Assembly: GCA_003279715.1 (NCBI GenBank) | Contig: QCGY01000001.1 | Location: forward strand, 62,001-126,000 | Direction: 5' to 3' | Length of the DNA: 64,000 nt | Origin: Pelagibacteraceae bacterium AG-390-D18 | Lineage (GTDB): Bacteria > Pseudomonadota > Alphaproteobacteria > Pelagibacterales > Pelagibacteraceae | Shown: positions 1 to 64,000 of the stretch, in pieces | How the letters are laid out: every line of letters begins with the position of its first letter | Numbering within the stretch: position 1 is the stretch's first letter | Translations under genes and position numbers: made by a program | The notes under the pieces: generated by a model | The model's database searches: none | What the model saw: the letters and a program-made list of their open reading frames with translations, nothing else | What the model was told of the DNA's origin: nothing

Positions 1-266
1 CACCATTAAATTTTATTTTAGACAAAAATTTTTTAATAGAGAGAATAAATAATTTAGAGGAAGGAATATTAAACGAGACTTATATAAATTTCACTATTTT
101 GGAAAATAATAATGTAATTAATATTTTTTTTGACAACAAAACATTTAATTTAACTGGCTGGCAAACTAAAGATATTTATCAAAATGTTAATGTTACTTAT
201 CTTTCATCTATTCAGGTAAATCAACAACTTGATGAAGATTTATTTAAACTACCTATACAAAACTAA
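1..266 (+). CDS. C-terminal part of a LolA-like outer-membrane lipoprotein carrier (5' end outside window)
   Basis: An open frame enters from the left edge (first full codon at 3) and ends at TAA 264-266, giving about 87 residues. The end reads like the last strands of LolA: TGWQTKDIYQNVNVTYLSS, then an acidic stretch and DLFKLP. LolA carries lipoproteins across the periplasm from LolCDE to the outer membrane. The stop shares the tetranucleotide CTAA with the stop of the facing GNAT gene, the same compact junction used by four other convergent pairs here, which supports this being a real gene. The identification is tentative because the N-terminus is missing. Confidence 0.55.
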   Translation, partial: PLNFILDKNFLIERINNLEEGILNETYINFTILENNNVINIFFDNKTFNLTGWQTKDIYQNVNVTYLSSIQVNQQLDEDLFKLPIQN

Positions 267-766
267 ATTTTTATAGTTTCAGTTTTAAATATTTTCATAC
301 CTCTGGCAATATAATTATTTAAAGCATTTTTGTGATCCAGAGAGCATGTATGAACCCAAACTCTATCAATACTTTCTTTAAAAGATTTCTTAATTGCTTC
401 AGATAATAAATATGATCCCAGTTTTTTATTTTGAAATTCCTCTAATAATCCAAAGTAAGCTATTTCTACTTCTTTTTTCTCACTATGTGATATCAGTTCA
501 AAAAAACCAACAAGATCATCTTTATGTTTAAAAATATATGTTTTAACTTTTTCACTTGATATATAATCTATCCATTGAGTTTCTGTCCAAACTAATCGAT
601 CAATCCATTTATGTTTTTTACCAATATTTTTATAAAAAAATTTATTTAATTGAAAATTAGTTGGCTCTAATAAATTTAAAGAATAATCAACAGTAGGTTT
701 GGTAACTTCAACTAGATCTTTAATTGAATTTATTTCTAAATAATTTCTTTTAACTTCTTCTGTCAC
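263..766 (-). CDS. GNAT-family N-acetyltransferase, substrate unknown
   Basis: The 167-residue protein has the GNAT acetyl-CoA-binding region: a beta strand (EIAYFGLL, about residues 101-108), then QNKKLGSYL (112-120), matching the Q/R-x-x-G-x-G/A loop in relaxed form, then a helix. A later segment, DHKNALNNYIARGM (144-157), fits the usual C-terminal N-A-x-x-x-Y-x-x-x-G pattern. It is last in the leftward his cluster, and its start codon overlaps the stop of the HIT gene by 4 bp, so the two are probably co-translated. Target specificity cannot be read from the sequence. Co-transcription does not prove a role in histidine synthesis. Confidence 0.8.
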   Translation of the reverse strand: MTEEVKRNYLEINSIKDLVEVTKPTVDYSLNLLEPTNFQLNKFFYKNIGKKHKWIDRLVWTETQWIDYISSEKVKTYIFKHKDDLVGFFELISHSEKKEVEIAYFGLLEEFQNKKLGSYLLSEAIKKSFKESIDRVWVHTCSLDHKNALNNYIARGMKIFKTETIKI

Positions 767-1128
767 TCAACCATTTTTCCAACTTTTTCACCCCCAAATA
801 AATGAAAGTGTAAGTGTGGAACCTCTTGACCACCATCATTACTTATATTAGTTAGCGCTCTATAGCCCCTGCCTACTTCTGTTGAAATACCTAATTTTTT
901 AGCTACTATATTTATTCCCTTGAATAATCCGACCATCTCTTCTGACGAAGCATTAATACTAAAATCATCTAAATCTATGTATTTTCCTTTTGGAATTATT
1001 AAAGCATGAATTTTTTTCGCAGGATAAATATCATGAAAGGACAAAACAAAATCATCCTCATAAATTTTTTTACAAGGTATCTCCCCTTTTAAAATTTTTG
1101 CAAAGATATTGTTTTCATCATAATTCAT
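763..1128 (-). CDS. HIT-family purine nucleoside phosphoramidase (HinT-like)
   Basis: The 121-residue protein carries the histidine triad HLHFHLF (His105, His107, His109), the catalytic signature of HIT hydrolases that cleave AMP from phosphoramidates or aminoacyl-adenylates. The N-terminal NIFAKILKGEIPCKKIYED pattern and the length are typical of bacterial HinT. It overlaps hisE by 4 bp upstream and the GNAT gene by 4 bp downstream, placing it inside the his transcription unit. Adjacency of hisE and hinT is common in alphaproteobacteria. The physiological substrate is not known from sequence. Confidence 0.93.
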   Translation of the reverse strand: MNYDENNIFAKILKGEIPCKKIYEDDFVLSFHDIYPAKKIHALIIPKGKYIDLDDFSINASSEEMVGLFKGINIVAKKLGISTEVGRGYRALTNISNDGGQEVPHLHFHLFGGEKVGKMVE

Positions 1129-1397
1129 TTTTTTCTTTTTTCTAACTCTGACATTACATCTTCAATTTTTATATCATTTGCCTCAAGATACATTAACAAA
1201 TGGTAAAAAACATCTGCACTTTCATGAATTATATTAGAATTTTCCTCTACTGCCTCAATCAACTCATTAACTTCTTCTAAAACTTTTGCTTTACATAGCA
1301 ATTTGTCAGTAAGTAGTTTATTTGTATAAGATCCATCAACCGGTAATGATTTTCTTTCCCGAGCAAGTTTGATTAAGTTTTCTAATGTATCAAGCAT
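1125..1397 (-). CDS. hisE: phosphoribosyl-ATP pyrophosphatase
   Basis: A 90-residue single-domain HisE of the all-alpha NTP pyrophosphatase superfamily. It hydrolyses PR-ATP to PR-AMP, the second step of histidine synthesis. Visible features are the acidic helix KVLEEVNELIEAVEE, which supplies the Mg-binding glutamates, and ESADVFYHLLMYL, which contains the conserved E-x-x-D. It is a stand-alone enzyme rather than a HisIE fusion; no hisI is present in the window. It starts one base after hisF ends and overlaps hinT by 4 bp. Confidence 0.95.
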   Translation of the reverse strand: MLDTLENLIKLARERKSLPVDGSYTNKLLTDKLLCKAKVLEEVNELIEAVEENSNIIHESADVFYHLLMYLEANDIKIEDVMSELEKRKK

Positions 1398-1398
1398 A

Positions 1399-2154
1399 TT
1401 AAATTCTAACAGGAATTCCTTTTAAATCCAAATATTCCTTAGCCTCTTTTACAGAATGTTTGCCATAGTGAAATATCGATGCTGCTAGAACTGCACTAAC
1501 TTTTCCCAATTTAATTCCATCTACTAAATGATCTAGATTGCCAACTCCACCAGATGCTATAACAGGAATATTTACTTTTGAAGATATCTTCGATATAAGC
1601 TCAATATCATAACCAACTTGAGTGCCATCTCTGTCCATTGATGTTACTAATAATTCACCTGCCCCGCTATCTTCCATTTTTTTTGAAAACTCAATTGCAT
1701 CTATTCCAGTATTATTTCTTCCGCCGTGAGTAAAAATTTCCCATTTATCTTGATTTTTTTTTGCATCAATTGCCACAACAATGCATTGAGATCCAAATTT
1801 TTTCGAACTTTCAATTATTACTTCTGGATTTTGAACTGCCGCAGTATTGATTGAGACTTTATCTGCTCCACAATTTAATAGCTTATTAATATCATCAACA
1901 CTTCTAACTCCACCTCCAACAGTTAATGGAACAAAACATTTTTTAGATGTTCTATCTACTACATCATAAATAGTTTCTCTATTTTCATTCGATGCAGTAA
2001 TATCTAAAAAACAAATTTCATCTGCCCCACCATCTGAATAAATTTTAGCCTGCTCCACTGGATCTCCAGCATCTTTTAGATCAACAAAGTTAATACCCTT
2101 TACTACACGACCATTTTTAACGTCTAAACAAGGTATAATTCTATTTTTAAGCAT
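1399..2154 (-). CDS. hisF: imidazole glycerol phosphate synthase, cyclase subunit
   Basis: The 251-residue TIM barrel has the two catalytic aspartates of HisF: Asp11 in [15 protein letters not shown] and Asp130 in VVAIDAKK. The phosphate-binding loops TVGGGVRS (about 78-85) and ASGGVGN are present. With HisH it turns PRFAR plus glutamine-derived ammonia into imidazole glycerol phosphate and AICAR. It overlaps the end of hisA by 8 bp, as expected for translational coupling of paired barrels. Length and start match the family. Confidence 0.97.
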
Positions 2155-2872
2155 CTAATTCCTTCACTAATTCCTCTAATTTAATATCACCATCATAAAT
2201 TGCTTTTCCAACTATAATACCTTCAATATTCTTGTTATTTAATTTCTTGGCTCTTTTAATGTCGTCTATTGAAGAAACTCCACCAGATATAATTACAGGA
2301 CAATTAGATGTGTTGGCAACCTTTGCTGTTACTTCAAAATTTGGACTTAGTTTCATGCCATCTCTATTGATATCAGTATAAATTAATCTACTAGCACCAT
2401 AATCATTTACTTCATTTAAATAATCTAAAGTTAATTGGTTAGAATTTTCCTTCCAGCCTGATACGGAAAGATAACCATCCTTAGCATCTAGTCCTAAAGC
2501 AATTTTATTCGGAAATTTTATACATGCTTCTTTTAAAAAATTTTTATCTTTTATGGCAGCACTTCCTAAAATAACTTTTTCTACACCAGCATCAGTATAT
2601 TTTTGAATGCTATCAATGTTTCTAACACCACCGCCTACTTCAATTTTTAAATCAAATTTATTCACTATTTCTTGAATGATTTTCAAATTAACTGTTTGAC
2701 CTGTTAAAGCTCCATCAAGATCAACGATATGCAGGTTTTTAAAACCATGATCCTTGTATTTTTCTGCTTGTTCAACTGGTGATATTTCATATTCAGTTTT
2801 ATTATCAAAGTCTCCTTTAACCAACCTCACACACTTTTTATCTTTAATATCTATTGCTGGAAATATTTTCAT
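2147..2872 (-). CDS. hisA: ProFAR isomerase (phosphoribosylformimino-AICAR-P isomerase)
   Basis: The 241-residue half-barrel duplicate is homologous to HisF, with catalytic acids Asp8 ([15 protein letters not shown]) and Asp129 ([10 protein letters not shown]). The loops EVGGGVRN and ISGGVSS bind the two phosphates. It isomerises ProFAR to PRFAR, the HisFH substrate. It lies between hisH and hisF, one base from hisH and overlapping hisF. I saw no sign of the bifunctional PriA type, and no trp gene lies nearby. Confidence 0.96.
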
Positions 2873-2873
2873 T

Positions 2874-3500
2874 TTATAAATTTATAAAATTATCAATTAT
2901 TTTTAGACCAGTTTTATCACTTTTTTCAGGGTGAAACTGTGTTCCAAATATATTTTCTTTTTCAACGGCGCAAACTATATTTGATGAATAATCAGTTGTT
3001 GCAGCTATAACCGACTTATCATTTGGAATAAATTCATAACTGTGAACAAAATACATGTGGGAATTATTTTCTATATCTTTAAAAACTTTACTATCTTTTA
3101 GAATATTTATTTCATTCCAGCCAATGTGTGGAAGTTTATATTTGTTGTTTTGATTGTTAATTTTAGATACTTTTCCAGAAATCCAACCTAAACCATTAGT
3201 TTCAGTTTCCTCATAGCCAATATCTGCAAACATTTGAAGTCCAACACAAATACCAAGAAGTGGTTTTTTATTAATAATAGTAAACTCATTTAATTCATCA
3301 ACTAAACCACTGATATTATTTAGTGCATCAACACAACTTTTGAACGAACCCTGCCCTGGCAAAACAACCTTGTCAGAAGATTTGATCTTATTTAAGTCTG
3401 AAGTAACTTCGATATTTACCTTTTCCTTAGCAACTTCCTTAAAGGAATTTATTACCGAGCTTATATTGCCTGAATTATAATCAACAATTGTGACGTTCAT
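2874..3500 (-). CDS. hisH: imidazole glycerol phosphate synthase, glutamine amidotransferase subunit
   Basis: The 208-residue class I glutaminase starts MNVTIVDYNSGN, as HisH proteins do. The nucleophile is Cys85 in PLLGICVGLQMF, and the His-Glu pair is His190/Glu192 in GTQFHPEKSD. It supplies ammonia through the HisF barrel. Only 5 bp separate it from hisB, and one base from hisA. All catalytic residues are intact. Confidence 0.96.
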   Translation of the reverse strand: MNVTIVDYNSGNISSVINSFKEVAKEKVNIEVTSDLNKIKSSDKVVLPGQGSFKSCVDALNNISGLVDELNEFTIINKKPLLGICVGLQMFADIGYEETETNGLGWISGKVSKINNQNNKYKLPHIGWNEINILKDSKVFKDIENNSHMYFVHSYEFIPNDKSVIAATTDYSSNIVCAVEKENIFGTQFHPEKSDKTGLKIIDNFINL

Positions 3501-3505
3501 TAAAC

Positions 3506-4096
3506 TTATAATGAGCCTTTAGTAGACGGTATACTCTTTTTACTTCTAGGATCCATCTCCAATGCTTCTCTCAATGATCTTGCTAATGCTTTATAGCAAG
3601 ACTCAATAATGTGGTGACTATTATCTCCATAAATATTTTCAACATGCATTGTAATACCTGCGGATTGAGAAAATGCTTGGAACCACTCTTTGAATAGTTC
3701 CGTGTCCATCTCACCAAGTTTTTCAACTTTTAATTTTACTTTCCAAATTAAATAAGGTCTGTTCGAAACATCTATTGCAACTCTAGTTAAGGTTTCGTCC
3801 ATTGGAATTACTCTGTGAGCATATCTTTTAATGCCAACAAATTTTTTAGCTGCTTTTTTTAAAGCTTCACCAATTGCAATACCAGTGTCTTCCGTAGTGT
3901 GGTGAAGATCAATGTGTGTGTCACCTTTTGCTTTAACCTTTAAATCAATTAATGAATGCTTTGATAATTGCTCAAGCATATGATCCAAAAAACCAATTCC
4001 AGTATCAATTTTGTACTGACCCTTTCCATCAATATTAACTTCAACACTAATGCTGGTTTCTTTAGTTTTTCTTGATACTTTTCCTTTTCTAGCCAT
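3506..4096 (-). CDS. hisB: imidazoleglycerol-phosphate dehydratase
   Basis: The 196-residue monofunctional dehydratase (no phosphatase domain) has the Mn-binding motifs [25 protein letters not shown] and [18 protein letters not shown]. It dehydrates IGP to imidazole-acetol phosphate. It is the first gene of the leftward his operon and diverges from hslV across 88 bp. A weak sigma70-like promoter for this operon may lie in that gap (TTGATA-17-TATACC on the minus strand), but I do not consider it certain. Confidence 0.96.
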
Positions 4097-4149
4097 ATAT
4101 TTTAGAGGTATACATATATAATCCCACTATATCAATATCAGTATCAACA

Positions 4150-4179
4150 CTTGAAGTATCAAAAATAGTTACCATTTAT
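4150..4179 (+). promoter_or_regulatory. candidate sigma32 (RpoH) heat-shock promoter of hslVU, positioned for a leaderless transcript
   Basis: The sequence reads CTTGAA (4150-4155), a 13-bp gap, then TTACCATTTAT (4169-4179). This resembles the heat-shock consensus CTTGAA / CCCCATnTa. Only five bases separate the end of the -10 block from the hslV ATG, so a normal start point would fall at or next to the A of ATG. No Shine-Dalgarno sequence is visible. The same 11-mer with one base changed sits in the same place before grpE. Confidence 0.6.
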
Positions 4180-4184
4180 CTATC

Positions 4185-4700
4185 ATGACAACGATTGTAT
4201 TGGTTAGAAAAAATAATGAAGTAGTAGTTGCTGGAGATGGCCAAGTAAGTATGGGAAATACAGTGGTAAAAAGCACTGCTTCAAAAATTAGAAAAATTGA
4301 AAAAAGAGATGTGGTAGCAGGATTTGCAGGTTCAACTGCTGATGCACTTACATTATTTGAACGGTTAGAAGCTAAAATTGAAAAACATGCTGGAAATTTA
4401 TCAAGAGCTGCTGTTGAATTAGCAAAGGATTGGAGAACAGATAAATATTTAAGAAGATTAGAGGCTTTGATGGCTATAGGCGATAAGCATAATAGCTATA
4501 TAATTTCTGGAACTGGCGATGTTTTAGAGCCAGAGGGTGATGTAATTGGGATAGGTTCGGGTGGAAACTATGCATTAGCTGCTGGAAAAGTATTAATGGA
4601 AACAGATAAAAGTGCAGAAGAAATTGCAAAAAAAGCAATTAAAGTCGCTTCTGAAATCTGCGTTTTTACAAATAATAATATCAAAGTTTTAAAAATATAA
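4185..4700 (+). CDS. hslV: ATP-dependent protease, peptidase subunit HslV (ClpQ)
   Basis: The 171-residue protein begins [22 protein letters not shown], so removal of Met1 exposes the catalytic Thr2, which fixes the start at 4185. Other family blocks are [37 protein letters not shown] and [15 protein letters not shown]. HslV forms the double-hexamer proteolytic core and works with the HslU unfoldase. Its stop overlaps the hslU ATG by one base. A heat-shock-like promoter lies directly upstream and may give a leaderless message. Confidence 0.98.
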
Positions 4701-6073
4701 TGAAAAACTCAAACGTAACTCCTTTGGTTCCTAAAGATAAAAATATTAAAGAAGAAAACTCTTTGGTAAGCTCTTTATCTCCTAGAGAAATTGTTTCAGA
4801 ATTAGACAGATTTGTAGTTGGTCAAAATAAAGCTAAAAAAGCAGTGGCGGTTGCATTAAGAAATAGATGGAGAAGACAGGCTCTTAAAGGTGAAATGAAA
4901 AATGAAGTTTTACCAAAAAATATTTTGATGATTGGACCAACAGGAGTAGGTAAAACTGAAATTTCTAGAAGATTATCAAAACTAGCCGAAGCACCTTTTG
5001 TTAAAGTTGAAGCAACAAGATTTACTGAAGTGGGATATGTTGGAAGAGATGTTGAGCAAATAATAAGAGATTTAATTGAGATAGCTATTGGCATGGAAAA
5101 AGTAAAAATGAGAAAAGAGGTTCATGCTCAAGCTCAAAAAGCTGCCGAAGAAAAAGTTTTGGATGCTTTAGTTGGTAAAAAAGCAAGCCTTGCAACAAGG
5201 GAAAGTTTTAGAAAAAGACTAAGAAATGGTGATCTTGATGATAATGAAATAGAAATTGCTGTAAGCGACAGTGGATCAAGTAATACCTCTTTTGAAATAC
5301 CTGGAATGCCTGGAGCAAACGTTGGCATGATTAATATTGGTGAAATGATTGGTAAATCAATGGGAAATAAAGAAAAAAAGAAGAAGATGACAGTAAAAGA
5401 ATCACACGAGATTTTAATTAATGATGAATCAGATAAATTAATTGAAGAAGATAAAATTATTAAAGCAGCAAAATTATCAACTGAGAATAATGGAATAGTA
5501 TTTTTGGATGAAATAGATAAAATTTCTGCAAGAACAGATAGGGTTGGTGGAGACGTTTCTCGCGAAGGAGTTCAGAGAGACTTGTTGCCATTAATTGAGG
5601 GAACTACAGTAAACACAAAACATGGAGCAATTAAAACTGATCATATTTTATTTATTGCTTCTGGAGCATTTCAACTTGCAAAACCATCCGATCTACTTCC
5701 TGAGCTTCAAGGAAGGCTACCTATAAGAGTTGAACTAGAAGCATTGACTAGTGATGATTTTAAAAGAATTCTAAGAGAACCAGATTTCAGTTTAATCAAA
5801 CAATATGTGGCTTTATTAAAAACTGAAAATGTTGAACTTGAATTTTCAGATGATGGTATCGATACTATTGCAAACATTTCATCTGAGGTAAATGCTACTG
5901 TTGAAAATATCGGGGCTAGAAGACTTCACACAATAATTGAAAAAATTTTAGATGAAATAAGCTTTACAGCAACTGACCGCTCTGGTGAAAAAATAATTAT
6001 TAACAAGGAATATATTAATAAAAATTTAGATTATTTAGTTAAAGATACAGATCTTTCAAAATTTATTTTATAG
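4700..6073 (+). CDS. hslU: HslU (ClpY) AAA+ unfoldase of the HslVU protease
   Basis: The 457-residue AAA+ protein has Walker A GPTGVGKT (79-86), the pore motif VGYVGRD, an inserted I-domain of charged and helical segments (about 110-260), Walker [12 protein letters not shown] and arginine-bearing sensor segments ([11 protein letters not shown]). It ends in DLSKFIL, the C-terminal tail that docks into HslV and activates it. The last 11 bp overlap the end of the convergent Smr gene. Everything expected of a functional unfoldase is present. Confidence 0.98.
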
Positions 6074-6485
6074 ATTTATTTTTTTTTAAAAAAATATAAA
6101 AAGCTCCAGCACCACCATCCTCTATTTTTGCATCTTTCATTTCGTAAATAATTTTCATCAAATTATTATTATTTGAAATAAATTCAGGTACTGAGTATTT
6201 TAAAATACTTAAATCTTTCGAAACATAGGGATCTTTTACATTCTGAGAATGAATCCCTTTTCCAGTAACAACTATCAACTTATTTATTTTTTCTTGATAA
6301 GATTTAATAATAAAATCCTTAATCAATTTATTTGCTTTATCTAGAGTATATCCATGTAAGTCTATTGATCTTGTTTTATAAGTTAATTTTTTATCTATTT
6401 TAATGTCTTTATTTGGTAATCTTTCATTTTTTGAAATAAAATTTTCCCAATCTTTTTTATCTTTTTCTGAAATATTATCAGTCAA
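6063..6485 (-). CDS. Smr-domain protein (MutS2 C-terminal-like putative nuclease)
   Basis: The 140-residue protein has the two Smr signatures: [10 protein letters not shown] (41-50), where the D-L-H triplet is typical, and [10 protein letters not shown] (71-80), the T-G-x-G loop. Stand-alone Smr proteins are linked to nicking or RNA-cleavage activity, but the cellular role is unsettled. In alphaproteobacteria this gene usually follows mltA and a Tim44-like gene; here mltA is missing and the Tim44-like gene is directly upstream, one base after its stop. The 3' end overlaps hslU by 11 bp, convergent. Confidence 0.88.
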
Positions 6486-7082
6486 TTAAGTTAAGGTGTT
6501 AACTAATTGCCAATTTGGATTAGCTGATGTTATATCTCTTGAAAATACCCAAGTATCATAGATTTTTTTTATTTTCTCTGAGTCTCCTGATACTACTTTT
6601 TTATCTTTATCTTTAATACAAGTTATGACTTCAGCTATAAATTCTACTGTTACATTTAAAATTTTATCTATTTTTTTATGCTCTTTAATAATTGCAGAAT
6701 TAATCCCTATAAAAGTTATTTCTGCATAATGCCCTCTGTTACTTCTTTCTTTTAACGCTTCATTAAATTGATTGAATATCTCTTCACTAAGAAGTGGTTT
6801 GCTCGCAACTATTTTATTATCATTATCACTAAAATCTGTAATAATAGTTTCGTAAGCAATTTTCGCTCCTTCTAAAAATTCTTTTTGTGCAGAATCATCA
6901 AAATTTTCATTAATTTTTTGAACTTTTTCTGTCCTCATTTTATTCAAAACTTCTTCAAATTTTGGAGGGGCTTTTCCCTCAAATCCTGTTCTTTTTCCCA
7001 GTATTCCTCTAAGTCTTAGGAAAATAAATCCAGCAATCATTACTAGAAGAATTATATCTATATATTCAAAACTGTAGCTCAT
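6486..7082 (-). CDS. Tim44-domain membrane-anchored protein (TimA-like)
   Basis: I chose the ATG at 7080-7082 (198 residues). It gives the family-typical start MSYSFEYIDIILLVMIAGF, a single transmembrane segment followed by LRLRGILGKRTG, and has AAGG just upstream. A longer frame reaches 7124 but adds an atypical 14-residue lead. The C-terminal half (about 80-195) is a Tim44/Tim45-like domain. Bacterial Tim44-like proteins are inner-membrane proteins facing the periplasm or cytoplasm, of poorly defined role, related to mitochondrial import Tim44. It diverges from fxsA. Confidence 0.85.
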   Translation of the reverse strand: MSYSFEYIDIILLVMIAGFIFLRLRGILGKRTGFEGKAPPKFEEVLNKMRTEKVQKINENFDDSAQKEFLEGAKIAYETIITDFSDNDNKIVASKPLLSEEIFNQFNEALKERSNRGHYAEITFIGINSAIIKEHKKIDKILNVTVEFIAEVITCIKDKDKKVVSGDSEKIKKIYDTWVFSRDITSANPNWQLVNTLT

Positions 7083-7140
7083 GACCTTATAGTAATTACT
7101 ATGTTGATTAATTTCAACCAGCAATTTAGATTACAGACAA

Positions 7141-7566
7141 ATGAACTCAGTTTTATTACTAATAATTTTTATTCCAGCTATTGAAATATTTCTTTTTATA
7201 AAAATAGGTTCTCAAATTGGTGCGATTACAACAGTTTTATTAATATTTGCAACTGCAATTATTGGTGTTTACTATGCCAAATACGAGGGTTTGAATACTC
7301 TTAAAGCTGGATTTACCCAATTAAGAAACAATAAAGCACCAACATATGAAATGATATCTGGCGCAGCAATTGCTTTTGCAGCATTACTTTTAATTATTCC
7401 TGGATTTGCTACAGATGTTATGGGTTTTTTATTAATATTTCCAATAACAAGAAAATTTTTTTTTGGTAAATTTGCAAAAAAATTTAAAACTAGTGACACT
7501 GAAAAAAATACTTTTATTGATGGGGACTTTGAAGATATAGAAGACGATCATGACAAAAAAATATAA
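7141..7566 (+). CDS. fxsA: FxsA-family membrane protein
   Basis: The 141-residue inner-membrane protein has hydrophobic segments at about 1-20, 25-45 and 72-98 and a charged acidic tail (residues 115-141). The short conserved stretches PAIEIFLFIKIGSQIG and LLIIPGFATDVMGFLL are characteristic of FxsA (F-exclusion suppressor). The name comes from phage T7 exclusion effects of the E. coli homologue; the normal role is unknown. It sits between a divergent Tim44-like gene and secB, as in other alphaproteobacteria, and overlaps secB by 17 bp. Confidence 0.88.
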   Translation: MNSVLLLIIFIPAIEIFLFIKIGSQIGAITTVLLIFATAIIGVYYAKYEGLNTLKAGFTQLRNNKAPTYEMISGAAIAFAALLLIIPGFATDVMGFLLIFPITRKFFFGKFAKKFKTSDTEKNTFIDGDFEDIEDDHDKKI

Positions 7567-7972
7567 AATTTTGGGAAAATATATAAAGGATACGTCAGGT
7601 GAAACACCTGATATTGAAACATATATTTTTGTAAAAGATCGAATTTCTAAATATCAACTTAACATAGATATAAAATCAAAACCTTTAAAAAATAAGATGA
7701 TAGAAATTGAAACTATATTGAAATTTTCAGATAAAGAACAAAGTAAAAAAAAATCATACTTTGAAATAAATTTTGCAACAGTTGTAAAAATAGATGATGA
7801 AATTAAAGAGAAAGAGGAATTAGAAAAAATTATTCTATGTGATGTTCAAATAGAAATTTACCCTAGTCTAGAAAAATCTTTATTAGATCTACTTCATAAT
7901 TCAGGGTATCCAGCTATTAAATTTGAAAAAAAAGTTAACTTTGAAGAACTTTTTAATCAAAGACTAAATTAA
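7550..7972 (+). CDS. secB: SecB-like protein-export chaperone
   Basis: The 140-residue protein opens with YIKDTSGETPDIETYIF, the SecB-like opening strand (usually VKDLSFE-x-P), followed by alternating strands and a C-terminal helical pair (PSLEKSLLDLLHNSGYPAI). SecB holds presecretory proteins unfolded and hands them to SecA. The sequence is divergent and slightly short, so assignment rests on the N-terminal motif plus the fxsA-secB-dnaQ order. The stop shares TTAA with the stop of convergent dnaQ. Confidence 0.82.
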   Translation: MTKKYKILGKYIKDTSGETPDIETYIFVKDRISKYQLNIDIKSKPLKNKMIEIETILKFSDKEQSKKKSYFEINFATVVKIDDEIKEKEELEKIILCDVQIEIYPSLEKSLLDLLHNSGYPAIKFEKKVNFEELFNQRLN

Positions 7973-8628
7973 AAAAAATTTTTTTTTAGATTTTTTTTTA
8001 AATATTCTTTATGTTTTTTTAGCTCTTCTGTTGTTGGAGCAATTACTTTTTTATAATAATCAACACCAAATTTTTTTTCTTTAATTTCATCATCTCGATT
8101 TCTAAAATTTAAGGTTGGTTCTTTTTGATCAATTAGATTTATATAAACTTTAGCTAATAAATCACAGTCAATTAAAGCTGTGTGTTGGGTTCTTTTTGAA
8201 TTATCGACCCTATATCTTTTACACAACGCATCTAAACTGACGGGAGAACCTGGAAATTTATCTCTAGCTAAAATCAAAGTATCTATTATTTCATTATTTA
8301 TTTTTTTTTTACCAAATAAAGACAATTCATTATTTAAATGTCCTAAATCAAATTCTGCATTATGAATTATAAGTCTCTTGTCCTTAATGAAATCTAAAAA
8401 TTGTTCTCCAATATCTCTAAACTTTTTTTGAGAAGCTAAAAATTTATCAGTATATCCATGAACTTCAAAGGCTTTTTCTGATACTTTTCTTTCTGGATTT
8501 AAATAACAATGAAATTTATTTTTAGTTGGAATTAAGTTATCCAATTCAATACAACCTATCTCAACAATTCTGTGTCCTTCCTTGATTGAAATCCCAGTTG
8601 TTTCTGTATCTAATACAACTTCTTTCAT
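7969..8628 (-). CDS. dnaQ: DNA polymerase III epsilon subunit (3'-5' proofreading exonuclease)
   Basis: The 219-residue DEDDh exonuclease has Exo I VVLDTETTG (Asp7, Glu9), Exo II IHNAEFDLGHLN and Exo III QHTALIDCDLLAKVYI (His and Asp). It proofreads for the replicative polymerase. The C-terminal tail is lysine-rich, as expected for the flexible alpha-binding segment in an AT-rich genome. It overlaps coaE by 4 bp and is the last gene of the leftward block running from the candidate origin, an arrangement known from Caulobacter. Confidence 0.95.
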   Translation of the reverse strand: MKEVVLDTETTGISIKEGHRIVEIGCIELDNLIPTKNKFHCYLNPERKVSEKAFEVHGYTDKFLASQKKFRDIGEQFLDFIKDKRLIIHNAEFDLGHLNNELSLFGKKKINNEIIDTLILARDKFPGSPVSLDALCKRYRVDNSKRTQHTALIDCDLLAKVYINLIDQKEPTLNFRNRDDEIKEKKFGVDYYKKVIAPTTEELKKHKEYLKKNLKKNFF

Positions 8629-9197
8629 TTATCTAATTTCTTCAATATCTTTTTTATATCATCTTTAACTGATTTTCTTGTAAAATTATTCTTAATAATA
8701 AAGTCAGATTTTTTCTTTTTATAACTAATTGGTAATTGTATTGCTTTAAATTTTTTCATTAATTTATTATTAAAGTTTTTTCTTTTTTTCAATCTTTTTA
8801 AGATATTAAATTTAGAAGACTGGACATACACCAATACATCTTCTTTCTTATTAATTTTATTTTCTAATAATAATGGAATATCCAATATAACAATTTTTGA
8901 ATTTTTATTTTTTTTTAAAAATAAATTCATTTTTTTTCTTATTTCGGTATGAACAATTTTTATAATCTTATTTAAATTATTTTTATTAGCTAGGATTGCG
9001 TTAGAAATTTCTATTTTTTCTATTGGAAATGAATTGATAAATTTTGGTAGTTTTATTTTTAAATTTTTAAAAACATTTTTATTTTGTTGGTATAATTTTG
9101 CTACCTCATAATCAGCATTAAAGACTGGGTAACCAAAATTTTGAGCCACATAACTTTTGCCAGAACCTATATCTCCTAAAATTCCAATTTTAATCAT
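8625..9197 (-). CDS. coaE: dephospho-CoA kinase
   Basis: The 190-residue P-loop kinase has GDIGSGKS (8-15) followed by the substrate-binding FNADYEVAKLY. The LID and adenine regions are present but lysine- and asparagine-rich (VYVQSSKFNILKRLKKRKNF). It catalyses the last step of coenzyme A synthesis. It sits between aroE and dnaQ, overlapping dnaQ by 4 bp and abutting aroE. The protein is a little shorter than the E. coli enzyme but no key motif is missing. Confidence 0.92.
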   Translation of the reverse strand: MIKIGILGDIGSGKSYVAQNFGYPVFNADYEVAKLYQQNKNVFKNLKIKLPKFINSFPIEKIEISNAILANKNNLNKIIKIVHTEIRKKMNLFLKKNKNSKIVILDIPLLLENKINKKEDVLVYVQSSKFNILKRLKKRKNFNNKLMKKFKAIQLPISYKKKKSDFIIKNNFTRKSVKDDIKKILKKLDK

Positions 9198-9988
9198 TAA
9201 TCTAAAAGTTTAATTACATTTTCATCAACATTGGGTTCTAATTTATGCCATATATTGAAAGCCAAAAGAGCCTGATAAATAAACATTAATTTACCATTTA
9301 AAGTTGTACAGCCTAATTTTTTTCCTGTTTTTAAAAAATTTGTCTCTCTAGGATTATAAATAACATCATAAAAAAATGCATTTTTAGAAATTAAAGAAAA
9401 ATCAAGATTTATTTTATCCTCTTTTTTTAAACCTAAACTTGTTGCATTAATAATCATATCAACATTTGGAACTTCACCCCATTCAATTATTTCTATATTT
9501 TTAAAAAGTGTTTTTAAATTCTCTGCCTTATCTTTTGTTCTATTGCTTATTTTAATTTTGGAAATTTTCATTTTATTTAAGGCAAAAATAATTGAAGGCA
9601 CCACTCCACCAGCTCCTAATATTAAAACTTCTTTATCAGTAAGATTAAATTTTGATTTTTTAATACTAGTTTCGAAACCAAATATATCTGTATTGTGCCC
9701 TATTACCTTATTGTCTCTTAAATAAATGGTATTAACTGATTGTATGCTTTCAGCTTCAATACTTAATTCGTCTAGAAAAGGGATAATAGTTTTTTTAAAT
9801 GGTACAGTAACATTAATACCGCTTATTTTTTTTTCTTTAACCTGTAAAATTTGTTGCTTTAATTCATCTTCATTCAATTTCCTTTTTTCATAAATTGCAT
9901 CAATACCATTATTTTTAATCCAATAATTATGTAATGTTGGAGACAATGAATGTTCTATGGGGTTTCCTATGACTACAAATTTTTTCAT
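9197..9988 (-). CDS. aroE: shikimate dehydrogenase
   Basis: The 263-residue protein has the shikimate-binding opening IGNPIEHSLSPTLHNYW, NVTVPFKK (catalytic Lys at about 65), HNTDIFGFE (Asp101), and the NADP Rossmann segment LILGAGGVVPSI. The late block DVIYNPRETNFLKTGKKLG is also typical. It reduces 3-dehydroshikimate for aromatic amino-acid synthesis. The NADP loop reads GAGGVVPS where GAGGAAR is more usual, a modest divergence. It overlaps maf by 4 bp. Confidence 0.95.
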   Translation of the reverse strand: MKKFVVIGNPIEHSLSPTLHNYWIKNNGIDAIYEKRKLNEDELKQQILQVKEKKISGINVTVPFKKTIIPFLDELSIEAESIQSVNTIYLRDNKVIGHNTDIFGFETSIKKSKFNLTDKEVLILGAGGVVPSIIFALNKMKISKIKISNRTKDKAENLKTLFKNIEIIEWGEVPNVDMIINATSLGLKKEDKINLDFSLISKNAFFYDVIYNPRETNFLKTGKKLGCTTLNGKLMFIYQALLAFNIWHKLEPNVDENVIKLLD

Positions 9989-10572
9989 TTTTGAATTTTT
10001 AAATATTCTTTAATTTTTAAGACGGGTAATCCCATTATAGTATCTTCATCTCCAGAAATGTTTGAAAACAAATTTCTTCCCTCCCCTTCAATCTGATAAA
10101 CGTTATAAGCATATAAGATTCTGTCTGGTATTTTTGATAAATAAATTTTTAAATCTTCATCTGTGAAATTTTTCATTGTTAGCTCCGCTTTATCGGTATA
10201 ATTCCAAATCATTGAGCCATTTTTTGAGATACAGACAGAACTTATTAAGTGATGTTTTTTTCCATTGAGTTTTTTTAAGATTATTAAAGCTTCTTCTCTG
10301 CTTTCAGGTTTTGATATCAATTCATTATCCAAATCTATTACACTATCGGCACCCAGAACTAGTTGGTCTCTTTGACTTAAACTAACTTTATTAGCTTTTA
10401 ATTCAGCTAAATTTTTTGAAATATCTTCTGGTGAAGCTAACTCTTTGGTAAGGCTTTCTTTGACAACATCTTCGTCAACGTTTGATGGTTTAACTTCACA
10501 AGGTAAATTGTGTTTGTCTAATATTTCTTTTCTAACTTTACTCTTGGAGGCAAGAATAATTTTATTTAACAT
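9985..10572 (-). CDS. Maf-family nucleotide pyrophosphatase
   Basis: The 195-residue protein has the Maf opening ILASKSKVRKEILDKHNL, the acidic DEDVVKESL, the metal-binding LGADSVIDLD and the late motif AYNVYQIEGEG. Maf proteins hydrolyse non-canonical or regular NTPs and have been tied to septum formation and nucleotide pool cleaning. It lies between ppsR (11-bp overlap) and aroE in the same order as near the Caulobacter origin. Substrate preference among the Maf and YceF groups cannot be settled here. Confidence 0.92.
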   Translation of the reverse strand: MLNKIILASKSKVRKEILDKHNLPCEVKPSNVDEDVVKESLTKELASPEDISKNLAELKANKVSLSQRDQLVLGADSVIDLDNELISKPESREEALIILKKLNGKKHHLISSVCISKNGSMIWNYTDKAELTMKNFTDEDLKIYLSKIPDRILYAYNVYQIEGEGRNLFSNISGDEDTIMGLPVLKIKEYLKIQK

Positions 10573-11389
10573 TGTTTAAATATATTTCGTGTATTTTTAT
10601 TATTGAAGCAGCAGTTTCTTCTACTGATTTTCTAGTAACATCAATTGATGGCCATTTATATTTTTGAAAAGTCTTTTTTGCGTCTATAATTTCTTTTTTT
10701 ATATCTTCTATATTTGTATATTTTATGTTTTCAGATTCTTTTAAAGAAGTCATTCTATTTTTTCTTAAATCAACTAATCGTTCTGGTTCTGTGTTTAAAC
10801 CCACAACACAAGATAATTGCGGGTTATCTCTCAGTTTTTTTGGTAAAGAGTTTTCATTTACAAGTGGTATGTTTGAAGTTTTAAAACCTTTATTGGCCAA
10901 ATAAATTGATGTGGGTGTTTTACTTGTTCTACTAACGCCAACCAAGATAATATCTGATTTTTCTATATCATTTACTAAATTTCCATCATCATGGCTCATT
11001 GTAAATTGTATGGCTTCAATCCTTTCATAATATTCATCATTGAGAGCGTGTTGTCCACTTGGTTCATGAGAAGCTTTTTGATTTAAAATTTTAGAAAAAT
11101 TTAAAATTAAATTTCCCAGTACACCAAAACAAGGGATTTTTTTTCCATCACTTATATTGGCTAAATATTTTGCTAAATTATTGTCTACAATAGTATATAG
11201 GATTACTGAATTTTTATTTTTTCTTGCATCTTCTAAAATTTTAAGAATTTGATTTTCAGTCCTTGTGAAGGAATAAGAATGTACTTTATATTCAATATTT
11301 TTGAATTGAGCTTTTAAGGCCAAAAAAATTCGATCAAGCGTTTCTCCAGTCGAGTCAGATATAAGGTAAATTTGATATGTATTGCTCAT
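10562..11389 (-). CDS. ppsR: bifunctional kinase/pyrophosphorylase regulating PEP synthase or pyruvate phosphate dikinase (DUF299)
   Basis: The 275-residue protein starts YQIYLISDSTGETLDRI, typical of this family. It has the P-loop-like GVSRTSKTPTS (151-161) and a conserved middle, ASHEPSGQHALNDEYYERI. Family members inactivate PEP synthase or PPDK by ADP-dependent phosphorylation and reverse it with phosphate. Which target is used here is not visible. The gene is transcribed away from the gap that I propose as the replication origin; homologues flank the mapped origin of Caulobacter and that of Rickettsia. Confidence 0.92.
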   Translation of the reverse strand: MSNTYQIYLISDSTGETLDRIFLALKAQFKNIEYKVHSYSFTRTENQILKILEDARKNKNSVILYTIVDNNLAKYLANISDGKKIPCFGVLGNLILNFSKILNQKASHEPSGQHALNDEYYERIEAIQFTMSHDDGNLVNDIEKSDIILVGVSRTSKTPTSIYLANKGFKTSNIPLVNENSLPKKLRDNPQLSCVVGLNTEPERLVDLRKNRMTSLKESENIKYTNIEDIKKEIIDAKKTFQKYKWPSIDVTRKSVEETAASIIKIHEIYLNNVK

Positions 11390-11661
11390 GAATAAATTGT
11401 TAATAAATTTGTATTATTTTAATAAAATTACTCAATTTAAATATTGGTTAATTTTCATTGTAAAATAAGGGTTTTGTTCACATTAACAAACATATGAATA
11501 AAATTATACAATATATTGAATAAATATTTTAAAAGCTTCAATTTAAACAATTTAATCAATTAATAATTGTTATTAAGTTGTTAATAAAATGTTAAAAAAA
11601 ACTTATCATCAATATTCACAATACATAATACTAATACAATAAATATATATACTATTTTAAT
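11390..11661. other. oriC: candidate chromosome replication origin (oriC)
   Basis: This 272-bp gap between leftward ppsR and rightward hemE is nearly all A and T and has no credible coding frame. The ppsR|hemE junction is the location of the replication origin in Caulobacter, and genes on both sides point away from it. It holds four 8-of-9 matches to the DnaA box TTATNCACA: 11398-11406 and 11579-11587 (reverse, TGTTAATAA), 11474-11482 (TTGTTCACA) and 11612-11620 (ATATTCACA). It also holds two perfect CtrA-type sites TTAA-N7-TTAA at 11437-11451 and 11581-11595. No perfect DnaA box was seen, so function is inferred mainly from synteny. Confidence 0.7.
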
Positions 11662-12663
11662 ATGACACCTCTTTACAAAGTAATAATAAATAAAAACACG
11701 AAAATAAATCCAATTTGGATAATGAGACAAGCTGGAAGATACTTGTCTGAATTTAGAGAAATAAGAAAACAAAATCCAAACTTTATAAAATTATGTTTAA
11801 ATGAAAATTTATCATCAGAAATAACTCTGCAACCTTTAAAAAGATTTGATTTGGATGCAGCTATTATTTTTTCTGATATTTTAATGTTACCATATGGTTT
11901 AAATCAAAAAGTAGAATTTGAAAAAGGTTTTGGCCCTAAACTTGGTGAAGTTAATATCGAAGAGATGTCAAAATTAGATGAAGTTGATTTTGTTCAAAAA
12001 ATTTATCCAGTATATAAGGCAATTAAAAAAGTAAGTACAAACGAAATAGTAAACAATAAAAATACAATAGGATTTGTTGGTGCTCCCTGGACACTTCTTG
12101 TTTATATTATTAATCAAAAATCCCCTAAAAAGAACTTGAAAGAAGATTTTTTTAAAAATGATTTTTTAATAAATAGAATTTTATTAATTTTAGAAAAATT
12201 TTTAAAAATACATATTAAAAATCAAATTGATAATGGCGCAAATATAATACAAATATTTGATAGTTGGGCAGGTTTATTAGAAGAGAAAGACCTACCTAAT
12301 TATGTTTATTCACCCACTCTAAACTTAGTTAATTATGTTAAATCTTTAAATATCCCTGTAATTTGTTTTCCTAGAGAAATTAAAAACTATAAAGAATTTT
12401 GTGATATTGTTAAGCCGGATGCAGTGAGTATTGACTATAATGTCGATCCAAAAAAAATTTTAAAAGATATAAAAATTCCAATACAGGGTGGGCTTGATCC
12501 TAAAATGTTACTTTCAGATAAAGATACTTTAAAAAAAGAAGCAATAAAATATTTGGATATTTTTAAAGACCACCCTTATATATTTAATTTAGGTCATGGA
12601 GTTTTGCCCGAAACAGATCCCAATATGTTTGAATACTTGGTGAATACAGTAAAAGATTATTAA
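11662..12663 (+). CDS. hemE: uroporphyrinogen decarboxylase
   Basis: The 333-residue TIM-barrel enzyme has PIWIMRQAGRYLSEFRE near the N-terminus (substrate-binding arginines), IIFSDILMLPYGL with the catalytic Asp, QGGLDPKMLL and the C-terminal FNLGHGVLPETDP. It converts uroporphyrinogen III to coproporphyrinogen III in heme synthesis. It is the first rightward gene next to the candidate origin. TATACT at 11648-11653 ends 8 bp before the ATG, so a leaderless message is possible. The TAA stop overlaps the hemH ATG by one base. Confidence 0.97.
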   Translation: MTPLYKVIINKNTKINPIWIMRQAGRYLSEFREIRKQNPNFIKLCLNENLSSEITLQPLKRFDLDAAIIFSDILMLPYGLNQKVEFEKGFGPKLGEVNIEEMSKLDEVDFVQKIYPVYKAIKKVSTNEIVNNKNTIGFVGAPWTLLVYIINQKSPKKNLKEDFFKNDFLINRILLILEKFLKIHIKNQIDNGANIIQIFDSWAGLLEEKDLPNYVYSPTLNLVNYVKSLNIPVICFPREIKNYKEFCDIVKPDAVSIDYNVDPKKILKDIKIPIQGGLDPKMLLSDKDTLKKEAIKYLDIFKDHPYIFNLGHGVLPETDPNMFEYLVNTVKDY

Positions 12664-13697
12664 TGAAAAAAGCTGTTATTCTCTTTAATTTAGGCGGACC
12701 TGATAAATTAGAAAATGTTGAACCATTTTTATTTAATCTATTTAACGACCCAGCAATATTAAATTTACCTAAATTTTTTAGATATCCTCTTGCCAAATTA
12801 ATTTCTAACAGAAGAACCCCAACTGCCAAAAAGATTTACCAAGAACTGGGTGGATCATCCCCTATTTTAAAATTAACAAAAGAACAATCTCAAGCACTTG
12901 AACTAAAACTTAATAACGATGATCAAACTTCAGAATATAAATGTTTTATTGTTATGAGATGTTGGCATCCAAGGGCGGAAGAAGTTGTTAACCATGTGAG
13001 AGATTTTAACCCAGATGAAATTATTTTAATGCCTCTATATCCACAATATTCTGCGGCAACATCTGGATCTTCAATTAAAGAATGGAAAGATATTTGTAAA
13101 AAAAATAATCTTAATGTTAAAACAAGTACAATTTGCTGTTATCCAACAGATGAGAATTTCGTTCTGGCTCATACAGAGGAAATAATTAAAAAGATTAATA
13201 ATTTAAAAAGTTTTAAATTAATATTTTCTGCACACGGTTTACCTGAAAAAAATATAAAAAAAGGTGATCCCTATCAATGGCAAGTGGAACAATCAGTTAA
13301 TAAAATTGTCGAGTCTTTAGATATTAAAAACTTAGACTGGATATTAAGTTATCAAAGTCGTGTTGGACCTTTAAAATGGATAGGTCCATCAACAGAAGAT
13401 ATAATTGTAGAAAATTCAAAATTAGGGAAACATATTGTATTGGTTCCCATTGCATTTGTGTCAGAGCATTCAGAAACTTTGGTTGAGTTGGATATAGAAT
13501 ATAAAGAATTGGCTGACAAAAATGGATGTAAAAATTATACAAGAGTACCAGCTCTAGGTACCAATGAAAATTATATAAAAGCTATGTCTGCCCTAATAAT
13601 TAATAAAAATGATTATAATTTTAATGGAGAACTATTCCCACCTAAAATACAATGCCCAAATCAATTTATTAAATGCCCGTGTTTAAATTATGAATAG
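12663..13697 (+). CDS. hemH: ferrochelatase
   Basis: The 344-residue protein begins KKAVILFNLGGPDKLENV. The active-site His191 lies in IFSAHGLPEK, and the late acidic block VPIAFVSEHSETLVELDIEY supplies metal-handling glutamates. It inserts iron into protoporphyrin IX. The C-terminus is cysteine-rich (CPNQFIKCPCLNYE), reminiscent of the [2Fe-2S] ferrochelatases described in Caulobacter; whether it binds a cluster is inference. It overlaps hemJ by 8 bp and is coupled to hemE. Confidence 0.96.
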   Translation: MKKAVILFNLGGPDKLENVEPFLFNLFNDPAILNLPKFFRYPLAKLISNRRTPTAKKIYQELGGSSPILKLTKEQSQALELKLNNDDQTSEYKCFIVMRCWHPRAEEVVNHVRDFNPDEIILMPLYPQYSAATSGSSIKEWKDICKKNNLNVKTSTICCYPTDENFVLAHTEEIIKKINNLKSFKLIFSAHGLPEKNIKKGDPYQWQVEQSVNKIVESLDIKNLDWILSYQSRVGPLKWIGPSTEDIIVENSKLGKHIVLVPIAFVSEHSETLVELDIEYKELADKNGCKNYTRVPALGTNENYIKAMSALIINKNDYNFNGELFPPKIQCPNQFIKCPCLNYE

Positions 13698-14124
13698 TTA
13701 TTTATTATTTAAAAGTTTACATTTGATAGCTGTTATTTCCTGGATGGCTGGTCTTTTGTACCTCCCAAGAATTTTTGTCTATCATGTTGAGAATAAAGAT
13801 AAAAAAGAAGCTACAGATATATTTGAAGTAATGGAAAAAAGACTTTTCTTTTACATCATGCGTCCAGCAATGATCTTAACATGGATCTTTGGTTTAATTT
13901 TAATCTATCTAAATGGAATTGAAATTTTTTCTCAACTATGGATGCAAATAAAAATTTTTCTAGTTATATTGTTATCGGGTTATAATGATTACCTTGGAAA
14001 ATGCCTTCTATCTTTAAAAAATAATTCTAATACTAGATCTGCAAAATTCTTTAGAATAATTAATGAAATTCCAACAGTAATGCTTATATTTATCGTATTT
14101 CTGGTTATTTTTAAGCCAATCTAG
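13690..14124 (+). CDS. hemJ: HemJ-type protoporphyrinogen IX oxidase
   Basis: The 144-residue protein has four hydrophobic helices. It opens with KSLHLIAVISWMAGLLYLPR (invariant His and Arg of HemJ) followed by IFVYHVE, and has MRPAMILTWIFGL and a third-helix block WMQIKIFLVILLSGYNDYL. Many homologues have Tyr-His where this protein has Tyr-Asn (GYND), a substitution worth noting. HemJ oxidises protoporphyrinogen IX in bacteria lacking HemG and HemY. It follows hemH with an 8-bp overlap, completing a hemE-H-J unit. Confidence 0.9.
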   Translation: MNSYLLFKSLHLIAVISWMAGLLYLPRIFVYHVENKDKKEATDIFEVMEKRLFFYIMRPAMILTWIFGLILIYLNGIEIFSQLWMQIKIFLVILLSGYNDYLGKCLLSLKNNSNTRSAKFFRIINEIPTVMLIFIVFLVIFKPI

Positions 14125-14126
14125 GG

Positions 14127-14154
14127 TTGAAATATTACTCTAAGCATATATATT
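14127..14154 (+). promoter_or_regulatory. candidate sigma70 promoter of rho
   Basis: TTGAAA (14127-14132) and TATATT (14149-14154) are separated by 16 bp in the short gap between hemJ and rho. This leaves a leader of about 28 nt before the rho ATG. The layout is nearly the same as the proposed nusA promoter (TTGAAT-16-TATATT). AT-rich DNA gives many chance matches, so confidence is moderate. Confidence 0.45.
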
Positions 14155-14188
14155 AAATTAATCTATTTAGTCCTTACAAATTTAAATC

Positions 14189-15457
14189 ATGAACATCCAA
14201 GAGTTAAAACTAAAATCATCTGAACAACTTATCGCTCAAGCTGAAGAACTGGGCATAGAGAATGCTAGCACTTTAAGAAAACAAGAAATTCTTTTTGCTA
14301 TCTTAAAAAAAGTTGCGGAAAAAGAGGAAATTACTGGAGCGGGCGTTTTACAATTATTACAAGATGGATTTGGTTTTTTAAGGGCGATGGAATCAAATTA
14401 TTTGCCAGGACCAGATGATATTTATGTTAGTCCAAGTCAAATAAGAAAATTTGGTTTAAGAACGGGAGATACTGTCGAGGGACCAGTTAGGGCCCCCAAA
14501 GAAGGCGAAAGATATTTTGCATTACTTCAAGTTAGTAAAATTAATTTTGAAGAACCAGAAAAAGCAAGACACAAAATCGCATTTGATAATTTAACACCTC
14601 TTTATCCGGATCAACAAATGGTCATGGAAGTGGAGACAACAAAAATTGAAAAAAAACCAGATTTAACACCAAGATTAATCGATCTTGTTAGCCCAATTGG
14701 AAAAGGGCAAAGATCTATTATTATTTCACCACCTAAGGCTGGTAAAACAATGATTTTGCAAAGTATCGCAAACTCGATTGCTAAAAATTATCCAAAAAGT
14801 TATTTGATGGTTTTACTGATTGATGAAAGACCAGAAGAAGTTACAGACATGCAGAGAACTGTTAAAGGTGAAGTCATAAGTTCTACTTTTGATGAACCAG
14901 CGCAAAGGCACGTTGCTGTAGCTGAGATGGTCATTGAAAAAGCAAAAAGATTAACAGAACATAAAAAGGATGTTGTTATATTGCTAGACTCGATAACAAG
15001 ATTGGGAAGAGCATATAATGCTGTTATTCCAAGTTCTGGAAAAGTTTTAACCGGGGGCGTAGATGCTAATGCCCTTCAAAGACCAAAGAGGTTTTTTGGT
15101 GCAGCAAGAAATATTGAAGAAGGTGGATCTTTAACAATTATCTCTACTGCTTTAATCGATACTGGTAGTAGAATGGACGAAGTAATTTTTGAGGAATTTA
15201 AAGGAACTGGAAATAGTGAAACTGTTCTTGATAGAAAGATAGCTGATAAAAGAATTTATCCAGCGATTGATATAACAAAATCTGGAACTAGAAGAGAAGA
15301 ATTGCTATTTGATAAAAACGATCTTCAAAAAATGAATGTTCTCAGAAGGATAATTGCACCTATGGGAACAATGGATGCAATTGAATTTATTAATTCTAAA
15401 TTAAAAGATACAAAAAATAATGCAGAGTTTTTTAACTCAATGAATAAGCCAGCTTAG
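14189..15457 (+). CDS. rho: transcription termination factor Rho
   Basis: The 422-residue RNA helicase has an N-terminal Rho-N helical domain ([20 protein letters not shown]), a cold-shock-like RNA-binding domain (about 50-120, with LQDGFGFLR), Walker A PPKAGKT (181-187), Walker [17 protein letters not shown] and the Q- and R-loop segments. It is standard length without the large insertions seen in Actinobacteria. It stands between hem genes and mnmE as in other alphaproteobacterial origin regions, but here a sulfotransferase pair separates it from mnmE. Confidence 0.98.
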
Positions 15458-15459
15458 TA

Positions 15460-16296
15460 TTATATATAGTTTAGTTCAGACATTTCTTTATTAAATTCAT
15501 TTTCTATAACTTTAGCGATATTTTTGTCTAATAATTTTTTCCAATCATTATTAGGCCCTAAATTAAAAAATGGTTTTACTTTTCCAAACTTATCTTTTTG
15601 AGCTTCTATAAATCCTAACTTATTTTCTTGATCTTTTAATTTAATAAAATTGCAATTATCAATAGACTCAAAGACTTTTCTTTCTTCAAATTTTTTATCA
15701 ATTAATTTTTCAAGATAATTAGTTATCTTTTTAAATTCAATTAATGGGTTTTCTAATAAATTCTCATATTTAATTAATAAGTAATTTTTTTCCATTTTTT
15801 TCCAAGAATTGTAATGATTTTTCCAAGAAGAAATTATATGAGGTAAATCTACCTCATTACTAGAATGCCTTAAACCTATTACGTTTTTATCATTTAGTAA
15901 AAAATTAAGAGCACCATTATAATCAATAAAATCGTAGTGGTTTTTTATAGATGTAATAATATTTCTTGGATCTCTAACAACATAAATTACTCCAAGAGAA
16001 TTTGTATTATTTGTAAATGTATGTTTTCCATTTTTCCAATAGGCGTGATGCGTTTTAAAAAATTTAAATTGGGTAGATAGATTTAGTCTTTCTTGTGCAT
16101 TTATACAATTCTCAGAAAATTCTTTAATATCATCCAGGTTATCTGTTAAACCATTAAAATGACTTCGGTTTGGAAACTGTCCTATTTTTAAGCTATTTAT
16201 ATTAGACGGATCCTCATTAGAATAAAAAAGATTATTTAAAAATATTCTTATCCAGGTATTTCCACTTTTTGGGTAAGATGCCAACCAAATAATCAT
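15460..16296 (-). CDS. sulfotransferase (PAPS-dependent), second of a tandem pair
   Basis: The 278-residue protein has the 5'-phosphosulfate loop IIWLASYPKSGNTW (2-15), catalytic-type histidines in FFKTHHAYW (79-87) and the 3'-phosphate-binding VVRDPRNIITSIKNH (106-120). It lacks a signal peptide and is probably cytoplasmic. It would transfer sulfate from PAPS to an unknown acceptor, perhaps a surface glycan or lipid. It is paralogous to the next gene; both start MIIWLASYPKSGNT and end NEMSELNYI. The pair interrupts the otherwise conserved rho-mnmE neighbourhood, suggesting insertion in this lineage. Confidence 0.88.
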   Translation of the reverse strand: MIIWLASYPKSGNTWIRIFLNNLFYSNEDPSNINSLKIGQFPNRSHFNGLTDNLDDIKEFSENCINAQERLNLSTQFKFFKTHHAYWKNGKHTFTNNTNSLGVIYVVRDPRNIITSIKNHYDFIDYNGALNFLLNDKNVIGLRHSSNEVDLPHIISSWKNHYNSWKKMEKNYLLIKYENLLENPLIEFKKITNYLEKLIDKKFEERKVFESIDNCNFIKLKDQENKLGFIEAQKDKFGKVKPFFNLGPNNDWKKLLDKNIAKVIENEFNKEMSELNYI

Positions 16297-16310
16297 AAAA
16301 AAATAATTAA

Positions 16311-17162
16311 TTAAATATAGTTTAGTTCAGACATTTCATTTTTAAAATTAGTTTCTATTTCTTTCTGAGTTTTTAATTCTAGAATTTTCTTCCAATTATT
16401 TTCTGGACCAAGATTAAAAAATAAATTTTTATTTTCTGAGTGAAATTTTCTCCAACTTTTAAAACTACTTTCTGATCCATCAAAAGTTTCACTGATCTCC
16501 TTATTTTTAAGAACATCAAAGTTTGTAGTCTCAATAGCTTTTTGTAATTTTAATTTATCTACACCTTCGACTCTATTCATCAGAGTATTAGTAAAAACAA
16601 TTATATCTCTAAAAGTCTCATATTTATTTGTTATGAGATCTTCATATTTCACTAAAAGTCTTCTAAATTGATTATTTCTAAACCAAGATAAGTAATTTTC
16701 AGCCCATGAGCTTATAAAGTTGAGAGAAGCATGTGACCCGTTGTTTGACATTAAGCTTCTTGTTTTATCTGTTATCATTTTTAGAGCTTTATCATCGTCA
16801 AAAGAATAATGATTTTTAAGAGAAGTTAATACATTCCTTGGATCTCGAACTATATATATTGCACCAAGAGTAGTCTCTGGTGTAGTAAATTCATTACCTT
16901 GATAATTTCCTAAAAAACTATGTGTTTTAAAAAATCTAATTTTTTTATCTTTATTGATTTCTTTTTGAATAGGTACCCATTGCTTTGATGCCTCGCTTAT
17001 ACTATTAACTTTTCGTTTAAAGAATTTTTCATGTGGAAATTGTTCAATATTTGAAATTTGGCTAAAATCAAATTGACCATTTTGAGAAAAATAATATGCT
17101 GAAAGAAAAGCTCTTACATAAGTATTTCCACTTTTGGGATAGGATGCTAACCAAATGATCAT
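16311..17162 (-). CDS. sulfotransferase (PAPS-dependent), first of a tandem pair
   Basis: The 283-residue paralogue of the downstream gene has the same 5'-PSB loop YPKSGNTY (8-15), FFKTHSFLG with a candidate catalytic His, and the 3'-PB segment IYIVRDPRNVLTSLKNHYS. The C-terminal block NLGPENNWKK recurs in the paralogue as NLGPNNDWKK. Identity is clear at both ends and loose in the middle, so the duplication is not recent or the middle evolves fast for acceptor choice. It diverges from mnmE across about 45 bp. The acceptor is unknown. Confidence 0.88.
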   Translation of the reverse strand: MIIWLASYPKSGNTYVRAFLSAYYFSQNGQFDFSQISNIEQFPHEKFFKRKVNSISEASKQWVPIQKEINKDKKIRFFKTHSFLGNYQGNEFTTPETTLGAIYIVRDPRNVLTSLKNHYSFDDDKALKMITDKTRSLMSNNGSHASLNFISSWAENYLSWFRNNQFRRLLVKYEDLITNKYETFRDIIVFTNTLMNRVEGVDKLKLQKAIETTNFDVLKNKEISETFDGSESSFKSWRKFHSENKNLFFNLGPENNWKKILELKTQKEIETNFKNEMSELNYI

Positions 17163-17209
17163 GAAAAATTTATATAATTAAAGATAATATATAGCTATAA
17201 TAAAAGTTG

Positions 17210-18541
17210 ATGACGATTTATGCTTTATCAAGTGGACCTGGTGTATCTGGTATTGCAGTTATAAGAATTTCAGGACAAGAAACTTCCAAAGCTATAAAAT
17301 TATTAACTGGTAAAAGTGTTCCAGTGCCAAGAGTGGCAACACTTAGAAAAATCAATAAAATCAGTACTTCTGAGCTAATTGATGAAGGCATAATACTATG
17401 GTTTCCTGGGCCTGAGAGCTACACAGGTGAAGATATGGCCGAAATACAGGTTCATGGAAGCAAGGCTGTAATTGATGCTCTTCACACTTCTATTTCAGAT
17501 ATTGAAAATTGTCGTTTAGCGGAACCAGGCGAGTTTACAAAACTTGCATTTCAAAATGGAAAAATAAATTTACTTAAAGCCGAGAGCATTGCAGATCTAA
17601 TTTCTTCTGAAACTGAAATTCAAAGACAGCAAGCGATTAAAATTATGAATGGAAAATCTTCTGACCAATATAATTTTTTAAGAGAAAAACTTTTAAAAAT
17701 TTTATCTCATGTTGAAGCTAAAATAGACTTTCCGGATGAAGATTTGCCAAATGATATTTTAAAAGAAATAATAAAAAGTTCTGATGATGTTTTAAAAAAT
17801 ATTGAAAAAATCTTGAATGATCAAAAGGTTGGAGAAAGAATAAGAGAAGGTTTTAAGATTGCAATTCTTGGACCTACTAATGCAGGTAAATCTAGTCTCT
17901 TAAATCATCTATCAAATAGAGATGTTGCAATAGTTTCAGAGATTGCAGGAACAACAAGAGATGTAATTGAAACACATCTTAACATAGATGGCTATCCCGT
18001 AATTGTTTCTGACACTGCCGGGATAAGAGAGTCTAAAAACGAAATTGAAAAGAAAGGTATTAAATTATCTTTAAATAGAGCAGAGGAAGCTGATTTAAAG
18101 TTGGTAGTTGTTGATGCCAAAAACCTTGATTTTACTGATATTTTGAAGGGTTTGTTAGATGAAAATGCAATTTTAGTAATAAATAAATCAGATCTTTTAG
18201 ATGGAGAAATTGATCCTGAAATTAAAAAATTAAATCATGTATTAATTTCAATTAAAGAAAATTTAAACGTAGATGAATTAATTTCAAAAATAAAAAATGA
18301 TTTAAAAAATAAATTTATAACAAGTGATGATATTTTAATTACAAGAGAACGACACAGACAACATCTTGAACAATGTTTAGAGTATCTAAAAAATTTTAAT
18401 AAAAAAAATGAAGATAAAGATTTTGATAAAGCTGCAGAAGATTTAAGGTTAGCTACTAGACATCTTGGTATGATTGTTGGAAAAGTCGATGTTGAGGAGA
18501 TATTAGGCAGTATTTTCAACGATTTTTGTATAGGTAAATAA
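17210..18541 (+). CDS. mnmE: tRNA modification GTPase MnmE
   Basis: The protein is 443 residues from ATG 17210; a TTG one codon earlier also exists. The N-terminal formyl-THF-binding domain starts IYALSSGPGVSGIAVIRISG. A central G domain follows: GPTNAGKSSLLNHL (G1), GTTRD (G2), DTAGIR (G3), NKSD (G4). The protein ends in the catalytic-type FCIGK. With MnmG it makes cmnm5/nm5 U34 in tRNAs. A perfect TATAAT (17196-17201) ends eight bases before the ATG with no Shine-Dalgarno, so leaderless expression is possible. mnmG follows. Confidence 0.97.
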   Translation: MTIYALSSGPGVSGIAVIRISGQETSKAIKLLTGKSVPVPRVATLRKINKISTSELIDEGIILWFPGPESYTGEDMAEIQVHGSKAVIDALHTSISDIENCRLAEPGEFTKLAFQNGKINLLKAESIADLISSETEIQRQQAIKIMNGKSSDQYNFLREKLLKILSHVEAKIDFPDEDLPNDILKEIIKSSDDVLKNIEKILNDQKVGERIREGFKIAILGPTNAGKSSLLNHLSNRDVAIVSEIAGTTRDVIETHLNIDGYPVIVSDTAGIRESKNEIEKKGIKLSLNRAEEADLKLVVVDAKNLDFTDILKGLLDENAILVINKSDLLDGEIDPEIKKLNHVLISIKENLNVDELISKIKNDLKNKFITSDDILITRERHRQHLEQCLEYLKNFNKKNEDKDFDKAAEDLRLATRHLGMIVGKVDVEEILGSIFNDFCIGK

Positions 18542-18583
18542 TACTCTATTTTCCTTATTTTTAAGCCCCTTTTTACTAAAAAA

Positions 18584-18637
18584 TGTTGATAATTAAAGCT
18601 TATTTAAGCTAAATTATACGCACCTTGTAAATATAAT
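18584..18637 (+). promoter_or_regulatory. candidate promoter region of mnmG-rsmG-parAB
   Basis: In the 117-bp gap between mnmE and mnmG there is a perfect -10 TATAAT at 18632-18637 with no good -35, and an alternative TTGATA (18586-18591) with TAAATT 18 bp further on. A small inverted repeat AGCTTA-TT-TAAGCT overlaps the second option. I saw no DnaA-box cluster here, so I do not regard this gidA-side gap as the origin. Confidence 0.35.
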
Positions 18638-18658
18638 AATCAGTTATAAATTCAACTC

Positions 18659-20530
18659 ATGAAAAATGATTTATCATTCGATGTCGTAGTAATAGGCGGT
18701 GGTCATGCAGGATGTGAGGCAGCTGCAGCTTCTGCACGACTAGGAGTTAACACTGCCCTATTCACTCATAAGATAGAAACAATCGGAGAGATGTCATGTA
18801 ACCCTGCAATAGGAGGTTTAGGTAAAGGTCATTTGGTAAGAGAAATAGATGCTCTTGATGGTGTCATGGGTGAGGTTACAGATAAATCGGGTATACAATT
18901 TAGATTATTAAACAGAAGTAGAGGTCCAGCAGTAAGAGGACCAAGAACTCAATCTGATAGATCATTATATCGTAAATATATGCAAGAAAAACTTGCAAAC
19001 TACTGTAATTTAAGCATTTTTTCTGATCCTGTTATAAAGTTTATTTTTGATAAAAATACAATAACTGGATTTATAACTAAAGAAGGTAAAAAAGTTTTAT
19101 GTTCTAAGCTAATACTAACAACGGGCACCTTTTTAAATGGTTTGATACATATAGGCGATGAAAGAACACCTGCCGGAAGGTATGATGAGAAACCTTCAAC
19201 GGGATTAAGTGAACAATTAGAAAAATACAATTTTAAAATAGGAAGATTAAAAACAGGAACCCCTCCTCGACTTGACTCAAGAACAATTAATTATGCAAAT
19301 TTAGAAGAACAGTTTGCAGATGATGATCCTTATTTTTTTTCTTTCTTAACTAAAAAAAATATTAATAAACAAGTTTCATGTCGTATGACTTATACTAACG
19401 ATAAGGTTCATAAAATTATTGAAAAAAATTTATCTAAGAGTGCAATGTATTCTGGTAGCATACAAGGTGTTGGACCTAGATACTGCCCATCTATTGAAGA
19501 CAAGATAGTAAAATTTGCTGATAAAGGTCGACATCAGATATTTTTAGAGCCCGAAGGGCTAAATGACCATACAATTTACCCAAATGGCATCTCAACATCT
19601 CTTCCAGCTGATGTGCAGCAAGAAATATGTAACAATATCAATGGTTTAGAGAATGTATCTATTATAAGACCAGGATATGCCATAGAATATGACTATATAG
19701 ATCCAAGAGAACTGTTTTTAACGCTTGAGACTAAGAAAATTAGCAATCTTTATCTTGCAGGTCAGATTAATGGAACAACAGGATATGAAGAGGCGGCAGC
19801 TCAAGGTCTTATAGCGGGGATAAATGCTGCTCTATCTCATAAAAAATTAGAACCCTTTATATTAGATAGATCTGATGCTTACATAGGTGTAATGATTGAT
19901 GATTTAGTGACTAAAGGTGTGGCAGAACCATACAGAATGTTTACATCAAGAGCTGAATATAGATTAAGTCTGAGATCTGATAATGCAGACCAAAGATTAA
20001 CTGCAAAAGGTATAGAAATAGGATTAATTGGCGAACCAAGAAAAGCTCTTTATTTAGATAAATTTCACAAAATTAACCAAATTAAGTTAAAAATGAGCAA
20101 ATCTACTATATCACCTACTAAAGCTGATAAATTTGGAATAAAAATTGCTAAAGATGGAGTTTTAAGATCTTCAAATGAGATATTAACTCAAAAAGGAGTA
20201 GATATGAGTAAAATTAGAGAAATATGGTCTGATATACCTTTTTTTAGCAATGAAATAGATGAGCAGGTTGAAATTAATGCTCATTATAGAGGTTATTTGA
20301 AGAAGCAAAAAGCTGATATTTTAGCTTTTAAAAGAGATGAAAACCTTATAATTCCAGATAAAATTAATTATGATGGTCTTTCAGGGTTGTCAAACGAGGT
20401 AAAAGCTAAATTTAAAGAAATAAAACCAAAAACAATGGGTCAAGCACTAAGAATTGATGGAATTACTCCAGCTGCTGTATATATTTTGTTGTCACACGTT
20501 AAAAGAAAGTCTATTAAGCATATAGCTTAA
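18659..20530 (+). CDS. mnmG: tRNA uridine-5-carboxymethylaminomethyl modification enzyme MnmG (GidA)
   Basis: The 623-residue FAD protein has the dinucleotide-binding [19 protein letters not shown] (11-29), [31 protein letters not shown], the NAD-side [19 protein letters not shown] and C-terminal helices that contact tRNA and MnmE. It partners with MnmE to build the cmnm5 group on U34. Its stop overlaps rsmG by one base. It heads the gidA-gidB-parA-parB run conserved near bacterial origins. Confidence 0.98.
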
Positions 20531-21195
20531 TGGATCAAGAAATTTTAAAATCATTCTCAAAATTAAATGACTTAAATGTTTCACGTGAAACATTTTTAGA
20601 CTTTGAAAACTATATATCCATGATTATTGAAAAAAATGAAAAAATTAACATAATTAGCCAAAAAACATCATCAAAAAAGTCTATAATTGAGCGTCATATT
20701 ATTGATTCAGCACAAATTATTGATTTTGTTGACTTTAATTGCAATACAACTACAGATTTAGGATCTGGAGCGGGTTTACCCGGAATTGTAGTAGCAATTA
20801 TACTTAAAAATATGAAAAATAATATGGACGTGCATCTTTATGAAAAAAGCTACCATAAAAGCCGTTTTTTAAAAGAAGTTTCAGAAAAACTAAATTTAAA
20901 TACAAAAGTTTTTCAAAAAAATATTTTTGAAATAAAAAATTTAGAAACAGGTACGGTTATGTCAAGAGCATTCAAGCCAATGCCAGTGGTTCTAGATTTA
21001 GTTTATGAAAATTTTTCTAAATATAAAAATTTAATTTTTTTTATGGGCAAGAGTGGAAAAAAAATATTTGAAAAATCCAAAGATGATTGGAGTTTAGAGT
21101 ACATAGAAAAAAAAAGTTTAACAAATGATGACTCATTTTTATTAAACATAAAAAAAATTAGTAAGAAAAATAAAAAAAGATATAAGAAAAACTAG
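20530..21195 (+). CDS. rsmG: 16S rRNA (guanine-N7)-methyltransferase RsmG (GidB)
   Basis: The 221-residue SAM-dependent methyltransferase has the binding loop TDLGSGAGLPGIVVAI, a following acidic strand (DVHLYEKSYHKSRFL) and VMSRAFKPM. It modifies G527 of 16S rRNA. The early block LNVSRETF is encoded by DNA containing a perfect parS site; the protein motif is widespread in RsmG, consistent with a shared constraint. The C-terminus is unusually lysine-rich ([14 protein letters not shown]), possibly an rRNA-binding tail or AT-driven drift. It is one base from parA. Confidence 0.96.
   Translation: MDQEILKSFSKLNDLNVSRETFLDFENYISMIIEKNEKINIISQKTSSKKSIIERHIIDSAQIIDFVDFNCNTTTDLGSGAGLPGIVVAIILKNMKNNMDVHLYEKSYHKSRFLKEVSEKLNLNTKVFQKNIFEIKNLETGTVMSRAFKPMPVVLDLVYENFSKYKNLIFFMGKSGKKIFEKSKDDWSLEYIEKKSLTNDDSFLLNIKKISKKNKKRYKKN
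20577..20592. promoter_or_regulatory. parS: parS centromere site (ParB binding)
   Basis: The sequence TGTTTCACGTGAAACA is an exact match to the consensus parS and a perfect palindrome. Symmetry extends three more bases on each side, giving a 22-bp palindrome at 20574-20595. It lies within rsmG codons and about 0.6 kb before parA, some 9 kb from the candidate origin. ParB loads here and spreads, and ParA moves the origin region at segregation. I found no second copy by eye in the window. Confidence 0.95.
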
Positions 21196-21990
21196 ATGCA
21201 AATTATTTCAGTAATAAATCAAAAGGGTGGGGTAGGAAAAACAACAACCGTCATAAATTTAGCCGCTGGATTAACTCAACTTAATAAAAAAATTTTAGTT
21301 ATTGATTTGGATCCCCAAGGAAATGCCACTACAGGTCTTGGATTATCCAATGTAGACAACTCAAGTGACACAATTTATGGTGTACTAAATGGAACTAGAG
21401 AGATTAATGAGATAATCAAGAAGACAAAGTTTGAAAATTTAGATATTATCACTTCTAATGTAGATCTATCAGGGCTTGAGGTAGAGACGGCTGACGATAG
21501 TAATAGAGCCTTTATATTAAAGGCTAAATTAAGCTCTTATTTAAACAATTCTAGAGGATTATACGACTATGTACTTATTGATTGTCCACCTTCCTTAAGT
21601 CTTCTTACAGTTATGGCACTTGTCTGCTCAAACTCACTTCTGGTACCTTTACAAACAGAATTCTTTGCTCTTGAGGGGTTAACCCAACTCATTAAAACTA
21701 TTGAGAGGATAAAAGTAAGTTTAAATCCAGATTTAAAAATTCGAGGGATCCTTTTGACCATGTATGACAAAAGAAATAAACTTTCTTCACAAGTTGAAAA
21801 GGAAGCTAGAGATTATTTTCATGAAAAAGTTTACTCAACCGTAATCCCAAGGAATGTGAGATTGTCAGAGGCACCCTCGCATGGAATGCCAGTTTTAATT
21901 TATGACAAATCTTGTCCTGGTAGTAAATCTTATTTTAGTTTTACTGATGAATTTATAAATCAAGAGTCAAATATAGGGAGTGTAGCTTAA
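21196..21990 (+). CDS. parA: chromosome partitioning ATPase ParA
   Basis: The 264-residue deviant Walker ATPase starts MQIISVINQKGGVGKTTTVI (signature Lys plus Walker A). It has LVIDLDPQGNATTGLG (Walker A') and DYVLIDCPPSLSLLTVMAL (Walker B). The lack of an N-terminal DNA-binding extension marks it as a chromosomal type. It forms the gradient on the nucleoid that moves ParB-parS. It overlaps parB by one base. Confidence 0.97.
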   Translation: MQIISVINQKGGVGKTTTVINLAAGLTQLNKKILVIDLDPQGNATTGLGLSNVDNSSDTIYGVLNGTREINEIIKKTKFENLDIITSNVDLSGLEVETADDSNRAFILKAKLSSYLNNSRGLYDYVLIDCPPSLSLLTVMALVCSNSLLVPLQTEFFALEGLTQLIKTIERIKVSLNPDLKIRGILLTMYDKRNKLSSQVEKEARDYFHEKVYSTVIPRNVRLSEAPSHGMPVLIYDKSCPGSKSYFSFTDEFINQESNIGSVA

Positions 21991-22832
21991 TGGATAAAAT
22001 TAAAAAAGGTCTTGGAAGAGGTTTATCATCGCTAATTGGTGAAACTAAAGTAGAGATTCAAAAAAACCAATTACCAGTAAGCGACTTAATACCAAATAAA
22101 TACCAACCAAGAAAAAACTTTGATGAGGCAAACTTAGAAGACTTAACAAATTCTATAAAAGAAAGAGGAATGATACAACCAATCATAGTTAGAAAGTCAT
22201 ACAATGAAAATTCAAAATTTGAAATAATTGCAGGTGAGAGAAGGTGGATAGCGGCACAAAGATTAGGTATTCATAATGTTCCTGTAGTAATTACAGAGGC
22301 AGATGATTTAAAATCTTTAGAATTTGCAATAGTTGAAAATGTTCAAAGACATGATTTAAATCCGTTAGAAGAAGCCCGAGGTTATAAAAGATTGATAGAT
22401 GAATTTTCTTATGATCAAGAAAAAGTATCAAAATTTATAGGTAAAAGCAGAAGTTACATAACTAATTCATTAAGAATATTAACTCTACCAGCTGAAATTA
22501 TAAAACTAATAGAGACACAAAAATTAACTGCTGGCCACGCAAAAATTTTAGTTGGATTAGAAAATGCTTCTTTTGTTGCAAATAAAATTATTGAAAAAAA
22601 ATTATCTGTAAGACAAGCAGAAAATTTTGTTCAATTATTTAAAAAGAAGAGGCAAAATTCAAAGATTATAAAAGATACAAATATTATTGCTCTTGAACTT
22701 TCAATATTAAATAAAATTGGATTAAATGTAGAAATAAAAAACACCAAGAGAAATAAAGGAAAAATCTCCTTCGAATATAAAGATCTAGATCAGTTAAATA
22801 AAATTATAGATATAATTAAATCTAATTATTAG
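21990..22832 (+). CDS. parB: chromosome partitioning protein ParB
   Basis: The 280-residue protein has the N-terminal ParA-stimulating stretch KGLGRGLSSLIGE, the CTP-binding ParB/Srx domain with GERRWIAAQRLG and ENVQRHDLNPLEEARGY, a helix-turn-helix (about 145-185: QEKVSKFIGKSRSYITNSLR) and a C-terminal dimerisation domain. It binds the parS in rsmG. Its 3' end overlaps convergent holA by 11 bp. No key motif is missing. Confidence 0.97.
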   Translation: MDKIKKGLGRGLSSLIGETKVEIQKNQLPVSDLIPNKYQPRKNFDEANLEDLTNSIKERGMIQPIIVRKSYNENSKFEIIAGERRWIAAQRLGIHNVPVVITEADDLKSLEFAIVENVQRHDLNPLEEARGYKRLIDEFSYDQEKVSKFIGKSRSYITNSLRILTLPAEIIKLIETQKLTAGHAKILVGLENASFVANKIIEKKLSVRQAENFVQLFKKKRQNSKIIKDTNIIALELSILNKIGLNVEIKNTKRNKGKISFEYKDLDQLNKIIDIIKSNY

Positions 22833-23814
22833 TTTCTGCAGAAGAGTGGCTTAAAATAAAATCTGTAATTAAATTAATTGAATTATCTATATTCTTTTTA
22901 ATTTGTAATTCAGTTTCACTTAGTGCGTAGATTAGTCTTTTAATATTTTTAGGTTTCCATTTATAAATTTGTTGTTTGGTTATTTCTTTTTCTTTCCAAA
23001 AAATTGGTGGTTTTGCTAATGAGATGGTTAAATCTATATTTTTGTTTATTGCAAATGCTTTTGATAAGGCCAGTAATTTTTTGGCTTTAATTATAAAAGA
23101 TCTTATAATTACAATGCAGTCTTCATTACTAAAATTATTTTCATTTAAGATGCTTATTATTTTCTTTTCATTTTTAGCAAGACAATTATCAATTAGCTCA
23201 GATATACTGTGGTTCTCGTTTAAATTAATCAGTTTTGATATATTGTCAGTATTAATTTTTTTTCCATTTTTAGTAAAATATTTAATTTTTTGAAGTTCAT
23301 TTACAAGTGTTTCTCTGTCTCCACTGCATTTATTCACTATTAAGTTTATATTTGAGGATGAAATTGAAATTTTTTTCTCTTTTAAAAAGTTATATGCTAA
23401 TTTTGATAAAGTTTGATCATTATCAGGGTAAAAAGCAACGCAAATTAATTTCTTATCTTTTTCAAAAAAAGATCTTAACTTTGATTTTTTTTCTAAATTG
23501 TCAGAATTTAAAATAATTGTAACATCTTCAATATTTTTTAAATTTAAAATTTCAATTATCTTTAAAATTTTATCAGTTGTTCTTTTGATAACAATAATTT
23601 TTTGGTTCTCGAAAAGAGATTTGGACAAAATATTTTCAATAAAATTATTCTCATTATCTAAAACTTCTTTTTCATCATAGTTTGAAATACTATTTTTATC
23701 CTTAATTAAAATATTAAGAGCTTCATTTTTTAAACCTTCATTTTTTCCATAAAATAGTATTAAATTATTAATATTTTGATTAATTTTTTTAATCTCAAAA
23801 GATTTTAAAATCAT
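22822..23814 (-). CDS. holA: DNA polymerase III delta subunit
   Basis: The 330-residue clamp-loader subunit starts with ILFYGKNEGLKNEALNIL, the degenerate nucleotide-binding region of HolA, followed by SLFENQKIIVIKR, ILNSDNLEKKSKLRSFFEK and KCSGDRETLVNELQKI. The protein is very rich in Ile, Lys and Asn. It opens the beta clamp during loading. Order parB<>holA-lptE-leuS follows alphaproteobacterial practice. It abuts lptE exactly. Confidence 0.92.
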   Translation of the reverse strand: MILKSFEIKKINQNINNLILFYGKNEGLKNEALNILIKDKNSISNYDEKEVLDNENNFIENILSKSLFENQKIIVIKRTTDKILKIIEILNLKNIEDVTIILNSDNLEKKSKLRSFFEKDKKLICVAFYPDNDQTLSKLAYNFLKEKKISISSSNINLIVNKCSGDRETLVNELQKIKYFTKNGKKINTDNISKLINLNENHSISELIDNCLAKNEKKIISILNENNFSNEDCIVIIRSFIIKAKKLLALSKAFAINKNIDLTISLAKPPIFWKEKEITKQQIYKWKPKNIKRLIYALSETELQIKKNIDNSINLITDFILSHSSAETNN

Positions 23815-24263
23815 TAATTAATAATCAACTCAGATATAAGTTTGTTAGATATAGAATAAGCAAAACTTTGTTTTATAGATTTTTCATATTTAGCTTCTTC
23901 AAATTTATCATCCATGCTATCTATAATTTTCTTTTCAGTAATTTTTATTTTTTTGTTTGTTGATTTTATTAAAAATATTGCCTCTACTCCAAGTTGGAAG
24001 CTAGTTACTTTTCCAGTACTGTCTTTGCTTAAAATATTTTTTTTATATTTAGTTTCCACATTGATAAAAAATTTATTGTTAATTTTTTCATTTTTGTATC
24101 TATCTAAATTTTTTTTTAAAAAATTGTTAAGATCTCTGTCTCCAGTATAATTAATTTGTTCAATTGAAAAATTAACATCACTATTTTTTAAATAAATTGG
24201 AGTAAATCCACAATTAGTTAAAAAAAGAAATAGAGAAAAAATTATAATATTTTTTTTTAACAT
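23814..24263 (-). CDS. lptE: LPS-assembly lipoprotein LptE
   Basis: The 149-residue protein has a signal peptide ending in a lipobox, FLFLTNCGFTPIYL (Cys at about 18), followed by the CGFTPIY start typical of alphaproteobacterial LptE. The remainder is a short alpha/beta domain. LptE plugs LptD in the outer membrane for lipopolysaccharide insertion. It lies between leuS and holA, the conserved location of lptE. Sequence conservation is low, so synteny and lipobox carry the assignment. Confidence 0.82.
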   Translation of the reverse strand: MLKKNIIIFSLFLFLTNCGFTPIYLKNSDVNFSIEQINYTGDRDLNNFLKKNLDRYKNEKINNKFFINVETKYKKNILSKDSTGKVTSFQLGVEAIFLIKSTNKKIKITEKKIIDSMDDKFEEAKYEKSIKQSFAYSISNKLISELIIN

Positions 24264-24264
24264 T

Positions 24265-26799
24265 TTAAGTTGTTATTATGTTTATTAACTTATTGGGTAT
24301 AAATATTTTTTTTTGAATATTTTTATTTTTTAAAAATTCATTTAATTTATTGTCTTCTTTAATTTTCTTTATCAGGGTGTCCTCACTAATATTTTTTTTT
24401 GTTTCAATAATTTTTCTAGTTTTACCGTTAAATTGAATAATGTATTTAATATTATCTTCTATTAAAAAGCTCTCCTCTACTTTTGGCCAAGATATCTTTT
24501 CTTTAATATTCACCAATTCCATACATTCATTTGAAAAGTGAGGTATTACAGGACTAATTGCAATTAAAATCTTTTTATAATTCTCAATTAATTTCTCTTT
24601 TTCAATCTTATTTAAAATTATTTTATTTAGAGAGCTATAAATCTCATGTAAATTGGCAACTATCTTATTATATGAAAAATTCTCAATATTATGAGTAATT
24701 TCTTTAATAAATTTATTTGTTATTTTTTCTAAATCACTATTGTGATTACGAGCATGATTTTTGCTTATTTCTTCAATAAATTTTTGATTTAGTACCCATA
24801 ATTTTTGGATAAATTTGTATGATGATTTAATGCCTTCATCGGACCATTGAACATCTTTTTCAGGCGGACTATCTGATAAAATAAATAGCCTAACAGAGTC
24901 TGCTCCATAATCTTTAATAATTTTTTCAGGATCTATAGTATTCTTTTTTGATTTTGACATTGATTCTGAGGCACCAACTTTTATGGGTTCTTCATTTTCT
25001 TTAAGAAATTTTTTTCCTTGGATAGTAATTATTTCATCTGGACTAACCCAATTATTATTTTGATCCTTATAAGTTTCATGACAAACCATACCTTGAGTAA
25101 ATAAACCACTAAATGGTTCTTTAATATCAAATTTATTATTCTTATAGGATAAAGCTTGCATAAAAAATCTAGAGTATAAAAGGTGAAGTATAGCGTGTTC
25201 CACGCCACCAATATATTGATCTACTGGCATCCAATATTTGACTTCATCTGTGTCAAAACCATAGTTTTCATTTTGAGGCGAACAAAATCTAAGAAAGTAC
25301 CAAGATGAGTCAACGAATGTGTCCAGAGTATCCGTTTCTCTGGTACATTGTTTTCCATCAATTTTGATATTTTTCCATTCTAACATTTCATCAAGTGGAT
25401 TTCCTGTAGAATTTAATTGATCAATTTTTGGCAACTTAACAGGTAACATTTCTTTTGGAATTTTAACTGGATTATTCTTTTCGTCATATGCTATTGGAAT
25501 TGGACATCCCCAGTATCTTTGACGCGAGATGCCCCAGTCTTTTAATCTATAATTAGTTTTTTTTTGTCCGATATTATTTTCTTCTAAGTAGCTTATAGTT
25601 TTATCTATTGATTCATCAGGAACTTTTAAATTATCTAAAAATTTTGAATTAAATAAATAACCAGACTCTGTATAAGCTTTGTCATTAACTAAAAAAGCTT
25701 TATCTTTGTCAGGTCTGACTACTGGTGTGACTTTTAAATTATATTTTTTTGCAAAATCCAAGTCTCTCTGATCATGTGCTGGACATCCAAATACAGCACC
25801 TAATCCGTAATCCATTAAAACAAAGTTTGCAAAATAAACTGGTACTTTTATACTTTCATCTAAAGGATTGATTGCTAATAAATCTGTCTTAAAACCTAGT
25901 TTATCTGCTGCTGCAATTGATTCTTCAGTTGTACCAGTCTTAGAGCATTCTTTTTTAAATTTTATAAATTCTTTGTCATTTTCATAAAATTTTGAAACCG
26001 GATGATCTACTGAAAGTGCTAAAAAAGACATACCAAATAAGGTATCTGGTCTAGTAGTATAACATTTTATCTCATCAATTTTTTTATTAGATTCAATTTG
26101 GAATTTAATTTCACAGCCATAAGATCTTCCAATCCAATTTTTTTGCATTACTTTTACTTTATTGGGCCATTCCTCTAGGCCATCCAAGCTCTCTAAAAGT
26201 TCTTTAGAAAACTTAGTAATTTTAAAAAACCATTGGTTAAGTTTTTTTCTTTCCACAATTGCGCCTGAACGCCAACCTTTACCATCTATAACTTGCTCAT
26301 TAGCTAAAACTGTTTTATCTACCGGGTCCCAGTTTACATAACTTTCTTTTCTATAGACTAGTTCTTTATCATAGAGTTCTAAAAAAAATTCTTGTTGATG
26401 TTTATAATAATCTGCAGAACAAGTAGAAATTTCTTTATCCCAATCTATAGATAATCCAAGCTTTTTAAGTTGTGTCTTCATTACTGAAATATTTTTTTCA
26501 GTCCATGTTTTTGGGTCTAATTTGTTTTGTCTCGCAGCATTTTCAGCTGGCATACCAAAAGAATCCCATCCCATTGGGTGAAGTACATTATAGTTTTGTA
26601 ATGTTTTGTATCTCGCTAACACATCGCCTATAGTATAATTTCTAACATGTCCCATATGAATTTTTCCTGATGGGTATGGAAACATCTCTAGGCAATAGAA
26701 TTTTTTTTTATGCTTATCGATTTTAACTGAATAGGACCTATTTTTATCCCATATTTTTTGCCATTTATCTTCAACTATCTTAAAATTATATCTATCCAC
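24265..26799 (-). CDS. leuS: leucyl-tRNA synthetase
   Basis: The 844-residue class I synthetase has the HIGH-type motif [15 protein letters not shown] near residue 45, a CP1 editing domain in the middle ([19 protein letters not shown]), and the KMSKS-type SMSKSKKN in the last third, followed by the anticodon-binding helical domain. It charges tRNA-Leu and proofreads mischarged products. It is the first gene of leuS-lptE-holA; a one-base gap separates it from lptE. Length and domains are normal. Confidence 0.98.
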
Positions 26800-26828
26800 A
26801 AAAAATAATTATTAAATTTAATTTTTAT

Positions 26829-27404
26829 TTATTTCGTACTGTCAGGGTTGTCACCTCGTGTTGATGTATTTAGATAAGGTTTAAAGTTTTTATCTTTATT
26901 TTGTTTTTCATAAATAGCAGCCTTTTTCAGAATTTCTTTTGTAAGTTCTGTTCTTAAATTTCCATCTTTTTGAGAGATTACACAATTTACCTCGGTTACA
27001 CATTTTTTATAAAAAACTTTAATATCTAATGCATCAGATCTCACTTCATTGGTCAAAAATCTTATACTGATTTTAATAGACTCATTGTTTTGATCATTTT
27101 CAGAATACCAATCAGTAATTAAAATTCCCCCACTATAGTTTGCTGTAGCTATTGGTATAAAATCAATAGTATCTAGTGAAGCACGCCAAAGTTCATTCGA
27201 ACTTGCAAATTCGAAGTTACCAGAACCTTTGTTGCTAAAAGCATCATCAAGTCTAAAAGCTCTACCTTCTTCTAAATTTTTCTTTACCCTTTCTCTGGGA
27301 TCATAAGAAACTTTTCTAGCGTCTGCTCCAGGAATTTTTCCATTACAGGCACTTAAAATTATAGATAAAATAATGCAAAAAATTGTTACTTGTATTTTAT
27401 TCAT
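26829..27404 (-). CDS. DUF3576-type lipoprotein
   Basis: The 191-residue predicted lipoprotein has an N-terminal hydrophobic segment ending in ILSACNGKIPGADARK (lipobox Cys at about 20). The middle block NELWRASLDTIDFIPIATANYSGG is the recognisable core of the DUF3576 family found next to leuS in alphaproteobacteria. The function of this family is unknown; it is probably anchored in the outer membrane. It is 29 bp upstream of leuS and diverges from the first porin. Confidence 0.82.
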   Translation of the reverse strand: MNKIQVTIFCIILSIILSACNGKIPGADARKVSYDPRERVKKNLEEGRAFRLDDAFSNKGSGNFEFASSNELWRASLDTIDFIPIATANYSGGILITDWYSENDQNNESIKISIRFLTNEVRSDALDIKVFYKKCVTEVNCVISQKDGNLRTELTKEILKKAAIYEKQNKDKNFKPYLNTSTRGDNPDSTK

Positions 27405-27487
27405 AGGGAATATTTTAGCTTTTAAAGATTAATTATTAAAATCATACAATTTTATTAAATAGCTTAATTTCACTAAAATTAAGGCAT

Positions 27488-27513
27488 ATTGTGTTGCAAA
27501 AATGCAACATAAT
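27488..27513. repeat. inverted repeat (possible operator) upstream of porin 1
   Basis: TGTTGCA (27492-27498) and TGCAACA (27503-27509) are perfect inverted arms around AAAA. Outer bases extend the symmetry to 11 bp with one G-T pair. The site lies about 110 bp upstream of the first porin ATG and 84 bp before the DUF3576 start. It is not followed by a T-run, so it is not an intrinsic terminator. A comparable site is not seen before the second porin. The bound protein, if any, is unknown. Confidence 0.5.
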
Positions 27514-27621
27514 AAAATAATTAGCTAAATATGGTTCGATTTTATAATAAAAACTGCACTAAATGTTAAATAAGTCTCGTTTATTATTAATAATTAACAA
27601 TAAAAATAAGGAGTAATTAAT

Positions 27622-28587
27622 ATGAACAATTTTAAAAAAATAGGTTTAACTGCATTAGCAGGTTCTCTTATTGCTACTTCAGCTTTTGCTGGTTCAATGA
27701 GTGTAGGTGGTTCTGCAGGTATAAGCTATAGTGGAGCAAGTAACTCTGCAAAAGGTAACTCTTGGTCATCTGGTGACTCTCTAACTTTCACAGGTTCTGG
27801 TGAATTAGATAATGGTCTGTCAGTAGTAACTTATCAAGAAATTGATGGTGGTAGTCTTGATGACAGATATATGTCAATGGAAATGGATGGCTTAGGAAAG
27901 CTTACTTTCAATGCTAAAGGTGGAAGCTCTGCAATGTCAGCTGTTGACGATGTAATGCCTACTGCTTACGGTGAAGCTTGGGATATAATCGGAAGCAAAA
28001 CAACTGCTCCGGCTACTGGAGTATCACTTAAAGAAGGAGCAATTGGTGGTTTCGCAACTGCTAACTCTTTCTTCTACGATGTACCAGAATTGATGGAAGG
28101 TTTAGATGTTAACGTATCTTACGTACCATCAGGAACTGATAGACCAGACGGATCTATCTCTGTTGCAGTAGCATACACAGGTGTTGAAGGTTTAACACTT
28201 GGTTATGCACAAGATGACAATGGATTAGCAGGTACTAGCTCATTAGAAACTGAAACTATGTACGCTAAGTACGCTTGGGGTTCGTTCACAGTTGGTGTTC
28301 AAGAAACTGAACAAGAAAACGACGGTGCAACAACTTCTGATGATGAGTTCTCAGCATTTGGTATTACATACCAAGTATCTGATGATTTAACTATCGGTTA
28401 CACTACATCTGAAAGAGAGTTTGGTGATAAGACTCAAGACGAAGAGTCTGTAAGCTTAAACGTTTCATACACTTCAGGTGGAATGACAATTGGAGCAGCT
28501 ATGGTGTCTATGGATAACATGGGTGGTTCAACTGCATCAGTAGATGATATCGATGGTTACGCTATCGATGTATCATTTGCATTCTAA
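27622..28587 (+). CDS. outer-membrane porin, copy 1
   Basis: The 321-residue protein has a signal peptide cleaved after SAFA (about residue 23). The mature chain is rich in Gly, Ser, Asp and Thr, shows alternating strand patterns and ends YAIDVSFAF, whose terminal Phe is the usual beta-barrel assembly signal. It lacks lysine-rich drift and uses C-ending codons (AAC, TTC, TAC), unlike its neighbours, as expected for an abundant protein. A strong Shine-Dalgarno (AAGGAG) and a GC-rich terminator flank it. It differs from copy 2 by about 32 ungapped substitutions. Solute selectivity is unknown. Confidence 0.88.
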   Translation: MNNFKKIGLTALAGSLIATSAFAGSMSVGGSAGISYSGASNSAKGNSWSSGDSLTFTGSGELDNGLSVVTYQEIDGGSLDDRYMSMEMDGLGKLTFNAKGGSSAMSAVDDVMPTAYGEAWDIIGSKTTAPATGVSLKEGAIGGFATANSFFYDVPELMEGLDVNVSYVPSGTDRPDGSISVAVAYTGVEGLTLGYAQDDNGLAGTSSLETETMYAKYAWGSFTVGVQETEQENDGATTSDDEFSAFGITYQVSDDLTIGYTTSEREFGDKTQDEESVSLNVSYTSGGMTIGAAMVSMDNMGGSTASVDDIDGYAIDVSFAF

Positions 28588-28608
28588 TTTAAATTAGATT
28601 TAAATTAT

Positions 28609-28638
28609 AAAAGGGCCCCTTTTTAGGGGCCTTTTTTT
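28609..28638 (+). terminator. intrinsic terminator of porin 1
   Basis: A GGCCCC/GGGGCC stem is extended by a G-U and three A-U pairs around the loop TTTTTA and followed by seven T. It stands 22 bp after the stop. GC-rich hairpins like this are rare in the window. The block from stop codon to stem is almost identical after porin 2. Confidence 0.9.
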
Positions 28639-29014
28639 ATTTAAGATTATTTAATTCGTTAAGGTTTGAAAAAACTTTTTTTTGCTCATACAACCAATCC
28701 AACATATATTTTTTTGCTTCATCAGTAAGGGTGTAATATTTGGATCTTTTATCTTCAGAGTTAATTTCTTTTTTTAAAAATTTAACACTAACACCTTCTT
28801 TTAAAATATTTTGAATTGTTGACCTGCTAATTACTTTTGCAGAAACATTGTAACAGATTTCTTCTAGCGTAGATTGCCTTTTTTTTTGAGAAGAAATAAA
28901 AAAAATTAATATAGAATGCTGCTTTGTAGAGAATAAAAATTTTTTGAAAATGCTTTTATCTTTATAACCTGCGTTATGTAAGTTTGAGTACAATATATTA
29001 AATATTTTTTCCAT
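28637..29014 (-). CDS. MarR-like winged-helix transcriptional regulator
   Basis: The 125-residue protein has a winged helix. Helix-turn-helix elements appear at ISRSTIQNILKEGVSV (about 62-77), and the wing and following helix at KKEINSEDKRSKYYTLTDEAKKYM (80-103), the latter very MarR-like (D-x-R-x-K-x-x-x-L-T). The N-terminal half is aromatic and lysine-rich. It lies between the two porins, convergent with copy 1 and divergent from copy 2, so it is an obvious candidate regulator of porin expression, though nothing proves this. No ligand can be inferred. Confidence 0.75.
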   Translation of the reverse strand: MEKIFNILYSNLHNAGYKDKSIFKKFLFSTKQHSILIFFISSQKKRQSTLEEICYNVSAKVISRSTIQNILKEGVSVKFLKKEINSEDKRSKYYTLTDEAKKYMLDWLYEQKKVFSNLNELNNLK

Positions 29015-29415
29015 AGCTGAATGATATGTGTTAATTTTATTAATATATAATTTTATTTAAGCATATCTATTATGTGTAATATGTACCTTATATTTTTAAA
29101 TATTGACGCACCAGTAAAACTTAAAATGGGTATTTGAATTTAGGTTTAGTTAAATTTTTGTTAATATTTAGATGTGATAATAATACAACAATCTTAATTT
29201 AATTAGTATTCATAATTAAATTGTAAATATTAAATGTAAAATTAAATACATTAATATGTTCTTATTATTAAAAAAATTGCAATTAAAATTTACTCTAATA
29301 ATTAAATAAAAATTACTATTAAATATTAATCTTTTTTAGAATGTCATGAGAGTTATATAGCAAACGTTAATGTTAACTATTAATTAATAATAAAAACTAA
29401 GAAAGGTAAAATAAC
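29015..29415. promoter_or_regulatory. 401-bp non-coding region between the regulator and porin 2
   Basis: This AT-rich stretch has no convincing coding frame or RNA gene. It must hold the promoters of both divergent genes. I saw a short inverted repeat GTTAA-TG-TTAAC at 29366-29377, about 40 bp before the porin ATG, and a Shine-Dalgarno AAAGG at about 29402-29406. There is no clear -35/-10 pair. The upstream sequence is not similar to that of porin 1, except for loose likeness in the last 50 bp. Confidence 0.5.
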
Positions 29416-30381
29416 ATGAACAATTTTAAAAAAATAGGTTTAACTGCATTAGCAGGTTCACTTATTGCTACTTCAGCTTTTGCTGGTTCAATGAGTGTAG
29501 GTGGTTCTGCAAGTATAAGCTACAGCAACTTAAGTAATGCAGACGGTGGTAACACTTTCTCATCTGGTGACTCTCTAACTTTCACAGGTTCTGGTGAATT
29601 AGATAATGGTATGTCAGTAGTAACTTATCAAGAAATTGATGGCGGTACTCTTGATGACAGATATATGTCAGTTGAAATGGATGGCTTAGGAAAGCTTACT
29701 TTCAATGCTAAAGGTGGAGACTCTGCAATGTCAGCTGTTGACGATGTAATGCCTACTGCTTACGGTGAAGCTTGGGACATAGTCGGAAGTAAAACAACTG
29801 CTCCAGCTGCTGGGCAAGCACTTAAAGAAGGTGCAATTGGTGGTTTCGCAACTGCTAATTCTTTCTTCTACGATGCACCAGAAATGGTTGATGGTTTAGA
29901 TGTTAACGTATCTTACGTACCATCAGGAACTGATAGACCAGACGGATCTATCTCTGTTGCATTAGCATACACAGGTGTTGAAGGTTTAACAGTTGGTTAT
30001 GCACAAGATGATAATGGACTATCAGGAACTAGCTCATTAGAAACTGAAACTATGTACGCTAAGTATGCTATTGGTTCGTTCACTGTTGGTGTTCAAGAAA
30101 CTGAGCAAGAAAACGATGGTGCAACAACTTCTGATGATGAATTCTCAGCGTTTGGTATTACATACCAAATATCTGATGACTTAACTATCGGTTACACTGC
30201 ATCTGAAAGAGAGTTTGGTGATAAGACTCAAGACGAAGAGTCTAAAAGCTTAAACGTTTCATACACTTCAGGTGGAATGACAATTGGAGCAGCTATGGTA
30301 TCTATGGATAACGTAGGTGGTTCAACTGCATCAAGAGATGATGTCGATGGTTACGCTATCGATATCGGATTTGCATTCTAA
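29416..30381 (+). CDS. outer-membrane porin, copy 2
   Basis: The 321-residue near-duplicate of the porin 1.8 kb upstream has the same signal peptide (cleavage after SAFA), the same length and a C-terminal YAIDIGFAF. About 32 residues differ. Seven are clustered at about 38-48 (NLSNADGGNTF here, GASNSAKGNSW in copy 1), probably an exposed loop; others include Trp to Ile in KYAIGSF and charge changes near the end (V to K, V to R). Codon use is again biased to C-ending codons. DNA identity starts at the ATG and continues past the stop through the terminator. Confidence 0.88.
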   Translation: MNNFKKIGLTALAGSLIATSAFAGSMSVGGSASISYSNLSNADGGNTFSSGDSLTFTGSGELDNGMSVVTYQEIDGGTLDDRYMSVEMDGLGKLTFNAKGGDSAMSAVDDVMPTAYGEAWDIVGSKTTAPAAGQALKEGAIGGFATANSFFYDAPEMVDGLDVNVSYVPSGTDRPDGSISVALAYTGVEGLTVGYAQDDNGLSGTSSLETETMYAKYAIGSFTVGVQETEQENDGATTSDDEFSAFGITYQISDDLTIGYTASEREFGDKTQDEESKSLNVSYTSGGMTIGAAMVSMDNVGGSTASRDDVDGYAIDIGFAF

Positions 30382-30402
30382 TTTAATTTAGATTTAAATT
30401 AT

Positions 30403-30433
30403 AAAAGGGCCCCTTTCTAGGGGCCTTTTTTTT
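30403..30433 (+). terminator. intrinsic terminator of porin 2
   Basis: The same GGCCCC/GGGGCC stem follows porin 2, with loop TTTCTA (one base changed from copy 1) and eight or more T. It also faces the end of the leftward ThiE-like gene at 30432. The duplicated unit therefore includes the terminator but not the upstream promoter. Confidence 0.9.
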
Positions 30434-30959
30434 ATTCAAAATAAGATATTCCAGCAAAACCAATGCAATTTAGTAACTTAAGTTTTTTTAAATTTGAAGA
30501 AGAGACACCACCAAGAGCTATTATTTTTTTATCAGTTAGTTTCGATAAAAGTTTAAATCTATTAATACCTAGATAATTTTTATTTTTTTTAAATAAAGAT
30601 GATAAAAATAAAATATTGACTTTCTGAGATTCTTTAATTTTGATTTCATTGTTATTGTGAGCAGAACCGATTATTAAGAAGTTTTTTTTAATCGAAAATG
30701 ATAAGTGTTTTTTGTCTTTATTAAATGAAGGAATATACGCCCCATCTAAATTTAATTTAATTGCCAGGTTAATATTATTTGATAAGAAAAATTTATATCT
30801 TTTTTTCTTACAAAAATTCCTAATCATTATAATAGTATTTAAATTACTTTTTGAATTATAATTTCTATAAATAAATGCAGTGTTTGTATCCTGCTTAACT
30901 ATATTATTTGTGTCAAATTTATTAATGAAGTAATATTTGATAGGAAATTTATTATGCAT
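30432..30959 (-). CDS. divergent ThiE/TenI-like (thiamine phosphate synthase fold) protein
   Basis: The 175-residue protein resembles the second half of a ThiE/TenI barrel: LAIKLNLDGAYIPSF (usual D-G-V-H-L-G-Q area), FLIIGSAHNNNEI (usual G-x-S-x-H), and IIALGGVSSSNLKKL (the GG(I/V) phosphate loop) before FAGISYF. The typical Q-x-D in the active site is replaced by PSFN, so thiamine phosphate synthase activity is doubtful. Its ATG abuts that of the divergent YggS gene (ATG and CAT at 30954-30959). No other thi gene is nearby. Confidence 0.65.
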   Translation of the reverse strand: MHNKFPIKYYFINKFDTNNIVKQDTNTAFIYRNYNSKSNLNTIIMIRNFCKKKRYKFFLSNNINLAIKLNLDGAYIPSFNKDKKHLSFSIKKNFLIIGSAHNNNEIKIKESQKVNILFLSSLFKKNKNYLGINRFKLLSKLTDKKIIALGGVSSSNLKKLKLLNCIGFAGISYFE

Positions 30960-31613
30960 AGCTCAATTAAAAATTATGAAGATATAATTAAATTAATTAA
31001 GTCAAAATTAGAAGAACAAAAAATAAATAAATTACCAAAAGTTATTGCTGTATCCAAAACATTTAGTTTAGATAAAATATTACCCCTAATAGAATATGGA
31101 CATTTGGATTATGGAGAAAATAAAGTACAAGAAGCTATAGACAAATGGGCAAAGATAAAAATTGAAAAACCAGAAATAAAGCTCCATTTAATTGGAAAAC
31201 TTCAAACTAATAAAGTAAAATTTGCCATTAGAATATTTGACTATATTCATTCCGTAGACAGTGCAAAACTTGCACAAAAAATTTCTGATGAACAGATTAA
31301 ACAAAAAAAAAAAGTTAAGATCTTCATTCAAGTTAATATTGGATCAGAAGAACAAAAGTCAGGAGTAAATACTAATGAAATTGATCAGTTATTAAATTTT
31401 TGTAAAGATTTAAGATTAGATGTTATTGGTCTAATGTGCATTCCACCTGTAAATCAAGAATCTAATGAATACTTTAAAAATATGAACATTCTAAATGATA
31501 AGTTTAATTTTAAAGAAATAAGCATGGGTATGTCTTCTGATTATCTAAAAGCCATTGAGAATAACACCACATATTTGAGAATTGGGTCAGCCATTTTTGG
31601 TAAAAGATATTAG
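30954..31613 (+). CDS. YggS-type PLP homeostasis protein
   Basis: The 219-residue alanine-racemase-like barrel has PLP lysine Lys35 in VIAVSKTFSLDKI, GENKVQEAIDKW, LIGKLQTNKVKFA, the middle SVDSAKLAQKI, and LRIGSAIFGKRY at the end binding the phosphate. It buffers PLP and affects amino-acid pools rather than catalysing a known reaction. The stop shares TTAG with convergent L,D-transpeptidase. Its start lies directly against that of the ThiE-like gene, so its promoter must lie inside that gene. Confidence 0.93.
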   Translation: MHSSIKNYEDIIKLIKSKLEEQKINKLPKVIAVSKTFSLDKILPLIEYGHLDYGENKVQEAIDKWAKIKIEKPEIKLHLIGKLQTNKVKFAIRIFDYIHSVDSAKLAQKISDEQIKQKKKVKIFIQVNIGSEEQKSGVNTNEIDQLLNFCKDLRLDVIGLMCIPPVNQESNEYFKNMNILNDKFNFKEISMGMSSDYLKAIENNTTYLRIGSAIFGKRY

Positions 31614-32104
31614 AAAATTTTAATTTGCGAATTCTTATTTATTAATCTTAACATAATTAAAAAATCTTTCTTGCTCAAAACTACACATCCAGCGGTAGGC
31701 TCATAATCTTTTGTAAGATGAATAAATATACAACTTCCTCTGCCAGGAATCCTTTTTTTATAATTATATTTAATAGGTATTAATAAATCATATTTGTGGT
31801 CTTTTCTAAAAAGTGTTTCATGACTAATTTCGTCGTTAATATTTATTAGTTTATTATATTTTTTTGGATAATTTTGATCATCACACCATCCCATTTTTCT
31901 TCTAATTTTAATACACTTAAGATCTATTTTGGGTAAAGTAATTCTATCTTCTCTATAGTAAAGATGTTCAATTTTGAAAATACCAGAAGGAGTTTTCTTA
32001 TCACCTTCAATTTTTCTAGTAGTAACCCCATTTTTTCCTATACTACATTTAAAATTAAACTCATCTACTTTAAGTGTATGTTTATTTTTTAAAAGAATTA
32101 TCAT
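31610..32104 (-). CDS. YkuD-type L,D-transpeptidase family protein
   Basis: The 164-residue YkuD domain has GDKKTPSGIFKIEHLYYRE (34-52), His129 in IFIHLTKDY and the catalytic Cys140 in PTAGCVVLS, giving the H-x10-C arrangement. No signal peptide precedes the domain, so either it is exported another way or it acts in the cytoplasm. L,D-transpeptidases cross-link peptidoglycan or attach lipoproteins. It diverges from the response-regulator-like gene with only 13 bp between start codons. Confidence 0.85.
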   Translation of the reverse strand: MIILLKNKHTLKVDEFNFKCSIGKNGVTTRKIEGDKKTPSGIFKIEHLYYREDRITLPKIDLKCIKIRRKMGWCDDQNYPKKYNKLININDEISHETLFRKDHKYDLLIPIKYNYKKRIPGRGSCIFIHLTKDYEPTAGCVVLSKKDFLIMLRLINKNSQIKIF

Positions 32105-32117
32105 ATCTTTATTATAT

Positions 32118-32681
32118 ATGGATAAGCAAAATTTGATAATTTTTAATAATAATTCTTTTTATGATATTATGAAAGAATTAGAAGAAAATTTAAATTTTAA
32201 AATTTTTGAAGCATCTAATGATAAAATATTAAATAACATAAAAGATGATTTAAAACATTACCTCATTATTACTTCAGAAAAAGTAGGTAATTTTAATAAT
32301 CAATTTATTTTGGACCAAACACCAATCAAGATTACAAAATTAATAGAAAGATTTAATATCCAGTTTCTTAAAGCTAATTTCATAGAAAAGTCTGAATTTA
32401 ATGTTGGAAAATATAAAATAGATTTGAATTCAAGAGAATTAAAATCAAAAAAAAATGTTTTAAAATTAACAGAAAAGGAAATCAATATCATAATATATTT
32501 ATCAAAATCAAATAATGCTGTACGAGTTGATCAATTACAATCTGAAGTTTGGCAATATCATTCAAATCTTGAAACCCATACTGTTGAAACACATATATAC
32601 AGATTAAGAAAAAAAATACTTAAAACATTTAACGATAATAATTTTATAATTAGTAAAAAAAATGGTTATCAAGTCAATTAA
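32118..32681 (+). CDS. OmpR-type winged-helix protein with a degenerate receiver-like N-terminus
   Basis: I chose the ATG at 32118 (187 residues); a longer open frame from 31974 runs antisense through the transpeptidase and is unlikely. Residues 1-95 look like a receiver domain in strand pattern (LIIFNNNSFYDIM, HYLIITSEKVGN) but the phosphorylatable Asp is not evident. Residues about 105-187 form an OmpR/PhoB DNA-binding domain: LKLTEKEINIIIYLSKS, SEVWQYHSNLETHTVETH, IYRLRKKI. It probably works without phosphorylation. The targets are unknown; the divergent transpeptidase is a natural candidate. It overlaps the ArfA-like gene by 20 bp. Confidence 0.8.
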   Translation: MDKQNLIIFNNNSFYDIMKELEENLNFKIFEASNDKILNNIKDDLKHYLIITSEKVGNFNNQFILDQTPIKITKLIERFNIQFLKANFIEKSEFNVGKYKIDLNSRELKSKKNVLKLTEKEINIIIYLSKSNNAVRVDQLQSEVWQYHSNLETHTVETHIYRLRKKILKTFNDNNFIISKKNGYQVN

Positions 32682-32787
32682 AAAAAAAAATAAGATTGCA
32701 AAAAATCTTTTTACAAGCAAATATAAACCGAGAATTATTAAGTCAAAAAAAGGAAAAGGAAGCTTTAAAAGATTTAAAAAAGATTAA
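32662..32787 (+). CDS. arfA: ArfA-like alternative ribosome-rescue factor (41 codons)
   Basis: The frame starts at ATG 32662, inside the end of the winged-helix gene, and stops at 32785-32787. The product ends KSKKGKGSFKRFKKD. The K-K-G-K-G-S-(Y/F)-x-R block is the hallmark of ArfA, whose basic tail enters the empty mRNA channel of ribosomes stalled at a message end and recruits RF2. The preceding NLFTSKYKPRIIK matches the family pattern of aromatic and basic residues. The protein is shorter than E. coli ArfA. Its stop shares TTAA with the PfkB gene. Family membership is inferred by motif. Confidence 0.72.
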   Translation: MVIKSIKKKNKIAKNLFTSKYKPRIIKSKKGKGSFKRFKKD

Positions 32788-33710
32788 ATTCTAGCTCCTA
32801 TTTTTTCAATTATTTGTGATGAAAGTTCTGTCCCTTTTTTAAGACTATCTAATATTGTAAAATTGTTAATATAGCCATGAATATAACCAGCAGCAAATAA
32901 ATCTCCTGCTCCTGTTAAATCAATTATTTTAAGATCCTTTTTACTTTGACACTCAATAACTTCATGGCCATTTATAGCAACACTTCCTTTTTCCCCACGA
33001 GTAATTACAATTAACTTACCAATTTGCTTGCAAAATGAAACAACTTCTTCAAAGGTTTTAGCATTAAATAGTGATGTTATCTCTTGTTCATTTGCAAATG
33101 TAATATCCAATTTATTTTTTACTAAATCTAAAAAATTAAGCCTGTGACGTACAACACAAAATAAATCAGATAACGACATTGCTACTTTATTAGAATTCTT
33201 AATTGCTTTATTAAAAGCAGTCTTGGGCTCTCCCTCATCCCACAAGTATCCCTCTAAGAAGGTTATTTTACTTTTTTTTATTACTTCAGCACCTATATCA
33301 TTTTCATTAATTTTTCCTGCAATTCCAAGAAAAGTACACATAGTTCGCTCTGAGTCAGGTGTAATTAGTATTAAACAAGTTCCTGTTGGTAAAGTTTCAT
33401 TTTTCTTTGAATATAAATATTCAACATTTTCCATTACCAAGCCATCTTCATATTTTTGACCTAAGTCATCACTATTCACTTTTCCAATAAAACCAACTTT
33501 ATTTCCCAACCGCGATAGCCCCACAATAGAATTTGCTACAGAGCCTCCAGATATAGTCTGTTCAATGTTAAGTGAAGATAATAAAGATTTAAATTCTTTT
33601 TCTTCTATTAGCTTCATTGTGCTTTTAGTCAGTGAATGCTTTTCTAGGAAAGTTTCATCAACTTTACATAAAATATCTACAATTGCATTTCCAATGCCTA
33701 AAACTTCCAT
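32784..33710 (-). CDS. PfkB-family carbohydrate/nucleoside kinase (adenosine-kinase-like)
   Basis: The 308-residue ribokinase-fold protein has the glycine motif SGGSVANSIVGLSRLG near residue 55 and the C-terminal signature DLTGAGDLFAAGYIHGY, with catalytic Asp in the G-A-G-D anion hole. VITRGEKGSVAI precedes it. The N-terminal GIGNAIVDILCKVDE and the lid resemble adenosine or sugar kinases of this group, but the substrate cannot be fixed. It is downstream of the frameshifted oxygenase gene on the same strand, one base apart. Confidence 0.85.
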   Translation of the reverse strand: MEVLGIGNAIVDILCKVDETFLEKHSLTKSTMKLIEEKEFKSLLSSLNIEQTISGGSVANSIVGLSRLGNKVGFIGKVNSDDLGQKYEDGLVMENVEYLYSKKNETLPTGTCLILITPDSERTMCTFLGIAGKINENDIGAEVIKKSKITFLEGYLWDEGEPKTAFNKAIKNSNKVAMSLSDLFCVVRHRLNFLDLVKNKLDITFANEQEITSLFNAKTFEEVVSFCKQIGKLIVITRGEKGSVAINGHEVIECQSKKDLKIIDLTGAGDLFAAGYIHGYINNFTILDSLKKGTELSSQIIEKIGARI

Positions 33711-33711
33711 T

Positions 33712-34405
33712 TTATAATTTTTCCCAATTTTCTAAAGGTGGCATGACATGTTCTATTAAATTACTATCTTTTAATACACAAACAATATCCCCAGAAATAG
33801 AAATTCTTCCATTATTCATTTTGTTAGCTTGAGTTCTATGAAATGTTTTAGAAGGAAACATTATTAGATCATCTTCTTCAATATTTAAGTCTATTGATGG
33901 TGCATTAAAAATGTTAAATTCTTTAATTACACCTTTGCTTCTTACAGTAGGACTCCTAAAAACACCAGGTATGATTTCGTTTTGAAAATGTTCTTCAATA
34001 AAAACTATATTTGCATCTTCTGCACTTTTTTTTTAAATAGTATGCAAAAGATATGTGTGATTGAAGATGGTTGTGTGGAAGAATATTTTCTTTACCGTTT
34101 GATAATGTTGCCCAAGATCTGGTGATGTATAAATCAATAACATTTTCATTAATTTTTAAATGATTAAGATATTTAATTGCTGTCTTTTTTATGTGTGTAA
34201 AAAGTTCTCTAAATTTTTCGTTTTTATTTAAATATTCAAATCCCTGTGTATCTCCAGTCCAACTTTCATTTTTATTTTTATAATCTCTATTATTAGATTT
34301 TGAAACCATAGTCTCAATTTCTTTGGTCATTTCGTTTTTTATATTCTTATCTAATGAAATTTTTTCTTGAATAATACTCAGTGGAAATAAATTAACGATT
34401 TTCAT
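33712..34405 (-). pseudogene. 2OG-Fe(II) oxygenase-like gene (PF13759/TIGR02466 type) split by a +1 frameshift at an A9 tract
   Basis: The first 126 codons (from 34405) read through to KYLNHL, RSWATLSNGKENILPHNHLQ and SFAYYLKK. The frame is then lost at a run of nine T (34026-34034, A9 on the coding strand) and stops at 33995. Removing one A gives 230 residues continuing KSAEDANIVFIEEHF, FRSPTVR, DDLIMFPSKTFHRTQA and GRISISGD to TAA at 33712-33714. The H-x-H iron site, distal His and Arg of 2OG oxygenases are thus split between frames. It may be a sequencing indel, a young pseudogene or a gene rescued by slippage. Confidence 0.8.
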
Positions 34406-35058
34406 TATGCTTTTAACGTTTTAATTGGTTTATACCTATTAGGATAACAAGAAGTACAAATTTTACAAGTTAATCCATAACATTCTCTTGCTTTACAATA
34501 TTCTCTCCCATAAAAAATTATTTGCAGATGAAGTTTAGACCAGATTCTTTCAGGAAAAATTCTTTTCAAATCTTTTTCTGTTTGAACTACATTTCTTCCA
34601 TTTGTTAAACCCCATCTTTGTGCAAGTCTATGAATATGGGTATCGACCGCAAAAGCTGGATACCCAAAACCTTGAGACATCACTACGCTAGCTGTTTTAT
34701 GGCCTACACCAGGTAGTTTTTCCAGTTCTTCAAAGGTTCTAGGAACTTTTCCGTTATGTTTTTCTAAAATCTGTTTTGACATTAAATAAATACTTTTAGC
34801 TTTAATTCTAAAAATACCAATTTTTTTGATTAATTTTTCGATTTTTTTTTTTCCTAATTTTACAAAATGTTCTGGTTTGTAGTATTTTGGGTATATATCT
34901 TTTGTCACATTATTTACATTCACATCGGTACATTGAGCAGAAAGAAGTACAGAAATTAATAGTGTAAAAGTATTTTTACTTTTAAGGGGAACTGGTGCTT
35001 TAGGATAAATTTTATTTAGAGTTTTAATTATAATTTTTGCCTTTTGTTTTTCATTCAT
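34405..35058 (-). CDS. nth: endonuclease III (DNA glycosylase/AP lyase)
   Basis: The 217-residue HhH-GPD glycosylase has LEKLPGVGHKTASVVMSQGFG with catalytic Lys121 and Asp139 in AFAVDTHIHRLAQRWGL. It removes oxidised pyrimidines. The C-terminal cysteines (Cys188, 193, 198, 201, 204) do not match the classic C-x6-C-x2-C-x5-C [4Fe-4S] spacing, so cluster ligation may differ. It shares one base with each neighbour (dapB stop, oxygenase start), indicating a single transcript from the dapB side. Confidence 0.95.
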   Translation of the reverse strand: MNEKQKAKIIIKTLNKIYPKAPVPLKSKNTFTLLISVLLSAQCTDVNVNNVTKDIYPKYYKPEHFVKLGKKKIEKLIKKIGIFRIKAKSIYLMSKQILEKHNGKVPRTFEELEKLPGVGHKTASVVMSQGFGYPAFAVDTHIHRLAQRWGLTNGRNVVQTEKDLKRIFPERIWSKLHLQIIFYGREYCKARECYGLTCKICTSCYPNRYKPIKTLKA

Positions 35059-35834
35059 TATGAAAAGTTAAGCAAATCTCTCATTGAATATAATCCTGGT
35101 TTTTTTTTCATTAACCATTTAGAGGCTGTTAATGCTCCATCGGAGTAAAGTGTTCTATCAAAAGCCTCATGGTTTAATGTTATTATTTCTTTTCCACTTG
35201 AGAATTTTACTTCATGTTCACCAATAATTTCGCCTTTTCTTATAGAATTAAAATTAATTTTTTTTCCGTAGGGAATAGATTTTTTATTTAAAAATTTTTT
35301 ACCAATTAAATTATATAAATTTTTATTTTTTCCATCTGCAATCCCTTTACCAAGCATTAATGCTGTACCAGATGGGTAGTCTTTTTTGTGTTTGTGGTGA
35401 ACTTCAAATATTTTACTTAAGTATTCATCATTTAAAGATTTAGACGCGATTTCAGTTAAATACATTAACAAATTTACACCTAAGCTCATATTTCCAGCTT
35501 TTAAAATAGGTATCTTTTTGGAATATTTCTTAACTTGATTTTCTTGGGTTCTACTAAAACCAGTTGTGCCAATAACAACTTTCTTCTTAAGTTTGGATGC
35601 TATCCTTAATATTTCTAGGGTGCACTCAGGAACAGTAAAATCAATAATTATATCTGTTTTTTTAAATGCAATATCTGAATTTAATTCTGGTCTAATCCCG
35701 TTAAATTTTTTATTTACCAGTCTATTTTCTGTAAGTGTAACTAATTTAAAATTTTTATTTTTTTTTGATGACTTAATTAGTTGTTGGCCCATTCTACCCA
35801 TACAACCTGAAATCGCTAAATTAATTTTTTTCAT
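35058..35834 (-). CDS. dapB: 4-hydroxy-tetrahydrodipicolinate reductase
   Basis: The 258-residue protein has the nucleotide-binding ISGCMGRMGQQLI (9-21), the strand IIDFTVPECTL, GTTGFS and the catalytic EVHHKHKKDYPSGTALMLG (His-His-x-x-x-Lys-x-Asp; Tyr replaces the more usual Ala before P-S-G-T). It reduces HTPA in lysine and meso-diaminopimelate synthesis. It overlaps the ABM-domain gene by 4 bp and nth by one base. Confidence 0.96.
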   Translation of the reverse strand: MKKINLAISGCMGRMGQQLIKSSKKNKNFKLVTLTENRLVNKKFNGIRPELNSDIAFKKTDIIIDFTVPECTLEILRIASKLKKKVVIGTTGFSRTQENQVKKYSKKIPILKAGNMSLGVNLLMYLTEIASKSLNDEYLSKIFEVHHKHKKDYPSGTALMLGKGIADGKNKNLYNLIGKKFLNKKSIPYGKKINFNSIRKGEIIGEHEVKFSSGKEIITLNHEAFDRTLYSDGALTASKWLMKKKPGLYSMRDLLNFS

Positions 35835-36223
35835 TTATTAAAAATTTTTTCTCTAATATATCCTACTTCAGTAGTTTTAAAATGCTTGAAGGGTACATTT
35901 GTATCTTCAATTGCTCTAATAGTTTCTTCTGTAATATTCCCGTAAATTTCTATTTCAAATCTGTCAGCAATCTCTTGATGTTTTTCAACATAGGCTTGAA
36001 CGGGGGGATTATTAAGGTGATGCACCATAGCTTCACTGTTTCGGTAGACTTCACTCCATGTAAATTCTAAAGGATCAGTTGGATCTTGATCAAAAGTATG
36101 AATAAGCATATCTGGTTCTGACTCATTAACGGCATCATCTGCTTCTTTTGCTATCTTAAGATATTCTTCAACCTTACCTTCTTTAACACGTATTCTAGCT
36201 ATTAAAATAAAAGGATTAGACAT
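35831..36223 (-). CDS. antibiotic-biosynthesis-monooxygenase-like (ABM) dimeric alpha/beta-barrel protein
   Basis: The 130-residue ferredoxin-like protein opens with FILIARIRVKEGKVEEYLKIAKEADDAV. It then has the typical MLIHTFDQDPTDPLEFTWSEVYRN and a helix AMVHHLNNPPVQAYVEKHQEIADRF of ABM/YgiN-type proteins, followed by the strand EIEIYG. Such proteins are small oxygenases or signal-degrading enzymes; which one is unknown. It precedes dapB with a 4-bp overlap and follows dnaJ's 3' end by 76 bp. Confidence 0.75.
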   Translation of the reverse strand: MSNPFILIARIRVKEGKVEEYLKIAKEADDAVNESEPDMLIHTFDQDPTDPLEFTWSEVYRNSEAMVHHLNNPPVQAYVEKHQEIADRFEIEIYGNITEETIRAIEDTNVPFKHFKTTEVGYIREKIFNK

Positions 36224-36299
36224 TGTATTATAATAAATGATTTTTAATTTTTAATATATAAATTCTGAAAATACTAACTTTTTTTAATTAATTAGTCTT

Positions 36300-37427
36300 T
36301 TAATTTTTCCAAAAATCTTTGGCTTTTTGAAAAAACTTTTTTATGCTTGGATTAGATTTATCGTTCTCAATTTCTCTAAATTGCTCTAATAATTCTTTTT
36401 GTTTTTTATTTAAATAAACAGGCACCTCTGTTTTAACCTGAACATATAAGTCACCAAAATCACCTCTTCTCATAAATGGCATCCCTTTACCCTTTAATCT
36501 GAACTGTTTACCATTTTGAGTTCCATCAGGAATTTTTATTTTAGCTTTACCCCCATCAATAGTTGGAATTTCAATAGTAGTTCCTAATGCGGCATCTGCG
36601 AGAGAAATTGGAAATTCAAAAAATAAATTTTCATCTGATCTTTTAAATAAGTCATGAGAATTAACGTTAATAAATAGATATAGATCACCTGTTGCACCAC
36701 CTCTGCTACCAGCCTCTCCTTTGCCTGCTAATCTAATTCTTGTTCCATCATCAACACCTTGAGGAATTGTAACTGATATTTTCTTAGAGGCTTGTTTCTT
36801 GCCTTGCCCATTACAGTCACTACATGGATTTGTAATTTCTTCTCCATTACCATTACATTGAGGACAGGTTTGTTGGACAGTAAAAAAGCCTTGATTAGAT
36901 CTTATTTTTCCATTTCCACCACAATAAGTACATCTGTCAGGAGAATGGCCTGGTTTTGAACCATTACCTTTACAAGTGTTGCATTTTTCAGTGGTTGAAA
37001 ATTTTATATCTTGTTTTTTACCTTGGTATGCTTCCTCGAGTGTAATTGATAAATCATATCTTAGGTCTGAGCCTCTATTATTTGAGCTTCTATTTCTTGA
37101 TCTTCCCCCACCACCAAAATCACCAAAAAAATCTTCAAAGATATCTGAAAAGTCTGCTCCACTAAAACCTCCAAAGCCACCACTTTGTCTTCCACCACCA
37201 TTTTCAAAGGCAGCATGACCGAAATTATCGTAATTTTGTTTCTTTTCTTTATCTGAGAGAATTCCGTAAGCTTCACTAGCTTCTTTAAATTTGTCTTCTG
37301 CAACTTTATCACCTGGATTTTTGTCAGGGTGGTGTTTAACCGCAAGTTTTCTATATGCTGACTTTAGCTCATCAGGAGAAGCATTTTTCCCAACACCTAA
37401 AACATCATAGAAATCTCTTTTAGCCAT
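36300..37427 (-). CDS. dnaJ: chaperone DnaJ (Hsp40)
   Basis: The 375-residue type I J-protein has a J domain with HPD at 33-35, a Gly/Phe region ([17 protein letters not shown], about 74-110), and four zinc-finger repeats [24 protein letters not shown] and [10 protein letters not shown]-terminal substrate-binding domain follows. It delivers clients to DnaK and stimulates its ATPase. It is 32 bp downstream of dnaK and presumably co-transcribed in the order grpE-dnaK-dnaJ. Confidence 0.98.
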
Positions 37428-37459
37428 AAGTTACTCTAATATAATGGTTGTTGAGATTT

Positions 37460-39394
37460 TTAAGCGCTTTTTTCTTTATCTTCTTCTTTATTCTCTTCTT
37501 TTACTTCTTCAAAATCTGCATCAACTACGTTATCGTCTTTTTTTCCTTCATCATTATTTTTACTATCATCAGGTGAGTCTGGTTTTTTTTCTTGAGCTTT
37601 ATAGATAGCCTCACCTAATTTCATTGATGCTTGAACTAACACTTCTGTTTTTTTCTTAATATCTTCATTGTCAGTTCCTTTAAGAGCTTCCTTTAAATTG
37701 GATGATGCATCTTCTATTGCTTTTTTTTCAGCATCAGTAATTTTAGATCCATGCTCTTTAAGATTTTTTTCAGTTGAATGAATTAAGGTGTCAGCTTGGT
37801 TTCTTGTATCCACAGACTCTCTTTTCTTTTTATCTTCTTCTTTATTAGCTTCTGCATCTTTTACCATTTTTTCAATTTCCTCTTCACTTAATCCACCAGA
37901 AGCCTGGATTTGAATTTTTTGTTCCTTACCAGTTCCTTTATCTTTTGCGGAAACACTAACTATACCATTAGCATCAATATCAAAAGTAACTTCAATTTGA
38001 GGAACCCCTCTAGCTGCTGGAGCTATACCAACCAATTCAAAGTTTCCTAACATTTTGTTATCAGTTGCCATTTCTCTTTCACCCTGAAGCACTCTAATAG
38101 AAACTGCAGGCTGATTATCTTCTGCTGTAGAAAATACTTGGCTCTTTTTTGTTGGTATTGTTGTGTTTTTCTCAATTAGCTTAGTTGATACACCACCTAG
38201 AGTTTCAATACCAAGAGATAAAGGTGTAACATCTAAAAGAAGTACATCTTTCACATCACCTTGAAGTACTCCGGCTTGAATAGCAGCACCCATAGCTACA
38301 ACTTCATCTGGATTAACACTTTTATTAGGGTCTTTACCAAAAAAATTTTTAACTTCAGCTAGAACTTTAGGCATTCTAGTCATCCCACCAACCATTACGA
38401 TTTCATCAATGTCACTTGCAGATATACCAGCATCACTCAATGCTATTTTACATGGTGGTAGCGTTCTAGCAATTAAATCTTCAACAAGAGCTTCAAGTTT
38501 TGCTCTAGTCATTTTTAAATTGATATGTTTTGGACCTGTTTTATCTGCAGTTATAAACGGCAAATTAATGTCGGTCTGTTCTGCTGAAGATAGTTCGATT
38601 TTAGCTTTTTCAGAAGCTTCTTTTAATCTTTGAAGTGCAAGCTTATCTGATGTTAGGTCAATACCATTATCTTTCTTAAACTCAGCTATTAAGTAGTCAA
38701 CAATAGCGTTATCAAAGTCTTCACCACCTAAAAAAGTATCTCCGTTTGTCGATTTAACTTCAAACACACCATCTCCTAATTCAAGAATAGAAACATCAAA
38801 TGTTCCTCCTCCTAAATCGTAAACGGCTATCTTTTTATTTTGTTTTTTATCCAAACCATATGCAAGTGATGCTGCAGTAGGCTCGTTAATAATTCTTAAA
38901 ACTTCTAGACCTGCAATTTTACCAGCATCTTTTGTTGCCTGTCTTTGTGCATCGTTAAAGTATGCAGGTACTGTTATGACTGCTTTGGTTACTTCTTGAC
39001 CTAAATACTTCTCAGCTGTCTCTTTCATTTTTTGAAGAATAAAAGCAGAAATCTGTGAAGGCGAATATTTTTCTCCTTTTGCTTCAATCCAAGCATCACC
39101 TTTTTCAGAATTAACTATTTTAAAAGGAGCGGCTGCAATATCTTTTTTTACAGTTGGGTCTTCAAAATTTCTTCCAATAAGTCTTTTAACAGCAAAAATT
39201 GTATTTTCAGGGTTTGTTACAGCCTGTCTCTTAGCAGGTTGACCAACAAGTTTTTCACTATCATCAGTAAAAGCTACAACTGATGGAGTTGTTCTTGCAC
39301 CTTCAGTATTTTCCAATACTTTTGGTTGGCTTCCTTCCATAATTGATACACAAGAGTTTGTTGTACCAAGATCTATTCCAATAATTTTACTCAT
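37460..39394 (-). CDS. dnaK: chaperone DnaK (Hsp70)
   Basis: The 644-residue protein starts [20 protein letters not shown]. It has the phosphate-2 motif [17 protein letters not shown], the linker [18 protein letters not shown] and the substrate-binding domain. The acidic C-terminus ends [12 protein letters not shown] instead of the common EEVKDD tail. It is the central Hsp70, working with DnaJ and GrpE. Codon use is more biased than that of its neighbours, as expected for high expression. Confidence 0.98.
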
Positions 39395-39413
39395 AATTTA
39401 ATTTCTACCCTTC

Positions 39414-39441
39414 ATATATGTGTTAATATTAATTCTACAAG
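39414..39441 (-). promoter_or_regulatory. candidate internal heat-shock-like promoter of dnaK
   Basis: On the minus strand CTTGTA (39441-39436) is followed after 12 bp by ACACATATA (ending near 39415), about 20 bp before the dnaK start. It resembles the proposed sites before hslV and grpE in both position and -10 sequence but is a weaker match. A dnaK promoter separate from grpE is known in several bacteria. Confidence 0.35.
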
Positions 39442-39455
39442 TTCAACAAATGCAA

Positions 39456-40091
39456 TTATTTGTCTAAATTCTCCTTATTTTCCTCACTTTTATCAACTTT
39501 AATTTCTATCTTTTTGGATACACCAACTAAAGATGGTCTTAGTAATCTGTCTTTTATCATAAAGCCTTTTTGAACTTCCTGAACAATTGTTCCAGGCTCT
39601 TTTTGATCATCTTCTATTTCCATCATTGCTTGATGTAAATTTGGATCTAATTTTTTATTAAGACAATCAATTGGTTTAATATTATTTTTGGTAAAAATTG
39701 AGATTAAATCTTTATTGATTATTTCAAAATGCTCTAAAGTTTTTTTTAATGCTTCTGTGTCTTTAAGAGACTCATCACTTTCTAAAATTAACTTTGATCT
39801 TGCTAAGTTATCAATCAAATTTAAAGCTTCTTTTGCAAATGTAAAACCTCCATAATCAAATGCATCATCTTTTTCTTTTTCGAACCTTCTTCTTTGGTTT
39901 TCCATTTCAGCAAAAGTTCTTGCAAGCTTATCTTCTAATTCTTTTATTTTTTCTTCAGGGGATAATTCTTTTTCTTCTTCTATACTTTCGTTTTCTTCTT
40001 GCTTATCTTCAGACTGCTGCTCAGTTCCGATGGTCTCATCTGCTATTTCAGTTTTAGTGTTCTCTTGATTTAAGTTTTCTTCTTTTTCCAT
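39456..40091 (-). CDS. grpE: GrpE nucleotide-exchange factor for DnaK
   Basis: The 211-residue protein has a long acidic N-terminal coiled coil (Glu/Gln/Lys-rich, residues 1-60), the middle helix LARTFAEMENQRRRFEKEKDDA and the C-terminal beta-wing (PNLHQAMMEIEDDQKEPGTIVQEVQKGF, in part). It releases ADP from DnaK. It diverges from rdgB with a 42-bp gap that contains a heat-shock-like promoter. There is no hrcA nearby, so CIRCE control is unlikely in this unit. Confidence 0.97.
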   Translation of the reverse strand: MEKEENLNQENTKTEIADETIGTEQQSEDKQEENESIEEEKELSPEEKIKELEDKLARTFAEMENQRRRFEKEKDDAFDYGGFTFAKEALNLIDNLARSKLILESDESLKDTEALKKTLEHFEIINKDLISIFTKNNIKPIDCLNKKLDPNLHQAMMEIEDDQKEPGTIVQEVQKGFMIKDRLLRPSLVGVSKKIEIKVDKSEENKENLDK

Positions 40092-40097
40092 GTTTGC

Positions 40098-40127
40098 ATA
40101 TATGGTAAGAAATCTCAGAATTGCTAG
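40098..40127 (-). promoter_or_regulatory. candidate sigma32 promoter of grpE, positioned for a leaderless transcript
   Basis: On the minus strand CTAGCA (40127-40122), 13 bp and then TTACCATATAT (40108-40098) precede the grpE ATG by six bases. The 11-mer matches that of hslV at 10 of 11 positions; the -35 is a weak 4-of-6 match. No Shine-Dalgarno is visible. The position relative to the start codon is the same as for hslV, within one base. Confidence 0.55.
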
Positions 40128-40156
40128 GTATTAATGAAAAAAATCTCAAAATTGCT
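40110..40156. repeat. 16-bp direct repeat pair at the grpE/rdgB divergent start
   Basis: Copies at 40110-40125 (AAATCTCAGAATTGCT) and 40141-40156 (AAATCTCAAAATTGCT) differ at one base and are 31 bp apart start to start, about three helical turns. The first lies over the proposed grpE promoter and the second within rdgB codons 3-8. It may be a tandem operator or chance in AT-rich sequence. Confidence 0.4.
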
Positions 40157-40730
40157 TATTGGCACTAATAACAAAGGAAAATATAAGGAAATTAAAGATT
40201 TATTACCAAAATATATTAAAACACACTCAACATCTGAATTTAAACTTAAGAGTCCAAGAGAAAATGGTCTAACATTCAAAGAAAATTCAATCATAAAATC
40301 TAAACATTTTTCAAAAAAAACAAAATTGATATGTCTTGCAGATGATTCAGGGCTAGAGATAGACATTTTAGATCAAAGCCCAGGAATTTATTCAGCTAGA
40401 TGGGGTGGTAAAAAAGGTGATTTTAAAAAAGGAATAGATAGAGTGTACAGAGAACTAACTAAAAAAGATCTAAATTGGAAACATAAGAAAGTTAAAGCTA
40501 GATTTATTTGTGCGTTATCAATTTGTTATTTGGATAAAAAAATAGCATCTGTTCTAGGTAAAGTTGAAGGATATATTTCAGAAAAACCAAAAGGAAAAAA
40601 TGGTTTTGGTTATGATTCAATTTTTATTCCTAAAAACAAAAGAAAGACTTTTGGTGAAATGAGTTCTTTACAAAAATATAAAATGGACCATCGTTTTAAT
40701 GCATTTAAGAAAATTAAAAGATTTCTATAA
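40134..40730 (+). CDS. rdgB: non-canonical purine NTP pyrophosphatase (RdgB/HAM1)
   Basis: The 198-residue protein has KLLIGTNNKGKYKEIKDLL at the N-terminus (substrate loop T-x-N-x-x-K), ADDSGLEIDILDQSPGIYSARWGG, and GFGYDSIFIPKNKRKTFGEM near the end. It removes dITP, XTP and similar nucleotides. The 3' end overlaps the convergent LpoA-like gene by 17 bp. In other alphaproteobacteria rph and hrcA are often close; both are absent here. Confidence 0.95.
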   Translation: MKKISKLLIGTNNKGKYKEIKDLLPKYIKTHSTSEFKLKSPRENGLTFKENSIIKSKHFSKKTKLICLADDSGLEIDILDQSPGIYSARWGGKKGDFKKGIDRVYRELTKKDLNWKHKKVKARFICALSICYLDKKIASVLGKVEGYISEKPKGKNGFGYDSIFIPKNKRKTFGEMSSLQKYKMDHRFNAFKKIKRFL

Positions 40731-41868
40731 TTTTTTTATCTTCAATTTTATAAAAGTTTAAACGATGATTAATTTTATTATTTTTAATATCAAAAATACC
40801 TATTTTTCCTTTAAAAGAATTTTCCTTTTTAAAAAGTTTTTTAAAATTAGATAGATTATTTTTTAATGATAAATAATAGACAAGTCCTACAAGATCGTAG
40901 CTTAGTAATGATAAGTGTGAAGGATATTCATTAAACTCTTTAAAAAATTTATCTTTATAATTTTCAAAATTATTTTTATTTATAGATGGGTAGTACAAGG
41001 GCTGAATATCTATTTCGTTTAATAAACTCTCATCAAACCATTGGTTTAATGTAATAAAATACTTATTTTTAGGTGAAACGTCAGTATATAAAAGTGATGT
41101 AGATACACTTTTTAAACTTTCATCAAAATCTGCAATAACAACAGCATCAAAATTTAAATCTCCTAAAGTATATCTTTGTTTAAGTTTTTTAATTTTTTTT
41201 TCTTTATTTGATTGATCTGATTTTTTTAGCCTTAAAATTTCATCTTCTAAGTTTTGTTTTCTAATTCTGTAGTTAGTAATTTCTTCAATCTGTTTTGTTA
41301 ATTTTGTAGGTTCTGTATTATAGTCATAATTTTTATATATTTTGATTCTAGAGTCTTTGATTCCTTTTTTAACTTCAAATTCATAATCTTGAATAGGTGT
41401 TAAAAATATCGTTCTCCTTATGTTGTTTATTTCTGTAAATTTTTTTATAGTATTGAATTGAGATGTAGAATTTATTCCTGCGGAAATCACATTTTTTGGA
41501 AGATCTAATGTTTTATTTGTTAAAGATAAAAAAGTCATATCTTTCATTTCATCTAAGTAGGATATGCTTTCATAAAAAATTGGGCCGATAACAACTTTCA
41601 CACCCATTTGACTTAATTCAAATGCTGACTTAAGTGCTTTGTTTGCTTTAGAAGCTGTATCTTTTGGAATTATTTCTATTGAATTATTATTAATATCTTT
41701 CACAGCTAGTCTTACAGCTTTAATAATTGATTGTCCCAGCTCTTTATTAGAACCTGTCAAAGGGACCATAAGACCAATCTTAATTTTTTCAGAAGCTTTG
41801 GTTAAATTTGAAAATAATAAACAATAATTTAGCAATACAAAAAAAATAATTTTAATAAATTTACTCAT
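40714..41868 (-). CDS. LpoA/penicillin-binding-protein-activator-like periplasmic protein
   Basis: The 384-residue protein has a signal peptide (cleavage near KA-S, about residue 25) and a type 1 periplasmic-binding fold: IKIGLMVPLTGSNKELGQSI, VVIGPIFYES, NVISAGINSTSQ, FDAVVIADFDESL and the second-lobe SLLSYDLVGLVYYLS. A lysine-rich insertion (about 208-232) forms a probable coiled coil. Such genes next to rsmI encode LpoA-like activators of class A PBPs; transport of amino acids is a less likely alternative. It diverges from rsmI with a 34-bp gap. Confidence 0.78.
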   Translation of the reverse strand: MSKFIKIIFFVLLNYCLLFSNLTKASEKIKIGLMVPLTGSNKELGQSIIKAVRLAVKDINNNSIEIIPKDTASKANKALKSAFELSQMGVKVVIGPIFYESISYLDEMKDMTFLSLTNKTLDLPKNVISAGINSTSQFNTIKKFTEINNIRRTIFLTPIQDYEFEVKKGIKDSRIKIYKNYDYNTEPTKLTKQIEEITNYRIRKQNLEDEILRLKKSDQSNKEKKIKKLKQRYTLGDLNFDAVVIADFDESLKSVSTSLLYTDVSPKNKYFITLNQWFDESLLNEIDIQPLYYPSINKNNFENYKDKFFKEFNEYPSHLSLLSYDLVGLVYYLSLKNNLSNFKKLFKKENSFKGKIGIFDIKNNKINHRLNFYKIEDKKIIEIF

Positions 41869-41902
41869 TTTAGTGTTACTATAATATTTTTTAAGCTTAA
41901 TT

Positions 41903-42766
41903 ATGGTAATAAAATCACAATCTCAAATAAATGGTAATGAAAATGGTCTATATTTAGTATCAACACCAATTGGTAATTTAAAAGATATTACTTTAAGGGC
42001 TATTGAAACATTGAAAAGATCTTCACATATTCTTTGTGAGGATACTAGAGTTTCACGAAATTTATTAGATAGATATGAAATAAAATCAAAACTTGTTTCA
42101 AATCATAAATTTAATGAGGCAAAAAACTTAAATAAAATAATTAATCTTCTAAAATCTGGAGAGATAATTTCATTAATTTCAGATGCTGGAACACCAAGTA
42201 TTTCTGATCCTGGTGCAATATTAGTCAACGAATGTATAAAGAATAATATTAAAGTTATACCTATACCAGGACCCTCAGCTGTTGCATCAGCAGTATCAAT
42301 AAGTGGTTTTTCTGAAAAATTTATTTTTTATGGATTTTTGCCTGAAAAGAAGCAGGCTTTAATAAACGCTTTTAATAAAATTTCAAAGTTTGATCAAACG
42401 AGTGTTTTTTTTATATCTCCTAAAAAAGTAAATAAAATAATTCCAGAGTTAAAAAAAAACTTTAGTGGTAGAAAAATAGTATTTTGTAGAGAAATTTCAA
42501 AAATATATGAAGAATTTATAAGAAAAAATGTAGATGATTTAGATATATTGGATATGGAATCAAAAGGAGAGCTAACAATAGTAGTTTCCGAAAAAAAAAT
42601 TGATAAAAATCATTCGAAAGAATTAAGTGAATCAGATATAAATATTATTAAGAAGATGATTAATAAATTAACCATAAAAGAGATTACTGAAATTATTAGT
42701 CAAAACAAAGATATTTCAAAAAAGGAAATTTATAATTATTGTTTGAAATTAAAAAATGAAATCTAA
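41903..42766 (+). CDS. rsmI: 16S rRNA (cytidine-2'-O)-methyltransferase RsmI
   Basis: The 287-residue tetrapyrrole-methylase-fold enzyme has GLYLVSTPIGNLKDITLRAI, the strand ILCEDTRVSRNLLDRY, SLISDAGTPSISDPG and VIPIPGPSAVASAVSISG. It methylates C1402 of 16S rRNA with RsmH. The yraN endonuclease-like gene that often follows is not here; a BON lipoprotein follows with an 11-bp overlap. Confidence 0.96.
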   Translation: MVIKSQSQINGNENGLYLVSTPIGNLKDITLRAIETLKRSSHILCEDTRVSRNLLDRYEIKSKLVSNHKFNEAKNLNKIINLLKSGEIISLISDAGTPSISDPGAILVNECIKNNIKVIPIPGPSAVASAVSISGFSEKFIFYGFLPEKKQALINAFNKISKFDQTSVFFISPKKVNKIIPELKKNFSGRKIVFCREISKIYEEFIRKNVDDLDILDMESKGELTIVVSEKKIDKNHSKELSESDINIIKKMINKLTIKEITEIISQNKDISKKEIYNYCLKLKNEI

Positions 42767-43349
42767 ATTTATATTAATTATTTTATTAAGTATAATTATA
42801 TCTGGGTGCGCTGGGGTTTCATCAAAAGGTATATTCGGCACAGGAGTTAGCATTGCTTTTGATCCTCGAACTGTTGGCACTCAAATGGATGACTCAATTA
42901 TGCAAAAAAATATAGCTGCTCGTATTCTAGTTAAAGATAAAAAATACCTTTTATCAGTAAAATCAAAAGTATTAGATGGAAGAATTTTTTTAACAGGAAA
43001 AGTTGATACTCCCGAAGAAAAACTATTACTCACAAAATTAGCTTGGGAAACAAAAGGCGCCAGGTCTGTTCGTAATGATATAAAAATAAAAGAAGAATTT
43101 AACTTTAAAAGGTCTGCAAAAGATATTCTAATAACCTCTCAACTTCGAACAGCTATTATTTTAAATAAAAATATTAAAGCAACCAATTACCAAATAGATA
43201 CTTATAAGAAAAAAGTCTATGTTTATGGAATTGCATTAACTTCTGAGGAAAAAGATTTAGTAATCAGCGAGGCAAAAGAGATTTTGGATGTAGAAGATGT
43301 TATTGCAAGCATTTTGTTGCTCGAAGACTTGAGAATTCAAAGAGAGTAA
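42756..43349 (+). CDS. BON-domain outer-membrane lipoprotein (DolP/OsmY-like)
   Basis: The 197-residue predicted lipoprotein has signal segment SKFILIILLSIIISGCAG with the lipobox Cys at about 18. Two BON domains follow (about 50-115 and 118-190), visible as repeated K-V-x-x-G-x-V-x-L-x-G-x-V patterns: SKVLDGRIFLTGKVDTPEEK, then YKKKVYVYGIALTSEEK. BON lipoproteins such as DolP support envelope integrity and bind phospholipid. It ends directly against the convergent maeB stop. Confidence 0.88.
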   Translation: MKSKFILIILLSIIISGCAGVSSKGIFGTGVSIAFDPRTVGTQMDDSIMQKNIAARILVKDKKYLLSVKSKVLDGRIFLTGKVDTPEEKLLLTKLAWETKGARSVRNDIKIKEEFNFKRSAKDILITSQLRTAIILNKNIKATNYQIDTYKKKVYVYGIALTSEEKDLVISEAKEILDVEDVIASILLLEDLRIQRE

Positions 43350-45635
43350 TTATTTTTTATAATCAATTACATCTGCAGAATAAGCTGCTATTGAAGCTAA
43401 ATTAATTAGCTCTGATGTGGAGGATCTTAGCGGAGCAATTTCTATAGGTAATCCAAGTCCAATTAGTAAAGGGCCTATAACTTTAGTATCCCCTAACGTC
43501 TTCATCATTTTGTAAGATATAGCTGCACTGTGTTGACCAGGCATAATTAAAATATTTGCTCTACCGACAATTTTTGAAAACGGATACAGCTCTTCATACT
43601 CAGGATTTAAAGCAACATCAGGCTGCATGTCTCCATCAAATTCGAAATCTACTTTTTTTTCTTTTAATATATCTACAGCGTTTCTAATATGTTTTGTTCG
43701 GCTAGTGAGGGGCTGGCCAAATGTAGAGTGAGACACAAATGCCACCCTAGGATCAAAACCAAATAGTCTTACTACTCTAGCTGTTGAAATTGCTATTTCA
43801 GCCATTTGCTCTGATGTTGGATATTCATGAACACTAGTGTCTCCAACAAAGATAGTTTTACCTTTATGTACAACCATATTAAGTCCAAACATGATCTCAC
43901 CATTTCTTACATTAACTACTTGTTTTATTTTATCTAATGAAGCGCCAAAACGTCGTGTATTTCCTGTGACAGCACCATCTGCATCACCACAAGCAACCAT
44001 GCTAGTTGCCCATATAACTCTATCATTTCTTACAAGTCTATCACAATCTCTTTCTAATAGACCTTGTTCTCTTTGTAATTTTTGAAATAAATGTTTTACA
44101 TATTTATTTCTTTTTTCTTCATCTTTAGAGTTAACTATTTCAATATCAAAATTATCACTATAACCAATATTTCTAATTTGTTCTTTTATCTTCTCCTCTT
44201 TCCCAACAAGAATTGGTATACCTAATTTAGAATTTTTAAACGCTATAGCTGCTTTAAGTGTGTTTTCATCCTCACCATCCGCAAATACTATTTTTTTTTG
44301 ATTTTTTTTAATGTAAGAATTTATTCCTTGCATAATGGTTACTGTAGGGTCTAATCTTTGTTTCAGTTGATCTTTATACAAATCAAAGTCATATATATTT
44401 TTTCTTGCCACTCCACTATCCATCGCAGCTTTTGCTACGGCGGCTGGAATTACACTTATTAATCTTGGATCAAATGTAGAAGGAATAATATAATCTTTTC
44501 CATAATGTGGTCTTTCACCTCCCATAGCGGCCACAACCTCGTCAGGAACATCTTCTCTTGCAAGTTTTGCAATTGCTTGAGCAGCAGCAACTTTCATTTC
44601 TTCATTTATAGTCTTTGATCTAACATCAAGGGCACCTCGAAAAATATAGGGAAAACCAATTAAATTATTTACTTGATTTGGGTAATCTGATCTTCCTGTC
44701 GCAACTATTGCATCATCTCTAATTTCATTTATTTCTTCAGGAGTAATTTCTGGATCAGGATTCGCACAAGCAAAAATTATAGGATTTTTTGCCATTTTTT
44801 TTACAAATTCTTTCTTAAGAGCACCCTTAGCTGACAAACCAAGAAAAACATCTGCACCATTTATTGCTTCTCCAAGAGTCCTTAAATCAGTTTCGATTGC
44901 ATATCTTGATTTCCATTGATCTATTCCATCAGGTCTTCCTTTGTAAATTACACCTTGTCTGTCTAGCATAATAATATTCTCATTTGACACACCTGAATTT
45001 TTAAATAATTCTGTACATGCTTGAGCAGACGCACCAGCTCCATTAACAACTATTTTAATTTCTTTTATTGATTTGCCATTTATGTCCAATGCATTTATTA
45101 ATGCTGCGGTTGTAATAATAGCTGTCCCATGCTGATCATCATGAAAGACAGGTATATCTAAAATTTCTTTTAATTTTTGCTCTATTTTAAAGCAATCAGG
45201 AGCAGCTATGTCTTCTAAATTTATTCCTCCAAAACTTGGAGCAAAATTCTTAATTGAATTAACTATTTCATCTGCATCAGAACAATCTATTTCAAGATCA
45301 ATGGAGTCTATATCTGCAAATCTTTTAAAAAGTACTGCCTTACCTTCCATTACTGGTTTTGATGCAAGCGCCCCTAAGTTACCCATTCCCAATATTGCAG
45401 AACCATTGCTTATAACAGCTACTAAATTTCCTTTACTTGTATAGTCATATGCATACTCTGGATTTTCACTAATCATTCTTACAGGTGCCGCAACACCTGG
45501 AGAATAAGCTAAAGCAAGATCTCTCTTTGTAGTCATATTTTTTGATGAAATGATCTCAATCTTCCCAGGTTTTTTGTCTTTATGAAAATCTAAAGCTTCT
45601 TTATCTGTATAGTGATCAATGTTAGTTTTTTTCAT
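43350..45635 (-). CDS. maeB: NADP-dependent malic enzyme with C-terminal phosphotransacetylase-like domain
   Basis: Starting at the ATG at 45633-45635 (MKKTNIDHYTDKEALDFH) gives 761 residues, matching the family. A longer frame to 45746 adds an unlike basic lead. The N-terminal half is the malic enzyme, with LAYSPGVAAPVR, PVFHDDQHGTAIITTAA and the nucleotide-binding VVNGAGASAQACTEL. The C-terminal about 320 residues (LVGKEEKI, VRNGEIMFGLNMV, ANILIMPGQHSAAISYKMM) resemble phosphotransacetylase and regulate rather than catalyse. It yields pyruvate and NADPH from malate. It diverges from murJ. Confidence 0.95.
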   Translation of the reverse strand: MKKTNIDHYTDKEALDFHKDKKPGKIEIISSKNMTTKRDLALAYSPGVAAPVRMISENPEYAYDYTSKGNLVAVISNGSAILGMGNLGALASKPVMEGKAVLFKRFADIDSIDLEIDCSDADEIVNSIKNFAPSFGGINLEDIAAPDCFKIEQKLKEILDIPVFHDDQHGTAIITTAALINALDINGKSIKEIKIVVNGAGASAQACTELFKNSGVSNENIIMLDRQGVIYKGRPDGIDQWKSRYAIETDLRTLGEAINGADVFLGLSAKGALKKEFVKKMAKNPIIFACANPDPEITPEEINEIRDDAIVATGRSDYPNQVNNLIGFPYIFRGALDVRSKTINEEMKVAAAQAIAKLAREDVPDEVVAAMGGERPHYGKDYIIPSTFDPRLISVIPAAVAKAAMDSGVARKNIYDFDLYKDQLKQRLDPTVTIMQGINSYIKKNQKKIVFADGEDENTLKAAIAFKNSKLGIPILVGKEEKIKEQIRNIGYSDNFDIEIVNSKDEEKRNKYVKHLFQKLQREQGLLERDCDRLVRNDRVIWATSMVACGDADGAVTGNTRRFGASLDKIKQVVNVRNGEIMFGLNMVVHKGKTIFVGDTSVHEYPTSEQMAEIAISTARVVRLFGFDPRVAFVSHSTFGQPLTSRTKHIRNAVDILKEKKVDFEFDGDMQPDVALNPEYEELYPFSKIVGRANILIMPGQHSAAISYKMMKTLGDTKVIGPLLIGLGLPIEIAPLRSSTSELINLASIAAYSADVIDYKK

Positions 45636-45775
45636 TTTATTATAACTTTTAAAATCAAATTTTATTTTTACTCTAACTTTAGAACTTTTATTATTTGTGA
45701 TATTTAATCTAAATATTCCTACAATAAGCTTACAATAAACTGACAATTAGGGTAAAATTAAGACTAATATGATTT

Positions 45776-47305
45776 ATGAACATAGTTAAGTCAACAGGTA
45801 CATTTGGTTTTTTTACTATAATAAGCAGGTTGCTTGGTTACTTAAGAGACATTTTAATAGCAATTTTTCTTGGAACAGGATTATTAGCTGACGCTTTCTT
45901 TTTAGCGTTTAGAATTCCAAATACATTTAGAAGATTGTTTGCTGAAGGTACTTTTAATGCAGCATTCGTTCCAAGCTATTCAACAGAAGTAACTAAGGGT
46001 AAAAAACAATCAAATAAATTTGCTAACGATGTTTTCAATCTACTTTTTTTGGGATTATTATTTTTAACAATTGTAATTGAGATTTTTATGCCAGCATTTG
46101 TCTCAATTATTGCTCCAGGATTTGTTGGTGATTTTGAAAAAATGGAATTAGCAACAAATTTAACAAGGATTACATTTCCTTTTTTATTATTTGTTTGTTT
46201 AGCATCATTTTTTTCAGCAATTCTAAATTCACACAATAAGTTTGCAGCTGCAGCTGCAGCCCCAATAATTTTAAATATTGTTTTAATTTTAGTATTGATT
46301 TTTTCTAAATCTTTAGGTGATCAGTTAGTTTATTATTTGTCTTATGGTGTTTCTTTGGCCGGCTTTTTGCAATTAATATTTTTATATAGATACGTGTCAA
46401 AATATTATTCACTTAATTTTAGCCTCAAATTAAAAGTAAGTAATAAAGTTAAATTTTTTTTTAAAAAACTTCTACCAAGTATTTTTGCTTCTGGAGTTAC
46501 TCAAATTAATATTTTAATTGGAACAATAATTGCATCATTTCAAGCAAGTGCAGTTTCTTATTTATATTATGCTGATAGAATTTATCAAATTAATCTAGCT
46601 ATAGCTGGTATTGCAATTGGAGTTGTTATACTTCCACAGCTTTCAAAACATATTCAATCCAGAAAAAAAAATAAGATTTTGCTCATACAAAACAAAGCTC
46701 TTGAATTAAGTTTGTTTTTAAGTCTGCCAGCTACTATCGCTTTAATTATTGGATCAGAACAAATTGTTTCAGCTTTATTTGGATATGGGTCTTTTAATGA
46801 AAATTCAGTAATTAACTCAAGTTTAGCTTTGTATTATTTTGCATTAGGTCTCCCTGCTTTTGCTTTGATAAAAGTTTTCTCAAGTTTTTTCTTTGCAAAT
46901 AATGATACCAAAACTCCATTTTATATTTCTTTGATTTCAGTAATCCTTAATATTTTTATTAGTATTTATTATTTTAGAGAAATTGGATTTATAATAATCC
47001 CGATAGCAACTTCTATTTCCTCTTGGTTTAATTCAATATTATTATTTATTTTTTTAAAAAAAAAAAAATTATTTTATTTCAATCAAATATTTTTTATCAA
47101 ATTTGTTAAAATAATTTTTGCATCAATTCTGATGGGATTATTTTTTAATTTTTTATTAAATTTTTTTCAAAATGATTTATCATTCAATCAATCAATTAAA
47201 TCATTATACTTAGTTTTATCTGTTATATTAGGATTATTTTTTTATTTAATTGTGTGTTATTTTATCAAAGCTTTTCAAATGAATGATATTAAATTAAAGT
47301 ATTAA
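45776..47305 (+). CDS. murJ: lipid II flippase MurJ
   Basis: The 509-residue MATE-like membrane protein has about 13-14 hydrophobic helices. Its opening, GTFGFFTIISRLLGYLRDILIA, has the conserved Arg-rich loop (LRDILIAIFLGTG), then ADAFFLAFRIPNTFRRLFAEG, which is diagnostic. It flips lipid II for peptidoglycan assembly. An A13 run at 47056-47068 encodes four lysines (LKKKKL) late in the gene, in frame. It follows maeB divergently and is 3 bp before trpS. Confidence 0.96.
   Translation: MNIVKSTGTFGFFTIISRLLGYLRDILIAIFLGTGLLADAFFLAFRIPNTFRRLFAEGTFNAAFVPSYSTEVTKGKKQSNKFANDVFNLLFLGLLFLTIVIEIFMPAFVSIIAPGFVGDFEKMELATNLTRITFPFLLFVCLASFFSAILNSHNKFAAAAAAPIILNIVLILVLIFSKSLGDQLVYYLSYGVSLAGFLQLIFLYRYVSKYYSLNFSLKLKVSNKVKFFFKKLLPSIFASGVTQINILIGTIIASFQASAVSYLYYADRIYQINLAIAGIAIGVVILPQLSKHIQSRKKNKILLIQNKALELSLFLSLPATIALIIGSEQIVSALFGYGSFNENSVINSSLALYYFALGLPAFALIKVFSSFFFANNDTKTPFYISLISVILNIFISIYYFREIGFIIIPIATSISSWFNSILLFIFLKKKKLFYFNQIFFIKFVKIIFASILMGLFFNFLLNFFQNDLSFNQSIKSLYLVLSVILGLFFYLIVCYFIKAFQMNDIKLKY
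47056..47068 (+). repeat. A13 homopolymer inside murJ
   Basis: Thirteen consecutive A encode LKKKK in a loop near residue 430 of MurJ. The frame is intact as given. Runs this long are prone to polymerase slippage and to sequencing indels. Confidence 0.85.
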
Positions 47306-47308
47306 TTT

Positions 47309-48310
47309 ATGAGTAAAAAAATATTCTCTGGTGTTCAGCCCACAGGTAATCTTCATCTAGGAAATTATTTAGGAGCTATAAAAAATTTTGTAGATTTAAA
47401 TAATGATACTGAAAATGATTGTATATTTTGTGTTGTAGACTTACATGCTATTACTGTTAAACAAAATCCTAAGGAGTTGACAAGCAATATTCAGGAAACA
47501 GTAGCCACATTTATTGCTAGTGGGATAGATCCTAAAAAAAGTATAATCTTTAATCAATCGAGAGTGCCAGCTCATGCTGAAGGAGCATGGATATTAAGTT
47601 GTGTTGCTAGAATGGGGTGGCTTAATAGAATGACCCAATTTAAGGAAAAAGCTGGAAAAGATAAAGAAAAAGCTAGTGTCGGTCTTTATTCTTATCCAGT
47701 TCTTATGGCAGCAGACATCCTTCTTTATGATGCAACCCACGTTCCTGTTGGAGATGATCAAAAACAACATTTAGAGTTATGTAGAGATATTGCGCAAAAA
47801 TTTAATACTGATTTTGAAGTTGAAAATTTTTTACAAGTTCCAGAACCTTTAATCCAAAAAGAATTTTCAAGAATTATGAGTCTTAAAGATGGTTCAAAGA
47901 AAATGAGTAAATCTGAATTGTCAGATTTAAGTAGAATAAATTTAACTGATGATAAGGACCTGATTATAAATAAGATTAAAAAAGCAAAAACAGATCCATT
48001 ACCAATGCCCAATACCACAAAAAATCTTGATGAAAGATTAGAAGCAAAAAATCTTTTAGGTATATATTCAAGCTTAACAAACATTACTTTAGAAAAAAGT
48101 GTTGAAAATTTTGCAGGTAAAAATTTTTCAGAATTTAAAGAAAAACTTTCCGAAGCTCTTGTTGATAAAATTCAACCTATTTCAATAGAAATTAAAAAAT
48201 TATTAGATGATAAATCGTATTTGGACAATATTCTTCTAGAAGGAGTTGAAAGAGCCAATCAAATAGCCTCAAAAAAGATCAAGAGAATTAAAGAAATAGT
48301 AGGTTTTTAG
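47309..48310 (+). CDS. trpS: tryptophanyl-tRNA synthetase
   Basis: The 333-residue class I enzyme has [20 protein letters not shown] (HIGH-type, about 6-25), [29 protein letters not shown] and KMSKSELS for the KMSKS loop. It charges tRNA-Trp. The gene is 3 bp after murJ, likely in the same transcript. Domain layout is normal. Confidence 0.97.
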
Positions 48311-48362
48311 ATAAAATTTATTAACAAGTTTTAATTTTTTAAATATTCACTATATATAATTT

Positions 48363-48902
48363 ATGTTCGTTCAAACAGAAGTTACACCAAACCCTAATTC
48401 GCTTAAGTTTCTACCTGGTAAAAAAGTGTCTAATAGTGGACCATATGAAATTACTAATAAGGATGAGACTCAAAATGTACTTGTTAGAAATTTATTATCT
48501 ATAAATGGAGTAGAAGGAATTTTTTTAGGAGAAGACTTTATTACTATCAATAAAAAAGAAATAATTAAATGGGATGAAATAAAGCATATAGTAATTTCCT
48601 TTATTAATGATTTTTATTTTGAAGGAAAAGAATTTGTCATTGATGAAAGTTTGAAAGAGCAAAATTCAAATCTAGATGAGCTTGAGCAAAAAATAGTTAA
48701 AATTTTAGATGAGAAAATAAGACCAGCAGTAGCTAGAGATGGTGGAGATATTAAATTTAAAGAATTTAAAGATGGGGTGGTTAAAGTGCAATTACAAGGA
48801 AGCTGCTCAGGATGCCCAAGTTCTACAATGACACTAAAGCAAGGAGTTCAAAATCTTTTATGTCATTATCTACCTGAAGTTAAAGAAGTTGTTGCAATTT
48901 AA
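48363..48902 (+). CDS. NfuA-like Fe-S cluster carrier (Nfu_N + NifU C-terminal domain)
   Basis: The 179-residue protein begins MFVQTEVTPNPNSLKFLPG, the Nfu N-terminal domain, and ends in a NifU-like domain with Cys148-x-x-Cys151 in GSCSGCPSSTMTLKQGV. It carries [4Fe-4S] clusters to target enzymes. The block TATATATAAT ends two bases before the ATG, so transcription may begin at the start codon. It is 6 bp before the Bax-like gene. Confidence 0.93.
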   Translation: MFVQTEVTPNPNSLKFLPGKKVSNSGPYEITNKDETQNVLVRNLLSINGVEGIFLGEDFITINKKEIIKWDEIKHIVISFINDFYFEGKEFVIDESLKEQNSNLDELEQKIVKILDEKIRPAVARDGGDIKFKEFKDGVVKVQLQGSCSGCPSSTMTLKQGVQNLLCHYLPEVKEVVAI

Positions 48903-48907
48903 AAAAT

Positions 48908-49963
48908 ATGAAAAATAATCAAGTTACATTTGAGCAAAAAAGTAAAAATACTTTATTAAGAACTTTTCTAAGTAGTTTTATAATTATTTCTTTTTTCTAT
49001 ATTACTCCAATATTTATTAATTTTGCTGACAAAAATTTGTATACAAAAGAGTATACTAACAACTCCAAAAAAATTTTGGCATATGCTCTTAACAAACAAG
49101 AAAAAAACAAAGAAGTAATTGAAACTTTAAATGAAGAAGAAGTGCTACTCGATGTTTATAGTTTAGATAAGAGCGAGACTGAGTCTGTTTACTTAAGTGC
49201 GTCAACAATAAATAAATTATTTAAAGATACTGAGTACAATCTTAATGATGTTAGACAAAATAAATTAGTTAAACCGGTTGCATTAACATTGCTGCCTAAC
49301 GAATTAAAGATGATAGAAAATACAAAGAGAAGAAAAGAATTTTTTATACAAATTATTTTGCCTTTAATCATAAAAGAAAACAACATTATAAAAAAAGATA
49401 GAAGAACACTTTTTGCTATTATTAATAAAAGCAATAATACAACCGTAGAATTAAGCTGGCTTGAAAAAAAATATAAACAATATGGAGTAAAGTCTAAAGA
49501 TCTATCAACATTAAAAATAAGAATGGATGAAATACCAGTTTCTCTCGCAATTGCTCAAGCAGCAAAAGAAACAGGATGGGGAACCTCTAGATTTGCACAG
49601 GAAGGTAATGCTTTGTTTGGACAATGGACTTGGTCAGGAGAAGGTCTTAAGCCCAAAGATGCAAAAGAAGGTGAAGATCATAAAGTTATGAAATTTAATA
49701 TTTTACAAGCTTCAGTGAGAGCATATCAAAGAAATTTAAATACTCATCGAACTTATAAAGATTTTAGAAAAGCTAGGGCGGAGTTAAGAGACTCTAAAAA
49801 ACTATTAGATAGTATAGAACTATCTAAGTACTTGAATAAATATGCAGAGACAGGCAATCAGTATGTTGAAGTACTACAAAAAATAATTAAGCAGAATAAA
49901 CTAAAAGATTTTGATGATGCTAAATTACTTCCTTCAAGTAGTGACTTAGAAAGTCTTATTTAG
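48908..49963 (+). CDS. Bax-like protein with glucosaminidase domain
   Basis: The 351-residue protein has one N-terminal transmembrane segment (about 18-38, FLSSFIIISFFYITPIFI). A C-terminal glucosaminidase (lysozyme-like) domain follows with IPVSLAIAQAAKETGWGTSRF, containing the usual catalytic Glu, and GNALFGQWTWSGEG. E. coli Bax has the same architecture. It may cleave glycan strands in the periplasm. The stop shares TTAG with the convergent deacetylase. Confidence 0.85.
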   Translation: MKNNQVTFEQKSKNTLLRTFLSSFIIISFFYITPIFINFADKNLYTKEYTNNSKKILAYALNKQEKNKEVIETLNEEEVLLDVYSLDKSETESVYLSASTINKLFKDTEYNLNDVRQNKLVKPVALTLLPNELKMIENTKRRKEFFIQIILPLIIKENNIIKKDRRTLFAIINKSNNTTVELSWLEKKYKQYGVKSKDLSTLKIRMDEIPVSLAIAQAAKETGWGTSRFAQEGNALFGQWTWSGEGLKPKDAKEGEDHKVMKFNILQASVRAYQRNLNTHRTYKDFRKARAELRDSKKLLDSIELSKYLNKYAETGNQYVEVLQKIIKQNKLKDFDDAKLLPSSSDLESLI

Positions 49964-51021
49964 TTTTCTTTAATTGGAAATTGAATACCAAACCATCTCC
50001 ATTTTCCATTATCATTAAGAGAGCAATTTATTCTACCTCTTCTAGGTTTAAAAGGACCTCTGAATTTTATGGTTAACACATTGTCATCAAAAGCAGTATT
50101 GGATCTTTCCCACATATCTAATTCATTAGAATAACAATTAATATTTTTAATGTTATCTTGTTCATTAAAAAACTTAACTTTAAAATTAGGTGGATTATTT
50201 TCTGAGGATAATTTTTTTTCAAGAGGTAGTAATTTCTCATATTCAAGTGGGAACGAGTTTATAATTGAATTAAATCTTTTTAGTTCTCCATAATCTTCAT
50301 TAATTGGAAATCTAGGTAGTTCAAATTTATCTTTATTTAAATCAATTACCCCAGAATGTTGACCAAAAGCAAAATCAAAATTTTGAGAAATGTAATCTCT
50401 CATAAATTTTGAATATTCACCAAAAGGATAAGAAAATAAATTTGGTATATATCCCAAATTATTTAAAAATATTTTATTTGCTTTTTCTATGTCTGAGATA
50501 AAAAAATTATTATCTTTATCAATAAGATATCCGTGAGAATGTGAGTGGTGACCTATTAATGCAAATTCTTCAGCCTCAATTTCCTTGATTTGTTCCCAGG
50601 TCATATATCCTTTTTTCCCAACTGGCTCTGTTGAAACAAACAAGATAAAGGGAATTTTATTTTGTTTTAAAAATGGCCAAGCCTCAAGATAGAAGGATAA
50701 AAAGGCATCATCAATAGTTATAAGAATTTCTTTATTTGTTTTTGGCGAAGTAAAATTTTTTTTAAGATTTTTTGGATTAGAAAAAGTATAACTTGAGTTT
50801 CTTATTATTTCTATCTGCTCTTTAAAGACTTCCATTTTAATATTTGTAGAAGGGTATTTATTTTCATTAAAACGATGATACATTAATGATAAAATACCTT
50901 CGTCACCAGAATAGTATTTGATATTATTTTCATCTGAAATAGAATTTGTGTTTATAAACAGGATAAAAATGAACAAACTTATTATAGATGTTGCTAATGA
51001 AAAGATTTTTTTAATGATCAT
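49960..51021 (-). CDS. polysaccharide deacetylase-family protein (secreted or membrane-anchored)
   Basis: The 353-residue protein has an N-terminal signal or anchor (KIFSLATSIISLFIFILFI, about 5-23). A NodB-type domain follows: ILSLMYHRFNENKYPS, EILITIDDAFLSFY (Asp-Asp metal site), ALIGHHSHSHGYL (metal histidines) and LFSYPFGEYSKF. It probably N- or O-deacetylates an envelope glycan; the substrate is unknown. The first 53 bp of the gene lie antisense to the start of tsaB, an unusual head-to-head overlap. Confidence 0.85.
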   Translation of the reverse strand: MIIKKIFSLATSIISLFIFILFINTNSISDENNIKYYSGDEGILSLMYHRFNENKYPSTNIKMEVFKEQIEIIRNSSYTFSNPKNLKKNFTSPKTNKEILITIDDAFLSFYLEAWPFLKQNKIPFILFVSTEPVGKKGYMTWEQIKEIEAEEFALIGHHSHSHGYLIDKDNNFFISDIEKANKIFLNNLGYIPNLFSYPFGEYSKFMRDYISQNFDFAFGQHSGVIDLNKDKFELPRFPINEDYGELKRFNSIINSFPLEYEKLLPLEKKLSSENNPPNFKVKFFNEQDNIKNINCYSNELDMWERSNTAFDDNVLTIKFRGPFKPRRGRINCSLNDNGKWRWFGIQFPIKEN

Positions 51022-51355
51022 TACTAATGGTAGTATTTATAATATTACACATGAGAATACTAAAATTAATTACGAAAAATTAACTGTAATTATTAATGAT
51101 TTCCTACTATCAAGAAATCTTAAAATTGCTGATATTAATGCTATTTATATCAATAATGGACCTGGGAGCTTTGCTGGTATAAGAAATTCAATATCAGTTG
51201 TTAAAGCCTTTAATATTGCAAAAAATATTGACTATTACTCCTATAATTTAGACGATTTTAAAGATGAAAAAGACTTGAGACATGAAAATATCCCCAATTT
51301 ATGTAAAAAATATAAAATTAAAAAAAATTTGATTAATCCTGTTTATTTAAGTTAA
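50969..51355 (+). CDS. tsaB: TsaB-like t6A biosynthesis protein, unusually short
   Basis: The ATG at 50969 has AGGA just upstream and gives the usual opening strand LIIDVANEKIFLMIITNG. A longer frame from 50918 lacks family likeness. The signature NNGPGSFAGIRNSISVVKAF matches the TsaB motif G-P-G-S-F-T-G-x-R. The protein is only 128 residues, while most bacterial TsaB exceed 200, and it ends in PVYLS, close to the normal PxYLR end; the second lobe has been cut out. TsaB scaffolds TsaD in tRNA-A37 modification. The rimI gene that usually follows is absent. Confidence 0.82.
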   Translation: MNKLIIDVANEKIFLMIITNGSIYNITHENTKINYEKLTVIINDFLLSRNLKIADINAIYINNGPGSFAGIRNSISVVKAFNIAKNIDYYSYNLDDFKDEKDLRHENIPNLCKKYKIKKNLINPVYLS

Positions 51356-51363
51356 AATTAATT

Positions 51364-51774
51364 ATGTCAGAAACTATTGAGGAAAAATGTTTATTAAAGG
51401 GTGTAAAATTAACTGATCAACGTAAGGTAATTGCACAAGTTATGTCAAAATCATCTGATCATCCTGATGTAGATGAATTGTATAATAGGGTTTCTAAAAT
51501 TGACTCAAAGATAAGCATTGCAACTGTTTACAGAACTGTAAAATTATTTGAAGAGTCGGGCATACTTGCTAAGCATGAATTTAAAGGCGGGAAAGCAAGA
51601 TATGAAGAATTGAATGAAGGACATCATGATCACTTAATAGATGTTAAGTCAGGTGAAATTATTGAATTTGTAGATGAAGAAATTGAAAAACTTCAAAAAA
51701 AAGTAGCAGAAAAATATGGCTACAAACTAGTAGACCACAAGCTTGAATTATATGGGATAAAGAAAAAATCCTAA
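51364..51774 (+). CDS. fur: Fur-family iron/metal-responsive regulator
   Basis: The 136-residue winged-helix protein has LKGVKLTDQRKVIAQVM, the recognition helix ISIATVYRTVKLFEESG (50-66) and the metal site HEFKGGKARYEELNEGHHDH (71-90). The C-x-x-C that binds structural zinc in E. coli Fur is missing (LIDVKSGEIIEF instead), as in many alphaproteobacterial Fur proteins. It controls iron uptake or acts as Mur/Irr-like; the class cannot be fixed. It lies 9 bp after tsaB and 3 bp before miaB. Confidence 0.93.
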   Translation: MSETIEEKCLLKGVKLTDQRKVIAQVMSKSSDHPDVDELYNRVSKIDSKISIATVYRTVKLFEESGILAKHEFKGGKARYEELNEGHHDHLIDVKSGEIIEFVDEEIEKLQKKVAEKYGYKLVDHKLELYGIKKKS

Positions 51775-51777
51775 TCA

Positions 51778-53106
51778 ATGAGTCAAAAAATTTTTATCAA
51801 AACATTCGGTTGTCAAATGAATGAGTATGACTCAAATAGAATATACGACTCAGTAAAAAAAATTGGCTATGAAAAAACAGAAAATTATGAAGATGCTAAT
51901 TGCTACCTTTTAAATACATGTCATATCCGAGATAAAGCTAAAGAAAAAGTTTACCATGAAATTGGAAGAGTTAAAAAAATTTTCAGAGAAAAAAGAAAGC
52001 CATTAGTGATTATTGCTGGGTGTGTAGCTCAGGCAGAAAATCAGGAAATGCTTAAAAGAGAACCGTATATCGACCTTGTTATTGGACCACAAGCATATCA
52101 TAAAATTAATGACACAATTTTAAATCATATTGAAAAAAATAAAAAAATTGAAGAGACAGAATTTGATGCTATTTCAAAATTTGAATATTTTAATAAAATT
52201 AAAAATAATTCTGGAAAAATTTCTTCATTTTTAACTATCCAAGAAGGTTGTGATAAATTTTGCCATTTTTGTGTAGTGCCATACACAAGAGGCCCAGAAT
52301 ATTCTAGACCATTTAAACAAATCTTAGATGAGGCTAAATATTTAATAGACTCAGGTACACAAGAATTAATTTTACTTGGACAAAATGTAAATGCTTACAA
52401 TAATGAAAAGTATAAATTATCAGATTTAATATTAGAGATCGAAAAATATTCTGACATTAAAAGAATTAGATACACTACATCTCACCCAAAAGATATGTCA
52501 GACGATTTAATCGAAGTTTATAAATATTCAAAAAAACTTATGCCACTAGTTCACTTACCAGTTCAAAGTGGGTCTGATAAAGTTTTAGAGCTAATGAATA
52601 GAAAACATACAATAAGTGAATATTATAAAATACACGACCGTTTAAAAGAAATTAACCAGAATATTCAATTTTCTAGTGATTTTATAATAGGTTATCCAGG
52701 AGAAGAAGATATCGATTTTAACAATACTTTTGAACTTATTCAAAAAATTAAATTTATAAATTCCTATTCTTTTATTTTTAGTCCAAGACCAGGTACAGTT
52801 GCAGCAGATTTAAAATTTACTGACAAAAAAATTTCTATGTATAGATTAGAAAAAATTCAAAGTCAGCTATATGAAAATCAGATGCAAGTGAATAAATCTT
52901 TTGAAGATAAGACAATTAATGTTTTAGTTGAAAATTTTACAGATGATAAAACCCAAGTTTTTGGTCGATCTGAATATATGACATCTGTTATTTTTAATGG
53001 TAAAAAAGAGGATATTGGAAAAATTGTGCCAGTAAAAATTAATAAAAGTAATCGAACCACTCTGTTTGGTGAAAGAGATTTCAGCTCTAATCAAAAGGTA
53101 GCATAG
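51778..53106 (+). CDS. miaB: tRNA-2-methylthio-N6-dimethylallyladenosine synthase MiaB
   Basis: The 442-residue radical-SAM methylthiotransferase has the N-terminal cluster cysteines Cys12 (FGCQMNEYDS), Cys48 (LNTCHIRD) and Cys82 (AGCVAQAE). The radical-SAM CxxxCxxC is Cys158, Cys162, Cys165, before VVPYTRGPEYSRP. A C-terminal TRAM domain (about 375-438) is present. It adds the ms2 group at A37. It sits between fur and phoH in the conserved order. Confidence 0.97.
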   Translation: MSQKIFIKTFGCQMNEYDSNRIYDSVKKIGYEKTENYEDANCYLLNTCHIRDKAKEKVYHEIGRVKKIFREKRKPLVIIAGCVAQAENQEMLKREPYIDLVIGPQAYHKINDTILNHIEKNKKIEETEFDAISKFEYFNKIKNNSGKISSFLTIQEGCDKFCHFCVVPYTRGPEYSRPFKQILDEAKYLIDSGTQELILLGQNVNAYNNEKYKLSDLILEIEKYSDIKRIRYTTSHPKDMSDDLIEVYKYSKKLMPLVHLPVQSGSDKVLELMNRKHTISEYYKIHDRLKEINQNIQFSSDFIIGYPGEEDIDFNNTFELIQKIKFINSYSFIFSPRPGTVAADLKFTDKKISMYRLEKIQSQLYENQMQVNKSFEDKTINVLVENFTDDKTQVFGRSEYMTSVIFNGKKEDIGKIVPVKINKSNRTTLFGERDFSSNQKVA

Positions 53107-53109
53107 TAA

Positions 53110-54105
53110 TTGAGCAGTTTAACAAAAAAAAATAGCGATACTTCCTTAAAGTTTGTTTATTCTGATAATAATTCTTTAAGTGTTATTTTTCATGATAATG
53201 AACTTTTGATTGGTGTAGTAGGTGAGTTTAACAAAAATTTAAAAGAATTAGAAAAAATTACAGAAACAAGTTTATATTCTAGGGGAAATTCAATTCTAAT
53301 TAAATCTAATCCTGAAAAAAATGAAATAGTCAAAAATGCAATAAAATTTTTAGCCAATCAATTTATTAATAATGGTAGTATTGAAAATAAAGATATACTT
53401 TCATCAGTGGATAATTTTATGATCAACGAAAAAGTTAAAAATAATAATGTTACCGATATAATCAAGACTCCAAAAAAATCAATTATCCCAAGATCAGAAA
53501 AACAAAAAGATTATGTAAGAGCCTTGAGACAAAGCGACATAATAATTTCTGCAGGTCCAGCAGGAACAGGTAAAACATTTTTAGCGGTAGCTGTAGGCCT
53601 TACAATGTTATTAGAAAAAAAAATTGAAAGAATTATCTTATCTAGACCAGCTGTTGAAGCTGGAGAAAGATTAGGATTTTTACCTGGTGATATGAAAGAA
53701 AAAGTTGATCCTTATTTAAGACCTTTATATGACTCATTGTATGATCTCTTTGATTTTGAAAAAATTCAAAGAATGATCGAAATTGGTGATATTGAAATAG
53801 CGCCACTTGCTTTTATGAGAGGAAGAACCTTAAAAAATTCATTTGCAATCTTAGATGAGTCGCAAAATGCAACAGATACACAAATTAAGATGTTTTTAAC
53901 TAGAATAGGAGAAAATTCTAAAATAGTTGTTAACGGAGATCCCACACAAATTGATTTACCAAATAAAAATATGTCTGGTTTAGTTAGATCAAAAGAATTA
54001 TTAGGTCATTTAAATGAAATATCCGTTGTTGATTTTGATCATTCGGATGTGGTTAGGCATCCACTAGTTTCTAAAATAGTTAAAGCCTATTCAAAAAATG
54101 ATTAG
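53110..54105 (+). CDS. PhoH-like ATPase
   Basis: The 331-residue protein starts at TTG 53110, three bases after miaB. Residues 1-115 include a KH-like RNA-binding domain. Then come RSEKQKDYVRALRQSDIIIS, Walker A GPAGTGKTFLAVAVGLTML, RPAVEAGERLGFLPGDMKEK and Walker B SFAILDESQNATDTQIKMFL. PhoH-like proteins are RNA-associated ATPases that partner with YbeY. It overlaps ybeY by 8 bp. Confidence 0.94.
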   Translation: MSSLTKKNSDTSLKFVYSDNNSLSVIFHDNELLIGVVGEFNKNLKELEKITETSLYSRGNSILIKSNPEKNEIVKNAIKFLANQFINNGSIENKDILSSVDNFMINEKVKNNNVTDIIKTPKKSIIPRSEKQKDYVRALRQSDIIISAGPAGTGKTFLAVAVGLTMLLEKKIERIILSRPAVEAGERLGFLPGDMKEKVDPYLRPLYDSLYDLFDFEKIQRMIEIGDIEIAPLAFMRGRTLKNSFAILDESQNATDTQIKMFLTRIGENSKIVVNGDPTQIDLPNKNMSGLVRSKELLGHLNEISVVDFDHSDVVRHPLVSKIVKAYSKND

Positions 54106-54559
54106 TGTTGAAGTTTTCTCAGAAGAGGAAGCTTGGTCAAAAAAACTTAAAAAAAAAGAACTTTTTTTTAAAGAAATTTGTAATTTTTTCCCTAGAAAAT
54201 ACCGATTTCCTAATAAGAAAATAACCCTTTCTTTACTTCTCTCTAATAATAAATGTATCAAAAAATTAAATAAGAATTTTAGAAATAAAAATAAGTCTAC
54301 AGATATTCTTTCATTTCCTTTAACAAAAAAAATATCAATAACTAAAAGTACTTATATTGGAGATATTATAATTAGTTATAATTTCATGAACAAACCCAAA
54401 TCACAAAATATTAAAAACTTTAAAGAAAAAGTAATTAAAACTTTTATTCATGGATATCTTCACTTATTAGGTTTTGACCATATTAAAGATAAAGATTATA
54501 GAAGAATGGTTAGTGAAGAAGAAAAAATATATAAATCTGTAACTTCAAAGATTAACTAG
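54098..54559 (+). CDS. ybeY: endoribonuclease YbeY
   Basis: The 153-residue zinc protein has HGYLHLLGFDH (His118, His122, His128), the metal triad, and a conserved NKSTDILSFPL. It takes part in 16S rRNA 3' maturation and ribosome quality control. Its start lies within the end of phoH. The corC/hlyC-like CBS gene that often follows is absent and lnt starts one base later. Confidence 0.95.
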   Translation: MISVEVFSEEEAWSKKLKKKELFFKEICNFFPRKYRFPNKKITLSLLLSNNKCIKKLNKNFRNKNKSTDILSFPLTKKISITKSTYIGDIIISYNFMNKPKSQNIKNFKEKVIKTFIHGYLHLLGFDHIKDKDYRRMVSEEEKIYKSVTSKIN

Positions 54560-54560
54560 G

Positions 54561-56105
54561 TTGATAAAAAAAAGATACATTGAGATAATTTTTTTAATAA
54601 TTTTAGGTGCATTCTCATCTTTAAGTTTACCTCCCTATAATTACTTAATAATAAATTTTTTTACCTTTAGTGCGTTTTTTATATTTCTGTTTAAAAAATC
54701 TAAAATTACCCAAAGTAAAAAATCCTTCTTTTTTTATGGGTGGTTATTTGGATTTGGTTATTTTTTATCAAGCTTGTATTGGATATCAATATCTTTAACA
54801 TTTGATCAAAATTTTAAATTTTTAATTCCCATAGCTCTTATTTTGGTACCTTTATTTCTGGGAATTTTTTATGGATTAGCTACTTTTTGTTTTATAATTT
54901 CAAATTCTAGGAAAGTAATAAGCTCTTTTTTAGTTTTTGCATTATTTTTTGGAGTCTTTGAATTTATTAGAGGTTCAATTTTAACTGGTTTTCCTTGGAA
55001 TTTAATAGCCTATAGTTTTGTTAATCATTTAGAAATATTGAGTATTACCTCATTAATAGGAACCTACGGATTTAATTTATTTTGTATTTCATTGTTCTCT
55101 AGTCCTGCAATATTTATTCTAAGAAAAACAAAAAAAGATATAGCTATGTGTATTGTATTTTTAATTATGCCATTTCTATTTTATTTATATGGATCATCTT
55201 ATAAGGAAAGATTTAACTCATCAGATGCTATCAACTATGAATATAAAGTAAGAGCCATAGGTTCAAATATAAGTCTAGATAGATTTTATTCAAATATTGA
55301 TCCAGTGTCTGTGATAAATGAATTGATCGATATAAGTCAGCCTATTAAAGATGATAAAACAATATTTGTTTGGCCTGAGGGAATTCTCCCCGATGTTTCT
55401 CAAGAAGAATTAATTGAATTTAAGTGGTTATTTAAGGATGTCTTCAGTAAAAATCATTTATTATTCATTGGAATCAATAGTCAAAACAAAACTAAAGAAA
55501 AAATTGATTATTTTAATTCCTTATCGATTTATGATCATAATTTAGAAATATTAAATTTTTACAACAAGATTAATCTGGTCCCATTTGGTGAATTTTTACC
55601 TTTTGAAAATATTCTAAAAAAATTTGGTTTAAGTGTAATTACAAATAATTATCAATCATTTTCTAATGGTGAAGATAGAAAAATTATAGATATAAACAGA
55701 GATGATTTTTCTTTGAAAATATTACCATTAATTTGTTATGAAATAATTTATTCTGGCAAAATATTTAAAAATCCAAGTTTTGATTTAATGGTAAATATCT
55801 CTGAAGATGGTTGGTTTGGTAGTTCGATAGGACCCAAACAACACTTTGCTCATAGTATTTTTAGGGCAGTTGAAAATGGCAAGTATTTATTACGCTCAGC
55901 AAATAATGGTCTTGCAGCTATTGTTAATCCCTTAGGTGTTATTGAACAAAAAGTTGAATATGGAGAGACAGGCTATATTGATTTTAAGAAAGCTAAAAAA
56001 ATACAACCAACATTATTTTCTAAATACGGAAATAAAATCTTTATAATATTAATTTTACTATATATTTTTATGATTTTTTCATTTAATAAAATTAAAAATG
56101 AGTAA
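54561..56105 (+). CDS. lnt: apolipoprotein N-acyltransferase
   Basis: The 514-residue protein, starting with TTG, has five or six N-terminal membrane helices and a periplasmic nitrilase domain (about 215-490). The catalytic triad is visible: Glu in [13 protein letters not shown], Lys in [16 protein letters not shown], Cys in [13 protein letters not shown]. It N-acylates lipoproteins such as the DUF3576, LptE and BON proteins predicted here. It overlaps metK by 8 bp. Confidence 0.95.
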
Positions 56106-57267
56106 TTTAAAAAATTTTCTTTTTACAAGTGAGTCTGTATCCGAAGGTCATCCAGATAAAGTTTCAGATAGAATTTCAGATATGGTTGTTGATAGCTATC
56201 TATCTGGAGATCCATTTTCAAGGGTTGCATGTGAAACACTTACAACAACAAATAAAGTAGTTCTAGCAGGCGAAGTTAGAGGCCCTGAGATAAAAAAAGA
56301 TGAATTAATTGAAAAAGTTAGAAACTGTATAAAAGATATTGGCTATGATCAGGAAGGTTTTACCTGGAAAGAAGCAACAAAAATAGAAAGCCATCTTCAT
56401 TCTCAATCTGCTGATATAGCAATAGGTGTAGACTCATCTGGAAATAAAGATGAGGGAGCCGGAGATCAAGGTATTATGTTTGGATATGCTTGTAATGAGA
56501 CTGATGTTTTAATGCCAGCACCTATTCATTACTCTCATAAAATTTTAAGATTAATGGCAGAAGATAGAAAGTCAGGAAAGTTAAACAATATAGAACCAGA
56601 CAGTAAGAGCCAAGTTACTTTTGAATATGTAGATGGAAAACCTACGAAAGTAAAATCTGTAGTAATATCCTCTCAGCACTCTGCAGATATTAACCAAGTA
56701 CAAGTTAGGGATTTATTAAGACCCTACATATTAAAATCTATTCCATCAAATTTTCTTGAAGATTTTAATGAAGATGAGTTTTACGTTAATCCAACAGGTA
56801 ATTTTGTTATTGGTGGTCCAGATGGAGATTGCGGGTTAACAGGAAGAAAAATTATAGTAGATACATATGGTGGTGCCGCACCTCATGGTGGCGGAGCTTT
56901 TTCAGGAAAAGATCCTACGAAAGTAGATAGATCAGCAGCTTATGTTGCAAGATACATCGCTAAGAATATTGTTGCTTCAAAAATTGCAGATAAGTGTTTA
57001 ATTCAATTAGCTTATGCAATAGGTGTTTCTAAACCACTTTCAATTTATGTTGATTTATTTGACAACGATTTAGAAAAAAATAAATTTGTTGTAGATAAGA
57101 TAAATGAAAATTTTGATCTAAGCCCTCGAGGTATTAGAGAGATGCTCAATTTAAATAAGCCAATATACGAGAAAACAGCTGCCTATGGGCATTTTGGAAG
57201 AACATCAGATGATAATGGTTCATTTTCTTGGGAAAAAACTGATAAAACTGGCCATTTTTCTAAATAG
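56098..57267 (+). CDS. metK: S-adenosylmethionine synthetase
   Basis: The 389-residue enzyme has [56 protein letters not shown] and [19 protein letters not shown] (ATP and Met binding). It makes SAM from Met and ATP. It starts inside the end of lnt, leaving no room for a SAM riboswitch directly upstream. trmB and rimP, which usually lie between metK and nusA, are absent. Confidence 0.98.
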
Positions 57268-57273
57268 TTTCTG

Positions 57274-57301
57274 TTGAATTAAAAAAAAACTTTACTATAT
57301 T
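57274..57301 (+). promoter_or_regulatory. candidate sigma70 promoter of nusA operon
   Basis: TTGAAT (57274-57279), a 16-bp spacer and TATATT (57296-57301) lie 7 bp after the metK stop. A start near 57308 would give a leader of about 58 nt containing the hairpin at 57326-57350 and a GGAG site before the nusA ATG. Confidence 0.5.
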
Positions 57302-57325
57302 GCCCTTACATTATTGAATTTACAG

Positions 57326-57350
57326 AATGGGCATTAGCCCATTTTTTTTT
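57326..57350 (+). terminator. intrinsic-terminator-like hairpin in the nusA leader (possible attenuator)
   Basis: The arms AATGGGC (57326-57332) and GCCCATT (57337-57343) pair around ATTA and are followed by seven more T. The structure lies between metK and nusA, 16 bp before the nusA start, right before GGAG. It may end metK transcription, or act as an attenuator for transcripts from the promoter just upstream. Confidence 0.85.
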
Positions 57351-57365
57351 GGAGCAAACAAAAAC

Positions 57366-58919
57366 ATGTTAAATAAAAGAGCAGATAAATTAGAATTATT
57401 AAGAATAGCTGAAGCCGTAGCTTTAGAAAAATCTATCGATAAAGAACTAATCATTAGTTCGATGGAAACTGGAATTGCAAAAGCAGCAAAGTCTAAATTT
57501 GGTCAGGAAAATGAAATAAAAGTTTCAATTAATAGAGATAATGGTGACATTGAAATTTTTAGAAAATTGATTGTTGCTGAAAATCCAGAAAACTCTAATA
57601 CAGAAATTAAACTTGAAGACGCAATTAATCTAAATGAAATTAATAAAGACAAAGCAGTTGGAGATGAGGTGTTACAACCGTTACCATCTTTTGACTTTGG
57701 AAGAATTGCAGCTCAAACGGCAAAACAAGTAATCAGTTTTAATGTAAGAGAAGCTGAAAGAGAAAGACAATACACTGACTTTATTGATAAAAAAGATACA
57801 ATTTTAAGTGGTATTGTTAAAAGACTAGAATTTGGAAATGTAATTGCTGATCTTGGACGTACAGAAGCAATTATCCAAAAAAATGAAATGATACCAAGAG
57901 AAAATATTAAAGCTGGAGATAGAATTAAAGCTTATTGCTATGATGTAAGAAGAGAGCCGAGAGGACAACAAATTTTCTTATCAAGAGCTCATCCAAAGTT
58001 TATGGAAAAGCTTTTTGTTCAAGAAGTTCCGGAAATTTATGATGGATTAATTGAAATAAAATCTTCTTCAAGAGACCCTGGCAGTAGAGCAAAAATTTGT
58101 GTTAAAGCAGTAGATACATCTCTTGATCCAGTTGGAGCTTGTGTGGGTATGAGAGGATCTAGAGTTCAAGCTGTTGTAAACGAATTACAAGGTGAAAAAA
58201 TTGATATTGTAAATTGGTCTGAAGATCCAGCAATCTTGGTTTCAAATGCTTTATCACCAGCAGAAGTTCAAAGAGTAAATGTAGATTCAGAAAGAAAAAA
58301 ATTAGATGTAATTTTAACTGAAGAAAATTTAAGTAAAGCGATTGGAAGAAGAGGTCAAAACGTAAGACTTGCAACTAAGTTATTAAATTATGAAATTAAT
58401 ATAATGACTGACGCAGAAGACTCGGAAAGAAGACAATCTGAATTTAAAGAAAAAACAGAAAACTTTGTTAAAAACTTAGAGCTAGATGAAACGTTGGGTC
58501 AATTACTTGTTGCTGAAGGTTTTTCATCAATAGATGATATTAAAGATACTGCTGCAGAAAGTTTAATGAAAATTGAAGGCATTGAAGAAGATACCGCAAA
58601 AGCGTTAATAGAAAGAGCAAAAGAATTTCATCAAAAGGATCAAGAAGATATTTCAGAAAGAATAAAAGAACTAGGTCTTCAAGATGCTTTGATAAACTTA
58701 AAAGGACTAACGCCTGGAATGTTAATGACTTTAGGTGATCAAAAAATTCTAACTTTAGAAGATTTTGCTGATTTAGCATCAGATGAGCTAACAGGGGGAT
58801 TCGATATTGTTAAGGGTGAAAGAGTAAAAATCCAAGGTTATCTTGAAGATTTTGCTTTATCAAAAGAAGAAGCGGATGAACTAATTATGTCTGCGAGAAA
58901 TATTGTCTACAAAGATTGA
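57366..58919 (+). CDS. nusA: transcription elongation factor NusA
   Basis: I chose the ATG at 57366, preceded by GGAG (57351-57354); an upstream frame from 57327 crosses the hairpin and is not family-like. The 517-residue protein has the N-terminal RNAP-binding domain, S1 (ILSGIVKRLEFGNVIADLG), two KH domains (GACVGMRGSRVQAVVNEL; AIGRRGQNVRLATKL) and C-terminal helix-hairpin-helix repeats. It modulates pausing, termination and antitermination. It starts the nusA-infB-rbfA-rpsO-pnp unit. Confidence 0.97.
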   Translation: MLNKRADKLELLRIAEAVALEKSIDKELIISSMETGIAKAAKSKFGQENEIKVSINRDNGDIEIFRKLIVAENPENSNTEIKLEDAINLNEINKDKAVGDEVLQPLPSFDFGRIAAQTAKQVISFNVREAERERQYTDFIDKKDTILSGIVKRLEFGNVIADLGRTEAIIQKNEMIPRENIKAGDRIKAYCYDVRREPRGQQIFLSRAHPKFMEKLFVQEVPEIYDGLIEIKSSSRDPGSRAKICVKAVDTSLDPVGACVGMRGSRVQAVVNELQGEKIDIVNWSEDPAILVSNALSPAEVQRVNVDSERKKLDVILTEENLSKAIGRRGQNVRLATKLLNYEINIMTDAEDSERRQSEFKEKTENFVKNLELDETLGQLLVAEGFSSIDDIKDTAAESLMKIEGIEEDTAKALIERAKEFHQKDQEDISERIKELGLQDALINLKGLTPGMLMTLGDQKILTLEDFADLASDELTGGFDIVKGERVKIQGYLEDFALSKEEADELIMSARNIVYKD

Positions 58920-58929
58920 GTGATGAGCT

Positions 58930-61149
58930 ATGGAAAAGAAAACAAAATTAACTATATCTGGCACTGCCAAAAAATCGTTCAAAAACATTGAGCTTGCAAA
59001 AACTCAAGGAAAAAATTCTGTAGTTATAGAAAAACAACCAGGCAAATTTCCAAGTAGAAGTGGATCGTTCAAACCTGGAGGCTTTAAGTCGAAAACAACC
59101 TCAACATTTAATAGAGGAGCTCCTATAAAACCATCATTTGCACCTAAATCACCCCTAATAACAAATGACTTTGAGCGAAGAAAGTTGGCGGAGCAAAGAG
59201 CTACAAAAAGACTTAAAGGGGACAATGATAATAAAGATAAGAAAACATTAAAAGCAGGAACAAAAAAGAGAGAATTAAAATTAACAGTTTCAAGAGCCCT
59301 AAGCGATGAAATTGAGGCAAGAGCGAGAAGTGAAGCATCAGTTAAGAGAGCAAGACAAAAAGAAAATAAAAATTTAACTAAAGAAGAAGTTCAAGAAAAT
59401 TTAAAACCTGTTAAACGTGATGTAAATATTCCAGAAGCTATTACGGTTAGAGAGCTTGCTAATAGAATGGCCGAACAATCAAGTAACGTTATTAAGTTTT
59501 TATTTGGAATGGGCGTTACAGTAACTATCAATCAAACATTAGCCGCTGATACTGCTGAGTACTTAGTAAAAGAATTTGGACACAACCCAGTAAGAGAAGA
59601 AAAAGCTGAAGAAATAATTCAGAAGATTAAAGCTACAAGGGTAGAAAATTTAAAAAATAGACCACCAATTATAACTGTTATGGGTCACGTTGATCATGGT
59701 AAGACTTCAGTCTTAGATGTTTTAAGAAGTGCAAATGTTGTATCTGGTGAATTTGGTGGAATTACTCAACACATTGGAGCTTATCAAATAGAAAGCCAAT
59801 CTAATAAACTAACTTTTATTGATACACCAGGTCACGCAGCATTTACTGAAATGAGAGCAAGAGGATCAAAATTAACTGATGTGGTTGTTCTAGTTGTTGC
59901 GGCAGATGATGGTGTTAAACCACAAACGGTAGAGTCCATTAAACATGCTAAAGCTGCAAATGTTCCAATAGTTGTAGCAATTAACAAGTGTGATTTACCA
60001 GACGCAGATCCACAAAAAATAAAAAACCAGTTATTAGAACATGAACTAATTGCAGAAGATTTATCTGGGGACACTTTAATGGTTGAAATCTCAGCAACTA
60101 CTAAAAAGAATTTAGAAAAACTAGTTGAAGCAATTGTTTTACAAGCTGAAATACTAGATTTAAAAACTGATTTTGAGTCAAAGGCTACAGGAATTGTTTT
60201 AGAATCTAAAATTGATGTTGGAAGAGGGCCTGTCGCAACAATTATAGTAACTACTGGAACTTTAAAAAAAGGCGATTTTTTTGTAAGTGGTTTGAAATGG
60301 GGAAAGGTTAGAGCAATAATTGATGATAAAGGAAAAAATATCAATGAAGCACCTCCGTCAGCACCGGTCGAGATTTTAGGAATTAACGGTGCAGCAAAAT
60401 CAGGAGATGATTTTATTGTTGTTGATAATGAAAAAGAGGCAAAAAACTTAAGTGAGAATAGAGCGCAAGAAAGTAAAGAAGCTAAAAATCCACTAACATT
60501 TGCCACTCAAGACTCTGCTTTTTCAGATAGTTCGGCAGAAGAATTAAATTTAATAATTAAATCAGATGTTCATGGATCATCAGAAGCAATTAAAAATGCA
60601 ATAAGTCAAATTAAACATGATGAAGTTAAACCTAAAATAATTTTAGCAGACATTGGTATGGTAACAGAAACTGATGTTACATTAGCAAAAGCTTCAAATG
60701 CTGTTCTAATAGCATTCAATGTTAAGCCAAGTAAGGAAGCAAAAAAATTAGCTGAAAATGAAAAAATAAAAATTTCTTCTTATAATATTATTTATGAGGT
60801 TTTAGATTACATTAAACAAAAGATGTCAGGATTATTATCTCCTGATATTCAAGAAACTGTTACAGGTACAGCTCAAATTTTAGAAATATTTAAAGTTTCA
60901 GGTGCTGGAAAAGTAGCAGGATCAAAAGTGATGGAAGGAGAAATTACCACTGCTTCAGATGTAAGGATAATAAGAGATGGAGCAATCATTTATACTGGTA
61001 AAGTTGGAACTCTTTTCAGAGAAAAAAATCAGGTTAAACAGGTTAGCAACGGCCAAGAATGTGGAATTACAGTGAAAGATTATATGGATTTCCAAAAAAA
61101 CGACACAATAGAAGCGTATAGTGTAACATCAACTGATAGAATGATTTAA
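58930..61149 (+). CDS. infB: translation initiation factor IF-2
   Basis: The 739-residue GTPase has a basic N-terminal extension (about 1-165, Lys/Arg-rich, beginning KLTISGTAKKSFKNIELAK) and an IF2-N domain (ITVRELANRMAEQSSNVIKFL). The G domain has TVMGHVDHGKTSVLDVL (G1), IDTPGHAAF (G3) and NKCD (G4). The C2 domain binds fMet-tRNA. The ylxR gene often found between nusA and infB is absent. A 224-codon open frame on the opposite strand at 59832-60506 is a shadow. Confidence 0.98.
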   Translation: MEKKTKLTISGTAKKSFKNIELAKTQGKNSVVIEKQPGKFPSRSGSFKPGGFKSKTTSTFNRGAPIKPSFAPKSPLITNDFERRKLAEQRATKRLKGDNDNKDKKTLKAGTKKRELKLTVSRALSDEIEARARSEASVKRARQKENKNLTKEEVQENLKPVKRDVNIPEAITVRELANRMAEQSSNVIKFLFGMGVTVTINQTLAADTAEYLVKEFGHNPVREEKAEEIIQKIKATRVENLKNRPPIITVMGHVDHGKTSVLDVLRSANVVSGEFGGITQHIGAYQIESQSNKLTFIDTPGHAAFTEMRARGSKLTDVVVLVVAADDGVKPQTVESIKHAKAANVPIVVAINKCDLPDADPQKIKNQLLEHELIAEDLSGDTLMVEISATTKKNLEKLVEAIVLQAEILDLKTDFESKATGIVLESKIDVGRGPVATIIVTTGTLKKGDFFVSGLKWGKVRAIIDDKGKNINEAPPSAPVEILGINGAAKSGDDFIVVDNEKEAKNLSENRAQESKEAKNPLTFATQDSAFSDSSAEELNLIIKSDVHGSSEAIKNAISQIKHDEVKPKIILADIGMVTETDVTLAKASNAVLIAFNVKPSKEAKKLAENEKIKISSYNIIYEVLDYIKQKMSGLLSPDIQETVTGTAQILEIFKVSGAGKVAGSKVMEGEITTASDVRIIRDGAIIYTGKVGTLFREKNQVKQVSNGQECGITVKDYMDFQKNDTIEAYSVTSTDRMI

Positions 61150-61517
61150 TGACTGATAGAATTGGAAAACCGATATCACAAAGACAGCTAAGAGTTGGAG
61201 AAATGATTAAGCAGTCTTTAAGCATGATTTTTATAAAAAATGAGGCTAAGGTCCCGAATTTAGAAACTAATACTATAACGGTTACTGAGGTGAGAATGAG
61301 TCAAGATTTGAAAATAGCTAAAGCATATGTGCTCCCACTTGGGGGAAAAAATGCTGAGGAAGTTATTGCTGTGCTAAAAAAATACTCATTTTTAATCAGA
61401 AAAATATTATCACAAAAAGTGGTTATGAAATTTTTACCAAAATTACTCTTTAGAAAAGATGAATCTTTTGAATATGCGGAAAAAATAGAAAACTTAATAA
61501 AACAAACAAATAAATAG
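61149..61517 (+). CDS. rbfA: ribosome-binding factor A
   Basis: The 122-residue KH-like protein has RQLRVGEMIKQSLSMIF at the start, ITVTEVRMSQDLKIAKAYVLP in the middle and LPKLLFRKDESFEYAEKIENL near the end. It aids 30S maturation under cold stress. It shares one base with infB. truB, normally after rbfA, is absent. Confidence 0.93.
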   Translation: MTDRIGKPISQRQLRVGEMIKQSLSMIFIKNEAKVPNLETNTITVTEVRMSQDLKIAKAYVLPLGGKNAEEVIAVLKKYSFLIRKILSQKVVMKFLPKLLFRKDESFEYAEKIENLIKQTNK

Positions 61518-61529
61518 GAAAAAAGAGGC

Positions 61530-61778
61530 ATGAATAAAAAGGCACAAGAATTAGCAATGCACGAAAAAGATACTGGATCTTCAGAGGTTCAGATTGCTTT
61601 GTTAACAGAGAAAATTGAAACTCTCTCTACACATATTAAACAATTCAAAAAAGATAAACATTCATCTGTTGGATTGTTGAGAGCGGTAAATAGAAGAAAG
61701 AAATTGTTAGAATACCTAAAAAATACAAAAATGGATTCTTACAAAAATGTACTGTCGAAATTGGGATTAAGAAAATAA
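61530..61778 (+). CDS. rpsO: ribosomal protein S15
   Basis: The 82-residue protein has [39 protein letters not shown] and [19 protein letters not shown], all S15 helices, and ends GLRK. It is a few residues shorter at the N-terminus than E. coli S15. The start has GAGG three bases before it. S15 is known to repress its own translation in E. coli; the leader here is only 12 bp. Confidence 0.96.
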
Positions 61779-61801
61779 AAATTAAGATAGAACGGAATGG
61801 A

Positions 61802-61828
61802 ACGAAACGAACGAAACGAACGAAACGA
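61802..61828 (+). repeat. three tandem copies of a 9-bp repeat in the pnp leader
   Basis: ACGAAACGA is repeated exactly three times at 61802-61828, inside a nearly T-free stretch (about 61789-61833) between rpsO and the pnp ATG. The pattern is conspicuous against the AT-rich background. In the message it would be an unstructured A/C/G leader with three CGAAACG units. Its length of 9 does not affect any frame. Confidence 0.9.
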
Positions 61829-61840
61829 AATGGAAATGAA

Positions 61841-63913
61841 ATGTTTAAAGTACACAAGAAAGAAATAGAAGTAGCAGGAAAGAAGATAAGTTTAGAAACA
61901 GGAAAAGTAGCAAGACAGGCAGACGGAGCAATCATCGCTTCATGCGGTGAAACAGTTATTTTAGCAACAGTGGTAGGAGCAAAGAAAGTAAATCCAGATA
62001 TGGATTATTTTCCATTATCAGTAAACTACCAAGAAAAATATTATGCAGGTGGAAAAATCCCTGGTGGTTATTTTAAAAGAGAAGCAAGACCAACTGAAAG
62101 TGAAACATTAATCTCAAGATTAATTGATAGACCAATTAGACCTTTGTTTCCTGATGCATTTAAAAATGAAGTACAGTTGTTACCAACAGTAATTTCATAT
62201 GATAAAGAAAATCAACCAGATATCCTAGCAATCACTGCATCTTCAGCAGCACTAGCTATCTCAGGAATGCCATTTATGGGGCCTGTAGGAGCATCTAGAG
62301 TAGGTTATGTTGATGGTAAGTATATTCTTAACCCATCAAAAGCTGAATTAGAAAACTCAAGTTTAGATTTAGTTGTAGCAGGTACTAAAGATGCAGTACT
62401 TATGGTTGAGTCAGAAACGTCAGGATTATCTGAAGAAGTAATGTTAGCTGCAGTAAAATTTGGTCACGAAGGGTTTGTTCCAGTAATCGAAATGATAGAG
62501 GAGCTTGCAAAAGAATGCAGAAAACCTGAGTGGACTGTTGAGAAAAAAGATTTATCTGAAGTTAAACAAAAACTTGAGGAAACTTTTACAGCAGATTTAA
62601 CAAAAGCTTTTGCTACAAGGGATAAGCAAGATAGATCAAATCAAATTTCAGAAATTACTGATAAAGCCAAAAAGCTTTTTGAAGGAAATGAAAACTATTC
62701 TGATCTTGATGTCAATTCTCAACTTAAAAATCTTGAAAAGAAAATTGTTAGAACTGACATTCTTAAAAACAAAAACAGAATTGATGGTAGAGGGTTATCT
62801 GATGTAAGACCTATCTCTTGTGAAGTTGGTGTATTGCCAAGAACTCATGGTTCTGCTTTGTTTACTAGAGGAGAAACACAGGCAATTGTTGTTACTACTT
62901 TAGGGACATCTGATGATGAACAAAGAATTGAAAGCTTAGATGGTCTTCAAAGAGAACGATTTATGCTTCACTACAATTTCCCTCCTTTTTCAGTTGGTGA
63001 AACGGGAAGAATTGGAACTGGAAGACGTGAAATTGGTCATGGTAAACTAGCGTGGAGAGCAATTAACTCCTCATTACCTTCAAAAGAGGCGTTTCCATAC
63101 ACTTTTAGAATAGTGTCAGAGATCACAGAATCTAATGGTTCTTCTTCAATGGCTACTGTTTGTGGAGCATCTTTAGCATTAATGGATGCTGGTGTTCCAA
63201 TTAAAGAACCAGTTGCAGGTATTGCAATGGGTTTAATTAAAGAAGGTGATGATTTTAGTGTCCTATCAGATATTTTAGGTGATGAAGATCACTTAGGAGA
63301 TATGGACTTTAAAGTTGCTGGAACTAAAGATGGAATTACTTCACTTCAAATGGATATTAAAATCACGGGTATTACATTTGAAATCATGGAGCAGGCTTTA
63401 AATCAGGCTAAGGATGGAAGAATTCATATCTTAGGTGAAATGAATAAAGCATTATCAGCTTCAAGAGATGATGTTGGTAAACACACTCCAAAAATGGAAC
63501 AAGTAACTGTTGATAAAAAAGACATTGCTGCTGTAATTGGAAAAGGTGGAGCAACGATTAGAGAGATCGTTGAAAAATCAGGTGCTAAAGTTGATGTAAA
63601 TGACGAAGGTGTAGTAACAGTTGCTGCCCCCGATGAAGAGTCTAGAAACATTGCTATGCAGTTTATTAAAGACATCACTGCAAAAGCTGAATTAAATAAA
63701 ATTTATTCAGGTAAAGTAATGAAGATTATGGAATTTGGTGCATTTGTTAACTTCTTGGGAAAACAAGATGGACTAGTTCATATCTCAGAACTTGCAGACA
63801 AAAGAGTTGCTAAAGTTACTGACGTTGTCAAAGAAGGTGACGAAGTTAAAGTTAAAGTGATTGGTTTCGACAGAGGTAAAGTTAAACTTTCTATGAAACA
63901 AGCTGCTGAATAA
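61841..63913 (+). CDS. pnp: polyribonucleotide nucleotidyltransferase (PNPase)
   Basis: The 690-residue protein has two RNase-PH domains (about 1-220 and 310-540, with [15 protein letters not shown] and [17 protein letters not shown]), a linking helical domain, a KH domain ([16 protein letters not shown]) and a C-terminal S1 domain ([19 protein letters not shown]). It degrades RNA phosphorolytically and adds tails. The start at 61841 has GGAAATGAA upstream. No degradosome-binding tail follows the S1 domain. Confidence 0.98.
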
Positions 63914-63937
63914 TTAATAGCTTAAATTAAAATTACA

Positions 63938-63970
63938 AACCCCTGGAATGAAAATTCTGGGGGTTTTTTT
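63938..63970 (+). terminator. intrinsic terminator of the nusA-pnp operon
   Basis: Twelve-base arms at 63938-63949 and 63954-63965, with one G-U pair, close a GAAA tetraloop; the inner stem includes CCCCTGG against CTGGGGG. Five more T follow the right arm. It stands 25 bp after the pnp stop and is the strongest terminator in the window. Confidence 0.93.
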
Positions 63971-64000
63971 ATATAGAAGATAAACTAATTTTTTTTGAAT

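Follow-up and report, generated by a model that had tools for sequence, protein, structure and literature searches.

A putative replication origin between ppsR and hemE in a Pelagibacteraceae (SAR11) genome

The ppsR-hemE locus

The DNA analysed here, called the window below, is a 64-kb stretch of a 33-contig Pelagibacteraceae (SAR11) draft genome with a completeness of 82%. A gap of 272 bp (11390-11661) separates two divergent genes. Its left boundary is ppsR (COG1806/DUF299; 10562-11389, minus strand; PF03618, E 2.6e-88) and its right boundary is hemE (11662-12663, plus strand; TIGR01464 above cut-off). The gap contains 14% GC (86% A+T) and no coding sequence. An initial annotation, which proposed it as a candidate replication origin, gave exactly these coordinates and described the gap as AT-rich and non-coding. 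GC content in 2-kb bins of the window ranges from 21 to 35%. As in Cori-type origins, the AT content of the gap exceeds the genome average. Its folding as single-stranded DNA is ordinary (z -0.20).

NCBIfam and Pfam searches support the assignment of dnaQ, coaE, aroE, a Maf-like gene, ppsR, hemE, hemH, hemJ, rho, mnmE, mnmG, a ParA-like gene and ParB. These names, first given for the locus, stand, with two amendments: an NCBIfam search at 1e-30 gave no match for the rsmG-like ORF, and mnmE, which had been omitted, precedes mnmG. The ParA-like and ParB genes (21196-22832, plus strand; ParA-family matches and TIGR00180 parB_part above cut-off) are located about 10 kb from the putative origin. 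Genes had also been described as running away from the gap on both sides. This is true over 8.0-15.5 kb but not beyond, where two neighbouring sulfotransferase-domain genes (PF00685; 15460-17162) lie on the minus strand and break the co-oriented arm between rho and mnmE.

DnaA boxes in the gap

Five sites in the gap differ by one mismatch from TTATNCACA. They start at 11398 (minus strand), 11474 (plus), 11493 (minus), 11579 (minus) and 11612 (plus), which corrects an earlier count of four. A perfect TTATNCACA is not found in the gap of the host genome, in agreement with the initial annotation. Dinucleotide shuffles of the gap contain 1.03 such sites on average, and five are reached in 0.3% of them (P ~0.003). 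Nowhere else in the window are one-mismatch boxes so dense over 272 bp. Over the whole window, 74 sites are found for 103 expected. The window-wide count is not enriched, hence the cluster in the gap is local.

Box 1 (11398-11406, minus strand), on the ppsR side, reads TTATTAACA, which is also the modal form in relatives (mean column identity 0.94 over 107 gaps, see below). Box 2 (11474-11482, plus strand; mean column identity 0.94) reads TTGTTCACA, the modal form in relatives being TTATTAACA. The next site, TTATTCATA (11493-11501, minus strand), is an extra near-box present in few relatives; among 30 gaps, it has the same position and sequence only in locus L012. Three minus-strand slots then form an array phased at 11 bp. 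Slot A1 (11568-11576) reads TTAATAACA, with two mismatches, slot A2 (11579-11587) reads TTATTAACA, and slot A3 (11590-11598) reads TTTTTAACA, with TTATAAACA as the modal form in relatives. Box 3 (11612-11620, plus strand), on the hemE side, adjoins the putative unwinding region. It surpasses the other boxes in conservation (mean column identity 0.95); its modal form is TTATTCACA, changed to ATATTCACA in the host genome.

Conservation of the gap in relatives

Of the 147 family genomes searched for hemE, 122 proved to have the locus. Judged by hemE, the closest relatives with a name are single-cell genomes and MAGs of Pelagibacteraceae. We compared 107 gaps, 30 from loci of the hemE search and 77 from named genome contigs. 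All 107 measure 261-300 bp and have ppsR and hemE as divergent flanking genes. One-mismatch boxes number three or more in 106 of them, and 85 carry at least one perfect TTATNCACA. The special interest first attached to the missing perfect box is weakened by this count. The absence is a quirk of the host genome.

In an enrichment search for 9-mers in the 30 gaps, run against shuffles and without naming any box, TTATTAACA came out on top, with 26 of 30 genomes for 2.0 expected; TTATTCACA came third, with 11 genomes for 0.4 expected. The conserved sites align to the window at box 1 (11398, minus), box 2 (11474, plus), the array (11568, 11579 and 11590, minus) and box 3 (11612, plus). Conservation is higher in box columns than in other columns (0.89 versus 0.78; the P value of 5e-10 is too small because of shared ancestry). 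Over the 107 gaps, 163 pairs of minus-strand boxes are spaced by 11 bp and 84 by 22 bp. A period of 11 bp corresponds to 9-mers 2 bp apart on the same face of the helix.

In sampled DNA of three relatives (G035, G026 and G003), no stretch holds more boxes than the gap, which shares first place in G026; low-GC stretches elsewhere average 0.3-0.4 one-mismatch boxes. As in Cori-type origins, the box cluster is beyond chance and is not found elsewhere. The gap had one further match, at G000:C1:145757 (L002). It lies in AT-rich DNA between ORFs, covers 78 bp at 74% identity, and was discarded as probable low-complexity similarity. In one draft genome (G131:C5:73513-74509, L211), hemE seems broken or frameshifted, with overlapping partial matches and several stops; the origin gap is intact.

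Loci lacking hemE and the dnaA locus

Three genomes from another genus (G009, G022 and G066; L214-L216) have rho and not hemE after ppsR and the gap. Their hemE homologues are found elsewhere in the genome and are only 30-35% identical, which suggests that hemE was replaced or relocated. The gap itself is kept. Boxes are located at offsets 5 and ~174, and at offset 217 in two of the three genomes, and a CCTAATAA-like block is retained.

The dnaA gene is located about 65 kb to the right of the gap, and this distance is ~62-65 kb in genus g1. In 12 genomes, the number of one-mismatch boxes in the 400 bp upstream of dnaA is 0-2, and exact copies of TTATNCACA or TTATNAACA are absent there. The encoded DnaA carries RDHTT, the canonical motif of domain IV.

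A DnaA-trio-like run next to box 3

Four base pairs past box 3 begins a run of triplets, ATA ATA CTA ATA (11625-11636, plus strand). It is followed by a very AT-rich stretch (11637-11661) that extends to the hemE start codon and, from its sequence, is the likely initial unwinding region. An A at offsets 7, 10, 13 and 16 is kept in 98-100% of relatives, and the later triplets vary in their first base. In seven representatives, which share ancestry and are not independent, NTA occupies on average 3.86 of five triplets, versus a maximum of 2.29 in 2000 shuffling trials. The published search rule for basal unwinding systems asks for a box with at most two mismatches, a spacer of at most 16 bp and at least three 3'-NAN-5' motifs (PMC8287927). 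The window presents ATATTCACA, a 4-bp spacer and four NTN triplets, in line with this rule, as do six of the seven representatives (shuffled mean 2.1).

The NTA run 3' of box 3 resembles DnaA-trios, and we regard it as a putative trio element. As in the Bacillus subtilis basal unwinding system, a box is followed by a 4-bp spacer and in-phase triplets with a middle T on the box strand (3'-NAN-5' on the opposite strand). The likeness is one of sequence, and it is partial: the SAR11 triplets are mostly ATA/CTA rather than CTA, and the SAR11 spacer is not GC-rich. In 18 other alphaproteobacterial gaps, a class-wide test showed no excess of trios over the opposite strand (mean 2.56 versus 2.56). 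The trio-like assignment is therefore restricted to Pelagibacteraceae. CTA/ACT repeats noticed by eye after boxes in a few other alphaproteobacteria were dropped in view of the same result.

Chromosome-scale skew and gene strand

Six single-contig relatives were sampled at twenty 20-kb stretches each. In these genomes, GC skew and gene strand switch at the gap and again at half a genome's distance. Axes were drawn with the terminus opposite the origin. Averaged over the six genomes, the best axis deviates from the gap by 0.000 genome lengths for either measure. In all six relatives, the axis through the gap ranks within the top 0-5.8% of all axes for both measures. A skew switch located elsewhere had been named beforehand as evidence against an origin here; the mean skew and strand axes fall on the gap. 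A GC-skew switch at the locus is what a Cori-type origin is expected to show.

The skew signal is weak, with a mean score of 0.048, and its resolution of the axis is no finer than tens of kb; skew alone therefore does not separate the gap from the dnaA locus 65 kb away. It also largely follows gene strand in the sampled relatives, so that the two axis measures are not independent. Free fits of origin and terminus in four relatives are off by 4 to 133 kb, the largest deviation being that of G003. The skew of the window itself follows gene strand, with a cumulative minimum near 45-47 kb, and is not decisive. A search for a dif site to pin the terminus gave pattern matches no better than a reversed-pattern control.

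CtrA and IHF sites

The gap of the window contains two TTAA-N7-TTAA sites (0.28 expected). Over 30 relatives, 13 sites are found versus 7.7 +/- 2.6 expected, which is no clear enrichment. The CtrA-consensus match at 11581-11595 is produced by the box array, because the TTAA in TGTTAATAA recurs every 11 bp. An 11-bp array can in this way mimic the CtrA consensus and mislead motif scans of AT-rich alphaproteobacterial origins. On these counts, the gap is not predicted to carry the CtrA binding sites of a Cori-type origin. Origins devoid of CtrA sites have been described (PMC1914354), hence their absence does not exclude this type.

Four Trans_reg_C proteins were found in the draft genome. Inspection of their sequences and neighbours indicates a PhoB-like, a ChvI-type-like and an OmpR-type-like protein and one with a degenerate receiver; none of the four appears CtrA-like. 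A ctrA ortholog was also reported absent from Pelagibacter (PMC2877005). One of the four, encoded at 32118-32681, is a winged-helix protein of the OmpR type, and Pfam recognises no receiver domain in its N-terminal part. One-mismatch IHF sites number 123 versus 63 in shuffles, but many overlap DnaA boxes and are inseparable from them. An HU-like and an IHF-beta-like protein are present in the draft genome, both below curated cut-offs.

Comparison with known origins

Caulobacter Cori is located between hemE and COG1806 (PMC1914354). The SAR11 gap, predicted to serve the same function, is likewise intergenic between these two genes, with the same layout in the 107 relatives. Across the class, a divergent ppsR lies upstream of hemE in 18 of 29 loci. 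Like Cori of C. crescentus, the SAR11 locus combines these divergent boundary genes with an AT-rich gap holding a DnaA-box cluster, and dnaA is located elsewhere. In contrast with Cori, the SAR11 gap is far more AT-rich, TTATTAACA boxes dominate, and neither CtrA-site enrichment (30 relatives) nor a CtrA-like regulator (four Trans_reg_C proteins) was found. The predicted Rickettsia and Wolbachia origins are also AT-rich, intergenic and adjacent to hemE, with DnaA boxes, and Rickettsia retains COG1806 as the other neighbour (PMC1914354). These predictions include CtrA and IHF sites. In SAR11, the CtrA count stays at background, and the IHF matches cannot be told apart from the boxes.

The array recalls another system. 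The low-affinity DnaA arrays of Escherichia coli oriC consist of same-strand 9-mers 2 bp apart, with an 11-bp period. The SAR11 array likewise has its 9-mers on one strand, with the same separation and period. Unlike those of E. coli, its sites are TTATTAACA variants, and no IHF/Fis arrangement is evident in SAR11.

A SAR11 form of a known origin

We conclude that the gap is very probably (about 0.92) the chromosomal oriC of the host genome, a member of the hemE|COG1806 type of Caulobacter and Rickettsia. The candidate origin of the initial annotation is thus supported by the skew and strand axes, by box conservation in 107 relatives, by persistence of the gap after loss of hemE and by the scarcity of boxes upstream of dnaA. 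This kind of alphaproteobacterial origin is already known; what is found here is its SAR11 form, without an evident CtrA layer.

The gap could be merely a divergent ppsR/hemE promoter region under DnaA regulation, with the origin elsewhere nearby. Two promoters are needed in any divergent gap, and the skew leaves tens of kb of latitude. Yet G009, G022 and G066 keep the boxes and the adjoining block in front of rho. A box-bearing gap that outlives hemE argues against a mere hemE promoter, and its survival is expected of an origin. Since the box number and the phased array are also unusual genome-wide and the skew axis coincides with the gap, we consider a promoter-only role improbable. Still less probable is an origin at dnaA, as in many bacteria. 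The distance of dnaA throughout genus g1 falls within the skew resolution, but the few inexact boxes upstream of the gene in 12 genomes speak against it, as does the position of Caulobacter Cori between hemE and COG1806 (PMC1914354). Finally, it is hardly credible that the boxes arise simply from the very high A+T content of intergenic DNA. One-mismatch boxes are indeed common in DNA of such composition, but shuffles that keep the dinucleotides do not account for their number, other low-GC stretches contain few of them, and their positions and 11-bp phasing are conserved across the 107 relatives.

For an origin in the gap, we infer the following order of DnaA binding and unwinding. DnaA would bind box 1 and box 2 and oligomerise along the minus-strand array from 11568 to 11598. 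From box 3, it would load onto the NTA triplet run starting at 11625 and melt the AT-rich DNA before hemE. Helicases would enter there and forks would depart bidirectionally.

A more tentative proposal, to which we give less than even odds, is that SAR11 kept the alphaproteobacterial origin site and lost the CtrA layer, and now uses mainly non-consensus TTATTAACA boxes, an 11-bp array feeding a DnaA-trio run, and a DnaA with a canonical RDHTT motif. If so, initiation would depend chiefly on cooperative, low-affinity filling by DnaA.

SAR11 bacteria are among the most abundant in the ocean, and estimates of their replication in situ depend on origin-to-terminus coverage. In one SAR11 replication study, the terminus was taken from the coverage minimum, and coverage of wild SAR11 populations is reported as a single-origin V shape (PMC9589681). 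In the open-access library searched, we found no detailed account of the SAR11 origin. Coverage measurements gain an anchor from a fixed, conserved origin coordinate with a box map, and SAR11 initiation becomes open to tests with purified DnaA.

Farther along the window, two closely alike 321-aa genes (27622-28587 and 29416-30381) have the same orientation and enclose a short reverse ORF without Pfam match. The first of the two matches the Gram-negative porin family PF13609.
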